From: Dokdonella sp.
GTDB lineage: Bacteria; Pseudomonadota; Gammaproteobacteria; Xanthomonadales; Rhodanobacteraceae
Length of the DNA stretch: 64,000 nucleotides
Direction of reading: 5' to 3'
Assembly (NCBI GenBank): GCA_016712865.1
Contig: JADJQH010000008.1
Location: 186,001-250,000 of the forward strand
Of this stretch, positions 1-64,000 are shown piece by piece. The notes below the pieces were generated by a model, which was not told where the DNA came from, ran no database searches, and saw nothing but the letters and a program-made list of their open reading frames with translations. Position 1 is the first letter of the stretch; every line of letters begins with the position of its first letter. The position numbers and the translations under genes were made by a program.

Positions 1-1439
1 GTGCGCCCCTTGAACTCGATGCTGCGTTGCCAGGACTTGACCCCGGCGCCCGCTGCATAGGCAGGGCTCAAATCCGCAGTGGCCTGGAATTCGCCGCTTT
101 GCGGGTTGGCAGGAATGACCTTCATGCTCGATGTGCTGGGCTCGCGTTGGCGGATGATGGTTCCATTGCGCTCGAAGCGCAGCACATTGTGCACCTCGGT
201 TCCCTGCTGGATACCGCTGTGGGTCCAGATGTTCTCGGTAACCGCCAACCAGTCGCCCGCAAACAAGGTGAAGCCACCTTGATCCTGGTGCGCATGGCTT
301 TCCACGTACGGACCGGCGTTGAAGCCGACCCAGACGGCATCGCGATTCCAGTCGCTGCGGGCAAATACATGCCCGGTTCCCTTGGCCTCGTAGAGGCGGG
401 ATTGCGGCGGCTGGCCGCCGGTCCCGGCAGGCAGCAGGTCATGGCGCAGGTTGAAGCCGGAGGTCATCTCGGGAATCGAGATGGAATGCAGCCACCACGA
501 TGCGATGTCGCGTACTTCCTCGTTCTTGCTGAGTGCGCGCGCTTCAAGAACGAGGCGTCGGTGGTAGTCGTAGATCTCGGGAACCGATACCCGTGATTGA
601 TCGCCAATCGGTGCGAAGCGGTCGAGCGTCGGCATGGTCGCGTGCACCCAAAAGCGGATGCTGTCGTCCACATGGCTGTTGGCATTGGCGAGGTCTTCCC
701 CGGTTGAATCACGCCATACGCGATAGATTGCAAACAGACGCATGTGTGCCGCGCCATAGCCGGTTCCTTCCAGGCTGCCACCACCCACCAGCTTGCCGAA
801 GTAGGCGGTCAAAGCTGGCAGCTTCTTCTCGCGCAGGAACTTGAGCCACGTTTCATTGTTGCTGGCCAGCGCCCAGAACATGGTGGCTTCGACAAAGCTG
901 TAGTAGTAGTTGTTGCCGGGATTGTCGATGGACCAGCCGGTCCATTCAAAAGCACGCTCACCCCACTTTGCCGCCTTCGGGTTCCAGATGTTGTGGATGG
1001 TCTGTTCGGCGTACGTCGACCACTGCGCGCGCTGCGCATCGCTGATCAGCGTGCGGCAGACCTCCCAGGTCAGGCCAAGGTCGCTGATCATCGGGCCGGC
1101 TTCGAGGTAGGAATCGCCGGCCACCGCCGGTCGTTGACCCTGGGCAATACGCGCGTCGGCATCATCCACCTGGGTTTGAACCAGGCGTATGGCCAACGTG
1201 CAATATTTTTCCTTGGGACTGAGTTGGTAAAGGGTCGCCGCATCGGTTGCCGAGAAGCCGTAGCCGGGGCTTCCATTGGCCGCGGCATCCACATAGTCGC
1301 GAAAGCGCTTGAAGGCCGTGGACTTCAAATCCACGCCGGAGGTGTCGATCTTCAACGCGGCTTGCGCCGGCATGCAGACAACTGCCGCGAGGACAATTGC
1401 AGCGGCCAAAGCGCGACGCAACGCGAATGAACTGTTCAT
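1..1439 (-). CDS. Heparinase II/III-like secreted protein, 3' end cut off
   Basis: The reading frame opens with an ATG at 1439 and stays open to the window edge, so at least 479 residues are seen and the C-terminus is missing. The first 28 or so residues form a signal peptide (two Arg, a hydrophobic run, AQA cleavage-type site). An all-helical middle part with conserved Trp and Tyr residues is followed near residue 355-420 by a stretch with FARSDW and ESHAHQDQGGF, which resembles the C-terminal beta-sheet domain of heparinase II/III and alginate lyases. I infer a periplasmic or secreted enzyme acting on an acidic polysaccharide, fitting its place at the end of the exopolysaccharide locus. Substrate is unknown. 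Confidence 0.7.
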   Translation of the reverse strand, partial: MNSSFALRRALAAAIVLAAVVCMPAQAALKIDTSGVDLKSTAFKRFRDYVDAAANGSPGYGFSATDAATLYQLSPKEKYCTLAIRLVQTQVDDADARIAQGQRPAVAGDSYLEAGPMISDLGLTWEVCRTLISDAQRAQWSTYAEQTIHNIWNPKAAKWGERAFEWTGWSIDNPGNNYYYSFVEATMFWALASNNETWLKFLREKKLPALTAYFGKLVGGGSLEGTGYGAAHMRLFAIYRVWRDSTGEDLANANSHVDDSIRFWVHATMPTLDRFAPIGDQSRVSVPEIYDYHRRLVLEARALSKNEEVRDIASWWLHSISIPEMTSGFNLRHDLLPAGTGGQPPQSRLYEAKGTGHVFARSDWNRDAVWVGFNAGPYVESHAHQDQGGFTLFAGDWLAVTENIWTHSGIQQGTEVHNVLRFERNGTIIRQREPSTSSMKVIPANPQSGEFQATADLSPAYAAGAGVKSWQRSIEFKGR

Positions 1440-1517
1440 GCAGGATTCCCTCGAGGTGCGTGGGGTGAAGGAGCTGTCGCTCGCAAGGTCTGGGTGCTTC
1501 ATTTCCCGCTGCGCGGA

Positions 1518-2519
1518 TCAGGTGGTTGCCGCCGATGTGCTGCGGGCGGCCAGCTTGCGCTCCCAGTCGAGCGCCGTGCGCACGATGAAATCGAGTTCGT
1601 CGTGTTGCGGTTTCCAGTCCAGCACCGCCTTCAGGCGCTGCGAGCGCGCAATCAACGCAGGAGGATCACCGGCACGTCGCGGCTCGAAAACGATGTTGAG
1701 TTTGCGGCCGCTGACCCGTTCCACCGAGTCGATGACCTCACGCACGCTGTAACCATGGCCGTAGCCGCAGTTGAGGGTCGTCGACTCGCCGCCGCGACGA
1801 AGATAGTCGAGCGCCTGCAGATGGGCGGAGGCAAGATCCACCACATGGATGTAGTCACGGATGCAGGTGCCGTCGGCGGTATCGTAGTCGGTGCCGAACA
1901 CACACAGGCGTTCGCGCTTGCCCACCGCATGCTCGCAGGCAACCTTGATGAGCAGGGTGGCATTCAAGGTGGACTGGCCGATGCGACCGCCGGGATCGCA
2001 ACCTGCCACGTTGAAATAGCGCAGGATCACGTGGCGCATGGACGTGGCCGCGCACAGATCCCTGAGCATGTGCTCGCTCATCAACTTGGACATGCCATAG
2101 GGATTGATGGGCGCGGTTGCCGTCAGCTCGTCCGCTTCGCCGGCTGCGGGCATGCCATAGACGGCGGCAGTGGATGAGAACACGAACTCGCGGACGCCAT
2201 TGGCGCTGCACGCTGCCAGCAGTGATCGCGTGGAGCAGGTGTTGTTGCCGTAATACTTCAGCGGATCGCGCACCGATTCCGGCACGATGGTGTGTGCGGC
2301 GAAATGCAGAACGGTTTCAATGCCGCGCTCGCGCAGCAGGGTGTCCATGACCTGGCGATCACCGACGTCCGCCTCGATGAGTTCGACTCCGCGCAATGCT
2401 TCACGAAAGCCGGTGCTCAGGTTGTCGACAACGACGACCTCGGCGCCGCGCTCGGTGAGTTGCAAGACCACGTGACTGCCGATGTAGCCGGCCCCGCCGG
2501 TAACCAGGATGGGTTTCAT
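1518..2519 (-). CDS. galE: UDP-glucose 4-epimerase
   Basis: This 333-residue protein matches the usual length of GalE, which interconverts UDP-glucose and UDP-galactose in the cytoplasm using tightly bound NAD. The dinucleotide-binding motif GGAGYIG lies at residues 8-14, the SSTAAVYG segment near 116-123, and the catalytic Tyr141-xxx-Lys145 pair is present (PYGMSK). I chose the ATG at 2519, which follows GAGGAATTG, over an in-frame TTG one codon earlier. The gene is in the same direction as the chain-length and export genes upstream, so it probably supplies sugar precursors for that exopolysaccharide. Confidence 0.93.
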   Translation of the reverse strand: MKPILVTGGAGYIGSHVVLQLTERGAEVVVVDNLSTGFREALRGVELIEADVGDRQVMDTLLRERGIETVLHFAAHTIVPESVRDPLKYYGNNTCSTRSLLAACSANGVREFVFSSTAAVYGMPAAGEADELTATAPINPYGMSKLMSEHMLRDLCAATSMRHVILRYFNVAGCDPGGRIGQSTLNATLLIKVACEHAVGKRERLCVFGTDYDTADGTCIRDYIHVVDLASAHLQALDYLRRGGESTTLNCGYGHGYSVREVIDSVERVSGRKLNIVFEPRRAGDPPALIARSQRLKAVLDWKPQHDELDFIVRTALDWERKLAARSTSAATT

Positions 2520-2552
2520 CAATTCCTCGAGTCGATGACGGATTGCGTCGGC

Positions 2553-3851
2553 TCAGCGTGTGTAGGTGAATCGCAGGTAGACGGAGTTCTCGTCATAGGA
2601 ATCGGCAGCCGCGCTCGAGTGGCGCTCGTTGCGGGCCAGGTCCGCGCGCCAGCTCAAATGCCGGGTCATGCGCTGGGTGAGGTAGACGCCGTAACGGTAA
2701 TTGCGGTCGGTGAGGTCGGATTCGTTGAACTCGCGCCGCGTCGCTTCGGCGTTGACGCCAAGGGTCAGGGTCGGCCGCAGCAGATAGCCGAGATTGAGGC
2801 CGGCACCCAGCTCATCGCGATCATTGGCCAATGCGGGTGCGGCTTCTTCATAGCGGTACGTGCCATAGCGCAGCAGCGCCGCCAGATTCAGACGGGTGCC
2901 TTGCAACTGGTAGGTGCCGCTGATCCGTCGCTCGCGAAAGACATCCGGTGTGATGGCGGTTCCGCCGACATCGACACCACCGAATCCGGCGTCGAAATCA
3001 GCCGTGCCGGTGGCAATACTGCTGGCCGCATCGGTGTAGCGGTCGGCGACGGCAATGCCGAAAGTGCTGCTGGCGCTGACGCGCCAGTCGATACCCAGCT
3101 GCGCAAGCGGGCCGGATGAATTTCCACCGCGCTCGAAATCGAGGTGTGAGTATCCAAGCGAGGCGTTCAAATCCAGTTGCGAGAGCGCCTGGGTATAGCT
3201 GACGTACGCAGACATGTTGTTGTAGTCGCGGGCCAGCAGGTCATCGTCGAAATCAACCTGCTGGTACTCGATGTTGCCACCGAGCTTCTGCGTGCTGCTG
3301 AGGTCAAACAGGCCACGCAGCGCGGCGGAATATCGACGGGAGTCGAAAGCCCCGTTCTCCTCGGCTTGGCTGTCGCTGAAGCGCAGCTCTGCCTGGCCCA
3401 GCAGGGTCGGGGTGATGCGGAAGCGGAATGTCGGACCCGTGCTGAAGACATTGGTCTGCTGCAGGTTGCCGGGAACGTCCGGGTCGCGCAGGCTGACCGG
3501 GTACAGGCCGAGATTGTCGTTGAAATACCAGTTCAGGCGTTCCGGCAGCAGGGTCCAGTTGACCAGGCCGTTGAGGTTGCCGCGAAACTCATTGCCGAAG
3601 GTGTCGTCGAGATAGTCCCGGTACTCGAGCACGCCGCTGATTTCAGCCAGCACCGATGAACTTGATTCGCTGATGCTGAAGTTGAGATGCGGAATCAGTA
3701 CGGTTTCGCTGACCTGGTTGTCCGCGGTATAGGCGATGTTGTCGCTGTGCAGGACGCCCAGTTCAAGGGCGTAGTCCAGACGCACGGCGAGCGCATCCTG
3801 ACAGCTTGCCGCCGACATGAGCAGGGCGAGGTTTCTGGCGGTCTTGCGCAT
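2553..3851 (-). CDS. Outer-membrane beta-barrel protein of an exopolysaccharide locus
   Basis: The protein (432 residues from the ATG at 3851) has a signal peptide and then alternating hydrophobic and polar strands rich in Tyr, Arg and Asp, ending in RFTYTR, typical of a large outer-membrane barrel. It resembles the barrel proteins found beside exosortase-A type exopolysaccharide clusters, probably taking part in polymer export or surface retention. The start is set by GGAGGGG seven bases before the ATG; an upstream in-frame start at 3875 lacks such a site. It begins 26 bases after the CpsD-like ATPase gene. The family assignment rests on pattern and context only. Confidence 0.7.
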   Translation of the reverse strand: MRKTARNLALLMSAASCQDALAVRLDYALELGVLHSDNIAYTADNQVSETVLIPHLNFSISESSSSVLAEISGVLEYRDYLDDTFGNEFRGNLNGLVNWTLLPERLNWYFNDNLGLYPVSLRDPDVPGNLQQTNVFSTGPTFRFRITPTLLGQAELRFSDSQAEENGAFDSRRYSAALRGLFDLSSTQKLGGNIEYQQVDFDDDLLARDYNNMSAYVSYTQALSQLDLNASLGYSHLDFERGGNSSGPLAQLGIDWRVSASSTFGIAVADRYTDAASSIATGTADFDAGFGGVDVGGTAITPDVFRERRISGTYQLQGTRLNLAALLRYGTYRYEEAAPALANDRDELGAGLNLGYLLRPTLTLGVNAEATRREFNESDLTDRNYRYGVYLTQRMTRHLSWRADLARNERHSSAAADSYDENSVYLRFTYTR

Positions 3852-3876
3852 GACAATCCCCTCCGCTGATGGCAAA

Positions 3877-4656
3877 TCAAGGAATTTCGTTGATCACGAC
3901 ACCTGCAAGCTTGGCTGGATCGAAGCCTGCCACATGCTTGTTGATGGCGCTGGGCGTATCGCGGCCGCTGCCGGTCACCAGCACCACGAAATCGACCAGA
4001 TCGGACAGGATGCGCGCATCCGGTGATCCCTTGACCGCAGGTCCGTCCAGGAACAGGTAGCGATCCGGATAGCGACTGCGCAGGGAATCGATGAGTGCGC
4101 GCATGCGGAATGAAGAGAAATACTCGCCGCCCATCTCGCGCTTGTGCCCGCTGGGAATCAGCCGCAGGCGCGGAATGCCGGTGTGGCAAAGGATCTTTTC
4201 CACGCCCAGCGAAGGATGTTCCAGGTAGTCGATCAATCCGCCATCCGGCGCCTCGACGTCGAGTTCCTTGTGCTGGGATGGATTGCGCAGGTTGCAGTCG
4301 ATCAGCAGCGCAGTCTTGGCCTCGTCGAATGCAAAAGCCGCGGCAAGATTGCGCGCGACGAAGCTGCCGCCCGAGCGCGGGCTGATGGGCGCCACCATCA
4401 CGATGAAATTGTGGTCGCCGCCGCGCGCCAGCAGGCTGGTGCGGATTTCACGGAATGCATCGGCATGTTTGCGCGCCGATTCCTCCGGATGGATCATGCG
4501 CCGATCTTCGAGGGCGCGTCGGGTCAGCGCGTAGGGCTCGACGATTCGTGCGATCGAGCGCGACGTGCTGGCGCGGCGTGCGATATCGCCGGCGGCGGCG
4601 CCGAAGGCGGCACCCACGTGATCAGGCGGTTGGCTCGCGTCCTGTGGATTGCTCAT
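3877..4656 (-). CDS. CpsD/CapB-like P-loop protein with degenerate Walker A
   Basis: The 259-residue protein has the fold pattern of the cytoplasmic ATPases that partner with Wzz-type chain-length proteins: a REIRTSL element, a P-loop position, LLIDCNLRNP as Walker A-prime and YLFLDGPAV as Walker B. The P-loop itself reads SPRSGGSF where active relatives have SPGEGKST, so the catalytic Lys is missing, and no Tyr-rich tail follows. I infer a structural or regulatory role rather than kinase activity. Its ATG overlaps the stop of the chain-length gene as ATGA at 4656-4653, which indicates translational coupling. Confidence 0.8.
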   Translation of the reverse strand: MSNPQDASQPPDHVGAAFGAAAGDIARRASTSRSIARIVEPYALTRRALEDRRMIHPEESARKHADAFREIRTSLLARGGDHNFIVMVAPISPRSGGSFVARNLAAAFAFDEAKTALLIDCNLRNPSQHKELDVEAPDGGLIDYLEHPSLGVEKILCHTGIPRLRLIPSGHKREMGGEYFSSFRMRALIDSLRSRYPDRYLFLDGPAVKGSPDARILSDLVDFVVLVTGSGRDTPSAINKHVAGFDPAKLAGVVINEIP

Positions 4657-6206
4657 GTGAGTTTCACAACCTTGAACCAATAGACTAGGGCATAGGCCCC
4701 AAGCACCGCAGCCACCACGGCAAACGCAAAAGCGACACGCGCGCGGTTGCGTATGCGCTCGCCCGCCGTCGGATAGGTGGGAATGGTGGCAAGCGCAACG
4801 AGGCCGGTGGTCCGCTCCAGCTGACGTGCGCTGCGCACGCGTGGATCAAACTGGACCAAGGCAAACAGCAATGCAAATGGAGCGAGGATGCCGGCACCCA
4901 GCCCGCCTGCGGCAAAATGCAACAAGCGCAATCCCGACGGGCGCAAGGGCAGGATGGCCGGATCCTGGATGCGGAACGTGAGGCCGCGTTGTTCTTCGTC
5001 GAGCACCATCGATACGCGCGCATTTTCGCGGCGCCTGAGCAAATCCTGGTAGATGTCGCGATTGACTTCATAGTCGCGCGTCAGTTCGGCCAATGCGCCT
5101 TCGGAGGCGGCAATGCGCCGGCTGCGATCAAGCTCGTCATTCAACATGCCTTCGCTGGCACTCATGCGCGTCTGGGTTGCGGCGATTTCGCGGCGCAGGT
5201 CGGCAAGACGTGTTCTCAGTTCCTGGTACAGCGGATTGAACTGCGTATTGCCGAACGGTGATTGCGTCTGCCCGCTGGCCACGGCCGTGCTGCGGCGATC
5301 CTGTTCATCCTTGAGCTGGCGCTGGATGTCCTGCATCTGCATGCGCGTGCGCACGACATCCGGGTACTGCTCGGTGTAGGTGAGCAAGAGGCGGTCGAGC
5401 TGGTTCTGCAGTTCGATCAGCTGCGCACGGTAAAGCCCTTCACGGGTCTGCACCGCAGTGACCTCGGATTCGCCGGACAACTGCGCAACCAGCGCACTTT
5501 CGCGCGAGCGTTGCTCCATGAGGTTGGTGCGGGCCTGCTCGACCTGGGTACGCAAGGCGCTGATTCTCGCGTTGGCATCCGCGGCGCTGCCAGCCTGGGC
5601 ATCGGCGTTCTCGGAGCGGTACTTGAGCAGGCCTTCTTCCGCAGACGTCAGCTTCTTGTGGTAGTCGGACACCTGGTTGTCGATGAACTCGAAAGCCTCG
5701 CGACTCTCGCGTTCCTTGGTGGCGCGACTTTCCTCGATGAACAACTCGGCAAGGTGCTTGGTAACGGAAAACGTGCGCTGCGGGTCGGAATCGCGGTAGG
5801 TGATCTGCACCAGTTCAGGGCGCGGGCTGGTCACCTGGGTGGCATCCTTGATGCGCTCCATGATGCGTTCCTGCTCGACGGGCGAGGGTTGCGACTCCAT
5901 CCAGCCTCCGGCCTGCATGGCTTCGGTCAGCACCTTGCGGCTGAACACCACCTGGCGCGCCAAGCCCGCGCGATCAGTCACTCCGGTGGGTACCGCACGA
6001 CCTTCCAGCAGGGGGGCGATGATGTCGCTGCTCTGGGCCAGGATGGTCGTGGAGGCCACGTAGGATTTCGGCCAGAGTAGGCCGGCTGTCAGCGCGGCTA
6101 TGGCGATGATGGCAAAGATGAAGGTCAAGATCAGGCCATGCCGGCGTCCCTCCTTGAGGAACATGGGCAGCATGTCGATCAGCGGTGGCGGTGAAGTGTC
6201 GATCAT
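4653..6206 (-). CDS. Polysaccharide chain-length determinant (Wzz/GNVR type)
   Basis: The 517-residue inner-membrane protein has one membrane segment near residues 24-45 and a second near 485-510, enclosing a long periplasmic part with coiled-coil stretches (about 170-330) and the GNVR-type region near 380-440. This layout is that of polysaccharide co-polymerases that set chain length and contact the export lipoprotein. The long periplasmic coiled coil and the genes on either side match the exosortase-associated chain-length family. It sits 38 bases after the export lipoprotein gene and overlaps the ATPase gene by four bases, so the three are almost certainly one operon. Confidence 0.88.
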   Translation of the reverse strand: MIDTSPPPLIDMLPMFLKEGRRHGLILTFIFAIIAIAALTAGLLWPKSYVASTTILAQSSDIIAPLLEGRAVPTGVTDRAGLARQVVFSRKVLTEAMQAGGWMESQPSPVEQERIMERIKDATQVTSPRPELVQITYRDSDPQRTFSVTKHLAELFIEESRATKERESREAFEFIDNQVSDYHKKLTSAEEGLLKYRSENADAQAGSAADANARISALRTQVEQARTNLMEQRSRESALVAQLSGESEVTAVQTREGLYRAQLIELQNQLDRLLLTYTEQYPDVVRTRMQMQDIQRQLKDEQDRRSTAVASGQTQSPFGNTQFNPLYQELRTRLADLRREIAATQTRMSASEGMLNDELDRSRRIAASEGALAELTRDYEVNRDIYQDLLRRRENARVSMVLDEEQRGLTFRIQDPAILPLRPSGLRLLHFAAGGLGAGILAPFALLFALVQFDPRVRSARQLERTTGLVALATIPTYPTAGERIRNRARVAFAFAVVAAVLGAYALVYWFKVVKLT

Positions 6207-6244
6207 GGAATTGCTTTGGGTGATCCCTGCAGGATTCGTGTTGC

Positions 6245-6865
6245 TCAGAAGGTTCGCTCGGGAACCGTGATGACGTCGCCGGGTTGGACCGGATAGTTGG
6301 TGTCCAGTTCGCCCTTCTGCAGGATGCGGTCCAGGCGTACGGCGAAGGCGCGCGTTGAGTCGCCTTCCTTGCGATACAACTCGGTGCGGTCGGCAGCGGC
6401 AAACTCGTTGGTGCCGCCGGCGGCAAGTACGGCATCAAGCACGGTCATGCCTTGACGATACGGCACCGAAATCGGTGTGCGCACGGCGCCAGTCACGCGC
6501 ACGCGGGCGAGGTATTCATGGCTGCGCAACTGGTCGATGATCACCGTGACCTGCGGGTTGCGCACGAACTTCTCGAGCGCGGTCTTGATCTCGGCGGCCA
6601 CTTCCTCGGGGGTGCGCCCACCAGCCACGACATCACCGACCAGGGGTACGGAAATGCGTCCATCCGGACGCACGGGCACGGTGACGTTCAAGTCCGGGTT
6701 TTGCCAGACCGCCACGCGAACCACGTCATCGACACCAATGCGGTAGGCCTCCACGGCCTGCGCTTCCGGGTTCACGGTGGGTGCGGAGCCCGGCCTGGGG
6801 CCGCTGGCGCAGGCTGCCAACATCAGAAATGCGAGCAAAAACAGGAACTTGCTAACCAGATTCAT
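6245..6865 (-). CDS. Polysaccharide export lipoprotein (Wza/OtnA type)
   Basis: The 206-residue protein starts at the ATG at 6865, preceded by GGAGTTGAG. It carries a lipoprotein signal with lipobox LAAC (Cys near residue 19), then a poly-export domain (YRIGVDDVVRVAVWQNPDLNV and onward) and a SLBB-like repeat (GAVRTPISVPYRQG). It is likely an outer-membrane or periplasmic export component. It is short, as in exosortase-associated export proteins, and lacks the long C-terminal barrel of E. coli Wza; the barrel protein encoded three genes later might supply that function, which is an inference. Confidence 0.9.
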   Translation of the reverse strand: MNLVSKFLFLLAFLMLAACASGPRPGSAPTVNPEAQAVEAYRIGVDDVVRVAVWQNPDLNVTVPVRPDGRISVPLVGDVVAGGRTPEEVAAEIKTALEKFVRNPQVTVIIDQLRSHEYLARVRVTGAVRTPISVPYRQGMTVLDAVLAAGGTNEFAAADRTELYRKEGDSTRAFAVRLDRILQKGELDTNYPVQPGDVITVPERTF

Positions 6866-7013
6866 GGTGCTCAACTCCGTGGTCCGATGCAAACTGTGAA
6901 ACCTATCACATTTTTCCCCTTGCTCGACGGCCCAGAAGGCGGCTGAAGCAGCCCGACGGGGCGGCGGGTACGGGGTTCAGCAGTGGCCCCGCAGGTCGAT
7001 CTTCAGCCGACCA

Positions 7014-8021
7014 CTAGACGCGGTAATAGTCCCGATACCAATCCACGAACCGAGCCACGCCCTGCTCGACCGAGGTGGCGGGGGCGTAACCGGTGTCGCG
7101 CGCAAGCTCCTCGACATCGGCGCAGGTATCCGGAACGTCGCCGGGTTGCAGCGGCAACAGGATCTTCTCGGCCTTGCGCCCCAGGCACTCTTCGATGACT
7201 TCGATGTAGCGCGACAGCTCCACCGGCTGGTGGTTGCCGATGTTGTAGACCCGATAGGGTGCCGACGAGGTCGCAGTAGCGGGATGCACCGGATCAAACG
7301 CCGGGTCCGGTTGGGCCACCCGATCAAGGGTGCGCATCACGCCTTCGACAATGTCATCGACATAAGTGAAATCGCGGGTGTGCTTGCCGTGGTTGAATAC
7401 TTCGATCGGCTCGCCGGCGAGGATCTTGCGGGTGAACAGGAACAGCGCCATGTCCGGCCGGCCCCACGGACCGTAAACAGTGAAAAAGCGCAGGCCCGTG
7501 GTCGGCAGGGCGAACAGGTGGCTGTAGGTATGCGCCATCAGTTCATTGGCTTTCTTGGTGGCCGCATACAGGCTGACCGGGTGGTCGACCGGGTCCTGCA
7601 CCGAGAACGGCAGCTTGCGGTTGGCGCCGTAGACCGAACTTGAAGACGCATAGACCAGATGTTCGACACCGCCGTGGCGGCAGGCTTCAAGGATGTTGGT
7701 GAAGCCGACGATGTTGCTGTCGATGTAGGCGTGCGGATTTTCCAGCGAGTAGCGAACACCGGCCTGTGCGGCCAGGTTGACCACGCGCTGCGGCTTGAAT
7801 GCCGAGAACGCGCTTTCCAGCGCAGCCCGATCCTCCAGCGATGCCTTGACGAAGCTGAAACCCGGCTGCGGACTCAGGCGTGCCAGCCGCGCCTGCTTGA
7901 GGGTCGGGTCGTAATAGTCATTGAGGTTGTCGAAGCCAAGCACCTGATCGCCACGTGCGAGCAGGCGGGCACTCAAGGCAGAGCCTATGAATCCTGCGGC
8001 TCCTGTCACCAATACGCGCAT
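7014..8021 (-). CDS. UDP-glucuronate 4-epimerase-like NAD-dependent epimerase
   Basis: The 335-residue protein belongs to the extended short-chain dehydrogenases. It shows GAAGFIG at residues 7-13, SSSSVYG at 126-132 and the catalytic Tyr152-xxx-Lys156. The stretch [14 protein letters not shown] is typical of UDP-glucuronate 4-epimerases (CapI type), which make UDP-galacturonate. It starts 12 bases after the stop of the UDP-sugar dehydrogenase gene, a natural pathway partner. An alternative would be a 4-epimerase for N-acetylated uronates, as in Vi antigen synthesis. Confidence 0.85.
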
Positions 8022-8033
8022 GAATGCATTTCC

Positions 8034-9326
<1,293 letters not shown>

Positions 9327-9484
9327 GGCGGGTTTCCGGAGGGCGAAAAGCGCAAGTTTAGCAAGCGCCGCTGATGCTGTGGACCGGGCTTGAAACACGC
9401 GAGTATGCTCGTGCCCACGCTGGCCGCAGGCACGCACGATGCGTGATGCAATCTTCAGTTTCCACAGCTGCGACCGGGCGGAAA

Positions 9485-9525
9485 CCAAACCCTGTGATCC
9501 GATTCAAGAATCCATCAGGGTTTGG
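9485..9525. promoter_or_regulatory. Inverted repeat between divergent genes
   Basis: CCAAACCCTG at 9485-9494 is repeated inverted as CAGGGTTTGG at 9516-9525, with a 21-base gap. It lies in the roughly 240-base spacer between the divergent UDP-sugar dehydrogenase and secreted-protein genes, 38 bases before the GTG at 9563. There is no U-tract, so an operator or 5'-UTR hairpin is more likely than a terminator. Confidence 0.4.
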
Positions 9526-9562
9526 ATACCACCATTCGCGTCCCTGAAGGTGGAGTAGTGCC

Positions 9563-11317
9563 GTGTCACTTGTGCGTTTCCTGCTTGGCTTGAGCCTGAT
9601 CCTGGCCGGTTCGGTCCAGGCGGTTGAACCGTTCATGGCCCTGCCGGTCAGCAGCGGCAGCATGAGCGTGCAGTTGGTTCCCACCGAGGCGGTCACTGCC
9701 GGCAGCAACCAATTGGTCACCTTTGGCGTGCCATTTCCCCGCGGGTCGCTCACGGTTGCCGGGCTGGCCAATCTCAGGGTGCTCAAGGGTGCTGTCGAGA
9801 TTCCCGCCTATGTCGACCAGATGACGCCCTGGCGCCATCGCCTGGTGCCCGCCCTGGATGGAACCTCGGTGCGCGTGGTGCGCATCCAGATCCACAACAC
9901 GTTCGCCACGGTATCCCCGGAAAACATCACCGTCCAATGGGGCGGGCCCGCGCGTCTGCAGAATGTGAGCACGCTGACCCCGGTGCGCAACGGTTGGCAC
10001 ACCGTCAGCAGTGGCAGCTATGTGGCTGCCGACAATGTGCAGGAACCGAACGTGTATGCCGTCCTGCCACGGACCTGGCTCAGCCTGGGGGCACTCAAGG
10101 GCAACCAGAGCGTGGCTTTCGATGCCACCAACGCCGAGCCGCGTGACAACCCTTCAACCAACGATGGTATCGAGCACTGGCCTGGCTTTCAGGAAGCCGA
10201 TCGCGCCGCCAAGAACAATTTCTACACCCTGGTCAATCAGGATGACGCCGCAGTTACCGCGCCCAACCAGTGCCCGTACAAGACCGACTACGAGCCGTGG
10301 TTGTATGACCGCGCCTCATCACTGTTTGTCTTGTATTTCCGCAGCGGTTTCTACAAGGCCTTGCGCGAAGCGGTGCGTGCGTCGGAGTTTTACACGGACC
10401 ATGTCAATGCCAGCGGCTTTTTCGATCTCAAGCCTGGTGATACCAAATATGTCTATGCGGAAAACTTGGCATACCGCTACTGGCTGACCGGTGACGACAC
10501 CGCATTGAATCGGCTGGCAGCCATCGTCAGCGCACAGGCCGGTTTCACCGATGCCTGGACGCCAACGCTTGGTTTCTGGACCGAACGCCATGCAGCGTTC
10601 AAGTTGCTGGCCAATCAGGTCAACTACGAAATCAACGGCGGCAGCACGGCTGCGGGTCAGGTCACTACCTTGGTCGGGCGCATGGTCACGCACCAAAACG
10701 GCGCCAACGGACAGATTCCCCAGCCGACCGGTTTCGTCGATGGAGGCCTCTATCACCTGGGCTCCCAGCACGATGGCGATTGGGCAGACAGCGCCTATGG
10801 CGCATCGAGCTGGATGAGCGGCCTGATTGTCGACGCCATGCTGCGCGCCTATTCCACCTCGGAAGATCCGGCCATTGCCAACTTCATACGCCGCATGGGC
10901 AACTTCCTCCGCGTTGCCACCATCAACACCACCGACCACAGCTACGACTATGAAGGCGCCTTGGCCCTGCCCAGATATGGAATGCTGTCGAACGGAGCCG
11001 ATGGCCAGGTCAATTTCGAGGATGTCGAACACGCCTTGGACGTGGCCAACGGCACGGCCTGGGCCGCCTATTTCGCCGCCCTGACCGGGCAACCGGTTTC
11101 GGCGCTGGAGGCGGTCACCGAGGACCTTTACTTCACCTACGACATCGGCGTGAACTACTGGATCCGCCCGGGTGGTCCTGGCAGTGGACTACCCGCCTAT
11201 CGGGTCACACCCTGGCGCAAGTACGGCTGGGAACATCGCGTATCCGGCGGCCTCGGCTGGGCGGTGCTTGGCGCCACCGCGCAACCGGACGCGATCTTCA
11301 GTCACGGCTTCGAGTGA
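9563..11317 (+). CDS. Secreted protein with C-terminal GFE tag
   Basis: I do not recognise the family. The protein has 584 residues, a GTG start preceded by AAGGTGGAG and a clear signal peptide (residues 1-20, cleavage near VQA). Residues 30-200 look like beta-sandwich sequence (RVVRIQIHNTF), and residues 230-570 are helical with repeated aromatic and acidic motifs (NLAYRYWLTGDD, GSQHDGDWADSAYGASSW), which suggests an alpha/alpha-toroid of the kind found in glycoside hydrolases and lyases. The last residues are DAIFSHGFE, a tag shared with other secreted proteins in this window. It faces the exopolysaccharide locus, so a role in polymer processing is possible but unproven. Confidence 0.75.
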   Translation: MSLVRFLLGLSLILAGSVQAVEPFMALPVSSGSMSVQLVPTEAVTAGSNQLVTFGVPFPRGSLTVAGLANLRVLKGAVEIPAYVDQMTPWRHRLVPALDGTSVRVVRIQIHNTFATVSPENITVQWGGPARLQNVSTLTPVRNGWHTVSSGSYVAADNVQEPNVYAVLPRTWLSLGALKGNQSVAFDATNAEPRDNPSTNDGIEHWPGFQEADRAAKNNFYTLVNQDDAAVTAPNQCPYKTDYEPWLYDRASSLFVLYFRSGFYKALREAVRASEFYTDHVNASGFFDLKPGDTKYVYAENLAYRYWLTGDDTALNRLAAIVSAQAGFTDAWTPTLGFWTERHAAFKLLANQVNYEINGGSTAAGQVTTLVGRMVTHQNGANGQIPQPTGFVDGGLYHLGSQHDGDWADSAYGASSWMSGLIVDAMLRAYSTSEDPAIANFIRRMGNFLRVATINTTDHSYDYEGALALPRYGMLSNGADGQVNFEDVEHALDVANGTAWAAYFAALTGQPVSALEAVTEDLYFTYDIGVNYWIRPGGPGSGLPAYRVTPWRKYGWEHRVSGGLGWAVLGATAQPDAIFSHGFE

Positions 11318-11366
11318 GAGCGCATGCTGGTGCCGTACCTTGCCGGTGACGGCGGCGCAGCGTCGC

Positions 11367-12731
11367 TCAGGATTTCTTCGGTCGCCGCCAGCCCGGAATC
11401 GTGGCCTGACGGCTGCGACCGACGGTCAGTTCGTCGTCGGGTGCGTTGCGCGTGATTACCGAGCCCGCACCGATGGTGGCATTGCGCCCGATCGCGACCG
11501 GGGCCACCAGCGCCGAGTTCGAGCCGATGAAGGCGCCATCACCGATCTGGGTTTGATGCTTGTTGACGCCATCGTAGTTGCAGGTGATGGTGCCTGCGCC
11601 GATGTTGGCATGTTGCCCCACCTCGGCATCGCCGATGTAGCTCAGGTGGTTGATCTTGGAGCCGGCACCCAATTTCAACTTCTTGGTTTCCACGAAGTTG
11701 CCGATGCGCGATCCGGCGCCCAATTCCGTGCCCGGTCGCAGTCGAGCAAACGGACCGATTACGCACGGGCCGTGGGTGGTCACGCCTTCGATGTCGCAGT
11801 GCGCATGAATGACGGTGCCGGCGGCAAGGCGTGAATTGGAAATGCGTGTGAAGGGGCCAATGGTGACTTCATCACCGATATGCACCTCGCCCTCGAGGAT
11901 GACGTCAACGTCGATCTCGACATCGCGCCCGACGCTGACCTTGCCGCGCACATCGAACCGGATCGGGTCCGCAAAGCGCACGCCCTGGCTGGCCAGGGCG
12001 GTTGCCTGCATGCGCTGGTAGAGGCGCTCCAAGGCGGCCAGTTGCCAGGGATCGTTGGCACCGAACACTTCCTGGGAGTTGTTGCACTCGCAGGCGTCGG
12101 CCGGGTCACCTTCCTCGTCGGCCTGGGCGTAGATGTCGGTCAGGTAATACTCGTGCTGGGCATTGTCGTCGGACAAGTTGTTCAGCCACACGCGCAGGCG
12201 GCGCGCGTCGGCGACAAGGATTCCGCTGTTCACCCAAGTGATGGCACGCTGCTCGATGGTGCAATCCTTCTCCTCGACGATGGCGCGCACGCGGCCAATG
12301 CCATCGCGCACGATGCGGCCATAGCCATAGGGCACTTCCAGTTGAGTCACCAACGCGGTCAGTCCGCTGCTGCTGCCGAGCAGGTTGTCGAGGGTGCGCC
12401 GACTGATCAGCGGAACGTCACCGTAAAGCACGATGACCCGCGCACCGTCCGGAATCGCTGCCATCGCCAGCTTTACCGCATGACCGGTGCCGCGCTGTTC
12501 GCTTTGCAGGATCCACGACAGGTCCGGGTCGGCAAACGCGGCGCGCACCTGATCCCCGCCGTGGCCGTAGACGATATGGATGGCGGAAGGGTTGAGTGCG
12601 CGTGCGGTATCAAGCACATGCCCCAGCATGGGACGCCCGGCCAGCGGCATCAGCACCTTGGGTCGCGCGGATTTCATGCGCTTGCCTTCGCCGGCAGCGA
12701 GGATGACGACGTGCAGGGCGGCAGGTGACAT
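11367..12731 (-). CDS. glmU: Bifunctional GlcNAc-1-P uridyltransferase / glucosamine-1-P acetyltransferase
   Basis: GlmU (454 residues, the normal length) makes UDP-GlcNAc for peptidoglycan and lipopolysaccharide in two cytoplasmic steps. The N-terminal pyrophosphorylase shows [11 protein letters not shown] and further on QRGTGHAV. The C-terminal half is a left-handed beta-helix of hexapeptide repeats with the acetyltransferase signature [11 protein letters not shown] and [11 protein letters not shown]. It follows atpC after about 165 bases that contain a heptamer repeat, the frequent gammaproteobacterial order atp-glmU. Confidence 0.97.
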
Positions 12732-12782
12732 GCTGGGAACTCCTCAGGGCAGCCGGCAAACCTTAGCCCAAAACCCGGGAGC

Positions 12783-12895
12783 CGGGAATGCTTGAAGCAG
12801 AGAATGGAGAATCGGGAATCGGGAATCGGAAAAGCCGATGCAAGGCCCGCTCCGCTCCCGCCATTCCCTATTCCCTATTCCCTATTCCCGCTTTT
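12783..12895. repeat. Heptamer-based inverted repeat, copy 1 (atpC-glmU spacer)
   Basis: The left arm carries tandem units of GGGAATC (12798-12832) and the right arm tandem units of ATTCCCT (12861-12890), so the transcript could form a long imperfect hairpin. The same architecture occurs in three further ATP synthase spacers. The heptamer resembles dispersed repeats common in Lysobacterales genomes. Confidence 0.7.
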
Positions 12896-12897
12896 CA

Positions 12898-13320
12898 TCA
12901 GTGCTTGAGATTGCGACGCAGGTGTTCGAGAGCCTGCAACTGTGCCATGGCTTGCGCCAACTGGTTTTGCGCCTCGGCGATTTCCATGGCGGCGCCACGA
13001 TTGGCGAGGGCACGCTCGGCTTCTTCCTTGGCCTTGCGGGCCGCGGCTTCGTCCAGATCACCGGCGCGCAACGCGGTGTCGGCAAGGATCGTCACCACCG
13101 AGGGCTGCACTTCGAGGATGCCGCCAGACACGTAGAAAAACTGGTCATCGCCGTTTTCCAGCTTGAGTCGCACCTGGCCCGGCTTGAGCCGGGTGATCAA
13201 GGGCGCGTGGCGCGGCGCAATGCCGAGCTCGCCCATCTCGCCGGTGGCGATCACCATGCTGACGTCGCCGTGGAAGATTTCCTGTTCGGCGCTGACGATG
13301 TCGCAACGGATGGTGCTCAT
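12898..13320 (-). CDS. atpC: ATP synthase subunit epsilon
   Basis: The 140-residue subunit belongs to the F1 central stalk and couples rotation to catalysis while restraining ATP hydrolysis. The N-terminal beta-sandwich shows the conserved [14 protein letters not shown] and the last 50 residues form the two-helix C-terminal domain rich in Ala, Glu and Lys. It is the last gene of the atp operon, separated from atpD by a spacer of about 170 bases that holds a repeat. Confidence 0.95.
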
Positions 13321-13345
13321 GGGGTCTCTCTCATTTCATTGGTTC

Positions 13346-13492
13346 GACGAGAATAGGGAATGGGGAGTGGGGAATAGTCAGAGCGGGGAGAGGCTTCGCG
13401 TTTGCTTTTTGGCGATTCCCGATTCCCTGTTCTCCATTGCCGGCTTTCAAGACGATTCCCTATTCCCGATTCTCGATTCCCAAGAAAGCGGC
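13346..13492. repeat. Heptamer-based inverted repeat, copy 2 (atpD-atpC spacer)
   Basis: Units of GGGAAT(A/G) at 13353-13378 face units of ATTCCC(G/T) at 13415-13482 across the spacer. The repeat is longer and more degenerate than copy 1 but has the same arm sequence and polarity. Confidence 0.65.
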
Positions 13493-13494
13493 CG

Positions 13495-14958
<1,464 letters not shown>

Positions 14959-14965
14959 TTACGAA

Positions 14966-15060
14966 ACGGGAATTGGGAATCGGGAGTAGGGAATGGAGAA
15001 ATCAGAAGCAAGGCGCGAGGCTTTGTCGATTCCCTATTCTCGATTCCCCACTCCCGGCTT
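14966..15060. repeat. Heptamer-based inverted repeat, copy 3 (atpG-atpD spacer)
   Basis: Left arm units GGGAAT(T/C/A) at 14969-14996 and right arm ATTCCC(T/C) units at 15030-15056 frame a short central region. It occupies most of the spacer upstream of atpD on the transcript. Confidence 0.65.
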
Positions 15061-15062
15061 AA

Positions 15063-15926
15063 TCACACTGCCGCCGCGCCGCCGACGATTTCCGAGATTT
15101 CCTGGGTGATCGCGGCCTGGCGAGCCTTGTTGTAGATCAGGGTCAGGTTGCCGATGGCCTTGGTCGCATTGTCCGAAGCGCTCTTCATGGCCACCATGCG
15201 CGCCGCGTGTTCACTGGCCAGGTTCTCGAGGGTCGCCTGGTAGACCAGCGATTCGACGTAGCGCGTCAACACGTGATCAAGCACGGTCGCGGCATCCGGC
15301 TCGTACAGGTAATCCCAGGCGTGCGTGCTCGGCAGCTCGTCGGAGGGCGGCAGCGGCAGCAACTGGTCGGTGGTCGCGCGCTGGGTCATGGTGTTGACGA
15401 AATCGTTGTAGACCAGCGACAGGCGATCAATGCGGCCGTCGGTGTAGGCATCCAGCATGACCTTGATCACGCCGATCAGCTGGTCCAGTTGCGGCTTCTC
15501 GCCCAGATGGGTGACGCTGCCGAGCATGTTGACCTTGAGCCGGCGGAAATACGCCGTGGCTTTCTGGCCAATGCAGACCATGTCGACTTCGACGCCCTTG
15601 TCCTGCCATTCGCGGATCTGGCCGAGCAGATTGCGGAACAGGTTGGTGTTGAGGCCGCCGCAAAGACCGCGATCGGTGGACACCACCACGTAGCCGACGC
15701 GCTTGATTTCCTCGCGCGCAACCATGAAGGGATGCTGGTACTCGCTGTTTGCATGCGCGATGTGGCCAATGGCGCGACGCATGAGGCGCGCATAGGGACG
15801 CGAGGCCTTCATCAGGTCCTGCGCCTTGCGGATCTTGGATGCCGAGACCATTTCGAGTGCCCGGGTTACTTTCCGGGTGTTCTGCACACTCTTGATCTTG
15901 GATTTGATTTCTCTGCCGCCGGCCAT
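15063..15926 (-). CDS. atpG: ATP synthase subunit gamma
   Basis: The 287-residue gamma subunit is the rotating central shaft. The N-terminus ([20 protein letters not shown]) and the C-terminal helix ([15 protein letters not shown]) carry the family signature for the two helices that form the shaft. Length is normal. It lies between atpA and atpD in standard order, with repeat-bearing spacers on both sides. Confidence 0.96.
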
Positions 15927-15947
15927 GCTTCGCTCGCTTTGCTCGCT

Positions 15948-16046
15948 TCGTGGGAATGGTGAATAGGGAGTTGGGAATGGTTAGAACGGAGACTCGGGAG
16001 ATTGTGCTTCTGCGATTCCCGATTCTCTATTCCCCACTCCCGGCTC
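15948..16046. repeat. Heptamer-based inverted repeat, copy 4 (atpA-atpG spacer)
   Basis: GGGAAT-type units at 15952-15985 face ATTCCC-type units at 16013-16043. It fills nearly the whole spacer between the atpA stop and the atpG start region. Confidence 0.65.
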
Positions 16047-16048
16047 CA

Positions 16049-17596
<1,548 letters not shown>

Positions 17597-17669
17597 GCTC
17601 GTTTCCCGGTTCAGGGTGGTTTCGTCACCACCGCAGACGATGGGCGCGAGCCCATCCGTGAAGTTCAAT

Positions 17670-18203
17670 TCAGTTGATAAGTGCCTGTTCGAGGCGTGCC
17701 AGGCGGCCACGCACCGAACCATCTATGACGATTTCCCCGGCATCGATGATGGCGCCGCCGATCATTTTCGGATCGAGCGACTGGGTCATTTCGATGTCGC
17801 GATTGAAGCGGCGCTTGAGGGCCGCGCTGATCTTCTCGAGCTCTGCCGCATCAACCCGCGTTGCCGTGCGCAGATGAACCTTGAGGGTCTTCTCGGATTC
17901 GAGCTTGAGTTCCTCGAACAGCGTGCGGATTTCCGGCAACACCGGCAGCCGGCCATTTTCCGCCAGCAGGGCGATGAAGCGACCGAATTCGGAGGCAGTC
18001 GCCTCACCATGCGGCAGAAACATGGACGCAAGCTGGGCAGAAGTCAGGCGCGGATTGCCGAACAAGCCGGTCACCCGCGGATCGATCGCCACATTGGCGG
18101 CAAAGGCGAGTTTTTCCGCCCAGCCGGCCAGTGCGCGCTGTGCAAGGGCGCTTTCAAACGCGGCACGCGCGTAGGGACGCGCCAGGGTCAATGCGCTCGA
18201 CAT
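17670..18203 (-). CDS. atpH: ATP synthase subunit delta
   Basis: The 177-residue delta subunit links the peripheral stalk to the top of F1. It shows the helical N-terminal domain ([14 protein letters not shown]) and the C-terminal signature [20 protein letters not shown]. The ATG at 18203 is five bases from the atpF stop, as expected within the operon. Confidence 0.95.
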
Positions 18204-18207
18204 GGGG

Positions 18208-18678
18208 TCAGATCTCGCTAACCAGCTGGTCGATCAAATCCTTGTGCGCGCTGGCGTCGATTTCGCGCTTGAGGATCTTCTCGGCACCGGCAATGGCAAG
18301 GGCGGCGACCTTGCCGCGCAGCTCTTCGCGGGCACGGTGGGCCATGCTCTCGATTTCGGCGGCGGCGATGGCTTTCTGCTTGGTGCCCTCGACGATCGCG
18401 TCGGTCTTGGCCTTTTCAACCAGTTGGTTGGCCTGTTGGGTGGCCTTTTCGATGATCGCGGTGGCTTCGCTGCGCGCCTTGCGGATCTCGTCGGCAACGC
18501 GCGCATCGGCATCGGCCAGTTCCTGACGGGCACGGTCGGCAGCAGCCAGGCCTTCGGCAATCTTGGCCTGACGCTCCTCGATCGCCGCGATGATGTGCGG
18601 CCAGCCGTACTTCATCACGATCCAGGCAACGGCGAAGAACGCCAGGCCCTGGACCACCAGAGTGATATTCGGATTCAT
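18208..18678 (-). CDS. atpF: ATP synthase subunit b
   Basis: The 156-residue b subunit forms the peripheral stalk. One membrane segment lies near residues 5-22 (LVVQGLAFFAVAWIVMKYGW) and a long charged helix of Ala, Glu, Lys and Arg follows, consistent with a right-handed coiled-coil dimer. Length and operon position are standard. Confidence 0.95.
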   Translation of the reverse strand: MNPNITLVVQGLAFFAVAWIVMKYGWPHIIAAIEERQAKIAEGLAAADRARQELADADARVADEIRKARSEATAIIEKATQQANQLVEKAKTDAIVEGTKQKAIAAAEIESMAHRAREELRGKVAALAIAGAEKILKREIDASAHKDLIDQLVSEI

Positions 18679-18742
18679 GCAATCTGCTCCTGCGGGACGG
18701 CGGCCTTGCGACCGCCGCGAGCAAGCGGGTGGATGTTTGCGC

Positions 18743-19039
<297 letters not shown>

Positions 19040-19055
19040 CTATTGAAGCAGGGAT

Positions 19056-19105
19056 TGTTGAAGCAGGGATTGGGGATTTGTGATTGGTGATTCGGAAAAG
19101 CAAAA
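19056..19105. repeat. Short direct repeats in the atpB-atpE spacer
   Basis: TGAAGCAGGGATTG occurs twice in tandem at about 19053-19080, followed by three related GATT(T/G)GTGATT-type units up to 19095. This differs in sequence from the GGGAATC repeats of the other atp spacers, but has the same location and probably a similar origin. Confidence 0.45.
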
Positions 19106-19152
19106 CAAAGCGGGTGTTTCTTGACTTTCGCGATCAAGGATGATCGCAAAGG

Positions 19153-20356
<1,204 letters not shown>

Positions 20357-20746
20357 GCTGTTTCCGTAGTGATGGAGATGCCACGCGCAGACTGCCTGAA
20401 ACCAATCTGCTTAGCCGCAGAATGATAGCAGCGGGGCCGCTGGAGTGGCAACCGGATTTCGCCGTCACCAGGCGGAAATCCGGCCATCGTATCGGGCAGG
20501 TCCGCGCGGCGGATTTTCGGCGCAATCGGGGTGCAAGAGAGCCTGTCGGGACCCGCAGGCGACTCGCGCTTGCGCGTCGATGGTCGTGGACAAGCCGGTC
20601 TGCGTCGCAACGCCGCAGTGTTCAGGCCGGGCCATCGAATGCCTCAAGGTTCGGCAGCCGCGCCAGGGCGCGGTTGCCGCTGATGCCGACGGCTCGGCAT
20701 AATCCCTGATCCGAAGCGGAATCCGCCGAATCTTAGAGAGCGCTGC
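20357..20746. promoter_or_regulatory. Divergent promoter region of atpI and the cNMP-FHA gene
   Basis: This stretch has no gene. It must contain the atp operon promoter on the minus strand and the promoter of the cNMP-FHA gene on the plus strand, although I cannot assign boxes with confidence. An inverted repeat, CCGGATTTCGCC at 20452-20463 and GGCGGAAATCCGG at 20471-20483 with one bulged base and a 7-base loop, is the only marked structure. It has no U-tract. Confidence 0.4.
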
Positions 20747-21589
20747 ATGACCAAGTCGGCCGACTCATACCTTGATGCGCCGAAGGGCAAGTCGATCTTT
20801 GCCGAGGGTGACAAGGGGCAGACGATGTATATCGTCGAGTCCGGCTGCGTCGAGCTGTTTCTTGCCGAGCGCGGCAAGGACGCCATTGCCGTTGTCGGAC
20901 CTGGCGAGTTCTTCGGCGAAGCGGCCATGTTCGAGGACGGTCCGCGGTTTTGCAGCGCCATTGCCAGGGAGCCGAGTCGCCTGCTCAAGGTGGAACGGGC
21001 GGTCTTTGCCGACTTGCTGCGTCAAAATGCGGATATCGCCCTCAAGATGATGAATCTGCTGGTTCGCCGCCAGCAACAGTGCGAGTTGAACCTCACAGTG
21101 TCGCTGGCCGAGCTGTCACGCCTGCGACGCAAGCCGGCGGCCCCTGCCGCGGCGCCAACCGTCGAATCAAAGCCCAAGCCGGAAAAACCTGCCCCGGCCA
21201 GGGCGCCGGTGCCTGCCGCCCCTGCCGCGGCGGAGCCGGCCGCAGCTCCGGTGGCCAAGACGCTTGAGGCCTGCGTCCTGCGCCACGCACAGGGCGAGTC
21301 GTTTGCGCTGGATCCGGCCATTTCCGAGTTCCTCATCGGCCGCCCGGATCCGGTGGCGGGGATCAATCCGGAAATCAATCTGACCTCGGTTGATCCCACC
21401 CGCAGCCTCAGTCGCCGGCACGCCAAGCTCATCCGCCAGGGGCGCCTCTTTTTTGTGCGCGAGGAAGCGGCTACCGTGAATGGCACCTTCGTCAACAATG
21501 TGCGTGTGGCCACTGGCCAGGATGTCCCCATCAAACCCGGTGACAAACTTCGGTTTGGCGCCGTGGAAGTCGAGTTTGCCGCAGCCTGA
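20747..21589 (+). CDS. Cyclic nucleotide-binding and FHA domain protein
   Basis: The 280-residue protein has an N-terminal cNMP-binding barrel at about residues 10-115 (GPGEFFGEAAMFEDGPRF is the phosphate-binding cassette region, although the usual RxA Arg is replaced by RF), an Ala-Pro linker at 130-175 and a C-terminal FHA domain at about 195-278 (LIGRPDP, SLSRRHAKL, NGTFVNN). FHA domains bind phosphothreonine, so this protein may couple a small-molecule signal to a phosphorylated partner. There is no DNA-binding domain. It leads a three-gene operon with the FHA and STAS genes. Confidence 0.85.
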   Translation: MTKSADSYLDAPKGKSIFAEGDKGQTMYIVESGCVELFLAERGKDAIAVVGPGEFFGEAAMFEDGPRFCSAIAREPSRLLKVERAVFADLLRQNADIALKMMNLLVRRQQQCELNLTVSLAELSRLRRKPAAPAAAPTVESKPKPEKPAPARAPVPAAPAAAEPAAAPVAKTLEACVLRHAQGESFALDPAISEFLIGRPDPVAGINPEINLTSVDPTRSLSRRHAKLIRQGRLFFVREEAATVNGTFVNNVRVATGQDVPIKPGDKLRFGAVEVEFAAA

Positions 21590-21609
21590 TACGGCCTGGA
21601 GAGCGAGAA

Positions 21610-22623
21610 ATGGTCACCACCCGAGATTTGCCGGAATCCCTTGCCGAGGTCGATCTTGGCGTCATTGATGCGCTCAAGCAGCTCAAGCAGGAAGCGGACG
21701 TCCTGCGTGAACGCCTGAGCGGACTCGAAGCGGTCAAGGCCGATTTCGATCCGGCCGTGTTCAGCCGCGTCAGTGCCGACTACTCGCGACAGCTGGACAG
21801 CATCGAAGCCAAGGCTGAGCCCCTGCGCCAGCAGGCGCGGGAATCCTACGCACGCTTGCGCGGCGCACTGGCGGACATCGCCGATGCGCACGAAGCAGTC
21901 AAGCTGGATCGGCAGGAAATCGAATTGCGCCGAAAGCTTGGCGAATTCGACGAGGCGACCTACAAGGATCGCATCAAGGACATTGAAACGGCATTGGCCG
22001 AGCGCGCCAAGGCGCACAAGCAGGGTGAAGCCCTGCGTGGCCGGTTCCTGGAGGTTTTTGCCAGCGAAGACGAACTGTTGCAGGTCGCGGCCGTCGTTGC
22101 AGGTCCGGCCAGCACCCAGGAAATGCCGATGGCCATCGAGCCACCGCCACCGCCGCCACCCAGCATGGTCGCGCCCGCTGCACCCATGCCACCGGCCGCA
22201 CCTCGCGAGCCGGTCGTTGCGCAGACCCAGATCCTGCAGGTGTTGAAGATGCCGGAGCCACCCAAGGTTCCGCCGGCGCCCGGAGCCGATGCCAAGGCGC
22301 CGGCATTTGGTCCCAATGCCACCATGTCGCTGCGCACGGCGCGCCTGGTTCCGCAAAATCCGGAGGCCGGCCGCACGGCCATTCCGTTGCCGCCGCGCCC
22401 GGTTTCCATGGGGTCGGATCCGGCCAACGAAATCCGTATCGGCGGGCCTGGCGTGGAAGCGCGCCACGCACAGATCACGGTCGATTCCAAGGGTTACAGC
22501 CTGAATGACATGGGCAGCAAGTCGGGCACCCGGGTCAATGCCGAGGCCATCCAGCAGCGCCTGCTCAAGCACGAGGACGTGATCCAGATCGGCATGGCCA
22601 GGTTCGTGTTCAGGGAAGGCTGA
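21610..22623 (+). CDS. Coiled-coil and FHA domain protein
   Basis: The 337-residue protein begins with about 165 residues of charged helical, coiled-coil sequence (KQLKQEADVLRERLSGLEAV), followed by a Pro-rich linker with a run of Pro near residue 180 and an FHA domain at about 250-335 (MGSDPANEIRI, ARHAQI, GSKSGTRVN). No membrane segment or signal peptide is evident. It begins 20 bases after the preceding FHA gene and ends one base before the STAS gene, so it is most likely a cytoplasmic scaffold in the same pathway. Confidence 0.82.
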   Translation: MVTTRDLPESLAEVDLGVIDALKQLKQEADVLRERLSGLEAVKADFDPAVFSRVSADYSRQLDSIEAKAEPLRQQARESYARLRGALADIADAHEAVKLDRQEIELRRKLGEFDEATYKDRIKDIETALAERAKAHKQGEALRGRFLEVFASEDELLQVAAVVAGPASTQEMPMAIEPPPPPPPSMVAPAAPMPPAAPREPVVAQTQILQVLKMPEPPKVPPAPGADAKAPAFGPNATMSLRTARLVPQNPEAGRTAIPLPPRPVSMGSDPANEIRIGGPGVEARHAQITVDSKGYSLNDMGSKSGTRVNAEAIQQRLLKHEDVIQIGMARFVFREG

Positions 22624-22624
22624 C

Positions 22625-23110
22625 GTGTCGCTGGAGATCAAGGATGAGCTGGTCGGCGAGATCCGCGTGCTCGCCCTCGAAGGACGCCTGGATACCGATA
22701 CTTCGGCTGATCTCGAACTGGCCGTGCAGGATTTCCTGCAGGAAGGATCATCGGATTTCGTGATCGACCTGCAAGGCGTGGGTTATGTGAGCAGCGCCGG
22801 CTTGCGCGTGCTGCTGGCACTGGCCAAATCGCTGGAAGGCAAGGGTCGCCTGCGCCTTTGTGCGCTCAACCAGACGGTTCGCCAAGTCTTCGATGTTGCC
22901 GGGTTCACCCAGCTTTTTTCGATCTTTGCCAACCGCGATGCCGCGCTGGGATCGAGCAAGGGCAAGCCCGCTGCCGCGGCTGCTCCACTGGCGCCGCAGG
23001 TCGAGCGCCTGATCGGTGTTCAATCCGGAGCTGCACAATCCGGCACGCCGGCTCCCGCTGCGCTCGTTGCCGAGGTTTCGCGCGTGCTTGGCGCAGCCTT
23101 GCGCAGCTGA
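22625..23110 (+). CDS. STAS domain anti-sigma-factor antagonist-like protein
   Basis: The 161-residue protein starts at a GTG just after the FHA gene stop. Residues 1-105 form a STAS domain of the SpoIIAA/RsbV type, with the phosphorylation site at Ser56-Ser57 in YVSSAGLR. About 55 extra Ala-Pro-rich residues follow, which is longer than classical SpoIIAA. Such proteins are switched by a kinase and by a SpoIIE-type phosphatase; the phosphatase is encoded convergently eight bases away, but no partner kinase is visible. Confidence 0.88.
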   Translation: MSLEIKDELVGEIRVLALEGRLDTDTSADLELAVQDFLQEGSSDFVIDLQGVGYVSSAGLRVLLALAKSLEGKGRLRLCALNQTVRQVFDVAGFTQLFSIFANRDAALGSSKGKPAAAAAPLAPQVERLIGVQSGAAQSGTPAPAALVAEVSRVLGAALRS

Positions 23111-23118
23111 ATTCGCCT

Positions 23119-24690
23119 CTACTGATTGAAGTCGCGAAAGATGTCGAGGTCCGGCACCGGTGCGCCGTTGCGGCTGAGCAGCAGCAAGGTGAGATCGTCG
23201 TTTGCCGGAGCTGCACCGACAAAACTGCCCATCTCGCCCTGGATCGTGTCGCGGATCGATGCTGCGCCACTGGCGCTCGCCATCGCGCGGGCAACGCGCT
23301 CCAGGCCAAACTGCTCGCCCGCCTCATTCTCCGCTTCGTTGAGACCATCGCTGTAGAGCAGCAGGCAAGCGCCTGGTTCAAGCGTGAACCTGCTGGCGCG
23401 AAACAGCGTCTGCGCGCCGGCGCCCAATGCCGCTCCGGGGTCCATCGCCAATTCACTGATCGATCCTTGCGCTGAGCGCAGCAACGGAGACGGGTGGCCC
23501 GCGTTTGCGATCTCGATTTCTCCACTTTGCGGAGAAAGCGCAAGTACCTGGGCGGTAACGAACATGCCTGCTTCCAGCTCATCGAGCAGCAGCACGTTCA
23601 AGGTGACCAGCAGGTCCAGCGGCGTGCTCGCCTGGCTTGCCATCAGGCGCAAGGCCATGCCAAAGCGGGCCATGACCAGTGCGGCGGACACTGCCTTGCC
23701 CGAAACGTCGGCAATGATCATGCCGACGCGATCATCGGCAAAACGGAAGTAGTCGTAATGATCGCCTCCCACCACGCGCGCGGGCGCATACGATTCGGCC
23801 AGCTGATAACCGTCGATGCGCAAAGAAGACTGCGGCAGGAAGTGCTGCTGCACGCGCCGCGCGAGCAACAGGTCGCGCTCGGCGACACGACGCTCCGGCC
23901 GACTGTTGCGTTCGGTATCGACAAATCCTGCCAGCACGCTGGCAAAGGCCTTTGCCAGCGGACGGTCCATCGGGTTCCAGGTGTCCGCGCGATCCGACTC
24001 GGCAACCACCACGCCCAGGGTTTCGCCGCCAAGGATGACCGGAGCGGCGAGTACGCATTGCGGCGGGTTGGCGATGCCAAGCGGTTCGAGAGCCGAGGCC
24101 CCGCCGGCAACGCCATCGACATGGCGCCTGCAGGCCTGGGCCAGTTCCGCGCTGGTCTGCCAGTCGCTTTTGCCGGCACTGGATCCTGCAAATGGAACCA
24201 GTCGATCACTGCCCGGCCGCGAAAGGAACAAGCCGACTTGTCGGCATTCGAAGCGGGTGACAAGGCTCTCGAGGATCTGGTCAATCAGTTGCCTTGGCGG
24301 TTCGCGACGCGCCGCAAGCGTGGCAAGCCAGGACAACAGTTCCACGCGATCAAGCAGATGTGGCAGCGCCGATTCGCGCTGGCCGGGAGCGGTCGGCGTT
24401 TCTTCCACGCTGAGCGTCGCCCGCACCTCGCCGATGACGATTTCCACCCGGCCTTCGATGAGCAGCTCGCCCCGGATCAGGCTTCCGCCAAACAGGATGC
24501 CGTTGGAACTGCCAAGGTCGCGCAAACGCCAGACGCCATCGCTGCCGCGGATGACCTCGGCATGGCGGCGTGACACGGACAAATCATCGATGCGGATATC
24601 CGAATACGCGCCACGGCCAATGACGGCAGATTCGGAAAAACTGAACTGCTGTCCGGCAAGCGCTCCGCTGGTAAGGGTCAGGCGTGGCAT
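23119..24690 (-). CDS. FHA-GAF-SpoIIE protein phosphatase
   Basis: This 523-residue protein has an N-terminal FHA domain at about residues 5-90 (VIGRGAYSDIRI, VSRRHAEV), a GAF-like domain at 120-270 and a C-terminal PP2C phosphatase of the SpoIIE/RsbU type at 300-520 (GGDHYDYF, IADVSGKA, YSDGLNEAEN, NDDLTLLLLSR carry the metal-binding Asp residues). It probably dephosphorylates a STAS protein. The ATG at 24690 gives the expected FHA N-terminus; another in-frame ATG at 24732 would add 14 residues. It is convergent with the STAS gene, the likely substrate. Confidence 0.88.
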   Translation of the reverse strand: MPRLTLTSGALAGQQFSFSESAVIGRGAYSDIRIDDLSVSRRHAEVIRGSDGVWRLRDLGSSNGILFGGSLIRGELLIEGRVEIVIGEVRATLSVEETPTAPGQRESALPHLLDRVELLSWLATLAARREPPRQLIDQILESLVTRFECRQVGLFLSRPGSDRLVPFAGSSAGKSDWQTSAELAQACRRHVDGVAGGASALEPLGIANPPQCVLAAPVILGGETLGVVVAESDRADTWNPMDRPLAKAFASVLAGFVDTERNSRPERRVAERDLLLARRVQQHFLPQSSLRIDGYQLAESYAPARVVGGDHYDYFRFADDRVGMIIADVSGKAVSAALVMARFGMALRLMASQASTPLDLLVTLNVLLLDELEAGMFVTAQVLALSPQSGEIEIANAGHPSPLLRSAQGSISELAMDPGAALGAGAQTLFRASRFTLEPGACLLLYSDGLNEAENEAGEQFGLERVARAMASASGAASIRDTIQGEMGSFVGAAPANDDLTLLLLSRNGAPVPDLDIFRDFNQ

Positions 24691-25313
24691 CGTGTTCGGA
24701 GTTTCGCATGGTCGCGCGGACGAGTGAATCATTCACTCTGGATCTCAGCTGATGCCAGTGACTGCTCGTTGGTTCGTCCTGCAAATGGCAGGCCTCGTGA
24801 GGCGGAGCTTGCTCCGCTGTCGTGCCAGGCGTTCCGGCCGTCTGTGCGATCCAACTGCGAGGCGTATTTGAGGCATCGCGGATCAAGCGGAATCCGTTCG
24901 TGGTGAGCCTGTGGAACCATGAACGGAATCAGGGGGCAAGGAGCCTGCGCGGCAGAAGCCATCCGGCTGCAACGACGCTGTCATCGATTGATCGGATCAA
25001 TCGTCAGGCTTTCATAGAGCCTGCTATGCGCACCTTCCGATTAATCCGCTGAATCGCGCCAGCGCCGTTTCGCTTCGAATTCATTCTGCCGCGCAGGCTC
25101 CTAGGCAATCCTGTTTCAACATGCTCCGGACGGACGCGACGTGGTCGTCGTTGCCTTGCCCGTCCATGGCCATCGCCTGCAATTGCTCTTGCATTCTCTC
25201 CCTCTCCCGCTGGCGTACCCGGAGGGCATGAAGGAGAGGGTTGGGGTGTGGGTGGTGCTTCCACCATCCCTGGCCATCGCCTGCATTGCTCTGTTCTCCC
25301 CCCCCGGCGTCCC

Positions 25314-25428
<115 letters not shown>

Positions 25429-25473
25429 TGCAATTGCTCCTGCATTGCAGGCATACATGCCATCCCTGGCAAT

Positions 25474-25504
25474 AAAAAAACCGGACGGCGAACCGTCCGG
25501 TTTT
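25474..25504 (-). terminator. Rho-independent terminator of the phasin gene
   Basis: On the minus strand the stem CCGGACGG-TTCG-CCGTCCGG is followed by a run of seven T. It lies about 56 bases after the phasin stop and reads in the gene's direction. Confidence 0.9.
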
Positions 25505-25559
25505 CGATGCCACTGAAAACCGCTGCTGCGCAAGCGCGAACAGGGTTCTCGTTGGAGAC

Positions 25560-25952
25560 TTACTTGCCCGAAGCAGCCTTCTTCACCGCATTGACCTGCT
25601 TGGTCACGGTTTCGTTGGTGGCTTCGAACGAACCCTTGATCAGGTTGCCGAGGGCTTCGTTGGTCTTCAGCGTGATGCCGAGGAGTTCCTGGTTGGTGTT
25701 GTACAGCTTCTCGGCGGATTCCTTGGCCAGCGCAACGCCCTTCGGCCAGATGGCCTTGGCGCCGTCGAAGTCACGGATTTCGGACGCTTCCGACCAGAAA
25801 GCGCTGGAAGCATTGACCTGCTTCTCGACAGCCTTGAGCTGCACGTCGGCGATCTTCTCGAAACCGGCGAGGGCAACGCCCTGGGCCTTGACTGCGGCGT
25901 CGGCAAAGGTCTTGCCGAGGGACAGGAACTGCGAATTGATTTGCTCGTACAT
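25560..25952 (-). CDS. Phasin family protein
   Basis: The 130-residue protein is almost wholly helical and amphipathic, with Ala, Lys, Glu and Gln, and has the phasin pattern (YEQINSQFLSLGKTFADAAV, LKAVEKQVNASSAFWSEAS). Phasins coat polyhydroxyalkanoate granules in the cytoplasm, although short phasin-like proteins also occur in bacteria without granules. It is monocistronic, with its own terminator. No PHA synthase gene lies in this window. Confidence 0.85.
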   Translation of the reverse strand: MYEQINSQFLSLGKTFADAAVKAQGVALAGFEKIADVQLKAVEKQVNASSAFWSEASEIRDFDGAKAIWPKGVALAKESAEKLYNTNQELLGITLKTNEALGNLIKGSFEATNETVTKQVNAVKKAASGK

Positions 25953-26130
25953 GGGGTTTCTCCCGCTCTATGAGTGTTGGTGAAGCGCACTCTAGCAGGA
26001 GTCATTGTGCAATGCAACATGATTGAGCCGATTTCGTTCAGAAACTGGACGGAATCACGTTTTCAAGCCATTTCGCTTGGCTATGAGCCATGTTGCGACA
26101 CCGCAGCAGCGGGCTTGGTCGGGGGGCGCT

Positions 26131-26493
26131 TCAGAGGGTGAACCCGCGATAGCGACAACCCGAGGTGCAGGTTTCGTGCACCACGATTTCGGATAGCTGT
26201 GGCAACTGTGGCTTCAATGCGTTCCAGATCCACACCGCCAGATTCTCGCTGGTCGGGTTTTCCAAGCCGGGGATCTCGTTGAGATAGTGATGATCCAGCC
26301 GCTCGAACACAGGGGCAAAGGCCTTGCTGACGTCGGAGAAATCGCAGACCCAGCCGAGCTGCGCATCTATCGGTCCTTCCAGATGCACCTCGATCTCGAA
26401 GGAATGCCCATGCAGGCGCGCGCACTTGTGTCCCTCCGGCACATTGGGCAGGCGATGTGCGGCTTCGATGCGGAATTTCTTGAAGATCTGCAT
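26131..26493 (-). CDS. queD: 6-carboxy-5,6,7,8-tetrahydropterin synthase
   Basis: The 120-residue protein matches QueD of the queuosine and preQ0 pathway, which converts dihydroneopterin triphosphate to carboxytetrahydropterin. The zinc ligands are His13 (AAHRLP), His28 and His30 (LHGHSF), the catalytic Cys is Cys24 (GHKCARL), and the C-terminus carries [13 protein letters not shown] chose the ATG at 26493, which gives the family N-terminus [16 protein letters not shown]; the frame extends upstream only because it reads into the 62-base tandem repeat. Confidence 0.93.
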
Positions 26494-26526
26494 GGGGGTC
26501 TGGATCGGGATGGTCAGCTTGCGGGT

Positions 26527-26715
26527 GAGCGTTTCCGGAATCCGCATTATGCCGTTGGCATGGATCCCGTAGGAGCCCATTCATGGGCGAGCGTTTTCGG
26601 AACTCGCATTCTGCCGGTGGCATCGATCCCGTAGGAGTCCATTCATGGGCGAGCGTTTGCGGATTCCGCATTCTGCCGGTGGCATCGATCCTGTAGGAGC
26701 CCATTCATGGGCGAG
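26527..26715. repeat. 62-bp tandem repeat, three copies
   Basis: Units begin at 26527, 26589 and 26651 with an exact 62-base period, and a fourth begins at 26713 and breaks off. Each unit contains GTAGGAG(C/T)CCATTCATGGGC, with the hairpin GCCCATTCATGGGC, a REP-like core widespread in gammaproteobacteria. It lies between dnaE2 and queD on their transcript strand. Confidence 0.9.
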
Positions 26716-26763
26716 TTTCGTGCCGGCGGATTTTTCGTCCGGGTACGAAAATGACTTCGCGCC

Positions 26764-29700
26764 TCAACGGAAATCCCGCGAGCGCACATCCAGCGCATCG
26801 AGCAGGGCGCTGTGATCAAGCAGGCGTTCGGCAATCACGTGCTGCACGCCGTCCACGCATTCCAGCCGACCGTGCACGCCGAGCAGGCGTGCTTCCAGCA
26901 GCACCCGGCGCTGGCGTTCGGCAATGGCCTGCCAGACCACCACGTTGAACAAGCCGCTCTCGTCTTCCAGAGTGACGAAGGTGACGCCACCGGCAGTCTG
27001 CGGACGTTGGCGCAGGGTGACGAGGCCCGCTACGCGCACCGGGCGTGAGTGATCCGATGCGCCCAATTCGCGTGCGCTGATGCAGCGGCGTGCCTTGAGT
27101 TGTGTGCGAATCAGGGCCAGCGGATGCGGGCCGAGCGAAAGGCCGGTGGCGGCATAGTCGGCGTTGACGGTTTCACGCGCGCTGGGCGGACGCAAGTTGA
27201 CGCGATCTTCCGCGCTGCCGATGCCATCCAGCAGCGGCAGTTGTTTCTCGACACCGGCTACCTGCCAGCGGGCGCGATGGCGATGTCCGGCCAGGCCACG
27301 CAGCGCATCGGCTTCGGCCAGACGCGCCAGGGCGTGGCGATCAAGTTTCGCGCGCTGGGCAAGGTCCTCGACATCACGGAATGCCGATTGCCTGCGTGCC
27401 TGCACGATGGCATCGGCGGCAGCCTGCGAAAGGCCGCGGATCTCGCGAAACCCCAGACGAATGGCGGGTTGCTGCTCCGGCGTGCAGGGTTCCAGGTGGC
27501 AGTCCCAATGACTGAAGCGCACATCCACCGGATGCACGCGGATGCCGTGTCGGCGCGCGTCCTGGATGATCTGGCTGGGCGCGTAGAAACCCAGCGGTTG
27601 CGAGTTGAGCAGGGCGCAGGCAAACGCGGCCGGTTCATTGCATTTCAGCCAGCAGCTGAACCAGGTGAGCAGGGCAAAGCTGGCGGCGTGGGATTCGGGA
27701 AAACCGTAGCTGCCGAAACCGCGCAACTGGTTGAACAGGGCCTCGGCAAATTCCAGCGGATAGTTTTTCCCCAGCATGCCGCTGACGAAACGCTCGTGGA
27801 AATACTCGATGCCGCCGCGTCGCTTCCAGGCGGCCATGCCGCGGCGCAGTTCGTCGGCTTCGCCCGGCGTGAACCCGGCGGCAGTGATGGCCACTTGCAT
27901 CACCTGTTCCTGGAACAGCGGCACGCCGAGGGTGCGCTTGAGCACCGGTTCCAGTTCCGCCGACGGATACACCACCGCGTGCGGATTCTTTCGGCGCAGC
28001 AGATAGGGATGAACCATGTCGCCCTGAATCGGTCCCGGTCGCACGATGGCGACCTGGATCACCAGGTCGTAGTAGCAGCGTGGCTGGAGTCGCGGCAGCA
28101 TGGCCATCTGCGCGCGCGATTCGATCTGGAACACGCCAATGGTGTCGGCGCGACAGATCATGGCGTAGGTCTGGCGTGCGCTCGCATCATCGGCGCGATC
28201 GGTGGCGGCAAGGTCGGCCAGGCTCATGTCGCGACGGCCACTGTCGCGCAGCAGATGCAGGCATTTGCGGATGCAGGTGAGCATGCCGAGCGCCAGACAA
28301 TCCACCTTGAGCAGGCGCATGGTTTCCAGATCATCCTTGTCCCACTGGATGATGGTGCGTTCCGGCATCGCCGCATTCTCGATCGGCACCAGCATGGCCA
28401 GCGGCTCGCCCGAGATCACGAAGCCGCCGACATGCTGGGACAGATGGCGCGGCATGCCGATGAGTTGCCGGGTCAGTGCAATGAGTTGCCGGATCACCGG
28501 CGAATCCGTATCAAAGCCGCGCTCGCGCAGGCGTGCATCCAGCACCGCATCGTCCTCGTGCGGACCCAGGCAACGACTCAGTTCATCGATCTGGTCCACG
28601 CCCAGACCCAGTGCCTTGGCCACGTCACGCACTGCGCTGCGGCTGCGATAGCAGATCACGGTGGCAGCCAGTGCGGTGCGCTCGCGACCGTACTTGGCGT
28701 AGATGTACTGGATCACTTCCTCGCGCCGCTCGTGCTCGAAATCCACATCGATGTCCGGTGGCTCGTTGCGTTCGCGCGAGATGAAACGTCCAAACAGCAT
28801 CTGCACGCGGCGCGGATCGACCTCGGTGATGTGCAGGCAATAGCAGACGATGGAGTTGGCCGAGGAGCCGCGTCCCTGGCAGAGGATGTCGCGGCTGCGC
28901 GCGAAACGCACGATGTCGTGCACGGTGAGAAAGAACGCCTCGTAGTGCAACTCCTCGATCAGCTGCAACTCGTGCTCGATCTGCTGGCGCACCGGGGCCG
29001 GCACGTCTTCGCTCCAGCGCAGCGCGGCACCGGCCAGGGTGAGCGCGCGCAGGTGCGAAATCGGCGTTTCGCCTTCAGGCACCAGTTCCTGCGGATAGCG
29101 GTAGCCCAGCGAATCCAGGCTGAAGCGGCAGCGTTCGGCAATGCGCAGGGTTTCCTCCAGCAGCGCGCGTGGATACATGGCAGCGAGTGCGTCGCGATTT
29201 CGAAGATGACGTTCGCCATTGGGAAACAGCAGGGCGCCGGCCTCGCCGATCGTGCGCCGATGGCGGATCGCGGCAAGGGTGTCCTGCAGGCAGCGGCGTG
29301 AGCGCACATGCATGTGCACGTCACCACTGGCCACGGCCGGGATTTCCTGTTCGTCGCAAAAAGCCAGTTGCTGGGCAAGGCGTTTCGCATCGCGCGCACC
29401 GCGATGCAGTTCAACGGCCAGCCACAGGCGATCCGCGAAATGCTGTTTGAGCCACTGTGCATCGGCTGGTGAAGGCGCGGCATCGGCCAGCCACAGGCAG
29501 AGCAGGCCCTCGTTTGCGATCAGGTCATCGCGCTGTACCTGGTAACGGCCCTTCACGCTGCGCCGTCGCGCCTTCGTGATCAGCGCGCACAGGTTCTGGT
29601 AGCCGATCTGGTCTTCCACCAGCAACACCACGCGCAAGCCATCCTCGCAATGCAACTCGCTGCCGACGATCAGTGGGATTCCGGTTTTTCGCGAAGCTTC

Positions 29701-29940
29701 CAGCGCCCGCACGATGCCGGCCAGCGAGCACTCGTCGGTGATCGCCAGCGCGCCATAGCCGAGCTTTGCCGCACGCTCGAACAACTCCAGTGCCGAGGAC
29801 GCCCCGCGCAGGAAGGAGAAGTTCGACAGGCAATGCAGCTCGGCGTAGTCGGCCGGGCTTTGCTCATCTTTGGCAACAAACGGCTCAGCATCGTCTGGCT
29901 GTTGCTGGCGTGCGCGTGGAATGGAACGTCTCGGTTGCAT
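26764..29940 (-). CDS. dnaE2: Error-prone DNA polymerase III alpha subunit DnaE2
   Basis: The 1058-residue protein has the length of DnaE2, the translesion polymerase of the ImuA-ImuB-DnaE2 mutasome. An N-terminal PHP domain begins at [15 protein letters not shown] (about residue 34), the catalytic PDIDVDF motif lies near residue 393, and the C-terminal quarter contains helix-hairpin-helix and OB-fold sequence ([18 protein letters not shown]). It follows imuB after about 84 bases, the classical SOS-induced order lexA-imuA-imuB-dnaE2. DNA damage induction through LexA is inferred from family and context. Confidence 0.96.
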
Positions 29941-30024
29941 GTTGGACCACCCTCACCCCAACCCACGAGCCTGCCCCGGAGGTAATTCGCGCTGGCGCAG
30001 GCGCCTGAGGTTGTGCATAAGCAA

Positions 30025-31437
30025 TCACGCAAACCATCCGTGCAGCAGCCACGGGCCATCCATGCCGCCGGCGGGGCGGAATGCCCAGGCGCGTTGGCCG
30101 AGTGAGGTTTGCAGCACGTAGTAATCACGTCCGGCCTGGTCGCCGTCCCACCAGCCGCTTTCGATGCGTTCCGGTCCGCTCACGATCTGCGCTGCGCGGT
30201 CACGCAGCGGAATCGGGCGTGGCAGCAACCACAGCGGGCGTGGGCCGCAGTCGATGTGGCCGAGGCGGGCGTCGGCTGCGGCAGTCCAGGCTTTTTCCGG
30301 TCGGTGATCGGCCTGCTCGATGGGCGTGCTCAACACCGCATCGCCAAGTCGCGCCTGCAGGCGATCAACCAGGGTTTGCCATTGGCTCAGCGCGGTTGCC
30401 TGGCGTTCGAACAAATCCCCGCGCAAGGGCACGAACGGCGGCAGGCGCGTGGCCACGACGCGCAAACCGGTGATCGGCGATGCGAGCTGGAGGCGATCCA
30501 GCTTGAGTCTGGCCAGTTCAAACAATCGCTGCGGATCGCGCTCGGGCAGGTTGCTGCCGATGCCCGCGCGCGTGGCCGGCTGGCGCTGATGCAGCAGGTG
30601 GATTTCAAACTGCTGCACGCCACCATCGCGGCAGGCAAGAAACGCAGCCAGTTGTTCGAGCTGACGACGCAACGGAAACAGGATGGCCGTGGTGGTGTGC
30701 AGTTCGGCATCGAATTCCAGCGCGGCACAAAAGCGCGCGGGTGGTTGCCAGGTCTCCAGCGGATCGGCCTTGCGTCCGCACAAGCGATCCAGATGATCGA
30801 GCAGGCTCGTGCCGAAGCGTCGGGCCAGACCGGCACGCGGCAAGGCGAGTACCTCGCCAAGGCGACGCAGCCCCATGCTTTCAAGCGCAGTCACCTGCGT
30901 GGCTTGCAGGCGGGCGTTGTGCAGCGGCAGATCGCGCAGCATCGTCTTCAGCGCATCGGTATCGACAATGTGGCCGTCGCGATCCGCTGCGGCCAGCACG
31001 GCAGCCAATGGCGTGACCGCCACGCCCAGTCGATGGGTCACACCCAGCGTGCGCAGGCGCGTACGCAAAATGCGTGCGATGCGCGGCCAGCCACCGAAGC
31101 AGCGCAGGCTGGCGCCGATTTCCACCAGCACCGCATCAGGCTCGCGCAGGCTGACCTGTTCGCTCACCGCATAACCGATGCTGGCGATGCTGTTGCGCAG
31201 GGTGTGCATGGCGGCGTGATCGACGGGCGCCGAGTGCAGGCCGGGCAACAGCGCCTGTGCGGCAGCCAGCGAATGTCCGGGGCGAATGCCCGCAGCTTGT
31301 GCGGCGGCGGATGCGGCATGCACATGACGACGTTGCAGCGGGCCGTCGATCAGGACAAGCGCTTCAGCCGGATCATGTCCATCGCGGGTGACGGCGTCGA
31401 GTGCCAGTTGCGGAAGCAGGAGTGCGGCCCACAGCAT
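30025..31437 (-). CDS. imuB: ImuB, catalytically inactive Y-family polymerase-like protein
   Basis: The 470-residue protein has a Y-family polymerase fold (LWAALLLPQLALDAVTRD at the start, GLRRLGEVLALPRAGLARRFG for the helix-hairpin-helix part near residue 190). The paired acidic residues required for catalysis in DinB-type polymerases are not evident, as known for ImuB. ImuB acts as the hub that tethers DnaE2 and ImuA to the replication clamp. It is unusually far from imuA: about 470 bases of repeat DNA separate them. Confidence 0.9.
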   Translation of the reverse strand: MLWAALLLPQLALDAVTRDGHDPAEALVLIDGPLQRRHVHAASAAAQAAGIRPGHSLAAAQALLPGLHSAPVDHAAMHTLRNSIASIGYAVSEQVSLREPDAVLVEIGASLRCFGGWPRIARILRTRLRTLGVTHRLGVAVTPLAAVLAAADRDGHIVDTDALKTMLRDLPLHNARLQATQVTALESMGLRRLGEVLALPRAGLARRFGTSLLDHLDRLCGRKADPLETWQPPARFCAALEFDAELHTTTAILFPLRRQLEQLAAFLACRDGGVQQFEIHLLHQRQPATRAGIGSNLPERDPQRLFELARLKLDRLQLASPITGLRVVATRLPPFVPLRGDLFERQATALSQWQTLVDRLQARLGDAVLSTPIEQADHRPEKAWTAAADARLGHIDCGPRPLWLLPRPIPLRDRAAQIVSGPERIESGWWDGDQAGRDYYVLQTSLGQRAWAFRPAGGMDGPWLLHGWFA

Positions 31438-31907
31438 GTGCGCGATCCATCAATGTGCATCGTGCGCTGCGGGACTGCAATTGCCTTTCCCCGGCGTGGG
31501 AGAGGGCGCACTGTCCGCGAACGTGGATGGCGGGAGTGGGTTTGCGTTCCCCGCGTTTTGTAAGACGGGCAAGGGCTGAATCAAGAGCGTTCTACATCGC
31601 CTGCGGCGCTGCCGAGCTACTTTTCTTTGAGTCGGCAAAGAAAAGTAGCCAAAAGAAAGCCGACCCGAAGTCCGCGCGTCAGCTTCGCTGCCGTTCCCTG
31701 CGTTGCTCGGAATCCGGCGGCCGGCGCGAACTCGCGCATCCCTGCGCTCAAACATGCGCACCTTTCCCCGCCGGATTCCTGCGCTACTCGGCGCTGCCAC
31801 GGGACTGAAGATCAAAAGCTTATCCTCGCTCCGGCTCGGCAGCGCTGCAGGCGATGCAGAAAGCTTTTGATTCGGCAACGGCACAGACGATGTAGATTGC
31901 ATGACCG
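31438..31907. repeat. Gene-free spacer between imuA and imuB
   Basis: This 470-base stretch inside the mutasome operon holds a MITE-like element (31576-31875) and a CCTTTCCCCGGCGTGGGAGAGGG-like palindrome remnant near 31480-31510. No coding sequence is supported. Confidence 0.7.
31576..31875. mobile_element. MITE-like element with about 41-bp terminal inverted repeats
   Basis: The left end (31576-31616) and the inverted right end (31835-31875) match over 41 bases with about seven mismatches; the inner 25 bases, at 31592-31616 and 31835-31859, match with two. Inside, CTACTTTTCTTTG at 31617-31629 faces CAAAGAAAAGTAG at 31636-31648 as a perfect 13-bp hairpin. The 300-base element has no gene, so it would need a transposase in trans. 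Target-site duplication is not clear. Confidence 0.7.
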
Positions 31908-32519
31908 TCACCCCCAACCAACATCGCGCAGCGCGATGGATTGCACCGGTGCACGGCCACGACACTTGAGCACCTGCACGCGCAAGCCGGCATGCACGCA
32001 CAGGCGCAAGGCCGCCGGTGACGGTTGCGCGGCGTGATGCTGATCGCGAAACGCAAAGGCCAGGCAATGCCCGCTTTCGGCCGCCAGTTGCAGGCGACGC
32101 AAGCCGCGCTCGTCGATCCCCTGCGGCCAGCACAACACGGCGGCACAGGCGTCACTGGCCAGGCATTGTTCGGCAGCCCACCAGGCCTCCTTGTCTTGCG
32201 CATGCACGACATGCACGCGCGCGCTGCGCACGCCGAATTGGGCAAAGGCCACCGGATAAGGCAGATAGGGTGGATCGACGAACACGATGGGCCGTTCGCC
32301 CTGGCTGAGCGCAGCCAGCGCCGGCATCAGCAAGGCAAGCTCACCCAGGCCATCGGCTTCGATGAGGATTTCCGATAGCGCACCCAGCGGCCAGCCAGCA
32401 CCGGGCAACACGGCATCGAGTTCGACATGGCCGCTTGCCACGGTCGGCATCGGCGCAGCCTGCGTGCCGCGCCAGATGCGTGGATCGTGCAACACTTGCT
32501 GCAAGACAACGGCGTTCAT
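31908..32519 (-). CDS. imuA: ImuA, SOS mutasome recombinase-like protein
   Basis: The 203-residue protein matches ImuA (also called SulA2 in some annotations), a RecA/SulA-related component of the translesion mutasome. The pattern ALSEILIEADGLGELALLMPAL occupies the position of the RecA P-loop but has no GKT, as is usual for ImuA. Its ATG overlaps the lexA stop as ATGA at 32519-32516, so expression is tightly coupled to lexA. A role in supporting ImuB-DnaE2 is from established family knowledge. Confidence 0.88.
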   Translation of the reverse strand: MNAVVLQQVLHDPRIWRGTQAAPMPTVASGHVELDAVLPGAGWPLGALSEILIEADGLGELALLMPALAALSQGERPIVFVDPPYLPYPVAFAQFGVRSARVHVVHAQDKEAWWAAEQCLASDACAAVLCWPQGIDERGLRRLQLAAESGHCLAFAFRDQHHAAQPSPAALRLCVHAGLRVQVLKCRGRAPVQSIALRDVGWG

Positions 32520-33142
32520 GCGCGGCTGCCACGCAGCAGGCCGACGAGGATGCCTTCAATGGCAAACGCGTGCTTGCGCGGATCCACGCGCAGCACCGGA
32601 TAGGCCGGATTCTCCGGCCACAACTCGATGCTGCCGCGATTGCGCTTGAAGCGTTTGAGGGTGACTTCCTCATCCAGTCGCGCCACCACGATCTGTCCGC
32701 TGCGCGCTTCGGCACTGCGCGCAACGATCACCCAGTCGCCATCGAGGATGCCGGCATCGCGCATGCTGTCGCCCTGCACGCGCAAGGCGAAATCCGCGCG
32801 CGCCCGAAACATGTCCGGATCCAGCAACACGCTGCGCTCGATGTTTTCCTGGGCCAGGATCGGCAAACCCGCCGCCACCCGTCCAACCAGCGGCACGCGT
32901 CGGCCAGGACGCGAAGCGGATCGGCCATCCTCGTTGACCAGGCGCAGGTTGCGCCGCTTGCCCGGCTCGCGCCGCAGCGCACCCTTGGCCTCCAGTGCCG
33001 CCACAAAATGCTGGGCCGAACTGGGATCGGCAAACCTGAAGGCTTGCGCAATCTCGGCCAGGCTCGGCGGCACCCCATCGCCCTCGATGCGCTCGCGGAT
33101 GAAATCGAGGATTTCCTGCTGGCGATCGGTCAGTGTGTCCAT
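32516..33142 (-). CDS. lexA: LexA repressor (mutasome-associated)
   Basis: The 208-residue repressor has a winged-helix N-terminus (LTDRQQEILDFI to about residue 65) and a C-terminal S24 peptidase domain with self-cleavage site Ala91-Gly92, Ser126 in QGDSMRDAG and Lys163 in EVTLKRF. It governs the imuA-imuB-dnaE2 genes with which it is co-transcribed. A near-perfect 18-base palindrome abuts the start codon. In Lysobacterales two LexA proteins with different operators are known, and this is likely the cassette-linked second one. Confidence 0.95.
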   Translation of the reverse strand: MDTLTDRQQEILDFIRERIEGDGVPPSLAEIAQAFRFADPSSAQHFVAALEAKGALRREPGKRRNLRLVNEDGRSASRPGRRVPLVGRVAAGLPILAQENIERSVLLDPDMFRARADFALRVQGDSMRDAGILDGDWVIVARSAEARSGQIVVARLDEEVTLKRFKRNRGSIELWPENPAYPVLRVDPRKHAFAIEGILVGLLRGSRA

Positions 33143-33160
33143 ACCCTAAATATATAGGGT
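33143..33160 (-). promoter_or_regulatory. Putative LexA operator and promoter of the lexA-imuA-imuB-dnaE2 cassette
   Basis: ACCCTAAATATATAGGGT is an 18-base palindrome with a single mismatched pair, directly next to the lexA ATG. Read on the minus strand, TTGCCG at about 33172-33177 and TATATT at 33149-33154 form a sigma-70 promoter with 17-base spacing, and the start point would fall at or next to the A of the ATG. This predicts a leaderless lexA mRNA, with the operator covering the -10 box. Confidence 0.65.
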
Positions 33161-33208
33161 CATTGGCTTGGCGGCAATGCGGGAGTCGCCATTGCTGCTT
33201 GACCGCAT

Positions 33209-33224
33209 GTATCCGATCGGATAC
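33209..33224 (+). promoter_or_regulatory. Operator palindrome of the HigB/RelE-type toxin-antitoxin operon
   Basis: GTATCCGATCGGATAC is a perfect 16-base palindrome eight bases before the toxin ATG, where an autorepressing antitoxin would bind. Confidence 0.65.
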
Positions 33225-33232
33225 GGTGTCAC

Positions 33233-33529
33233 ATGAGCACGTTCCTGCGCACATCGGAGTTCGACGCATGGCTGAAAGCGCTGCGCGATCCCATTGCAAC
33301 GGCCCGCATTGCGGCGCGCATCCGCTCGGCAGAGGCTGGCAATTTTGGCGACTGTGCGCCTGTCGGAGACGGTATCTCCGAGATGCGTATTCACGTTGGT
33401 CCAGGCTATCGCCTGTACTACTGCCGCAGGGGTGAAGTGACCTACCTGCTGCTGTGTGCGGGTGACAAATCTTCCCAAGCCAGGGACATCCGCACAGCCA
33501 AGACCTTGCTCAGGAATCTGGAGAGCTGA
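33233..33529 (+). CDS. Type II toxin, RelE/HigB superfamily (Gp49-like)
   Basis: The 98-residue protein resembles the addiction-module killer proteins of the RelE/ParE superfamily (FDAWLKALRDPIATARIAARI at the N-terminus, GPGYRLYYCRRG in the core, KTLLRN near the C-terminus). Such toxins are usually ribosome-dependent mRNA interferases. The toxin gene comes first and the antitoxin gene follows after three bases, the usual order for HigBA-like pairs. A palindromic operator precedes it. Confidence 0.85.
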   Translation: MSTFLRTSEFDAWLKALRDPIATARIAARIRSAEAGNFGDCAPVGDGISEMRIHVGPGYRLYYCRRGEVTYLLLCAGDKSSQARDIRTAKTLLRNLES

Positions 33530-33532
33530 CCC

Positions 33533-33829
33533 ATGAAAAACATTGCCGCCTTTGATGCTGCCGACTATCTCGACAATGATGTTGTCATTGCGGAGTACCT
33601 GAATGCTGCGCTGGAAGACGAGAACCCCAATGTGTTTCTCCAGGCCATTGCCGACGTCGCCAAGGCGCGCGGCATGAGCCAATTGGCCAAGGACACGGGG
33701 CTTGGCCGTGAAAGTCTGTACAAGGCATTGGCCCCTGGCGCAAAACCACGCTACGACACGATCATCAAACTGGTTCGCGCGCTGGGTGTCGAGCTGCGCA
33801 CCGCACCGGTTCACGGCGGTGGGTCGTAG
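33533..33829 (+). CDS. Antitoxin with helix-turn-helix, HigA-like
   Basis: The 98-residue protein matches the putative addiction-module antidote family that pairs with this toxin type. Residues 30-85 contain a helix-turn-helix (LAKDTGLGRESLYKALAPG) preceded by FLQAIADVAKARGMSQ. It should neutralise the toxin and repress the operon through the palindrome at 33209-33224. Confidence 0.87.
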   Translation: MKNIAAFDAADYLDNDVVIAEYLNAALEDENPNVFLQAIADVAKARGMSQLAKDTGLGRESLYKALAPGAKPRYDTIIKLVRALGVELRTAPVHGGGS

Positions 33830-33835
33830 CTCGCT

Positions 33836-33996
33836 GGAGAAGATCTGACCAGACCAGGTTGTCGTCGCCCCGGCGAACGCCGGGGTCCATTTTGACCTTG
33901 ATTCCGTTGGAACAAATCAAGGCGGATGAACAGCCCTCGGTTGTTGCGAAGCGCTTCCGGCGTTCGCCGGAACGATGAACAGAATCAGCGTTTCCT
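33836..33996. mobile_element. Small MITE-like repeat, family with GATC-type ends, copy A
   Basis: The copy starts near GGAGAAGATCTGACC and ends with AATCAGCGTTTCCT. Its inside (CCCCGGCGAACGCCGGGGTCC near 33868, then a degenerate partner near 33958) matches the module at 50725-50888 over most of its length. There is no gene between 33830 and 34187, and apart from this element nothing else is seen there. Confidence 0.55.
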
Positions 33997-34187
33997 CAAG
34001 GTTACGCAGCTTCAATCTGCCATCCGGGGAAGACCAGAACGGCGGGGTGGCCGCGCCGGGCAGCCAGATGACTTTGGCGGCGCCGTTCCATTGCCGTGTG
34101 AGAAACCCCGCCCTGCCGCGAATCATGTCGGCAACGGGCACAATCGCCCACATTCGGCAGGGTGTGATGGAAGGGGTCATCGGCGAA

Positions 34188-34679
34188 ATGGAAAACACGC
34201 GGCAAGTGTTCGGCGAACGGTTGCAGCGTCATCGCGGCATCGTGTTCAAGGTGGCCAACACCTATTGCCGGGATGCGCAGGATCGCGCGGATCTGGCCCA
34301 GGACATCGCCGTGCAGTTGTGGAAGGCGTGGCCGGGCTACGACCCGTCCCGTTCCTTCACCACCTGGATGTACCGCATCGCGTTGAATGTCGCGATCAGC
34401 TCGCTGCGCGCTTCTGAAACCCGCGAACGCGCATCGCTGCCGCTGGATGAAGCGCTGCACGACGTGGCCGATGCCAACGCCACCGACCACGAGGCCGATC
34501 AGCAGCTGCGCCTGTTGGAGCAGTTCATCCGCCGCCAAGGCGCGCTGGATCGCGCCTTGCTGCTGCTCTATCTCGATGAGCGCAGCCAGCGCGAGATTGG
34601 CGAGATTCTCGGTATCAGTGAAACCAATGTCTCGACACGGATCGGCCGCCTCAAGCAACGCATCCGCGAGGAGATCTGA
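34188..34679 (+). CDS. RNA polymerase ECF sigma factor
   Basis: The 163-residue protein has sigma-70 region 2 at about residues 10-75 (YCRDAQDRADLAQDIAVQLW, SFTTWMYRIALNVA) and region 4 at about 105-160 (LLYLDERSQREIGEILGISETNVSTRIGRLKQRI). The ATG at 34188 follows GGAAGGGG by about 11 bases; an in-frame ATG at 34167 is the alternative, and a longer frame reaches back into repeat DNA. No anti-sigma factor is recognisable, although the next gene encodes a membrane protein that could play that part. Confidence 0.85.
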   Translation: MENTRQVFGERLQRHRGIVFKVANTYCRDAQDRADLAQDIAVQLWKAWPGYDPSRSFTTWMYRIALNVAISSLRASETRERASLPLDEALHDVADANATDHEADQQLRLLEQFIRRQGALDRALLLLYLDERSQREIGEILGISETNVSTRIGRLKQRIREEI

Positions 34680-34890
34680 GGCAACGCTGATCAAATCCTG
34701 CCTGTCCGGAGCCCACCTGCAAATGAGCCCATGTCGCCTTCGTTTCGTTCATGGTTCGACAGGCTCACCACGAACGGAGGGGGTGAGAGCCGTTCATGGT
34801 TCGATGGGCTCACCACGAACGGAGGGGGTGAGAGCCGTTCATGGTTCGACGGGCTCACCACGAACGGAAGACGACTTGATCAGCGGTGCC
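34680..34890. mobile_element. Small MITE-like repeat with GATC-type ends, copy B
   Basis: GGCAACGCTGATCAA at 34680-34694 faces TTGATCAGCGGTGCC at 34876-34890, an inverted pair with one mismatch. Between them sit three tandem 45-base units (starting at 34746, 34791 and 34836) with the palindromic repeat CGTTCATGGTTCGACAGGCT...CGAACGG. The left end touches the stop codon of the sigma-factor gene. Confidence 0.65.
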
Positions 34891-34928
34891 CCAAACCCAG
34901 CCCTCAACCCACCACACGGAACTCTTCA

Positions 34929-35600
34929 ATGGAAACCACCATGGAACTCGACGACTTCAAATCTGCCTGGAAAACCCTGGATGCACGCCTGCAACGCGAC
35001 AACGCGCTGCAATTGCACCTGCTGCGTGATCGCAAACTGGACAAGGCTCGCAATCGCCTGCGGCCGCTGTTCTGGGGTCAGATTGCACAGATCCTGTTTG
35101 CGCTTCCGTTCCTGCTGTTGGTAGTGGCGCTGTGGTCCTCGAATCCGACGCAGGTGTCTGTGATCGTGGCCGGCGTCGTGCTGCATGCCTATTCGGTGTT
35201 CACCATCATCGCCGCCGGCGTGGTGCTCGGGCAGATGTCCAAAGTGGATTACGCAGCTCCGGTTCTGGAAATCCAGAAACAGCTACTGCGCGTACGCACG
35301 TACTACATCCGCAGCGGCATGGTGGCCGGTTTGCCCTGGTGGTTCTTGTGGGTGGTGATCCTGATGGTGCTGGCCGGGCTTGGCGGTGGTGACCTGCTTG
35401 CACGGGCGCCGTGGATGGTCTGGGGTGGCTTGGGTTTCGGCGCAGCGGGACTCGTCGCCACTGCCTGGTTTCATCGCTGGTCGCGTCGTCCTGAGCGTGC
35501 GGCACTTGGTCGCAGACTTGATGACAGTCTGGGCGGCGGCAGCCTGCGGCGTGCCCAGGCGGAACTGGCGGAACTCCTGCGCTTTGAAAAGGATGCGTGA
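34929..35600 (+). CDS. Integral membrane protein of unknown function
   Basis: The 223-residue protein starts at METTMELDDFKSAW (ATG at 34929; 34941 is an alternative). An N-terminal charged helix of about 50 residues is followed by membrane segments near 55-78, 82-105, 134-155 and 163-185, and a charged C-terminal helix. I do not recognise the family. Its place directly after an ECF sigma gene suggests a membrane-bound regulator or output gene of that sigma factor. The longer frame starting at 34731 translates the tandem repeat and is rejected. Confidence 0.75.
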   Translation: METTMELDDFKSAWKTLDARLQRDNALQLHLLRDRKLDKARNRLRPLFWGQIAQILFALPFLLLVVALWSSNPTQVSVIVAGVVLHAYSVFTIIAAGVVLGQMSKVDYAAPVLEIQKQLLRVRTYYIRSGMVAGLPWWFLWVVILMVLAGLGGGDLLARAPWMVWGGLGFGAAGLVATAWFHRWSRRPERAALGRRLDDSLGGGSLRRAQAELAELLRFEKDA

Positions 35601-35744
35601 CGGCCGAACGTGCGCTATTCGCGAACCGATTCACACTTTGTCTGCGATGGTGTTCGCGGTCTGACCGATGCGGCAAAACCATCATGCCGGCGCGGTCGTC
35701 GACCGCACTTGCAATTTGAAGATCCAAGCAAACCGGGAGGAACC

Positions 35745-36311
35745 ATGTTCACAACACGACATAAACTCTTAGCGGCCATCCTGCTTGCGGGTGCCAGTCT
35801 GTCCGTACAGGCCACGGAAGCCTCGTTCGACGGTGCCGAGGAACCGGGTAACCACGTCGTTTTCCATGCGCCTGGCGCAGATGAAGCCGGGTTGTTCGCT
35901 CCGACTGGCGCTGCCAATGACTATCTTTTTGTCGCCGGATCGGCCTTCAACGCCCGCACGTCCACTCAGACGGTGACCTACCCAGGGGCTGGGTGCATCA
36001 ACTCAACTGCCGCTGTCACCACCGACCTGCAGTTGCCGCAGGGTGCAGAAATCCAGGGTATTCGTACCTACTACTACGACATGGCCAGCGCGGGAAGTGT
36101 TGGTACCTACCTCACCGTCTATGACGGCGCGGGCGGATCGAGCGACCTGTTGAACCAAGATTCGACCCTGGAGTCGGGGTACGCGAGCGAATACTTCAAC
36201 TTGGCGGTCCCGGTAGTAGTGGACAATCTCGCGCAATCCTATGTGCTGACGGCGAATATGGCCGCGAATCTGCGATTTTGCGGCATGCGCGTTTTCTACG
36301 ACGCGCCGTGA
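35745..36311 (+). CDS. Secreted protein, paralogue of the next gene, without GFE tag
   Basis: The 188-residue protein has an ATG preceded by GGGAGGAACC and a signal peptide ending near SVQA. The mature part has two or three Cys residues and beta-rich sequence (YPGAGCINSTAA, LRFCGMRVFYDAP) that aligns with the downstream product (YTGSGCIHATGG, LQFCGVRIAYISD). The family is not recognised. It ends in FYDAP and lacks the C-terminal tag of its neighbour. It is nine bases upstream of that gene. Confidence 0.75.
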   Translation: MFTTRHKLLAAILLAGASLSVQATEASFDGAEEPGNHVVFHAPGADEAGLFAPTGAANDYLFVAGSAFNARTSTQTVTYPGAGCINSTAAVTTDLQLPQGAEIQGIRTYYYDMASAGSVGTYLTVYDGAGGSSDLLNQDSTLESGYASEYFNLAVPVVVDNLAQSYVLTANMAANLRFCGMRVFYDAP

Positions 36312-36320
36312 GGACCTGCC

Positions 36321-36944
36321 ATGAAACCGAGAATCCAGAAAAACAACGTGCTGATGCCGGTCAAGTCCATGCGCCTTGTCGCCTTGGCGGTCGCTGCCAG
36401 CCTGGCTTGTGAAGTCGCATACGCGGCGCCTGGCGATGCTCCGGAAGGCCCCCCGGCACTACCCTCAGCCAATCTGCCCGAGCAAATGCTGGGTGGCGGC
36501 GGCTATCAGTATCTGTGGCTGCCGGGATCGGTGTTCCATCCATTTCAGACAGGCGCTGCGTTCAGCTACACCGGTTCGGGCTGCATCCACGCGACAGGCG
36601 GAACGGAAAAGCGGTTTGCCCACAAGGTCGTGTTGCCGACGGGTTCGGTCGTCAAGTTTGTGCGGTTGTACGCCTACGACAATTCCGCGAGTTCGGCGAT
36701 AACCGCATTCTTTACCACCTATGATGGTGGCGGTGATTTCACGGAACTCATTTCCGTGGACTCGACCAACGCTGGCGGGTACGTCTCCAATCTGGGGCCC
36801 GAGATGAACTACACGATCAACGGCTTGCTCGAATCCGCGAACATTGTTGCCAACCTCGGCACCCAGAACGATAACAGCCTGCAATTTTGCGGCGTGCGCA
36901 TCGCCTACATCTCGGACCTGATCTTCGAGAATGGATTCGAGTAG
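36321..36944 (+). CDS. Secreted protein with C-terminal GFE tag, paralogue of the preceding gene
   Basis: The 207-residue protein begins after GAGGACCTGCC, with a signal peptide whose hydrophobic stretch is at residues 18-34 (cleavage near AYA). It shares the Cys pattern and beta-rich core of the upstream paralogue and ends SDLIFENGFE. The two probably arose by tandem duplication, after which the tag was gained or lost in one copy. Function is unknown; it is likely periplasmic or surface-exposed. Confidence 0.75.
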   Translation: MKPRIQKNNVLMPVKSMRLVALAVAASLACEVAYAAPGDAPEGPPALPSANLPEQMLGGGGYQYLWLPGSVFHPFQTGAAFSYTGSGCIHATGGTEKRFAHKVVLPTGSVVKFVRLYAYDNSASSAITAFFTTYDGGGDFTELISVDSTNAGGYVSNLGPEMNYTINGLLESANIVANLGTQNDNSLQFCGVRIAYISDLIFENGFE

Positions 36945-36965
36945 TCAGCATTGGACCGCTGCATT

Positions 36966-37018
36966 CGAGGCAACGGAAGCCTGAAGCCGGTTTGTGCCAC
37001 TCGATCAGCGTTGCCTCG
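36966..37018. repeat. Inverted repeat downstream of the tagged paralogue
   Basis: CGAGGCAACG at 36966-36975 faces CGTTGCCTCG at 37009-37018. The right arm continues as CGATCAGCGTTGCC, which matches the ends of the small MITE-like family. It may be a solo end that now serves as a transcript hairpin. Confidence 0.4.
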
Positions 37019-37146
37019 ATGGCCGACAGGGACGTCGGCCTCTTCTTGTGCGTGTCGGAGCACTGCCGTTGGCGATTACACTTTGACTGCCTCATCGGGG
37101 TGCCGGTCCGTGAGGAGATGGCGGGTGCCGGTCACGGGGAGGCAAC

Positions 37147-37608
37147 ATGAAGACTCTTGAAAACCGCATTCCGCCGCCGCTGGTTGGCCTGGTCTGTGCC
37201 ATCGCCATGTGGGGTCTGGCGCGGGCCACGCCAGCGTTTGCGATGCCAAGCGCGCTGCGTCTCGCCCTGGCAGCGGGATGTGCATTGCTGGGTATCGGGA
37301 TTGCGGTGGCGGGTGTTGCGGCATTCCGTCGCGCACGCACCACGGTCAATCCGCTGAAACCCGAATCCGCCAGTGAGTTGGTCACCGGCGGCATTTACCG
37401 AATCACACGCAATCCGATGTATCTCGGAATGGCGCTGGTTTTGCTCGGCTGGGCACTATTCCTTTCCGCGCCGGCATCGCTGCTCGGTGTGGTGGCGTTT
37501 GTGGCGTTCATCGACCGCTTGCAGATCCGTCCGGAAGAACGCGCCATGCTTGCCTTGTTCGGCGAATCCTTTCGAGCCTATGCCACGCGCGTGCGGCGCT
37601 GGCTGTGA
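37147..37608 (+). CDS. Isoprenylcysteine carboxyl methyltransferase-like membrane protein
   Basis: The 153-residue protein has four hydrophobic segments and the family motif GGIYRITRNPMYLGMAL near residues 79-95, followed by RPEERAMLALFGESFRAYATRVRRWL at the C-terminus, typical of ICMT/PEMT-type phospholipid or small-molecule methyltransferases in bacteria. The substrate cannot be told. The start follows GGGGAGG. It is convergent with leuB, the stop codons lying side by side. Confidence 0.82.
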   Translation: MKTLENRIPPPLVGLVCAIAMWGLARATPAFAMPSALRLALAAGCALLGIGIAVAGVAAFRRARTTVNPLKPESASELVTGGIYRITRNPMYLGMALVLLGWALFLSAPASLLGVVAFVAFIDRLQIRPEERAMLALFGESFRAYATRVRRWL

Positions 37609-38697
37609 TCAATCCCGCATCACGATGGGCTGGCGTTCCTCGCACAGGTGCGCAAGTACCGCGCGGGTGGCGGCGCGGGTGGACAGCGGGGCCGTGGTGG
37701 ACGCGAGATCGGCGGTGAATGCGCCGGCATGCAGCGCCTCGGACACCGCGCGTTCGATGCACTCCGCTTCGTCGACCAGCTCCAGTGAATGGCGCAGCAG
37801 CAAGGCGGCACTGAGGATGCTGGCGTACGGATTGGCCATGCCGCGCCCGGCAATATCCGGTGCCGAACCGTGGATGGGCTCGTAAAGTCCACGGCGGCCA
37901 TCGCCGAGTGATGCCGAAGGCAGCAGGCCGAGCGATCCGGCCAGCATCGAGGCCTCGTCGGTGAGGATGTCGCCGAACATGTTCTCGGTGACGATCACGT
38001 CGTACTCGCGCGGGCGGGCCAGCAGGTGCATGGCCATGGCATCGACCAGTTGATGCTCGATCTGCACGTCGGGAAATTCCTCGCGCGCCACGCGCGTGGC
38101 CACTTCGCGCCATAGTCGCGATGTTTCCAGCACGTTGGCCTTGTCCACCGACGTGAGCTTGCCGCGTCGCGCGCGCGCGAGCTGGCAGGCGCGACGCACG
38201 ATGCGTTCCACTTCGACCACGCTGTAGCTGCACAGGTCGCTGGCGTGATCAGGGCTGCGCTGCTTGTCGCCGAAATAGATGCCGCCGGTCAGCTCGCGCA
38301 CGACCAGCAGGTCCACGCCGGCGAGCAGATGCGGCTTGATCGGTGCCGCGCCAAGTGCGGCCGGATGCGGTGCCACCGGACGCAGGTTGGCGTAAAGGCC
38401 CAATGCCTGGCGCAAGGCGAGCAGGCCTTGTTCCGGGCGCACGCGGGCGTTCGGGTCAGACCACTTCGGCCCGCCCACCGCACCCAGCAATACGGCATCG
38501 GCGTGTTGGCAGGCGTGCAGCGTCTCCTCCGGCAACGGCGCGCCGCAGGCATCAATGGCGGCGCCGCCAATCAGGTGATGTTGGAAGTTGAAGCAATGGC
38601 CGAAGTTGCGTGCCACCGCAGTCAGCACGTCAACGGCGGCTGCGGTGACTTCAGGACCAATGCCGTCACCGGGCAAGACAACGATTTCAGCATGCAT
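37609..38697 (-). CDS. leuB: 3-isopropylmalate dehydrogenase
   Basis: The 362-residue enzyme oxidises and decarboxylates 3-isopropylmalate in leucine synthesis. Family signatures are [10 protein letters not shown] at residues 8-17 and the Mg-site region ([29 protein letters not shown]). The ATG at 38697 gives the family N-terminus and overlaps leuD by 11 bases. It is the last gene of the ten-gene operon. Confidence 0.96.
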
Positions 38698-39268
38698 GGT
38701 GCAATTCCTCATGGCGGGTAATGGCGGCTGCGTGACGCAGCAGGTAACCGAGCTGGTCCAGGCCCTCGAGCAGGCAGGTGCGTGCAAAGGCATCCAGCGC
38801 AAAGCGGTGACGGCTGCCGTCGGGCAGAGTCACTTCACAGCGCGCGACATCGATGTGCAGTTCGATGCCCGGTTGCTCTATCAACGTATCGACCACGGAC
38901 TCCGCAAGCACGATGGGCAGCAGGCCGTTTTTCAGTGCGTTGCTGCGGAAAATATCGGCAATCTCCGCGCTGATCACCGCACGCAAGCCGAGGTCGGTCA
39001 GAGCCCATGGCGCGTGTTCGCGCGAAGAGCCGCAGCCGAAATTGCGACCGGCCACCAGGATCTGCGCTCCGGCGTTCTGCGCTTGGTTGAATGGAAACTC
39101 GGGATTGAGCGAGCCATCCGCGCGCCTGCGCCAGTCGTTGAAGGCGTGGCTGCCGAGCCCGGCACGTTCGGTGGTGGTGAGGAAGCGCGCAGGAATGATC
39201 TGGTCGGTATCGATGTTGCGTTCGCGCAGTACCACCGTGCGCGACGTCAGTGTGCTGAAGGCTTTCAT
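38687..39268 (-). CDS. leuD: 3-isopropylmalate dehydratase small subunit
   Basis: The 193-residue swivel subunit pairs with LeuC to isomerise 2- to 3-isopropylmalate. [12 protein letters not shown] and the [17 protein letters not shown] motif are conserved. The ATG overlaps the leuC stop as TGATG at 39270-39266, which implies translational coupling between the two subunits. Confidence 0.96.
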
Positions 39269-40695
39269 CACGCCGCCTCCGTACAGCTCAGGCTGCGCGG
39301 ATCGGCAATGACTCCGGCGATGGCGCAGGCCGCCGCAGTCAAGGGCGAGGCCAGCACCGTGCGAGCGCCCGGACCCTGGCGACCTTCGAAGTTTCGGTTG
39401 GAGGTAGAAACCGCAAGTTGGCCCGGAGCCACCAGGTCACCGTTCATGGCGATGCACATCGAGCAGCCCGGCTCGCGCCACTCGGCACCGGCCGCGCGCA
39501 CGATGGCATCGATGCCCTCGGCTTCGGCGGCACGTCGCACCTGTTCGGAACCCGGCACCACCAGCATGCGCACGCGCGGATGCACGCGGCGGGCACGCAG
39601 CACGCGCGCCACCTCACGCAAATCCGACAGGCGTGCATTGGTGCAACTGCCGACAAAGACGACATCCACCGGCTGGCCCAGCATCGCCTCGCCCGCGCGC
39701 AAGCCCATGTAGGCCAGCGCCTTGGCTTCGTCGGGCTGCACACTCGACGGCAGGCGCGAACCAATCGCGCTGACCTGGCCCGGATGCGTACCCCAGCTGA
39801 CCGTGGGCTGCACTTCGCCTGCGTCGATCACCACGTCGCGGTCGAACACCGCATCCGCATCGCTGTGCCAGCGACCCCAGGATTCGACGGCGCGTCGGAA
39901 GTCTTCGCCCTTTGCAGCGCGCGGCGTGCCGGCGAGGTAATCGAAAGTGACCTGATCCGCGGCGATCAGGCCGGCCCGCGCACCCGCCTCGATCGACATG
40001 TTGCACACGGTCATGCGCGCGTCCATCGACAGCGCGCGAATGGCTTCGCCGCGATATTCGATGACATGGCCGGTGCCGCCGTTGACCCCGATCACGCCGA
40101 TGATGTGCAGGATCAGGTCCTTGGCGCTGACGCCTGCGCCCAGGCGACCATTGACGGTGATCGCGAGGGTTTTCGGCTTGCGTTGCAGCAGGCACTGGCT
40201 GGCCAGTACATGCGCCACTTCACTGGTGCCGATGCCGAAGGCAAGCGCGCCGAACGCGCCATGTGTAGCCGTGTGGCTGTCGCCGCAGACGATGGTCATG
40301 CCCGGTTGGGTCAGGCCCAGTTCGGGTGCCACCACATGCACGATGCCGCGATTCGGGTCGTCGAAATCAAACAGTTCGATGGCGTGGCGCTGGCAGTTGC
40401 GACGCAAGGTGTCGACCTGGAGCCTGGCCTGCTCGTTGGTGAACCGTGGTGCCGCGCCGCGTTCGCGTGGGGTGGTCGGAGTCGAGTGATCAAGCGTCGC
40501 GCAGGTGCGTTCGGGCCGACGCACGCCAAGGCTGCGCGCATCGAGTTCCGCAAAGGCCTGTGGCGAGGTGACTTCGTGGATCAGGTGCAGGTCGATGTAG
40601 AGCAGCGCGGGCGCGTCATCGCTTTCGGCGACAACGGTATGCGCGTCCCACAGTTTGTCGAACAGGGTTCGTGGCGTGTTGCTTGCGGGATTCAT
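39268..40695 (-). CDS. leuC: 3-isopropylmalate dehydratase large subunit
   Basis: The 475-residue aconitase-family subunit carries the [4Fe-4S] cluster ligands in [10 protein letters not shown] and [13 protein letters not shown], and the substrate-binding [22 protein letters not shown] chose the ATG at 40695 ([19 protein letters not shown]), seven bases after leuA, over a longer frame that overlaps leuA. Confidence 0.96.
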
Positions 40696-40702
40696 GCATT
40701 TC

Positions 40703-42270
<1,568 letters not shown>

Positions 42271-42274
<4 letters not shown>

Positions 42275-43353
42275 GCGCAGGCTTCGCTTCGGGAGCGGAC
42301 AGGTTCAGGAGACGGGCTGGCCGGTGTCGGCGTGGTGGCCGGTTGTGGCAGGGTGAGTGTCTTGCCAATGGCATCCTCCGCGCTGGATCGCACCCGACGC
42401 CGCGGCCTGCGCGGAGCGCGCGTACGCACATCGCACAGCAGTTGGGCGAGCAGGGCGGCATCGATGTTGCCGCCGGAGACCACGGCACACTTGCGCTTGC
42501 CGACCACGCGACGACCGGCGGCAAGGGCGAGTGCGCCCGCACCTTCGGCAATGACATGTTCCTCAAGGGCAAGGCGCACCAGGGTTTCGCGCAACTCTGC
42601 TTCACGCACCACCACCACGTCGTCGAGCAATTCGCGCAACACGCAGCGGGTGATTTCACCGGGAACCTTCACGCGCACGCCGTCGGCCAGGGTGGCACGC
42701 GGTTCGGACAGGGTTTGCTTGCCCGCCAGTACCTGCGCCATGGCATCGACGCCATCGACTTGTGCGCCGACGATGCGCACGCCTTGCGAGTGCAAGGCAA
42801 GGGCGATGCCGGAGGCGAGCCCGCCACCACCAATCGGCACGATCACCACATCCGGCGCCAGCGCGCCCAGTTCGAGGCCGACCGTGCCTTGTCCGGCAAT
42901 GACATCCGGATCATCGAAGGCCGAGAGCAGGCGGTAATCGTGCTGTTGGGCAAGATCACTGGCCAGGGCGCGTGCTTCGTCGAAGGTTTCACCGTGCAGG
43001 CGCACCGTCGCACCCCAATGGGCGACGCCGGCAATCTTGGTTTGCGGCGCGTTGCGCGGCATCACCGTGATCACCGGCATGCGCAGCCGATAACCGGCCC
43101 AGGCCAGGCCCTGCGCATGGTTGCCGGCAGAGGCGGCAATCACCGGGCGGGTGTCACCGCGTTCGCGCGCGGCAAGCAGCGCATTCAGCGCGCCGCGCAC
43201 CTTGTAGGAGCCGGTGCGTTGCAGGTTTTCCAGTTTCAGCCAGCAACCGAAACGTTCCGCGTGATGCACGGGTGTGGCGGCAAGGTGCGGGCGCAGGCGT
43301 GCCTGCGCGGCCAGCACATCGCTTGCGGTAACGGCTACATCCGGATCAGACAT
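42271..43353 (-). CDS. ilvA: Threonine dehydratase without ACT regulatory domain
   Basis: The 360-residue PLP enzyme deaminates threonine to 2-oxobutyrate for isoleucine. The PLP Lys lies in GSYKVRGAL and the phosphate-binding loop in IGGGGLASG. The protein ends about 45 residues after the catalytic domain with a basic, Pro-rich tail ([10 protein letters not shown]) and lacks the one or two ACT-like domains that confer isoleucine feedback in E. coli IlvA. It resembles catabolic TdcB in size, but its place in the operon points to biosynthesis. Start at 43353 overlaps ilvE by eight bases. Confidence 0.9.
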
Positions 43354-44353
43354 GGCTGAGCCATCCGAGCCGCGAGGCATCCTCGCCGCGCACCACGCGC
43401 TGATAGTGGGCGGCAATTTCGCGGGTCAGCGATTCTCCGTAGCGACGCCCATCCAGTTCGCTGATCGGCAACACTTCAGCGGCGGTTCCGCACACGAACA
43501 CTTCATCGGCGTCGCGCAATTCCTCGTAGGCCAGCTTGCGCGTGTCGGCACCGACCAGCTGGATCACGCTGTCGCGGGTGATGCCGGCCAGCGCGTCGAC
43601 ATGCTCGACCGCGGTCACCCGGCCCGCGCGCACCATGAACACATTGGCGCCAGTGCACTCGACCACCAGCCCATCGCCATCGACGAACAGGGCTTCGTCG
43701 AAACCGCGCTGTTTTGCCTCGCGCTTGGCCAGGATGGAGTTGACGTAGGCACCGCAGAGTTTCAGCGGCGGCAGGGAACTGGACGGATTGCGCTTCCATG
43801 GTGATCGCGTCAGGCGCACGCGCTCGACGGCCAGGTGCACCTTGCTGGCCAGCGTGGTCACCATCAGGTGTTTGCTGAGCGCGGAAACATCGAGGCCGAT
43901 CGATCCGGTTCCACACCAGGCCAGTGGCCGGATGTAGGCATCACGATGGGCGTTGGCGCGCAAGGTTTGCAGGATGGCCTGGCTGGCCTGCGCGCTGTCG
44001 AACGGGATGTCCAGCAACGCGCATCCCTTCTGCATGCGGCGCAAATGTTCCGGCAGGCGGAACACGGCAGTACCGCCATTCGCGGTGGCGTAGCTGCGGA
44101 TGCCTTCGAACACTCCGCTGCCGTAGTGCAGGGCGTGGGTGGTCAGTGGTATCTGCGCGGATTCGGCATCCAGCAGCGCGCCATCGAGCCACAGTTTCGG
44201 CCGTACCTGCGTACGGCCGTCCTTGTGCATGCCGGGGCAGGCAACTGGCGCGGACGCTGTTTCGGGCGACGAATCGGGCGCTGCCTCGCGATGATGATCC
44301 ACGCTGCGCAATGCATCGCTATCCATTCCGGGTTCGCTCACGGTCACGGACAT
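43346..44353 (-). CDS. ilvE: Branched-chain amino acid aminotransferase
   Basis: The 335-residue fold-type IV PLP enzyme carries out the last step for Ile, Val and Leu. The PLP Lys is in LKLCGAYVNS, and ECTGANVFMV supplies the conserved Glu. GSGVFEGIRSY is the substrate-binding signature. An unusual 45-residue N-terminal extension rich in Ser, Pro and Asp precedes the normal family start; an internal ATG near 44230 could give a shorter form. The ATG at 44353 overlaps ilvM by ten bases. Confidence 0.93.
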   Translation of the reverse strand: MSVTVSEPGMDSDALRSVDHHREAAPDSSPETASAPVACPGMHKDGRTQVRPKLWLDGALLDAESAQIPLTTHALHYGSGVFEGIRSYATANGGTAVFRLPEHLRRMQKGCALLDIPFDSAQASQAILQTLRANAHRDAYIRPLAWCGTGSIGLDVSALSKHLMVTTLASKVHLAVERVRLTRSPWKRNPSSSLPPLKLCGAYVNSILAKREAKQRGFDEALFVDGDGLVVECTGANVFMVRAGRVTAVEHVDALAGITRDSVIQLVGADTRKLAYEELRDADEVFVCGTAAEVLPISELDGRRYGESLTREIAAHYQRVVRGEDASRLGWLSHV

Positions 44354-44583
44354 GGCATCGCCTCCACGGCCAGGCAGTCGTAAAGCTTCTCCAGTTGCGC
44401 GGTGAGGAATTCGGCGGAACGCTCGCCTTCAACCGACAGGCGCAGGTACCAGCGATCACCGTCCTCGCGGGTTTCGCCATCCACACTGAGTGGACGGAAG
44501 CCACGGCGTTCGGCCGTGCCGATCACGCGGCCGAGGGCCCCTTCTGCGCGGCGCAGGGTGAGATCAAGTTGGTAGCGCGGCAT
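44344..44583 (-). CDS. ilvM: Acetolactate synthase small regulatory subunit, IlvM type
   Basis: This 79-residue protein is a single ACT-like domain ([26 protein letters not shown]) of the size of E. coli IlvM, which stabilises and activates the IlvG isozyme. The start at 44583 overlaps ilvG by 20 bases, which fits a 1:1 partner. The second domain found in IlvH is absent. Confidence 0.88.
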   Translation of the reverse strand: MPRYQLDLTLRRAEGALGRVIGTAERRGFRPLSVDGETREDGDRWYLRLSVEGERSAEFLTAQLEKLYDCLAVEAMPCP

Positions 44584-46255
44584 CGGCGTCCTCCATTTCC
44601 AGGGTTTGTGGATCCAGCAGCATCTGCGCGTTGTTTCGATTGGGTGGCACCAGCGGCCAGACATTGGCCATGGCGTCGATGGCGACATGCAGCAGCGCAG
44701 GTCCATCGCTGGCGAGCAAGCGATCCAGCGCGTCGTTCACGTCGGCGGCGCAGTCCACGAACATCGCCTCAACACCGAAGGCGCGGGCGAGGGCGGCAAA
44801 GTCCGGGTTGTCCGACAGGTCGGTTTCGGAATATCGCCCGGCAAAGAACAGTTCCTGCCATTGGCGCACCATGCCCAAGCGCTGGTTGTCGAGCAGCACG
44901 ATCTTCACCGGCAGGCGGTAACGGACCAGGGTGGCCAGCTCCTGCACATTCATCATGAACGAGCCATCGCCACTGACGCAGATGACCTGCGCATCCGGCA
45001 TGGCCAGTTGCGCGCCCATCGCCGCCGGCAGGCCGAAGCCCATGGCGCCCAGTGATCCGCTGGTCAGGTGCTTGCGCGGATCGTTGAACTGCCAGTGCTG
45101 GGCCACCCACATCTGATGCTGGCCGACATCGCAACTGACGATGGCCGCTGGCACGCGTTGCGAGAGGCGCTTCAACAAGGCCGGCGCATACACGCCCGGG
45201 CCCGGTGCGTCGTAGCGAAAACCAAGGCGCCGCTTGTTGTCCAGGCAGTGTTCGCGCCAGTGTGCGCAGTCGGGCCTCACGGTGGCGAGCAAGTCCAGGC
45301 TGCTGCGCAAATCACCGCGCACGCCGACCTCGGCCGCGCGCAGCTTGCCGATCTCGGCGGCATCAAGATCCAGATGAATGACCTTGGCGTGCGGCGCGAA
45401 CTCGGACAGTTTGCCGGTGGCGCGATCATCGAAACGCGCGCCGATCACCACCAGCGCATCGCATTCCTGCACGGCCAGGTTCGCGGCCTGGGTGCCGTGC
45501 ATGCCGAGCATGCCGAGGTTGAGCGGATGCGTGGCTGGCAGTGCACCGATGCCACGCAAGGTGAGCACGGCAGGAATCTCGGTGGCCTCGACGAAGGTGC
45601 GGAACTCGGCGACTGCATCAGCCAAGGCAATGCCACCGCCGGCGTAGGCCAACGGGCGGCGCGCCTTGGAGAGCAGTTCGAGTGCCGCGCGCAAAGTGTG
45701 CGTTTGCGGCTGAGGAACCGCGTCGGTGGCTGCCGGCGCGTGCGCGGGAAGATGCGTGGCATCGACCGTCTGCACGTTTTTCGGCAGGTCGATCAGCACC
45801 GGTCCCGGCCGGCCCGAGCGCGCCAGACGAAACGCCTCGCCGACCGCCTGCGGCAATTCATCGACACTGCGCACCAGGAAACTGTGTTTGACCACGGGCA
45901 GGGTCATGCCGAACACATCGACTTCCTGGAACGCATCGGTGCCCATCAGGTGGGTGGGCACCTGGCCGGTGATCGCCACCATCGGCACCGAATCGAACAT
46001 GGCATCGGCGATGCCGGTGACCAGGTTGGTGGCGCCCGGTCCGGAGGTGGCCACGCACACCCCGACCTTGCCGGAAGCGCGCGCGTAGCCATTGGCGGCA
46101 AACGCGGCGCCCTGTTCGTGACGCACCAGGATGTGCTTCAACGCGCTGCCATACAGCGCGTCGTAGAACGGCATGATGGCGCCGCCGGGATAGCCGAACA
46201 GCGTATCGACGCCTTCGGCTTCCAGTGCGCGCACCAGCCACTGCGCGGCGTTCAT
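44564..46255 (-). CDS. ilvG: Acetolactate synthase large subunit
   Basis: The 563-residue ThDP enzyme makes acetolactate or acetohydroxybutyrate, the first common step of Val, Leu and Ile. [15 protein letters not shown] and the activating Glu in [14 protein letters not shown] are present, and the ThDP motif GDGSFMMN precedes [11 protein letters not shown]. The ATG at 46255 overlaps the ilvC stop as ATGA, so the longer frame to 46315 is rejected. I name it ilvG because the next gene encodes an IlvM-type subunit. Confidence 0.95.
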
Positions 46256-47259
46256 GCCATGGCCTGCTCGGCTTGGCTGGCGGGCGTGCTTGCCTGCGCC
46301 GTTGCCGAAAGCCACTTCATGTTGGCACGCAGGCGCTTGCCGACAGCCTCGATCGGATGATCAAGGTCAGCCTGCTTGAGTGCCTTGTAGTTCGCGTTGC
46401 CGTTTTGGTATTCGGCGATCCATTGGCGGGCAAAGCTGCCGTCCTGGATTTCCGCCAGGATCTTCCGCATCTGCGCGCGGGTGTGATCGTCGATCACGTA
46501 TTCGCCACGGGTCAGTGCGCCGTACTGCGCGGTCTCGCTGATGAATTCGTGCATGCGCGTGATGCCGCCCTCGTAGAACAGGTCGACGATCAACTTCAGT
46601 TCGTGCAGGCATTCGTAGTACGCCACTTCCGGCTGGTAGCCGGCCGCGACCAGGGTTTCCCAGCCGGCCTGCACCAGCTTGGTCGCGCCACCGCAGAGAA
46701 CGGCTTGTTCACCGAACAGGTCGGTTTCGGTTTCCTCCTTGAAGCTGGTGCGGATCGCATTCTGGCGCGCACCGCCGATGCCCGCGCAGTACTGCAAGGC
46801 CAGTTGTTCGGCCTTGCCGCTCACGTCCTGGTGCACGGCATACACGCTCGGCACGCCGCGACCGATTTCGTATTCACGACGCACCAATGCGCCCGGACCC
46901 TTGGGCGCAACCAGCACCACGTCGAGATCGGCGCGCGGATGCACCTGTGCGTAGTGCACGTTGAAGCCGTGCGCGAACAGCAGGCAGGCGCCCTTCGCCA
47001 TGTTCGGCTCAAGCACGTCGCGATAGAGCTGCGGCTGCACCATGTCCGGCACCAGCACTGCCACCAGTTCGGCATCGCGCGCGGCCAATGCCGGACTCTT
47101 CACGGTGAATCCGTCGGCGATGGCCTTGATCTCGGTCGGTCCACCGGGACGCAAGCCAATGGTCACTGCAAAGCCGGAGTCGCGCAGGTTGAGCGCATGC
47201 GCGCGCCCCTGGCTGCCGTAGCCGATGATGGAGATGCGGGGGGATTGATGCGAGGTCAT
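46252..47259 (-). CDS. ilvC: Ketol-acid reductoisomerase, class I
   Basis: The 335-residue enzyme rearranges and reduces acetolactate with NADPH. The Rossmann motif is [17 protein letters not shown] (residues 13-29) and the Mg ligands are in the [12 protein letters not shown] region. The length is that of the short class I form. The 115-base gap to ilvD contains an inverted repeat. Confidence 0.96.
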
Positions 47260-47307
47260 GATCGGGGTTCCTTGGGAGAAGAGGGTGCTTGTGGGAGCGT
47301 TTGCATG

Positions 47308-47407
47308 TGTGTTTGCAGGAGCCCCGAAACAGGGGCAAGCGCCTTCAGGCGCGATCGAAATTCGAATACCAGCGTCAAGACCTGATCGCGCCTAAAGGCG
47401 CTCCTAC
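47308..47407. repeat. REP-like inverted pair overlapping the 3' end of ilvD
   Basis: AGCGCCTTCAGGCGCGATC near 47338-47356 and GATCGCGCCTAAAGGCGCTC near 47384-47403 face each other. This is the common gammaproteobacterial GTAGGAGCGCC-type repeat. The second arm encodes the last ten or so residues of IlvD. Confidence 0.8.
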
Positions 47408-49228
47408 GGAAGCGGTCGGTGAACGCGTGGCGGCGAATTCGAGCAAGCCCGGTGAAGTGACCGCGCCCTTGGACGCCGAGGAAACATCGCGCGCGAATTT
47501 GGCGAGTGCGCCGGTGGTGACGCGCGGGGCGATGCGCGCCGGTTCGCGCTGGCTGAGATCGGCGGCCACATCGATGCGCCGCGTGGCCACATCGATGCGC
47601 ACGCGATCACCATTGCGCAGGCAGGCAATGGGGCCTCCGCGTGCCGCTTCCGGCGCAACATGGCCCACCATGAAACCGTGGGTGGCGCCGCTGAAACGTC
47701 CATCGGTGATCAGGGCGACATCATTGCCGAGTCCCTGGCCAACCAGGGCGGCCGTCACCGCCAGCATCTCGCGCATGCCAGGTCCCCCGGCCGGTCCTTC
47801 GAAGCGGATCACCACCACGTCGCCGGCCGTGATCTGGCGATCCTGCACGGCGGCGAAGGCGGCTTCTTCGGAATCAAACACGCGAGCCGGGCCTTCGAAG
47901 GTGTGGCGACCATGGCCGGCGAGCTTGACGATCGAGCCTTCCGGAGCGAGATCGCCGTAGAGGATCGAATAGCCACCGCGCGGCTTGAGCGGGCTGGCCA
48001 CCGGACGCACCACGTCCTGCGCGACGCTGCCGGGCAAGGCGTCGAGCGCGGCAAAAAAAGATGGGCCTTCGACACTGGGCACATCGAAAATCAATCCGGC
48101 GCTGCGCAGTTCGTGTGCGACCAGGGCCACGCCACCGGCGGCAAACAGTTCCGCCGCGGTGTAACGGCCACCGGGTTTGAGATCGGCGATCACCGGCGTG
48201 CTGGCTGCCTTGTGGAAATCTTCCAGATCAAAGGCAACCCCGGCTTCATGGGCAATGGCGAGCAGGTGCAAGGCGGCATTGGTGGAACCCGCCGTGGCCG
48301 ACACCGCGCGCGCGGCGTTGCGCAGCGCCGCGGGGGAGAGGAGGTCGCGGGGTGTCGGCCCGCCATCGCGCAAGAGTTGCATTACCCGCTCGCCGCAGGC
48401 ACGTGCCGTGGCGGGCTTGTCGGCATGTACAGCCGGAACATCGTTGAATCCCAACGGCGACAGGCCGAGGAAGGTCAGCACCATGGCCATGGTGTTGGCG
48501 GTGAACTGGCCACCACACGCGCCCGCACCGGGACAGGCGTGCGATTCGATGGCATGCAAGCCCGCATCATCCAGGCTTCCCGCCGCATGCGCGCCGACTG
48601 CCTCGAACACATCCTGCACGGTGATGGGTATGGCAGTGCCTCCGCCTGCGACGTCGGTTCTCACCCCACCCTTTGTGGTGGAGGTCAACGCATGCAACGC
48701 CTCACCACCTTTCTTCACCTCTCCCCTCGCGGGAGAGGTCGACGCACGCAATGCGTCGGGAGAGGGGGAAATGCTGGGGCAATGTCCCGGCATGATGGTG
48801 CCGCCGTAGAGGATCACTGTCGGCAGGTCCAGGCGCGCCGCCGCCATCACCGCCGCCGGAATGGTCTTGTCGCAGCCGACCAGCAGCACCAGCGCATCGA
48901 GGCAATGGCCGCGTGCCGCCAGTTCCATGGAATCGGCGATGGTCTCGCGCGAGGCCAGCGATGCGCGCATGCCATCCGTGCCCATGGCGATGCCGTCGGT
49001 CACCGCAATGGTGTTGAACTCGACCGCGGTGCCGCCAGCGGACTGCACGCCTTCGCGCACATGCCGGGCCAACTCGCGCAGGTTCAGGTTGCACGGCGAG
49101 ACATCGGTCCAGGTGTGGATCACGCCGACGAACGGTTTGGCGATCGCGGCATCATCCAGGCCCGTCGCGCGCAACATGGCGCGGGCAGGTGCACGGGCGG
49201 GTCCGGATTTGATGGCATTGCTTTTCAC
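47375..49228 (-). CDS. ilvD: Dihydroxy-acid dehydratase with repeat-derived insertion
   Basis: The 617-residue protein dehydrates dihydroxy acids for Val, Leu and Ile. The iron-sulfur Cys residues are in TDVSPCNLN (Cys46), GCDKTIPA (Cys119) and [10 protein letters not shown] (near 232-238). Between MPGHC (about residue 150) and [11 protein letters not shown] (about 202) lies an extra stretch of some 45 residues that relatives lack; at DNA level it is a palindromic repeat. The last residues ([10 protein letters not shown]) also come from a repeat. The frame is intact, so activity is likely. It is the first structural gene after the attenuator. Confidence 0.94.
48623..48781. repeat. Palindromic repeat inserted in frame in ilvD
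   Basis: The DNA contains CTCTCCCCTCGCGGGAGAG around 48719-48737 and GACGCACGCAATGCGTC around 48741-48757, plus a degenerate first module near 48655-48715 with TTTGTGGTGGAGG and CCTCACCACCTTT. These are hallmarks of intergenic palindromic repeats of Lysobacterales, here read as protein. Confidence 0.75.
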
Positions 49229-49267
49229 GAAGCGAGTTCCTTGGAAATTGCAGGAAACCCGGGCCGC

Positions 49268-49302
49268 AAAAACAAAAACCCCGCGCCTTTTGGGGCGCGG
49301 GG
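49268..49302 (-). terminator. Attenuator terminator of the ilv-leu operon
   Basis: On the minus strand CCCCGCGCC (49294-49302 complement) pairs with GGCGCGGGG (49279-49287 complement) around a 6-base loop and is followed by TTTTTGTTTTT. It lies between the leader peptide and ilvD. Confidence 0.93.
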
Positions 49303-49359
49303 TTCAGGTTCTTGTTACCTGGGTTTAGTGTTTAGCTACACGTACCCGAACCCCGCGCC
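49294..49359 (-). promoter_or_regulatory. Antiterminator hairpin of the ilv-leu attenuator
   Basis: GGCGCGGGGTTC in the leader-peptide coding region (49348-49359) pairs perfectly over 12 bases with GAACCCCGCGCC (49294-49305), which is also the first arm of the terminator. The two structures are mutually exclusive. Region 2 lies within the codons that follow the Leu-Val-Ile run, so a ribosome stalled there leaves it free to form the antiterminator. Confidence 0.9.
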
Positions 49360-49482
49360 TGTAAGGACGGTAAGTACGATAATAATTACGAGAGCAAGGT
49401 TGGAAGATGGCTGCACGGCCGCAGGCATGTTGGCAATCGCCACATGTTCAAAAGTTTGCGGGTTGTTGGTGCGCTGCGTCAT
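49336..49482 (-). CDS. ilvL: Leader peptide of the ilv-leu operon
   Basis: The 48-residue peptide ends LALVIIIVLTVLTGAGFGYV: near its end ten Leu, Val and Ile and two Thr fall in fifteen codons. All four amino acids are products or precursors of this operon. Starved tRNAs would stall the ribosome just upstream of the antiterminator arm. The ATG at 49482 is about 15 bases after the putative -10 box and has no Shine-Dalgarno site; an in-frame ATG at 49428 is a possible alternative start. Confidence 0.88.
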   Translation of the reverse strand: MTQRTNNPQTFEHVAIANMPAAVQPSSNLALVIIIVLTVLTGAGFGYV

Positions 49483-49489
49483 GGCCGCA

Positions 49490-49518
49490 TGGAAACACGG
49501 CCTTCGCGAATCTGTCAA
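49490..49518 (-). promoter_or_regulatory. Promoter of the ilv-leu operon
   Basis: On the minus strand TTGACA (49513-49518) is followed after 17 bases by TTTCCA (49490-49495). The expected start point is next to the leader ATG at 49482, so the leader may be translated from a leaderless mRNA. The -10 box is weak. Confidence 0.55.
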
Positions 49519-49751
49519 CAGCTTTTTTTGCATAAGTCGAAACGCTCAACCAATTCGCCCGCGTATGGGGTCCGCGCTGGCCGAGGGCGCAAATCACGCG
49601 GAAAATGCATGGGCAACACGGCATGAAAATACCCGGCAAAGCGCCATATCATGCGGGTTCCCGTGGTTTGTCGGGTGCCCGTGGATTGAATGGGAAATTG
49701 CGACCATTCGCTTGGTCCGGTACCTGCACCTCAAACTGACAAGGACAAACC

Positions 49752-49934
49752 ATGTTCAAGGCGCTGGGCGCACTGCTGGTGATCTACACGGTCTATGCCG
49801 CCGTTGAGGGCAAGGTTTTCGCCAAATCCGGCGTGCGTGGGCGCACGGTCCACCGCGAGGAGTCGCCAACCTATTTCTGGATCGTAGTCGGCATCTACGC
49901 CGCACTCGCCATCGCCCTGCTGACCGTGTTCTGA
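49752..49934 (+). CDS. Small two-helix membrane protein
   Basis: The 60-residue protein has a membrane segment at residues 3-18, a polar middle (GKVFAKSGVRGRTVHREESP) and a second segment at 42-60. An AAGGA lies upstream of the ATG. I do not recognise the family. It may be expressed alone; the next gene begins 115 bases later. Confidence 0.6.
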   Translation: MFKALGALLVIYTVYAAVEGKVFAKSGVRGRTVHREESPTYFWIVVGIYAALAIALLTVF

Positions 49935-50049
49935 GCAATTTCTGGCGTTTGATTGCCAACGGTTGCGCAAATTCCCGAGCGCCAGGCAATTGCGACGAGC
50001 ATGCGTAGGGTTCCACAATGCTGCGCAAGTTCGGGGAGGCCGTAAAGCC

Positions 50050-50583
50050 ATGACGTCGATTGTGGAATCCAGTCCTGCGGGATCGCTCGATGCCCGTTTC
50101 GACGAGGTCTACAGCCAGTTGCGCCGGCTTGCGCGTGGGCAACGCGCCTCTGGCCAGGACACGCTCAATACCACTGCCCTGGTGCATGAGCTTTACCTGC
50201 AGATGCGAAATGGCAGCGCTGCCCCGCAATTCAACGAGCCGCGCCAGTTCTACGCCTATGCCGCGCGGGCCATGCGCCATCTGCTGGTGGATCGCGCGCG
50301 TGCGCGCCTTCGTTTGAAGCGTGGAGGTGACTTGCAGCGTGTCGATCTGACGGATTCTTCCCTGGGTCCGGGTCGCGCAAGTCCCGAACAGGCAATCCTG
50401 CTGGACGATGCCTTGCGCCGCCTGTCGGATGACGATGCGCGCGCAGCCGAAGTAATGGAGCTGCACTATTTCTCAGGCCTGCCGATCGAACGCATCGCCG
50501 AATTGCTGGGCGTCTCCTCGCGTACCGTCGATCGTCATTGGCGTTACGCGCGTGCCTTCCTGCATGCCCAATTCGCAGAATGA
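50050..50583 (+). CDS. ECF sigma factor linked to a Ser/Thr kinase
   Basis: The 177-residue protein belongs to the ECF-like sigma group typical of Lysobacterales and Planctomycetes (YSQLRRLARGQR, NTTALVHELYL, FYAYAARAMRHLLVDRARAR for region 2; VMELHYFSGLPIERIAELLGVSSRTVDRHWRYARAFL for region 4). The ATG at 50050 follows GGGGAGG. The neighbouring downstream gene is a transmembrane Ser/Thr kinase with TPRs, a recurrent pairing in which the kinase probably controls the sigma factor, instead of an anti-sigma factor. Confidence 0.9.
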   Translation: MTSIVESSPAGSLDARFDEVYSQLRRLARGQRASGQDTLNTTALVHELYLQMRNGSAAPQFNEPRQFYAYAARAMRHLLVDRARARLRLKRGGDLQRVDLTDSSLGPGRASPEQAILLDDALRRLSDDDARAAEVMELHYFSGLPIERIAELLGVSSRTVDRHWRYARAFLHAQFAE

Positions 50584-50610
50584 TGGCGTGATGGGTGGCC
50601 AGACGACGCT

Positions 50611-50724
50611 AGGGAAACTCTGAGCAAGTACGGAACTCATTCGTCGCGAGCAAGCTCGCCCCCACAAAATCAAGCAATGGTGGGAGCGAGCTTGCCCGCG
50701 ACAATACTTGATCAGAGCTTCCCT
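50611..50724. mobile_element. Small MITE-like repeat with GATC-type ends, copy C1
   Basis: AGGGAAACTCTGAGCAAG at the left faces CTTGATCAGAGCTTCCCT at the right. The centre contains GCGAGCAAGCTCGCCCCCAC and its inverted form, a common repeat core. It shares a CTAG boundary with copy C2. Confidence 0.65.
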
Positions 50725-50888
50725 AGGGAAACTCTGATCAACCACAATTTTCGTCAGCCCGGCATACGCCGGGGTCCATTTTGCCCTTGATTCCATTGCA
50801 ACAAGATCAAGATGGGTTCCGGCTTGACCAGCCATTCGGCTGTTGTAAAGCACCTCGCCGGAATGACGAACAAGATCAGAGTTTCCCT
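50725..50888. mobile_element. Small MITE-like repeat with GATC-type ends, copy C2
   Basis: AGGGAAACTCTGATCA at the left end faces GATCAGAGTTTCCCT (50874-50888). The inside matches copy A at 33836-33996. With C1 it fills most of the 336-base spacer between the sigma-factor and kinase genes. Confidence 0.7.
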
Positions 50889-50919
50889 AGGGTTTGTTTG
50901 AGTCAATCCGAGAGCCTCG

Positions 50920-53697
50920 ATGAGCAACATCCTGTTGACTGCACGCGACTGGTTTGAAGCAGCCTTGGAACTGCCGGTGGCAGAACGTGGGGATTGGCTT
51001 GCCAGGCATTGCGCCGATCCGGTCCTGGTCAATCAAGTAACGGGAATGCTGGATGCCGAAAGCACGGGCGATGGGTTGTTGGACAGGCCGGCGATGCAGT
51101 GGATCGAGGACCTGCATGATCCCGTTGACCTGCAAACCGATGGCTTGATCGGATCGCGGATCGGCGGGTTTCGCCTGCTGCGCCTGCTTGGTCAGGGAGG
51201 CATGGCGACGGTGTTCCTCGGCGAGCGCTCGAGCGGTGATTTCGAGCAGCGCGTTGCGGTGAAACTCCTGCGCCGCGGCCTTTATTCCGAATTGGAGCAG
51301 CGCCTGTTTCGACGCGAGCGCCAGACCCTGGCAAATCTCTCGCATCCGAACATCGCGCACCTGATCGATGGTGGCGTCACCGATACCGGAATTCCCTACC
51401 TGGTCATGGAGTACGTCGACGGCGTGCCCATCAGTGAGCATGTCGTTCAGCAGCAACTCGACCTGCGCGCGAGATTGCGCTTGTTTGTCACCATCTGCCA
51501 TGCTGTGGATGCCGCCCATCGCGCACTCATTGTCCATCGCGACATCAAGCCGTCGAACATTCTGGTAGACGCGAGCGGAAATCCCAAGCTGCTGGATTTC
51601 GGCATTGCCAAGCTGTTGGATGAGGAAGAGGGCGCCACGCGCAGTGCCTATGTCCCGTTGACGCCTGGCTATGCAGCTCCCGAGCAATACGCCGGCGGCG
51701 TGATCACCACGGCAACCGACGTCTATGCGCTTGGCATCCTGTTGCATGAGCTTTTGCTTGGTGAACGACCCAAGCTTGAGCCGACCCTGCGTCGTGCCTC
51801 GTCGCGGGTCGCTGAATTGAGCACCGACCTGTGGCTGCTGCCGCTTTCGCGCACGGCATTGCGAACCGCACTCAAGGGTGACATCGACAATGTGCTCTCC
51901 ACTGCGCTCGAAGCCGAAGCGGGTCGGCGCTACGCCTCGGCCGGCGCCCTCGCGGATGACATCAACCGCTACCTCGATGCGCAGCCGGTGCTGGCGCACC
52001 CTCCCTCACGCTGGTACCGGGCGAGGAAATTCGTGCAGCGCCATCGCGGCGGCGTGGCGGTGAGTGCTGCACTTGCACTGGCTGTCATCGCCAGTCTCGG
52101 CATTGCCTTGTGGCAGGCAAGGCACGCGCAGATCCAGGCGCAGCGCGCCACCAGCGTGCGCGACTTCGTGCTGGATTTGTTCGATGCCGCCAAGGACCAG
52201 TTGCCGCGTGATGTGCGTCCGACGCCCGACGTGTTGGCTCGCGCAGCTGTCAGGAAAATCGATGCGAACCAAAGCCTGGATGCGCAGACGCGCGCCCAGT
52301 TCCTGTCCACGCTGGGCGCGATCAGCCAGACCAGCAGCGACTACGCGCTGGCGCGCGAGTTTGCCGATCGCGCGCTGGCCGCGCTGGATGCCGGAGGCGA
52401 GGGTCATTCCCGACTGCGCCTGGGCATCGAGATTGCGCGTATCGAAGCGATGCACAGTCTCGGGGAGTCGGAGCAGGCCGACCAACTGCTTGGAGCGCGC
52501 ATGAACGAGGTGCGCGCGCTGGATGATGAAATTGCGGTGCGTGGCACGGCCATGTACGCCGCAACCCGGATGTCGCGTGGCGCATTGGAGGAATCCATTG
52601 CGCTGGCGCGTGAATCCAGCGCGATTGCGGATCGTGTGTTCGGTGCCAACGACGAGAAATCGCTGGTGGCCAGTCTGCGGGTCGGAGATAGCCTCGGTGG
52701 TGCCGGGCAGCACGAGCGTGCGGCCAGCGAACTTGCCGCTGCGTTGGCGCGCTGGGACGCCAGCGGCGTGCCGCCGAACCGTGACTACCAGGCTTCGCTT
52801 TTGAATCTCGCGGCGACCACCAGCTTCCTCGGCGACTATGATCGCAGCGAGCGCTTGCACAAACAGGCTTTGCAACTGGCGCTGCGAATATTCGAATCAC
52901 CGCACGAACGAATCGCCGACGCGCAGGAAAGCCTGGGCGCGCTGCTTTCGGTCCGCGGCAACCAGAACGAAGCCGAGCCCTTGCTGCAACAGGCCTCCGC
53001 GACCTTCGCGACACTGTTCGGCAACGATCACCCGGCCATGGCTTCGGTGCAGTCCGCGCTTGCGCGTCTGGCCTTCGATCAAAAGGACTACGCCACGGCC
53101 GCGCGGCGCTACGAGGGGGTCACCGAACTGTGCACCCGCGCGAAGCTGGACAGTGATCCGACCTGCGCCAGGGCATGGCAAAACATGAGCACCGTCTACC
53201 TGCGCCAGGGCAGGCTTGATGAGGCAGAAACGGCCAATTTGCGCAGCCTGGAATTGCGCCGTGCCCTGTACGGTGAAAATCATGCGCAGTACGCCAATGC
53301 GTTGGCGGGGCTCGGTGCCATCCATCTCGCGCGCCACGATTTTTCCGCTGCCCTGCGCGCGTTCGATCAATCCATCGCCATCAGTGATGCGACTGGTCAC
53401 GGCGGCAGCCTTGAGGCGGCGCAGAAGCAGGGCGCACGCGCAGCGGCTTTGATCGGCTTGAATCGAGCAAGTGAAGCCTTGCCTGCTCTGGACATTGCCG
53501 AACAGATTGTCGCGAAGCTGGTGCCGGATGATCACTCGCTGATGCAGCGCATGCTCACCTTGCGCGCGCAGGCGCTCGACCAATTGGGACGCGCTGAAGA
53601 AACCCGATCCGTGGCACGCCAGGCCATCGCCCTGGATGGCACGGGCAGCCTGCTCAAGCCGGGTGAACTCGAACAGCTCAGGGCAATGGCCCGCTGA
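50920..53697 (+). CDS. Transmembrane Ser/Thr protein kinase with TPR domain
   Basis: The 925-residue protein has a Hanks-type kinase domain at about residues 85-340 (LGQGGMATVFLGER for the Gly-rich loop, Lys in VAVKLLRRG, HRDIKPSNILVD near 206, DFGIAKLL). A membrane segment follows near 377-398, and then about 500 periplasmic residues of TPR-like helical repeats (YATAARRYEGVTELC, RLDEAETANLRSLELRRALYGENH). This suggests that a protein-binding sensor outside the inner membrane controls an internal kinase. It is likely to act with the adjacent ECF sigma factor. The gene begins after the MITE-like spacer and ends 85 bases before the first beta-helix gene. Confidence 0.92.
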   Translation: MSNILLTARDWFEAALELPVAERGDWLARHCADPVLVNQVTGMLDAESTGDGLLDRPAMQWIEDLHDPVDLQTDGLIGSRIGGFRLLRLLGQGGMATVFLGERSSGDFEQRVAVKLLRRGLYSELEQRLFRRERQTLANLSHPNIAHLIDGGVTDTGIPYLVMEYVDGVPISEHVVQQQLDLRARLRLFVTICHAVDAAHRALIVHRDIKPSNILVDASGNPKLLDFGIAKLLDEEEGATRSAYVPLTPGYAAPEQYAGGVITTATDVYALGILLHELLLGERPKLEPTLRRASSRVAELSTDLWLLPLSRTALRTALKGDIDNVLSTALEAEAGRRYASAGALADDINRYLDAQPVLAHPPSRWYRARKFVQRHRGGVAVSAALALAVIASLGIALWQARHAQIQAQRATSVRDFVLDLFDAAKDQLPRDVRPTPDVLARAAVRKIDANQSLDAQTRAQFLSTLGAISQTSSDYALAREFADRALAALDAGGEGHSRLRLGIEIARIEAMHSLGESEQADQLLGARMNEVRALDDEIAVRGTAMYAATRMSRGALEESIALARESSAIADRVFGANDEKSLVASLRVGDSLGGAGQHERAASELAAALARWDASGVPPNRDYQASLLNLAATTSFLGDYDRSERLHKQALQLALRIFESPHERIADAQESLGALLSVRGNQNEAEPLLQQASATFATLFGNDHPAMASVQSALARLAFDQKDYATAARRYEGVTELCTRAKLDSDPTCARAWQNMSTVYLRQGRLDEAETANLRSLELRRALYGENHAQYANALAGLGAIHLARHDFSAALRAFDQSIAISDATGHGGSLEAAQKQGARAAALIGLNRASEALPALDIAEQIVAKLVPDDHSLMQRMLTLRAQALDQLGRAEETRSVARQAIALDGTGSLLKPGELEQLRAMAR

Positions 53698-53782
53698 TTT
53701 TTCCCCGCAGCTGTCGTGTTGCCCGATCAGACGACGCTTGTAGCAGTACGCCCCACATTTCCCCGGGGCGTGGAGCCCTGCA

Positions 53783-55624
53783 ATGTCCCGATCCTTCCCC
53801 GGCCTGGCGTCCGTTTCATCCAGCGCAGGTGTGCGCATTCCACGCATCGAATGGGCACAGTTGACCTGCCGCGTAGTTGCCCTTCTGGTTCTCGCAAGCG
53901 TGTTGCCCGCAACGACCCTGGCCGCAACCTATCGGGTCGGCAGCGGTGGCGGCTGCACGCATGCATCGATCCAGGCAGCGGTCAACACAGCGGCAGGCAA
54001 CGCGGGGCTGGACACCATCCGCATCACGCGCACCCTGGCTTATGGCAACCAGAACATCGTGGTCGAGGCGGATACCGCAGGCATCGAGTTCATCGGTGGC
54101 TATGCCGATTGCCAGACCAACAGCATCACCTTGCCGAATACCGCGGTCAGCGGTGCCGGCGGAGCCGCCGCCGCAGTGTTCAGCCTGCGCGGGATCGCCA
54201 CCGTGTTCATGAACAATCTCGAGATCAGCGGCGGTGACAGCACCAGCGCCGGCGGCGGAATCGAGATTGTCGGTGGTCCAAAGTCCATCGTGCTGAGCAA
54301 CCTCTTCATCCACAACAACCAGGGGCGCTATGGCGGCGGCATCAGCGCCAGGCACAGCGCGCCGAATACCAACGAGTTGTTCGTGCTGATCGACGGGGAT
54401 ACGGCCATCAGCGGCAACACGTCCACGGAATCCGGATTCAATTTCGGCGGCGGAGGCTTGTACTGCGAGAATGCCAGTGTGCTCGTGTCGGGCGGCACCT
54501 ACCTGCTTGGAAACTCCAGCGCCAACTACGGCGGCGGAATTGCGGCCTCCGGGTGCGCGGTGGAGATTGGCTCCGTGGGTTTGCTCGGCGGTGTGCTGCT
54601 GAACAACTACGCGGCACGCGATGGTGGCGGCCTGTATGCCAGCCTCAGTCGATCGATCGTTTCTTTCTACACCGCAGATCCGGAGCAGCCGGCCGCCGTG
54701 ATCGGAAACACGGCAGGCGAAGACGGTGGCGGCATCATGGCATTCACCAACGCCCAGGTTTCGGTGTACGACGCCATCATCCGGGACAATGTCGCGCAGC
54801 GCGGCGCTGGTGTCGCAATCGAGGATGTCGATGGCACCCCCTCGGTGACCCGCTTCCTGATGCAGGGCACCACGCTCGGTGCGCCCGGAGCGGCGCGCAA
54901 CTGCGCTAGGCGTGAAGCATGCAATCGGATCAGCGACAACTCTGCACAGAATGGCAGCGGCGGTGCCACGCCAGGCGCGGCGCTTTTCGTCAGAGCCGGC
55001 AACGATTTTGCCGCCAGCGCGATCCTGCGCAGCACGCGAGTGGAAGGCAACGAGGGACAGAACCTGATCGACTTCGACCTCGATGGTGACGTGAGTCTGG
55101 ATGGCGCCCTGGTCGAAGGCAACACACTCACTGGTCCGATGTTCGATACCTCAGGTCCGAACGCAGAGAACCTCGTGATAGCCGCCTCCACCATTGCCGC
55201 GAACGTGTTCGGCGCCGGCCAGCCGGTGATCAATGCGCGCAACGTCTGCGCAATCGAATCCGGCGGCTATCGCGGCACTCACGTGTATCGCAGCATCATC
55301 TGGCAACCGGGCCACGCCCTGATCGCGATGGGTGGAACACCCAACCTCAATTGCTTTCAGTACCTGCTGGCCAATGATCTGGGCGTGCTGCCTGCGTCAA
55401 CCTTGAACGGCGTCGGTGACCCGTTGTTCAACAACGCCGCCGCTGGCAATTTCCGCTTGCGCCTGGCATCCCCGGCCATCGACTACGCCGTCGCACAAGC
55501 GGCGAATTCGACACGCGATATCGGCCCGCGCGTGCTGGACGATCCCACCATCTTCAACGAGTTCGGTGCGCATGATCTTGGCGCCTACGAGATCGACCAG
55601 ATCTTCGTTGATGGATTCGAGTAG
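53783..55624 (+). CDS. Secreted right-handed beta-helix protein with GFE tag, first copy
   Basis: The 613-residue protein has an extended N-terminus with the signal hydrophobic core near residues 32-46 (cleavage near LAA). The mature part opens with TYRVGSGGGCTHASIQAAVNTAAGN, a pattern shared with the protein at 56266, and continues as Gly-Asn-rich repeats (GGGIEIVGG, GGGLYAS, DGGGIMAF) typical of polymorphic outer-membrane-like parallel beta-helices. It ends in QIFVDGFE. It is likely an extracellular or surface protein; no passenger-translocating barrel is seen. Confidence 0.85.
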   Translation: MSRSFPGLASVSSSAGVRIPRIEWAQLTCRVVALLVLASVLPATTLAATYRVGSGGGCTHASIQAAVNTAAGNAGLDTIRITRTLAYGNQNIVVEADTAGIEFIGGYADCQTNSITLPNTAVSGAGGAAAAVFSLRGIATVFMNNLEISGGDSTSAGGGIEIVGGPKSIVLSNLFIHNNQGRYGGGISARHSAPNTNELFVLIDGDTAISGNTSTESGFNFGGGGLYCENASVLVSGGTYLLGNSSANYGGGIAASGCAVEIGSVGLLGGVLLNNYAARDGGGLYASLSRSIVSFYTADPEQPAAVIGNTAGEDGGGIMAFTNAQVSVYDAIIRDNVAQRGAGVAIEDVDGTPSVTRFLMQGTTLGAPGAARNCARREACNRISDNSAQNGSGGATPGAALFVRAGNDFAASAILRSTRVEGNEGQNLIDFDLDGDVSLDGALVEGNTLTGPMFDTSGPNAENLVIAASTIAANVFGAGQPVINARNVCAIESGGYRGTHVYRSIIWQPGHALIAMGGTPNLNCFQYLLANDLGVLPASTLNGVGDPLFNNAAAGNFRLRLASPAIDYAVAQAANSTRDIGPRVLDDPTIFNEFGAHDLGAYEIDQIFVDGFE

Positions 55625-55699
55625 CAGCTCGCAGTTTCCGCTTCTTGCCATGCATTCCCCCATCCGAAACGCGTGCACATTTCTCCCGAGGACCTCCGA

Positions 55700-56164
55700 A
55701 TGAAACGATTCACCGGCTTCGCAATCATCTTGACCATGGCTCTTGCCGGACTCGCGCGCGCGGGTGATCCACCTCTGTTCGACAACGTGCGCGTATCGCC
55801 GAACCCGGCACCCAGTGGTCAGCCTGTGGTGTTGTTGGCGCGCTGGGGTGGCTGTGGTGCCAATGGCGGGACTACGACCAGCGTCGCCGGCTCGATCATC
55901 ACCGTGACTCAAGACACCGGTGAACAGGTTTGCGGGGTACCGCCGCCGGCGGCGGATGTGTCCTATCCACTGGGAACGTTTGCACCGGGGAATTACCTGG
56001 CCCGCTACATCGTTGATCCCGGCAGCACACAACAGGTCACGGATGTTCCGTTCGTGGTGACCGGCGTGGGCATCGCCGAAGTGTTGCCCGTCAATTCAGC
56101 GCTTGCGCTTGCGAGTCTCGCCTTGATGATCGTGTTGTTGGTCCGGCGTGCTCTGCCACGGTGA
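55700..56164 (+). CDS. Small secreted protein with C-terminal membrane-anchor sorting-like signal
   Basis: The 154-residue protein starts at the ATG at 55700 after GAGGACCTCC. It has a signal peptide (residues 3-21) and a beta-rich core with three Cys residues. The C-terminus has a short motif, VLPVNSALALA, then a hydrophobic segment and the basic end RRALPR, the three-part layout of exosortase-type sorting signals (IPTL-CTERM-like). Unlike its neighbours it lacks the GFE tag. The family of the core is not recognised. Confidence 0.72.
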   Translation: MKRFTGFAIILTMALAGLARAGDPPLFDNVRVSPNPAPSGQPVVLLARWGGCGANGGTTTSVAGSIITVTQDTGEQVCGVPPPAADVSYPLGTFAPGNYLARYIVDPGSTQQVTDVPFVVTGVGIAEVLPVNSALALASLALMIVLLVRRALPR

Positions 56165-56265
56165 GTCACGTCTCATCGAGGCAGCCGTTCGGGCTAGCTA
56201 TACGCGTGCAAAAAATCCTCGCCAATCCACACACGCATCTCAACTGAACTCGGGAAGTCGCCAAC

Positions 56266-58044
56266 ATGGCTGCAAACAAGAACAAGCATGGACGGTCGGC
56301 CTGGTTGCTGGCATGTGTGATGGGCGTGGGTGCGGCGAATGCTGCCGTGTACACGGTGGGGCCAACGGGCACGCCGGGAAACTGCACGCACTCCACGATC
56401 CAGGCCGCCATCAACGCCGCAGCCGGCAACCCGGGCACCGATGAAATTCGCATTTCGGCAAACCAGATCTGGCCAGCACAAGCCCTGTACGTCGAGAACC
56501 ATGGCGTGGATCTCATTGGCGGCTTTGCGGATTGTGCCTCCGAGATGCCGACTGCACAGACCGAATTGAGCGGAGCGGGCGGCGTGTCGGCACCCGTCGT
56601 TGTTGTTTCAAACACGGACAGCCACCAAGTTCGGCTCAATCGGCTGGCAATCGTTGATGGCGACCCGGCCTTCGCGATGGCGGGAAGCAGGGACGGTGGC
56701 GGTATCCGGTTTCTCGGTCCGGGTGGGCTGGAACTGGAACGGGTGCGCATTGCCGACAATCGCGCATCCAGCGGTGGCGGAGTTTTTGTCCAGAGTTATG
56801 CGGCGAAGGCGCCCATGACCCTGGCCATTGGCGATCACGTGCAGATCGAGGACAACCAGGCCGTCGAGGGGTTCGGTGGTGGAATCCGCGTGGTTGGTGC
56901 CAATCTGGCTCTGGCTGGCGTCGAGACAAGCATTCGCCGCAACAGTGCGGGAAACAATGGCGGGGGCATCTCGGCGTCTTCTGACTGGGAGGCGAGCATC
57001 GTCATTGCCTCCGCCGGCGCGGAAGCCGATGGCGTGATTGCCGACAATACCAGTCTGGTCGATGGCGGCGGCATCCATGTCTGGGGCAGTTACGTTGTTC
57101 GGCTGTACACCGATGATCCTGTTCGTCCATTGCGACTGGAACGCAACACGGCACGAACCGGAGGCGCCATCTTCGCGGAACGTGGGGCGAACGTCCTCCT
57201 GTGGGAGTCGATAGTCAGCGACAACCTCTCAAGCGGAAGTGGCGCTGCGCTGGGTCTTGATGGTGCGCGCATCGGGTCCTATCGGATTCCAGGCGCTGCG
57301 CATGCCCCCGCGGGCGCGGTTGCCTGCGCCCAGCCGATCCTTTGCAATCTGTGGGAGAACAACATCTCCCGTGCTGACAGCGGATTGCCACGAGAAGGAG
57401 CAATCGCCAAGTTTGTCGGCAATCCTTCCTTTTCGACCGAGCTGACGCTTGAATCTGCCTCAGTTCGCAACAACCAGGGCTTCAACCTTTTCTCCGATGT
57501 CTGCTCGGCTGGCGGCGGCCAGTGCGCTATGGACATCCTATTGAGCAACAGCGAGTTGGTTGGCAATTCGGTGCAATCGCTTGCCGATCTGGAATACGGC
57601 TCCGACCTTCAGCTTGACCTGTGCACGGTTGCCGAAATCGGGGCGATCAATGCCCCGATGTTCAATGTAGGCGCTGGCTTGCTGGGCTTGAATCGAAGCA
57701 TCATCTGGCAGCCGGGCCGCGCGATCATCGGCAACTCGCAGATACTCAATACCGGCCATCTGCTGGTGCATGACACCAGCCAGTTTCCGCCTGACCCCGG
57801 CATTCGCAGTGCGGATCCACGGTTCATCGACCCGGCCAATGGCAACTGGCAACTGATGCCGGATTCACCCGCCCTGGACAGCGCGCCCGTATTCGAAACG
57901 CCACTTCAGGATCTGGCACGCGCACCACGCGTTGTCGATCTGCCCCAGCTCACCAATCTGGCCGGCCCGGTGGATCTCGGTGCCTGGGAACGCCAGGAGA
58001 TCGATGTCATCTTCATCGACGGTTTTGATTCGCTGGCCAATTGA
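56266..58044 (+). CDS. Secreted right-handed beta-helix protein with GFD tag, second copy
   Basis: The 592-residue protein has a signal peptide at residues 8-28 and the same opening as the copy at 53783 (TVGPTGTPGNCTHSTIQAAINAAAGN, IDLIGGFADCAS). Gly- and Asn-rich repeats (GGGIRFLG, GGGVFVQS, GGGIRVVG, GGGISASS) form a beta-helix. It ends DVIFIDGFDSLAN: the tag is followed by five more residues, with Asp in place of Glu. Probably a paralogue from duplication. Confidence 0.85.
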   Translation: MAANKNKHGRSAWLLACVMGVGAANAAVYTVGPTGTPGNCTHSTIQAAINAAAGNPGTDEIRISANQIWPAQALYVENHGVDLIGGFADCASEMPTAQTELSGAGGVSAPVVVVSNTDSHQVRLNRLAIVDGDPAFAMAGSRDGGGIRFLGPGGLELERVRIADNRASSGGGVFVQSYAAKAPMTLAIGDHVQIEDNQAVEGFGGGIRVVGANLALAGVETSIRRNSAGNNGGGISASSDWEASIVIASAGAEADGVIADNTSLVDGGGIHVWGSYVVRLYTDDPVRPLRLERNTARTGGAIFAERGANVLLWESIVSDNLSSGSGAALGLDGARIGSYRIPGAAHAPAGAVACAQPILCNLWENNISRADSGLPREGAIAKFVGNPSFSTELTLESASVRNNQGFNLFSDVCSAGGGQCAMDILLSNSELVGNSVQSLADLEYGSDLQLDLCTVAEIGAINAPMFNVGAGLLGLNRSIIWQPGRAIIGNSQILNTGHLLVHDTSQFPPDPGIRSADPRFIDPANGNWQLMPDSPALDSAPVFETPLQDLARAPRVVDLPQLTNLAGPVDLGAWERQEIDVIFIDGFDSLAN

Positions 58045-58166
58045 ATGCGGGTGTGTTGCATGGCGAGTGCGGGTGCGCAGCGACACGCATGCAATCAGAA
58101 GCCGACAGTTGGCATTCACGCGCCGTGGATGGTCAATCTGCTCCCAGTCACCTGCGCAATCATGAG

Positions 58167-58216
58167 TGGTGGGCCCACCAGGACTCGAACCTGGAACCAA
58201 CGGATCATGAGTCCGC
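58167..58216 (-). pseudogene. tRNA-Ile-like 3' fragment (anticodon arm to CCA)
   Basis: Read on the minus strand, this 50-base fragment holds the anticodon stem-loop (CTCATGA loop, anticodon CAU), variable loop, T-arm, acceptor 3' strand and an encoded CCA. The D-arm and the 5' acceptor strand are missing. The 3' 35 bases match the full tRNA-Ile gene at 59206 except at two positions, but no intron is present here. It resembles an attachment-site remnant. Confidence 0.8.
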
Positions 58217-58409
58217 TTGGAAATTGGCAAATTACCGAAAACCAAGCGAAGGCTACCGAAGGAAACGGAAGATGAAAGTAGTTCCGCATTGGACGGTTGG
58301 CGAAGTTTGGCAGAGTGGGGAAGAGCCGAGCGGTGCACCTCTGTTGCGCCTACCACCGTGTGTGGCGGGTGGGCGCGGTCCACGCTTGCCGACCCGGCTG
58401 AATCGGCGT
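58217..58409. other. Gene-free stretch before the MazEF-type pair
   Basis: The sequence next to the tRNA fragment contains no supported gene; the open frame through it translates tRNA-derived sequence. It probably came with the inserted segment. Confidence 0.5.
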
Positions 58410-58431
58410 ATGTTTTATCCCAGTAAAACAT
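58410..58431 (+). promoter_or_regulatory. Operator palindrome of the MazEF-type operon
   Basis: ATGTTTTA at 58410-58417 faces TAAAACAT at 58424-58431, 15 bases upstream of the antitoxin ATG. An AbrB-fold antitoxin would repress its own operon here. Confidence 0.65.
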
Positions 58432-58446
58432 CAGGTCTAGCCAAAC

Positions 58447-58698
58447 ATGAGCCGTGTAGCCACCCTCCGCCGCTCAGGCGGTTCCGTCATACTCTCGATA
58501 CCCAAGGCCATTGTCGATTCGCTGGCCGTGGACGCAGGCTCAGTCGTCGAGCTGTCCCTCAACGGCCGCAGCCTCTCGGTGACGCCCGCGCGGCGCAGCT
58601 TGGCGGATCGTCTCGCAGCAAGTCCGAAGTCGCCAAAATTGTGGCAGCGGGATGACGAATGGCTTGAGGATGCGCCACAAGGGCGTGAAGCCCTGTGA
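58447..58698 (+). CDS. mazE: MazE-like antitoxin (AbrB fold)
   Basis: The 83-residue protein has an AbrB/SpoVT-type N-terminal domain (VATLRRSGGSVILSIPKAIVD, AGSVVELSLNGRSLSV) for DNA binding and an unstructured acidic C-terminus with Trp residues (LWQRDDEWLEDAP) that would bind the toxin. It overlaps the next gene by four bases. Confidence 0.87.
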   Translation: MSRVATLRRSGGSVILSIPKAIVDSLAVDAGSVVELSLNGRSLSVTPARRSLADRLAASPKSPKLWQRDDEWLEDAPQGREAL

Positions 58699-59042
58699 GT
58701 CGAGGCGCCCCACAACGCGGCGACATTCTCGAACTGAGCCTGGACCCGACGCACGGCCGCGAGATTCGAGGCTCACGACCAGTGTTGGTGCTGTCAGCCG
58801 ATGCCTTCAACAAAGCATCCGGGTTGCTCCTGGTCGCGCCGATCACGCAAGGCGGCACCGCTTCGCGCGAGACCGGTTTCAGTGTGACGCTGATGGGATC
58901 AGCTACGCGCACCCAAGGCGTCATTCTCTGCGACCAGACCCGCACCGTTGATGCCAGGGCTCGAGCGTTCAGGCGACTGGAGAAAGCACCCGACCATGTG
59001 GTACAGGAAGCGCTGGACGCGGTTCGATCCATTCTCGAATAG
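58695..59042 (+). CDS. mazF: MazF/PemK-type mRNA interferase toxin
   Basis: The 115-residue toxin cleaves mRNA in its family. RGDILELSLDPTHGREIRGSRPVLVLS is the conserved N-terminal signature and VTLMGSATRTQGVILCDQTRTVD carries the core strands. It starts with GTG and overlaps the antitoxin stop as GTGA. The pair lies between two copies of the tRNA-Ile 3' end. Confidence 0.9.
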   Translation: MSRGAPQRGDILELSLDPTHGREIRGSRPVLVLSADAFNKASGLLLVAPITQGGTASRETGFSVTLMGSATRTQGVILCDQTRTVDARARAFRRLEKAPDHVVQEALDAVRSILE

Positions 59043-59205
59043 CTGAGTTGATTCGGATCGTAAGGCTGAGACGCACAGTCTGACAATTCACGTATCGAAC
59101 GCTGGTCGTACCGCTGAGATGGGAAAGCTCACGAGCGTCATTTTTCGCGCTCGTGAAAGTCAACATGGCTGCGGCTGTGCCAAAACTGCAAATGTGCTAC
59201 GAATA

Positions 59206-59525
59206 TGGGCCCACCAGGACTTGAACCTGGAACCAAGGGATTCGCGTGATCCGAAGGTTTCCCCTCGGCGCGGACTATCTCTTCACCCTTCGCTCGAAGC
59301 GAGTGGGGTGCGGGACGCTCGAGCCTGTGATCAAGGGCACTTGAGCCCTCAGGTAGTCTCTGCACCGTCCGGCGGTGTACCGCCGGCTTGGCTCAGGGTT
59401 GCCACCGTCCGCGCATTGCGCGCCGCTGAGGTTTCCCTGAATTCATCCCGATCCCGTCCGCGCATTCCGGCGCGGCGGCACCTTTTCGATGAGTCCCCTG
59501 CTCTAACCAATTGAGCTATAGGCCC
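59206..59525 (-). tRNA. tRNA-Ile(CAU) interrupted by a group I intron
   Basis: The 5' exon (59489-59525) reads GGGCCTATAGCTC to the anticodon CAU and the 3' exon (59206-59242) begins AATCCCTTGG. The spliced RNA folds as a normal cloverleaf of 74 bases: acceptor stem GGGCCTA/TGGGCCC, D-arm GCTC/GAGC, anticodon stem GGGGA/TCCCT, T-arm CCAGG/CCTGG, discriminator A. CCA is not encoded. In tRNAs with the CAU anticodon and a non-initiator, non-elongator Met fold, lysidine modification at C34 makes them read AUA. Its place just downstream of rpoD is odd for a tRNA. Confidence 0.9.
59243..59488 (-). ncRNA. Group I intron in the tRNA-Ile anticodon loop
   Basis: The 246-base intron lies between positions 36 and 37 of the anticodon loop. 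It starts after U36 with CGAAAAGGUGCC; GUG serves as internal guide pairing with the CAU of the 5' exon with a U-G wobble at the splice site. It ends in G. Core elements are seen: AAUUCAGGGAAACCUCAGCG with CCCUGAGCCAAGC (P4 and the J strands), GCAGAGACUA (59354-59363) and AUAGUCCG (59271-59278) as P7. No homing endonuclease is encoded. The arrangement is that of the Azoarcus tRNA-Ile intron. Confidence 0.9.
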
Positions 59526-59626
59526 GTCTTTTCATTCTATAACGATGTCGCGCGCAGCGCGACGATCATTCCTCCTCTCCCTTGTACCCTCTTGGTACGC
59601 CAGCGAGAGAGGGGTAAAAGGTGGAA

Positions 59627-61498
<1,872 letters not shown>

Positions 61499-61618
61499 GA
61501 AAATTCTGCTGTGCCTTGAATAAAGAACTCGAAAGTATAGGAGGCCCGTCAAGGGCGTCCCAAGTGATTGATGCGACGGGATTTCCGAAGGTTCCGCAGG
61601 TATCCAACGGAAAACCGT

Positions 61619-62065
61619 TCAGGCCGGGGCCACGCGCAAATGGAAGGTCACCGGGCCGTCGTTGATCAGGTGCACCTGCATATGGGTACGAAAGCGCCCG
61701 GTTTCCACGGGTGAGTACGCCGCACGGGCCATTTCGACCAGGCGCGAGAACTCGCGTTCCCCGTCTTCGGGAGTGGCGGCACCGCTGAAACCTGCGCGCA
61801 TGCCGCTGGCGGTGTCGGCGGCCAGGGTGAACTGGGAAACCAGCAGCAGCCCGCCGCCGGTGTCCTTGAGCGAGCGGTTCATGCGGCCCTGGTCGTCGGC
61901 GAAGATGCGGTAGCCGAGGATGCGTTCGAGCATGCGCGAGGCCTGCGCTTCGCCGTCGCCGCGTTCCACCGCCACCAGGGCCAGAATCCCGGCCTGGATC
62001 TGTCCCACGGTTTCGCCATCCACGTCGACCCGGGCTTCACTGACACGCTGGAGCAGGGCAATCAT
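61619..62065 (-). CDS. dtd: D-aminoacyl-tRNA deacylase
   Basis: The 148-residue enzyme removes D-amino acids (and glycine from tRNA-Ala) mischarged on tRNA. The catalytic region SQFTLAADTASGMRAGFSGAA and the C-terminal Gly-Pro pair (NDGPVTFHL) are conserved. I chose the ATG at 62065 (MIALLQRVSEARV); the much longer frame to 62755 runs antisense through the secreted protein gene. Confidence 0.94.
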   Translation of the reverse strand: MIALLQRVSEARVDVDGETVGQIQAGILALVAVERGDGEAQASRMLERILGYRIFADDQGRMNRSLKDTGGGLLLVSQFTLAADTASGMRAGFSGAATPEDGEREFSRLVEMARAAYSPVETGRFRTHMQVHLINDGPVTFHLRVAPA

Positions 62066-62212
62066 CGGCGGCTCCGGGAAGGGGAGCGGCAATCGTCGCG
62101 CCGCCGGGTCGGGGCGGTCAATCGCGCGACGGCGTGTCCGGAATCCGGCCAAACCCCGTTTCCTGATCCGAGGGGTGCCGTGGGCGGCATCCGTATCTTC
62201 GGAGGCACCACC

Positions 62213-64000
62213 ATGCGTAGCGTGAACATGCTGCTGTTCGTCGTCCTTCTGCTGGGCGCCCCCTGGCGCAACGCAAATGCCATTGAATACTGTGTTGGAA
62301 CGGTGGCCGAGTTGACCGTGGCCCTGAATGATGCCGCGGGTGAGTCTTCGGAGCTGTTCACGACCACGGTCAAGCTCAAGCAGGGCACCTACCACATTGG
62401 CGGTACACGTCTGACCCAGCCCAACCAGGCCTTCTTCCATGCCTTGGAGTTGCTGGGCGGCTACAACAGCGATTGCTCGGCGCGCGTGATCAAGCCCGAC
62501 AACACGGTGTTTGATGCCGACGCTGCCGACATCGTCAGGATCCAACCGATCAATGATCTCCTCATCGAGGGTATTCGCTTCCAGAACGTTGGCAACTCCA
62601 AACAAGTGCAGGTTTTGGCGGCTGCCGCCGGCGTTACTGCGAGCCTGCGCAACAATGCCTTTGTTGGCGTGAGCTCCTGGAATGTACCCGGGCCCACGCC
62701 GGACAGAGGTTCGGCCTCCGACATGGCCATCAATTTCCTGAATAACCGGGTACATGGATTTCCCGGCTTTGCTTCGGTGAGTGCGGTCTACATGGGCGCC
62801 ATGAGCAGCATTCGATTCACCGGCAACACCATTGTCGACAACCAGGGAGAAAGTGGGGTTTACATCTGTTCCAGCAGCAGCAACGTCTGGCTGCTCGACA
62901 ACATTGCCTGGAACAACAACGGACAGGATTTCAGGGTCTACGAAGATTGCGGAGACACCGACCTTGGCGAAGCCCGTTTTCGCGCCAATCTCTACCAGAG
63001 CGCCCAGTTGACTCCGATTTCAGACTCGGGAGACAACCTGGTAGGCAGCGACCCGCAGTTCATCAATCCCGGCGCGGGCAACTACCGCATCCAGACCACC
63101 TCGCCGGCGGTCAATGCCGGTGTCGTAAGCAGCTCGTCCACGTCCGTGGATCTGGATGGCAACCCGCGCGTGGTCGGCTCGACGGTGGACATGGGGGCCT
63201 ATGAGTCAAGCGTGGATGACACCATTCCCACAACGCTCACAGTGACCAGCACCAGCGACAGCGGGCCGGGTTCGCTGCGCCAGGCCATCCTTGATGCCAA
63301 CGCCAACGAGGATTTCTCTTTCATCCGGTTCAACATTCCGGGCAACTGCCCGCGCGTGATCCTGAACTCGTCGGCCAACCTGCCGACCATCACCAACGGC
63401 GTGTTGATCGATGGCTGGAGCCAGCCCGGCAGCCGCTCCAACACGCGCAGCAAGGGTGACAACGCCTACCGCTGCATCCTGCTGGTCGGTGGCAACGGAC
63501 GCACCACGGGACTGGTGTTTGGCGGCAGCGGCAGCGAGCAATTCTGGCTGCAAGGCATGGCCTTCTCCGGATTTTCCACCACGGCGTTCGATGGCGAAGC
63601 CCTGCGCATTGCCGGGGGCGGTGGCAATCTCATCCGCGGCAACCAGTTTGGCGGAACCTTGAGCACCCCATCCGGGACGCTGGCCTTGCAACCCAGCGAC
63701 AACAACATCGTGCTCACCCAGTTTTCGGAAAGCACGGTCGGTGGTGACTTGCCTGCGCATCGCAATGTCATTGCCGACGCCCGTGCGGCAGGCGTGCTGA
63801 TCAACTCGGGCACGTTCGGGTCTTCGACCAACAACGAGATCACCAACAACCTGTTCGGCAGCTACGGCCTTGAAATCACCGCAGCCGGCAACTTTACCGG
63901 CATCAAGATCCAGACCAGCGGCAACACGGTAAGCGACAACACCATCATCAACAGTGGTCTCGATGGCGTGCTGATGGATGTGGCCGCCGCGTCCGGCAAT
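62213..64000 (+). CDS. Secreted beta-helix protein, 3' end cut off
   Basis: At least 596 residues are visible. The ATG follows GGAGG, and the first 24 residues form a signal peptide (cleavage near ANA). The first half has beta-helix repeats (LRNNAFVGV, IRFTGNTIVDNQGESGVYI, VWLLDNIAWNNNGQD) ending at a choice-of-anchor-like MGAYESS near residue 330. The second half opens with TSTSDSGPGSLRQAILDANAN, the CSLREA-type motif that often starts a second beta-helix. The C-terminus is outside the window, so a GFE tag cannot be tested. Likely surface-exposed or secreted. Confidence 0.82.
   Translation, partial: MRSVNMLLFVVLLLGAPWRNANAIEYCVGTVAELTVALNDAAGESSELFTTTVKLKQGTYHIGGTRLTQPNQAFFHALELLGGYNSDCSARVIKPDNTVFDADAADIVRIQPINDLLIEGIRFQNVGNSKQVQVLAAAAGVTASLRNNAFVGVSSWNVPGPTPDRGSASDMAINFLNNRVHGFPGFASVSAVYMGAMSSIRFTGNTIVDNQGESGVYICSSSSNVWLLDNIAWNNNGQDFRVYEDCGDTDLGEARFRANLYQSAQLTPISDSGDNLVGSDPQFINPGAGNYRIQTTSPAVNAGVVSSSSTSVDLDGNPRVVGSTVDMGAYESSVDDTIPTTLTVTSTSDSGPGSLRQAILDANANEDFSFIRFNIPGNCPRVILNSSANLPTITNGVLIDGWSQPGSRSNTRSKGDNAYRCILLVGGNGRTTGLVFGGSGSEQFWLQGMAFSGFSTTAFDGEALRIAGGGGNLIRGNQFGGTLSTPSGTLALQPSDNNIVLTQFSESTVGGDLPAHRNVIADARAAGVLINSGTFGSSTNNEITNNLFGSYGLEITAAGNFTGIKIQTSGNTVSDNTIINSGLDGVLMDVAAASGN

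Follow-up and report, generated by a model that had tools for sequence, protein, structure and literature searches.

The locus described here raises the question of how AUA codons are read in a genome whose only recognised tRNA-Ile2(CAU) gene is interrupted in the anticodon loop, and of where the interrupting element belongs among known introns. The gene lies in a 64,000-base stretch of DNA (the window) from a genome of the genus Dokdonella, Lysobacterales, which fits the Lysobacterales-like host named in the initial annotation. That annotation placed a group I intron in a tRNA-Ile(CAU) gene next to rpoD, and both the coordinates, which proved exact, and the neighbour, an upstream ORF with Sigma70 domains about 100 bases away, were recovered (Table 1). 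The Rfam model RF00028 matched the minus strand from 59514 to 59251 over its full length with 57.2 bits against a curated cut-off of 50 (E = 7.2e-12), so that the proposed covariance check came out positive; this was the sole Rfam match at gathering in the window and the sole match to that model in the whole assembly.

When ARAGORN was run without introns, no tRNA was called anywhere in the window. With introns allowed, it called 59206-59525 (minus), with the splice point off by a base or two and the tRNA wrongly named. A tRNA had been claimed to appear only after removal of 246 bases and indeed, once the exons GGGGACUCAU and AAUCCCUU are joined, the anticodon stem has five of five pairs and all 74 positions align with intact tRNA genes of congeners (best, 97.3%). 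The intron sits directly 3′ of the anticodon, between tRNA positions 36 and 37, and carries a P3-P9 core with P7, a U.G pair at the 5′ splice site and a terminal G; the annotated P4 and P7 strands were located together with their partners. We assigned the host to tRNA-Ile2 from its CAU anticodon, its Ile2-type body (by comparison with known Ile2 and Met sequences and with both Met genes that the genome holds) and the TilS encoded in the genome (168.7 bits). An antisense ORF at 59119-59514 (+), with the phrase WAHQDLNLEPRD, at least partly reads the tRNA sequence backwards.

Table 1 Features of the split tRNA-Ile2 locus and of related genes in two congeners (window positions unless a locus is named).
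Feature	Position	Strand	Remark
tRNA-Ile2(CAU) gene with intron	59206..59525	-	320 bases, no encoded CCA
5′ exon	59489..59525	-	anticodon CAU (59491-59489) at its end; joined exons compared with congener genes
Group I intron	59243..59488	-	246 bases, without long peripheral insertion; RF00028, 57.2 bits
3′ exon	59206..59242	-	joined exons compared with congener genes
Internal guide GUG	59479..59481	-	within GGUG 59482-59479; faces CAU, U.G at 5′ splice site
P2 hairpin	59454..59478	-	8/9 pairs with double-sided change
P3 5′ strand	59444..59450	-	partner 59311-59317; 100% of cells paired, nearly invariant
P4 5′ strand	59435..59440	-	partner 59393-59398; alignment helix
P6a hairpin	59369..59386	-	7/7 pairs with double-sided change
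P7 5′ strand	59354..59358	-	partner 59273-59277; guanosine-site helix; invariant in 87 distinct rows
P7.1/P7.2 element	59324..59353	-	between P7 and P3; 100% paired, G-C/A-U exchanges at two pairs
P8	59284..59310	-	alignment helices
P9.0 and P9	59244..59271	-	alignment helices
Terminal G of intron	59243	-	last base is G in 89/89 introns
rpoD (sigma-70)	59627..61552	-	upstream neighbour, same strand; ORF, Pfam Sigma70 domains
Relic of intron-free tRNA-Ile2	58167..58217	-	3′ two thirds and CCA; 5′ third missing
tRNA-Ile2 split at 33/34, G002	L295:3490-3808	+	
tRNA-Ile2 split at 33/34, G004	L297:8056-8377	-	

Our main reading, to which we give a probability of roughly 0.9, is that the tRNA-Ile2(CAU) gene is split at 36/37 by a compact group I ribozyme of a P7.1/P7.2 family, free of an endonuclease gene, which resides at an rpoD-tRNA-Ile2 locus in Gammaproteobacteria (GTDB sense) and has often been lost and sometimes transferred; AUA decoding should depend on its splicing.

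The distribution of the intron was surveyed with RF00028, and all matched places were fetched and typed by host tRNA. Matches were found in 3 of 10 genomes of the genus, 54 of 233 of the family, 50 of 398 of the order (30 of them family members) and 56 of 369 of the class (own genome included). The intron at position 36/37 of tRNA-Ile2 was present in 50 of the 54 family genomes and in 16 of the 20 RF00028-positive genomes of the order outside the family, and 23 more came from the class outside the order, which gives 89 distinct introns of 232-280 bases. It is thus not a rarity and is common in the family and order. Other hosts in the class outside the order were Ile2 split at 33/34 (2), Leu, Thr(UGU), Lys(CUU), Arg(CCU) and a few others, and at some loci there ARAGORN recognised no split tRNA. 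Within the family, tRNA-Leu introns occupied six loci in six genomes (L003, L047, L053, L054, L055 and L056), with anticodon UAA in five and CAA in L055; four of these genomes had the Leu intron only, and two (G039, G175) had both a Leu and an Ile2 intron. A gammaproteobacterial tRNA-Leu intron has reportedly been described before.

An exact-pattern scan of genome contigs returned 29 stretches, including one of Dokdonella immobilis (NZ_FOVF01000002.1) and, by title, 11 of Rhodanobacter (e.g., NZ_MUNR01000010.1, NZ_AJXU01000036.1), 4 of Luteimonas, 3 of Lysobacter and 2 of Arenimonas; this list is no census because the pattern was tuned to the Dokdonella lineage. Carriage of the intron on plasmids was considered and rejected: two intron queries had no match in plasmids, and earlier plasmid matches were exon parts.

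The 89 introns are uniform where splicing would take place. In every one the junction reads ACUCAU/AAUC, the anticodon stem has five of five pairs, the first base is C and the last is G, and GGUG occurs near the intron start with invariant guide columns; the guide opposite CAU and the terminal G, claimed for the window, are therefore features of the whole set. The alignment of these introns (A1) contained 87 distinct rows, on which pair statistics were calculated. RNAalifold folded A1 with 60 pairs, 29 of them with double-sided changes, and by itself recovered the helices that we propose save the pseudoknotted P7 and most of P5. In our structure of 68 pairs, P7 included, 96.9% of the cells were paired, and 32 pairs changed on both sides as opposed to 23.1 in shuffled alignments (0/500 as high). 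None of the 500 shuffles attained any of five structure measures, and versions of the structure slid along the alignment were only 34-43% paired. P3, P4, P7 and P7.1 hardly vary and so offer no covariation evidence of their own. The poorest fits were the 5′-most P2 pair, unpaired in 25 of 87 rows, and one P5 pair, unpaired in 62 of 87.

We then turned to the claim that no other tRNA of this type is seen. RF00005 had 44 matches, and ARAGORN placed 43 genes on them, among which the only CAU genes were those of the elongator and initiator Met tRNAs. This inventory of the 99.4%-complete genome contained no second tRNA-Ile2 gene, and in place of an intact intron-free copy there was only a 5′-truncated relic; within this inventory the claim held. 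tRNA-Ser(UGA) was absent from the same inventory (its gene may have been missed, unassembled or itself interrupted), as was an intact tRNA-Gln, which occurs only in a damaged array; because of these two absences the inventory is perhaps incomplete and an unseen Ile2 gene possible. Without a second Ile2 gene in this inventory, the cell should need splicing of the window intron to read AUA. Among the 50 family genomes with the intron, 24 were without an intact CAU match at up to two mismatches among the matches listed, a further 22 were without any Ile2 match, and four (G132, G208, G209, G212) have one Ile2 match each, outside the matches listed.

The damaged Gln array lies outside the window (G000:C2:629600-630160; L218-L221) and contains three copies, found by one pattern with up to three mismatches, none of which ARAGORN calls as a tRNA. 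In two of them the T loop holds a repeat of about 75 bases, and in the third the 5′ acceptor strand is altered; an RtT match overlapping the repeat scored 34.5 bits, below the cut-off of 45. One normal-looking tRNA-Gln copy was present in each of the nine other genomes of the genus. The array may be a real lesion, a removable insert or an assembly fault.

The relic was noticed through an ORF at 58041-58655 (+), with the phrase WAHQDSNLEPTD, which is at least partly antisense tRNA. About 1 kb from the split gene, it has lost the 5′ acceptor strand and the D arm and scores 21.8 bits with RF00005, below the cut-off of 29. A PemK/MazF-like toxin gene (58695-59042, +; PF02452, 91.7 bits) lies between it and the split tRNA. 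A 3′ tRNA fragment with CCA near such a gene is what integration at a tRNA typically produces, and the fragment could accordingly be the duplicated attachment site of a small mobile island, with PemK between two tRNA 3′ ends, instead of a decayed tRNA-Ile2. We take this possibility seriously but lean against it, because the fragment is closer to the intact, intron-free Ile2 gene of congener G005 (48 bases, one mismatch) than to the exons of the window itself (45 bases, three mismatches), which points to the remnant of an intron-free allele. Tandem intron-free tRNA-Ile2 copies, some with altered 3′ ends, were seen near rpoD in G007 (L301) and G010 (L261, L286) and on another contig in G014 (L262); such tandems are a possible source of pairs with and without the intron.

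The initial annotation also suggested lateral movement of the intron with its tRNA. In 67 of the 89 loci (37/50 in the family, 9/16 in the order, 21/23 in the class) a same-strand RpoD-coding gene (70% identity or more) lies no more than 1505 bases upstream, and none was found in the fetched flank of the other 22. Because this neighbourhood recurs across the class, the locus looks inherited. For the intron itself, vertical inheritance from a common ancestor, with the patchiness due to loss alone, would explain a good deal. For 50 of 62 rows the nearest intron belonged to a genome of the same genus, and for 61 of 77 to one of the same family. Intron and rpoD distances were correlated (Mantel r = 0.75 for 52 loci and 0.51 for 31 Lysobacterales, 0/5000 permutations as high; r = 0.41 for 21 loci outside Lysobacterales, 11/5000 as high), the intron tree required 24 genus-label changes compared with 47.3 after shuffling, and a single clade of the 15 Rhodanobacter introns was not rejected (p-AU 0.23). 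We nevertheless consider descent by loss alone unlikely. The rpoD tree joined Dokdonella with another genus (g4) at 99/91, whereas the two Dokdonella introns were sisters (97/81, bootstrap not settled) inside a mainly Rhodanobacter group, and forcing the five introns of Dokdonella and g4 into one clade, a test chosen after the trees were seen, was disfavoured (p-AU 0.010). rpoD is a weak species tree, since its 900-base stretch gives the genus Dokdonella alone only 58/12. Counts of changes in intron presence, 13 on 74 rows and 11 on 53 rows, depend on genome choice because the 25 genomes without the 36/37 intron (22 with RpoD) were hand-picked for the rpoD tree. Given the conflict between the intron and rpoD trees, some lateral movement of the intron is likely although the locus is inherited, so the annotated movement stands for the intron part; we read the history as long residence, many losses and some transfer.

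Two members of the genus, G002 and G004, lacked both an intact Ile2 match and an RF00028 match. Inspection of some 20 kb to either side of rpoD showed that their Ile2 gene, about 2.4 and 11 kb downstream of rpoD, respectively, carries an insert of 242 and 245 bases between U33 and C34 (Table 1). The two inserts are 92.9% identical, and they resemble one that interrupts the gene at this same point in G536 and is matched by RF00028 (73.6% over 91 bases, E = 7.6e-9). Because Rfam misses the G002 insert (no RF00028 match at E of 1 or 10), we built a covariance model, R1, from 11 introns without P7.1/P7.2, with G002 and G004, duplicates and long introns excluded. It gave the two inserts 120.3 and 114.2 bits, and these scores place the 33/34 insert with the Leu/Arg-type group I introns. 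The ten genomes of the genus therefore comprise two with the 36/37 intron (the window and G001), two with the 33/34 intron, five with an intact Ile2 gene (G003, G005, G006, G007, G009) and one (G008, 85% complete) to which no state was assigned.

The two kinds differ in an element of at least 30 bases between the P7 5′ strand and the P3 3′ strand, which in all 89 of the 36/37 introns folds as P7.1/P7.2, with G-C to A-U exchanges at two pairs (6 and 28 of 87 rows); 17 of the 89 fail a strict P7.1 regular expression and were accepted from sequence and pair counts. The element was absent from the 13 Leu, 2 Arg and 4 Ile2-33/34 introns inspected. P7.1/P7.2 is a mark of subgroup IA, and bacterial tRNA-Leu and tRNA-Arg introns are IC3. 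None of the 89 shows the IC3 arrangement, which has the P3 3′ strand close after the P7 5′ strand and no P7.1/P7.2, whereas the IA element is present and is spanned by the phage matches described below. P7.1/P7.2 is listed among the traits that separate group I intron classes (PMC3984707). The 36/37 introns may thus be IA-like, an assignment based on one peripheral element and phage similarity. Introns that follow the anticodon in Thr (L084, L086, L089, L092) and Lys(CUU) (L095) genes have, by eye, a P7.1/P7.2-like element and are perhaps the same family retargeted.

The Azoarcus tRNA-Ile intron lies after CAU and has the guide GUG; to our knowledge it is without P7.1/P7.2. Had an Azoarcus-type (IC3) intron and its tRNA come recently from a betaproteobacterium, this would account for the common tRNA, site and CAU/GUG pairing, and the window does match R1 (40.2 bits, E = 4e-11). 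We regard such an arrival as very improbable, because P7.1/P7.2 is present in 89/89, synteny with rpoD extends across the class and the sister introns of Dokdonella fall within a group with Rhodanobacter introns. The R1 match is the shared core: other P7.1-type introns score 39-47 bits, whereas R1-type introns outside the training set score 114-152 bits (138.9-152.2 for five of R1's own kind). The Azoarcus comparison made in the initial annotation thus keeps its host tRNA and site, and its kinship is disfavoured; the parallel, we think, is probably not one of lineage.

From its sequence and structure, the window intron looks like a self-splicing one. After transcription, the precursor tRNA would fold with its guide GUG paired to the anticodon CAU, which would put the U.G pair in place at the 5′ splice site. 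A guanosine held in P7 would attack this site, the freed U36 would attack after the terminal G, and the exons would be ligated to CUCAUAA, upon which TilS would convert C34 to lysidine and the tRNA would read AUA. That the intron is instead a dead insertion, the gene a pseudogene and AUA read otherwise is hardly credible: the intron-free relic 1 kb away indicates a locus in flux, but no other Ile2 gene was found, TilS is kept, the ribozyme structure covaries and the exon stems are complete in 89/89.

Relatives of the ribozyme core were detected in phages, whose introns the family appears to resemble more closely than it does that of Azoarcus. The blastn search with the intron matched 13 phage records, none covering 80% of it; seven were cyanophage records (psbA named in most) that matched over P6-P7-P7.1/7.2-P3, and others were Vibrio phage 11895-B1 and the uncultured phages cr55_1 and cr1_1. 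A scan of viral contigs with a 17-base motif gave 12 matches, of which eight are inserts with this core, three are ends of bacterial-type Ile2 genes and one looks like chance in coding DNA. In one viral contig, IMGVR_UViG_3300030098_003770 (L310), five RF00028 matches fall within 2 kb (9185-11250), and three ORFs between the introns match positions 48-114, 110-166 and 167-266 of PF17236, a major capsid protein. Over 221 bases, the first of its introns shares 80.5% identity with an Ile2 intron (L113). Like the Ile2 introns it has P7.1/P7.2, a site after CAU and a GGUG guide, but its host is the major capsid gene; in the tree it forms a long branch of unsure placement. Introns in S-PM2 psbA, Vibrio phage 11895-B1 and L310 thus have part of the core in common with the window intron and differ in residing in protein genes. 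In another viral contig, IMGVR_UViG_3300036715_001140 (L314, 9523-9861, minus), a tRNA-Leu(UAA) appears by eye to be split near 31/32 by an insert with the same P7.1 motif.

One tentative interpretation, against which we would still wager, is that the rpoD-linked Ile2 introns are of phage type. They would have passed between phage protein genes and tRNA-Ile2, since the same three-base guide finds CAU in both, and later have become fixed residents that make AUA decoding ribozyme-dependent, with the Dokdonella anticodon loop hit by two kinds of intron, at 36/37 and 33/34.

Many Gammaproteobacteria (GTDB sense) seem to rely on ribozyme splicing for a housekeeping tRNA, the one that reads AUA, and the split Ile2 genes escape tRNA finders unless introns are allowed. 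The intron family is patchy and related to phage introns, and sister species carry another intron type at a neighbouring position; together they form a natural system in which the persistence, movement and loss of endonuclease-free introns in an essential gene can be addressed.

One of the closest known systems is the tRNA-Ile intron of Azoarcus sp. BH72, which resembles that of the window in its tRNA and its three-base guide (PMC6274277, PMC3984707), for which crystal structures exist, and which is named IC3 in a title cited by PMC3984707; the window intron differs in its P7.1/P7.2, which the Azoarcus intron is not known to have. The tRNAscan-SE 2.0 paper reports 36 genomes in which group I introns caused the fMet or Ile2 gene to be overlooked, with Acidovorax and Burkholderia named as Ile2 cases (PMC8450103), so that the extension of the host range seen in the initial annotation is only partly new. 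Those introns interrupt the same tRNA, were likewise missed by tRNA finders and are perhaps of the same family as the window intron. Bacterial tRNA-Leu and tRNA-Arg(CCU) introns are also group I introns in the anticodon loop, and the Leu type occurs in the same family of bacteria, but those inspected have no P7.1/P7.2 and the Leu insertion point differs from that of the window. Reviews list bacterial tRNA group I introns in cyanobacteria and in alpha- and betaproteobacteria (PMC4033280, PMC11408192), and we found no mention of Lysobacterales tRNA introns in the open-licence literature, a negative result of little weight. Bacterial tRNA-Ile2 genes with group I introns are thus already known, and what the Dokdonella locus adds to them is a corrected lineage and an unexpected second intron type in sister species.
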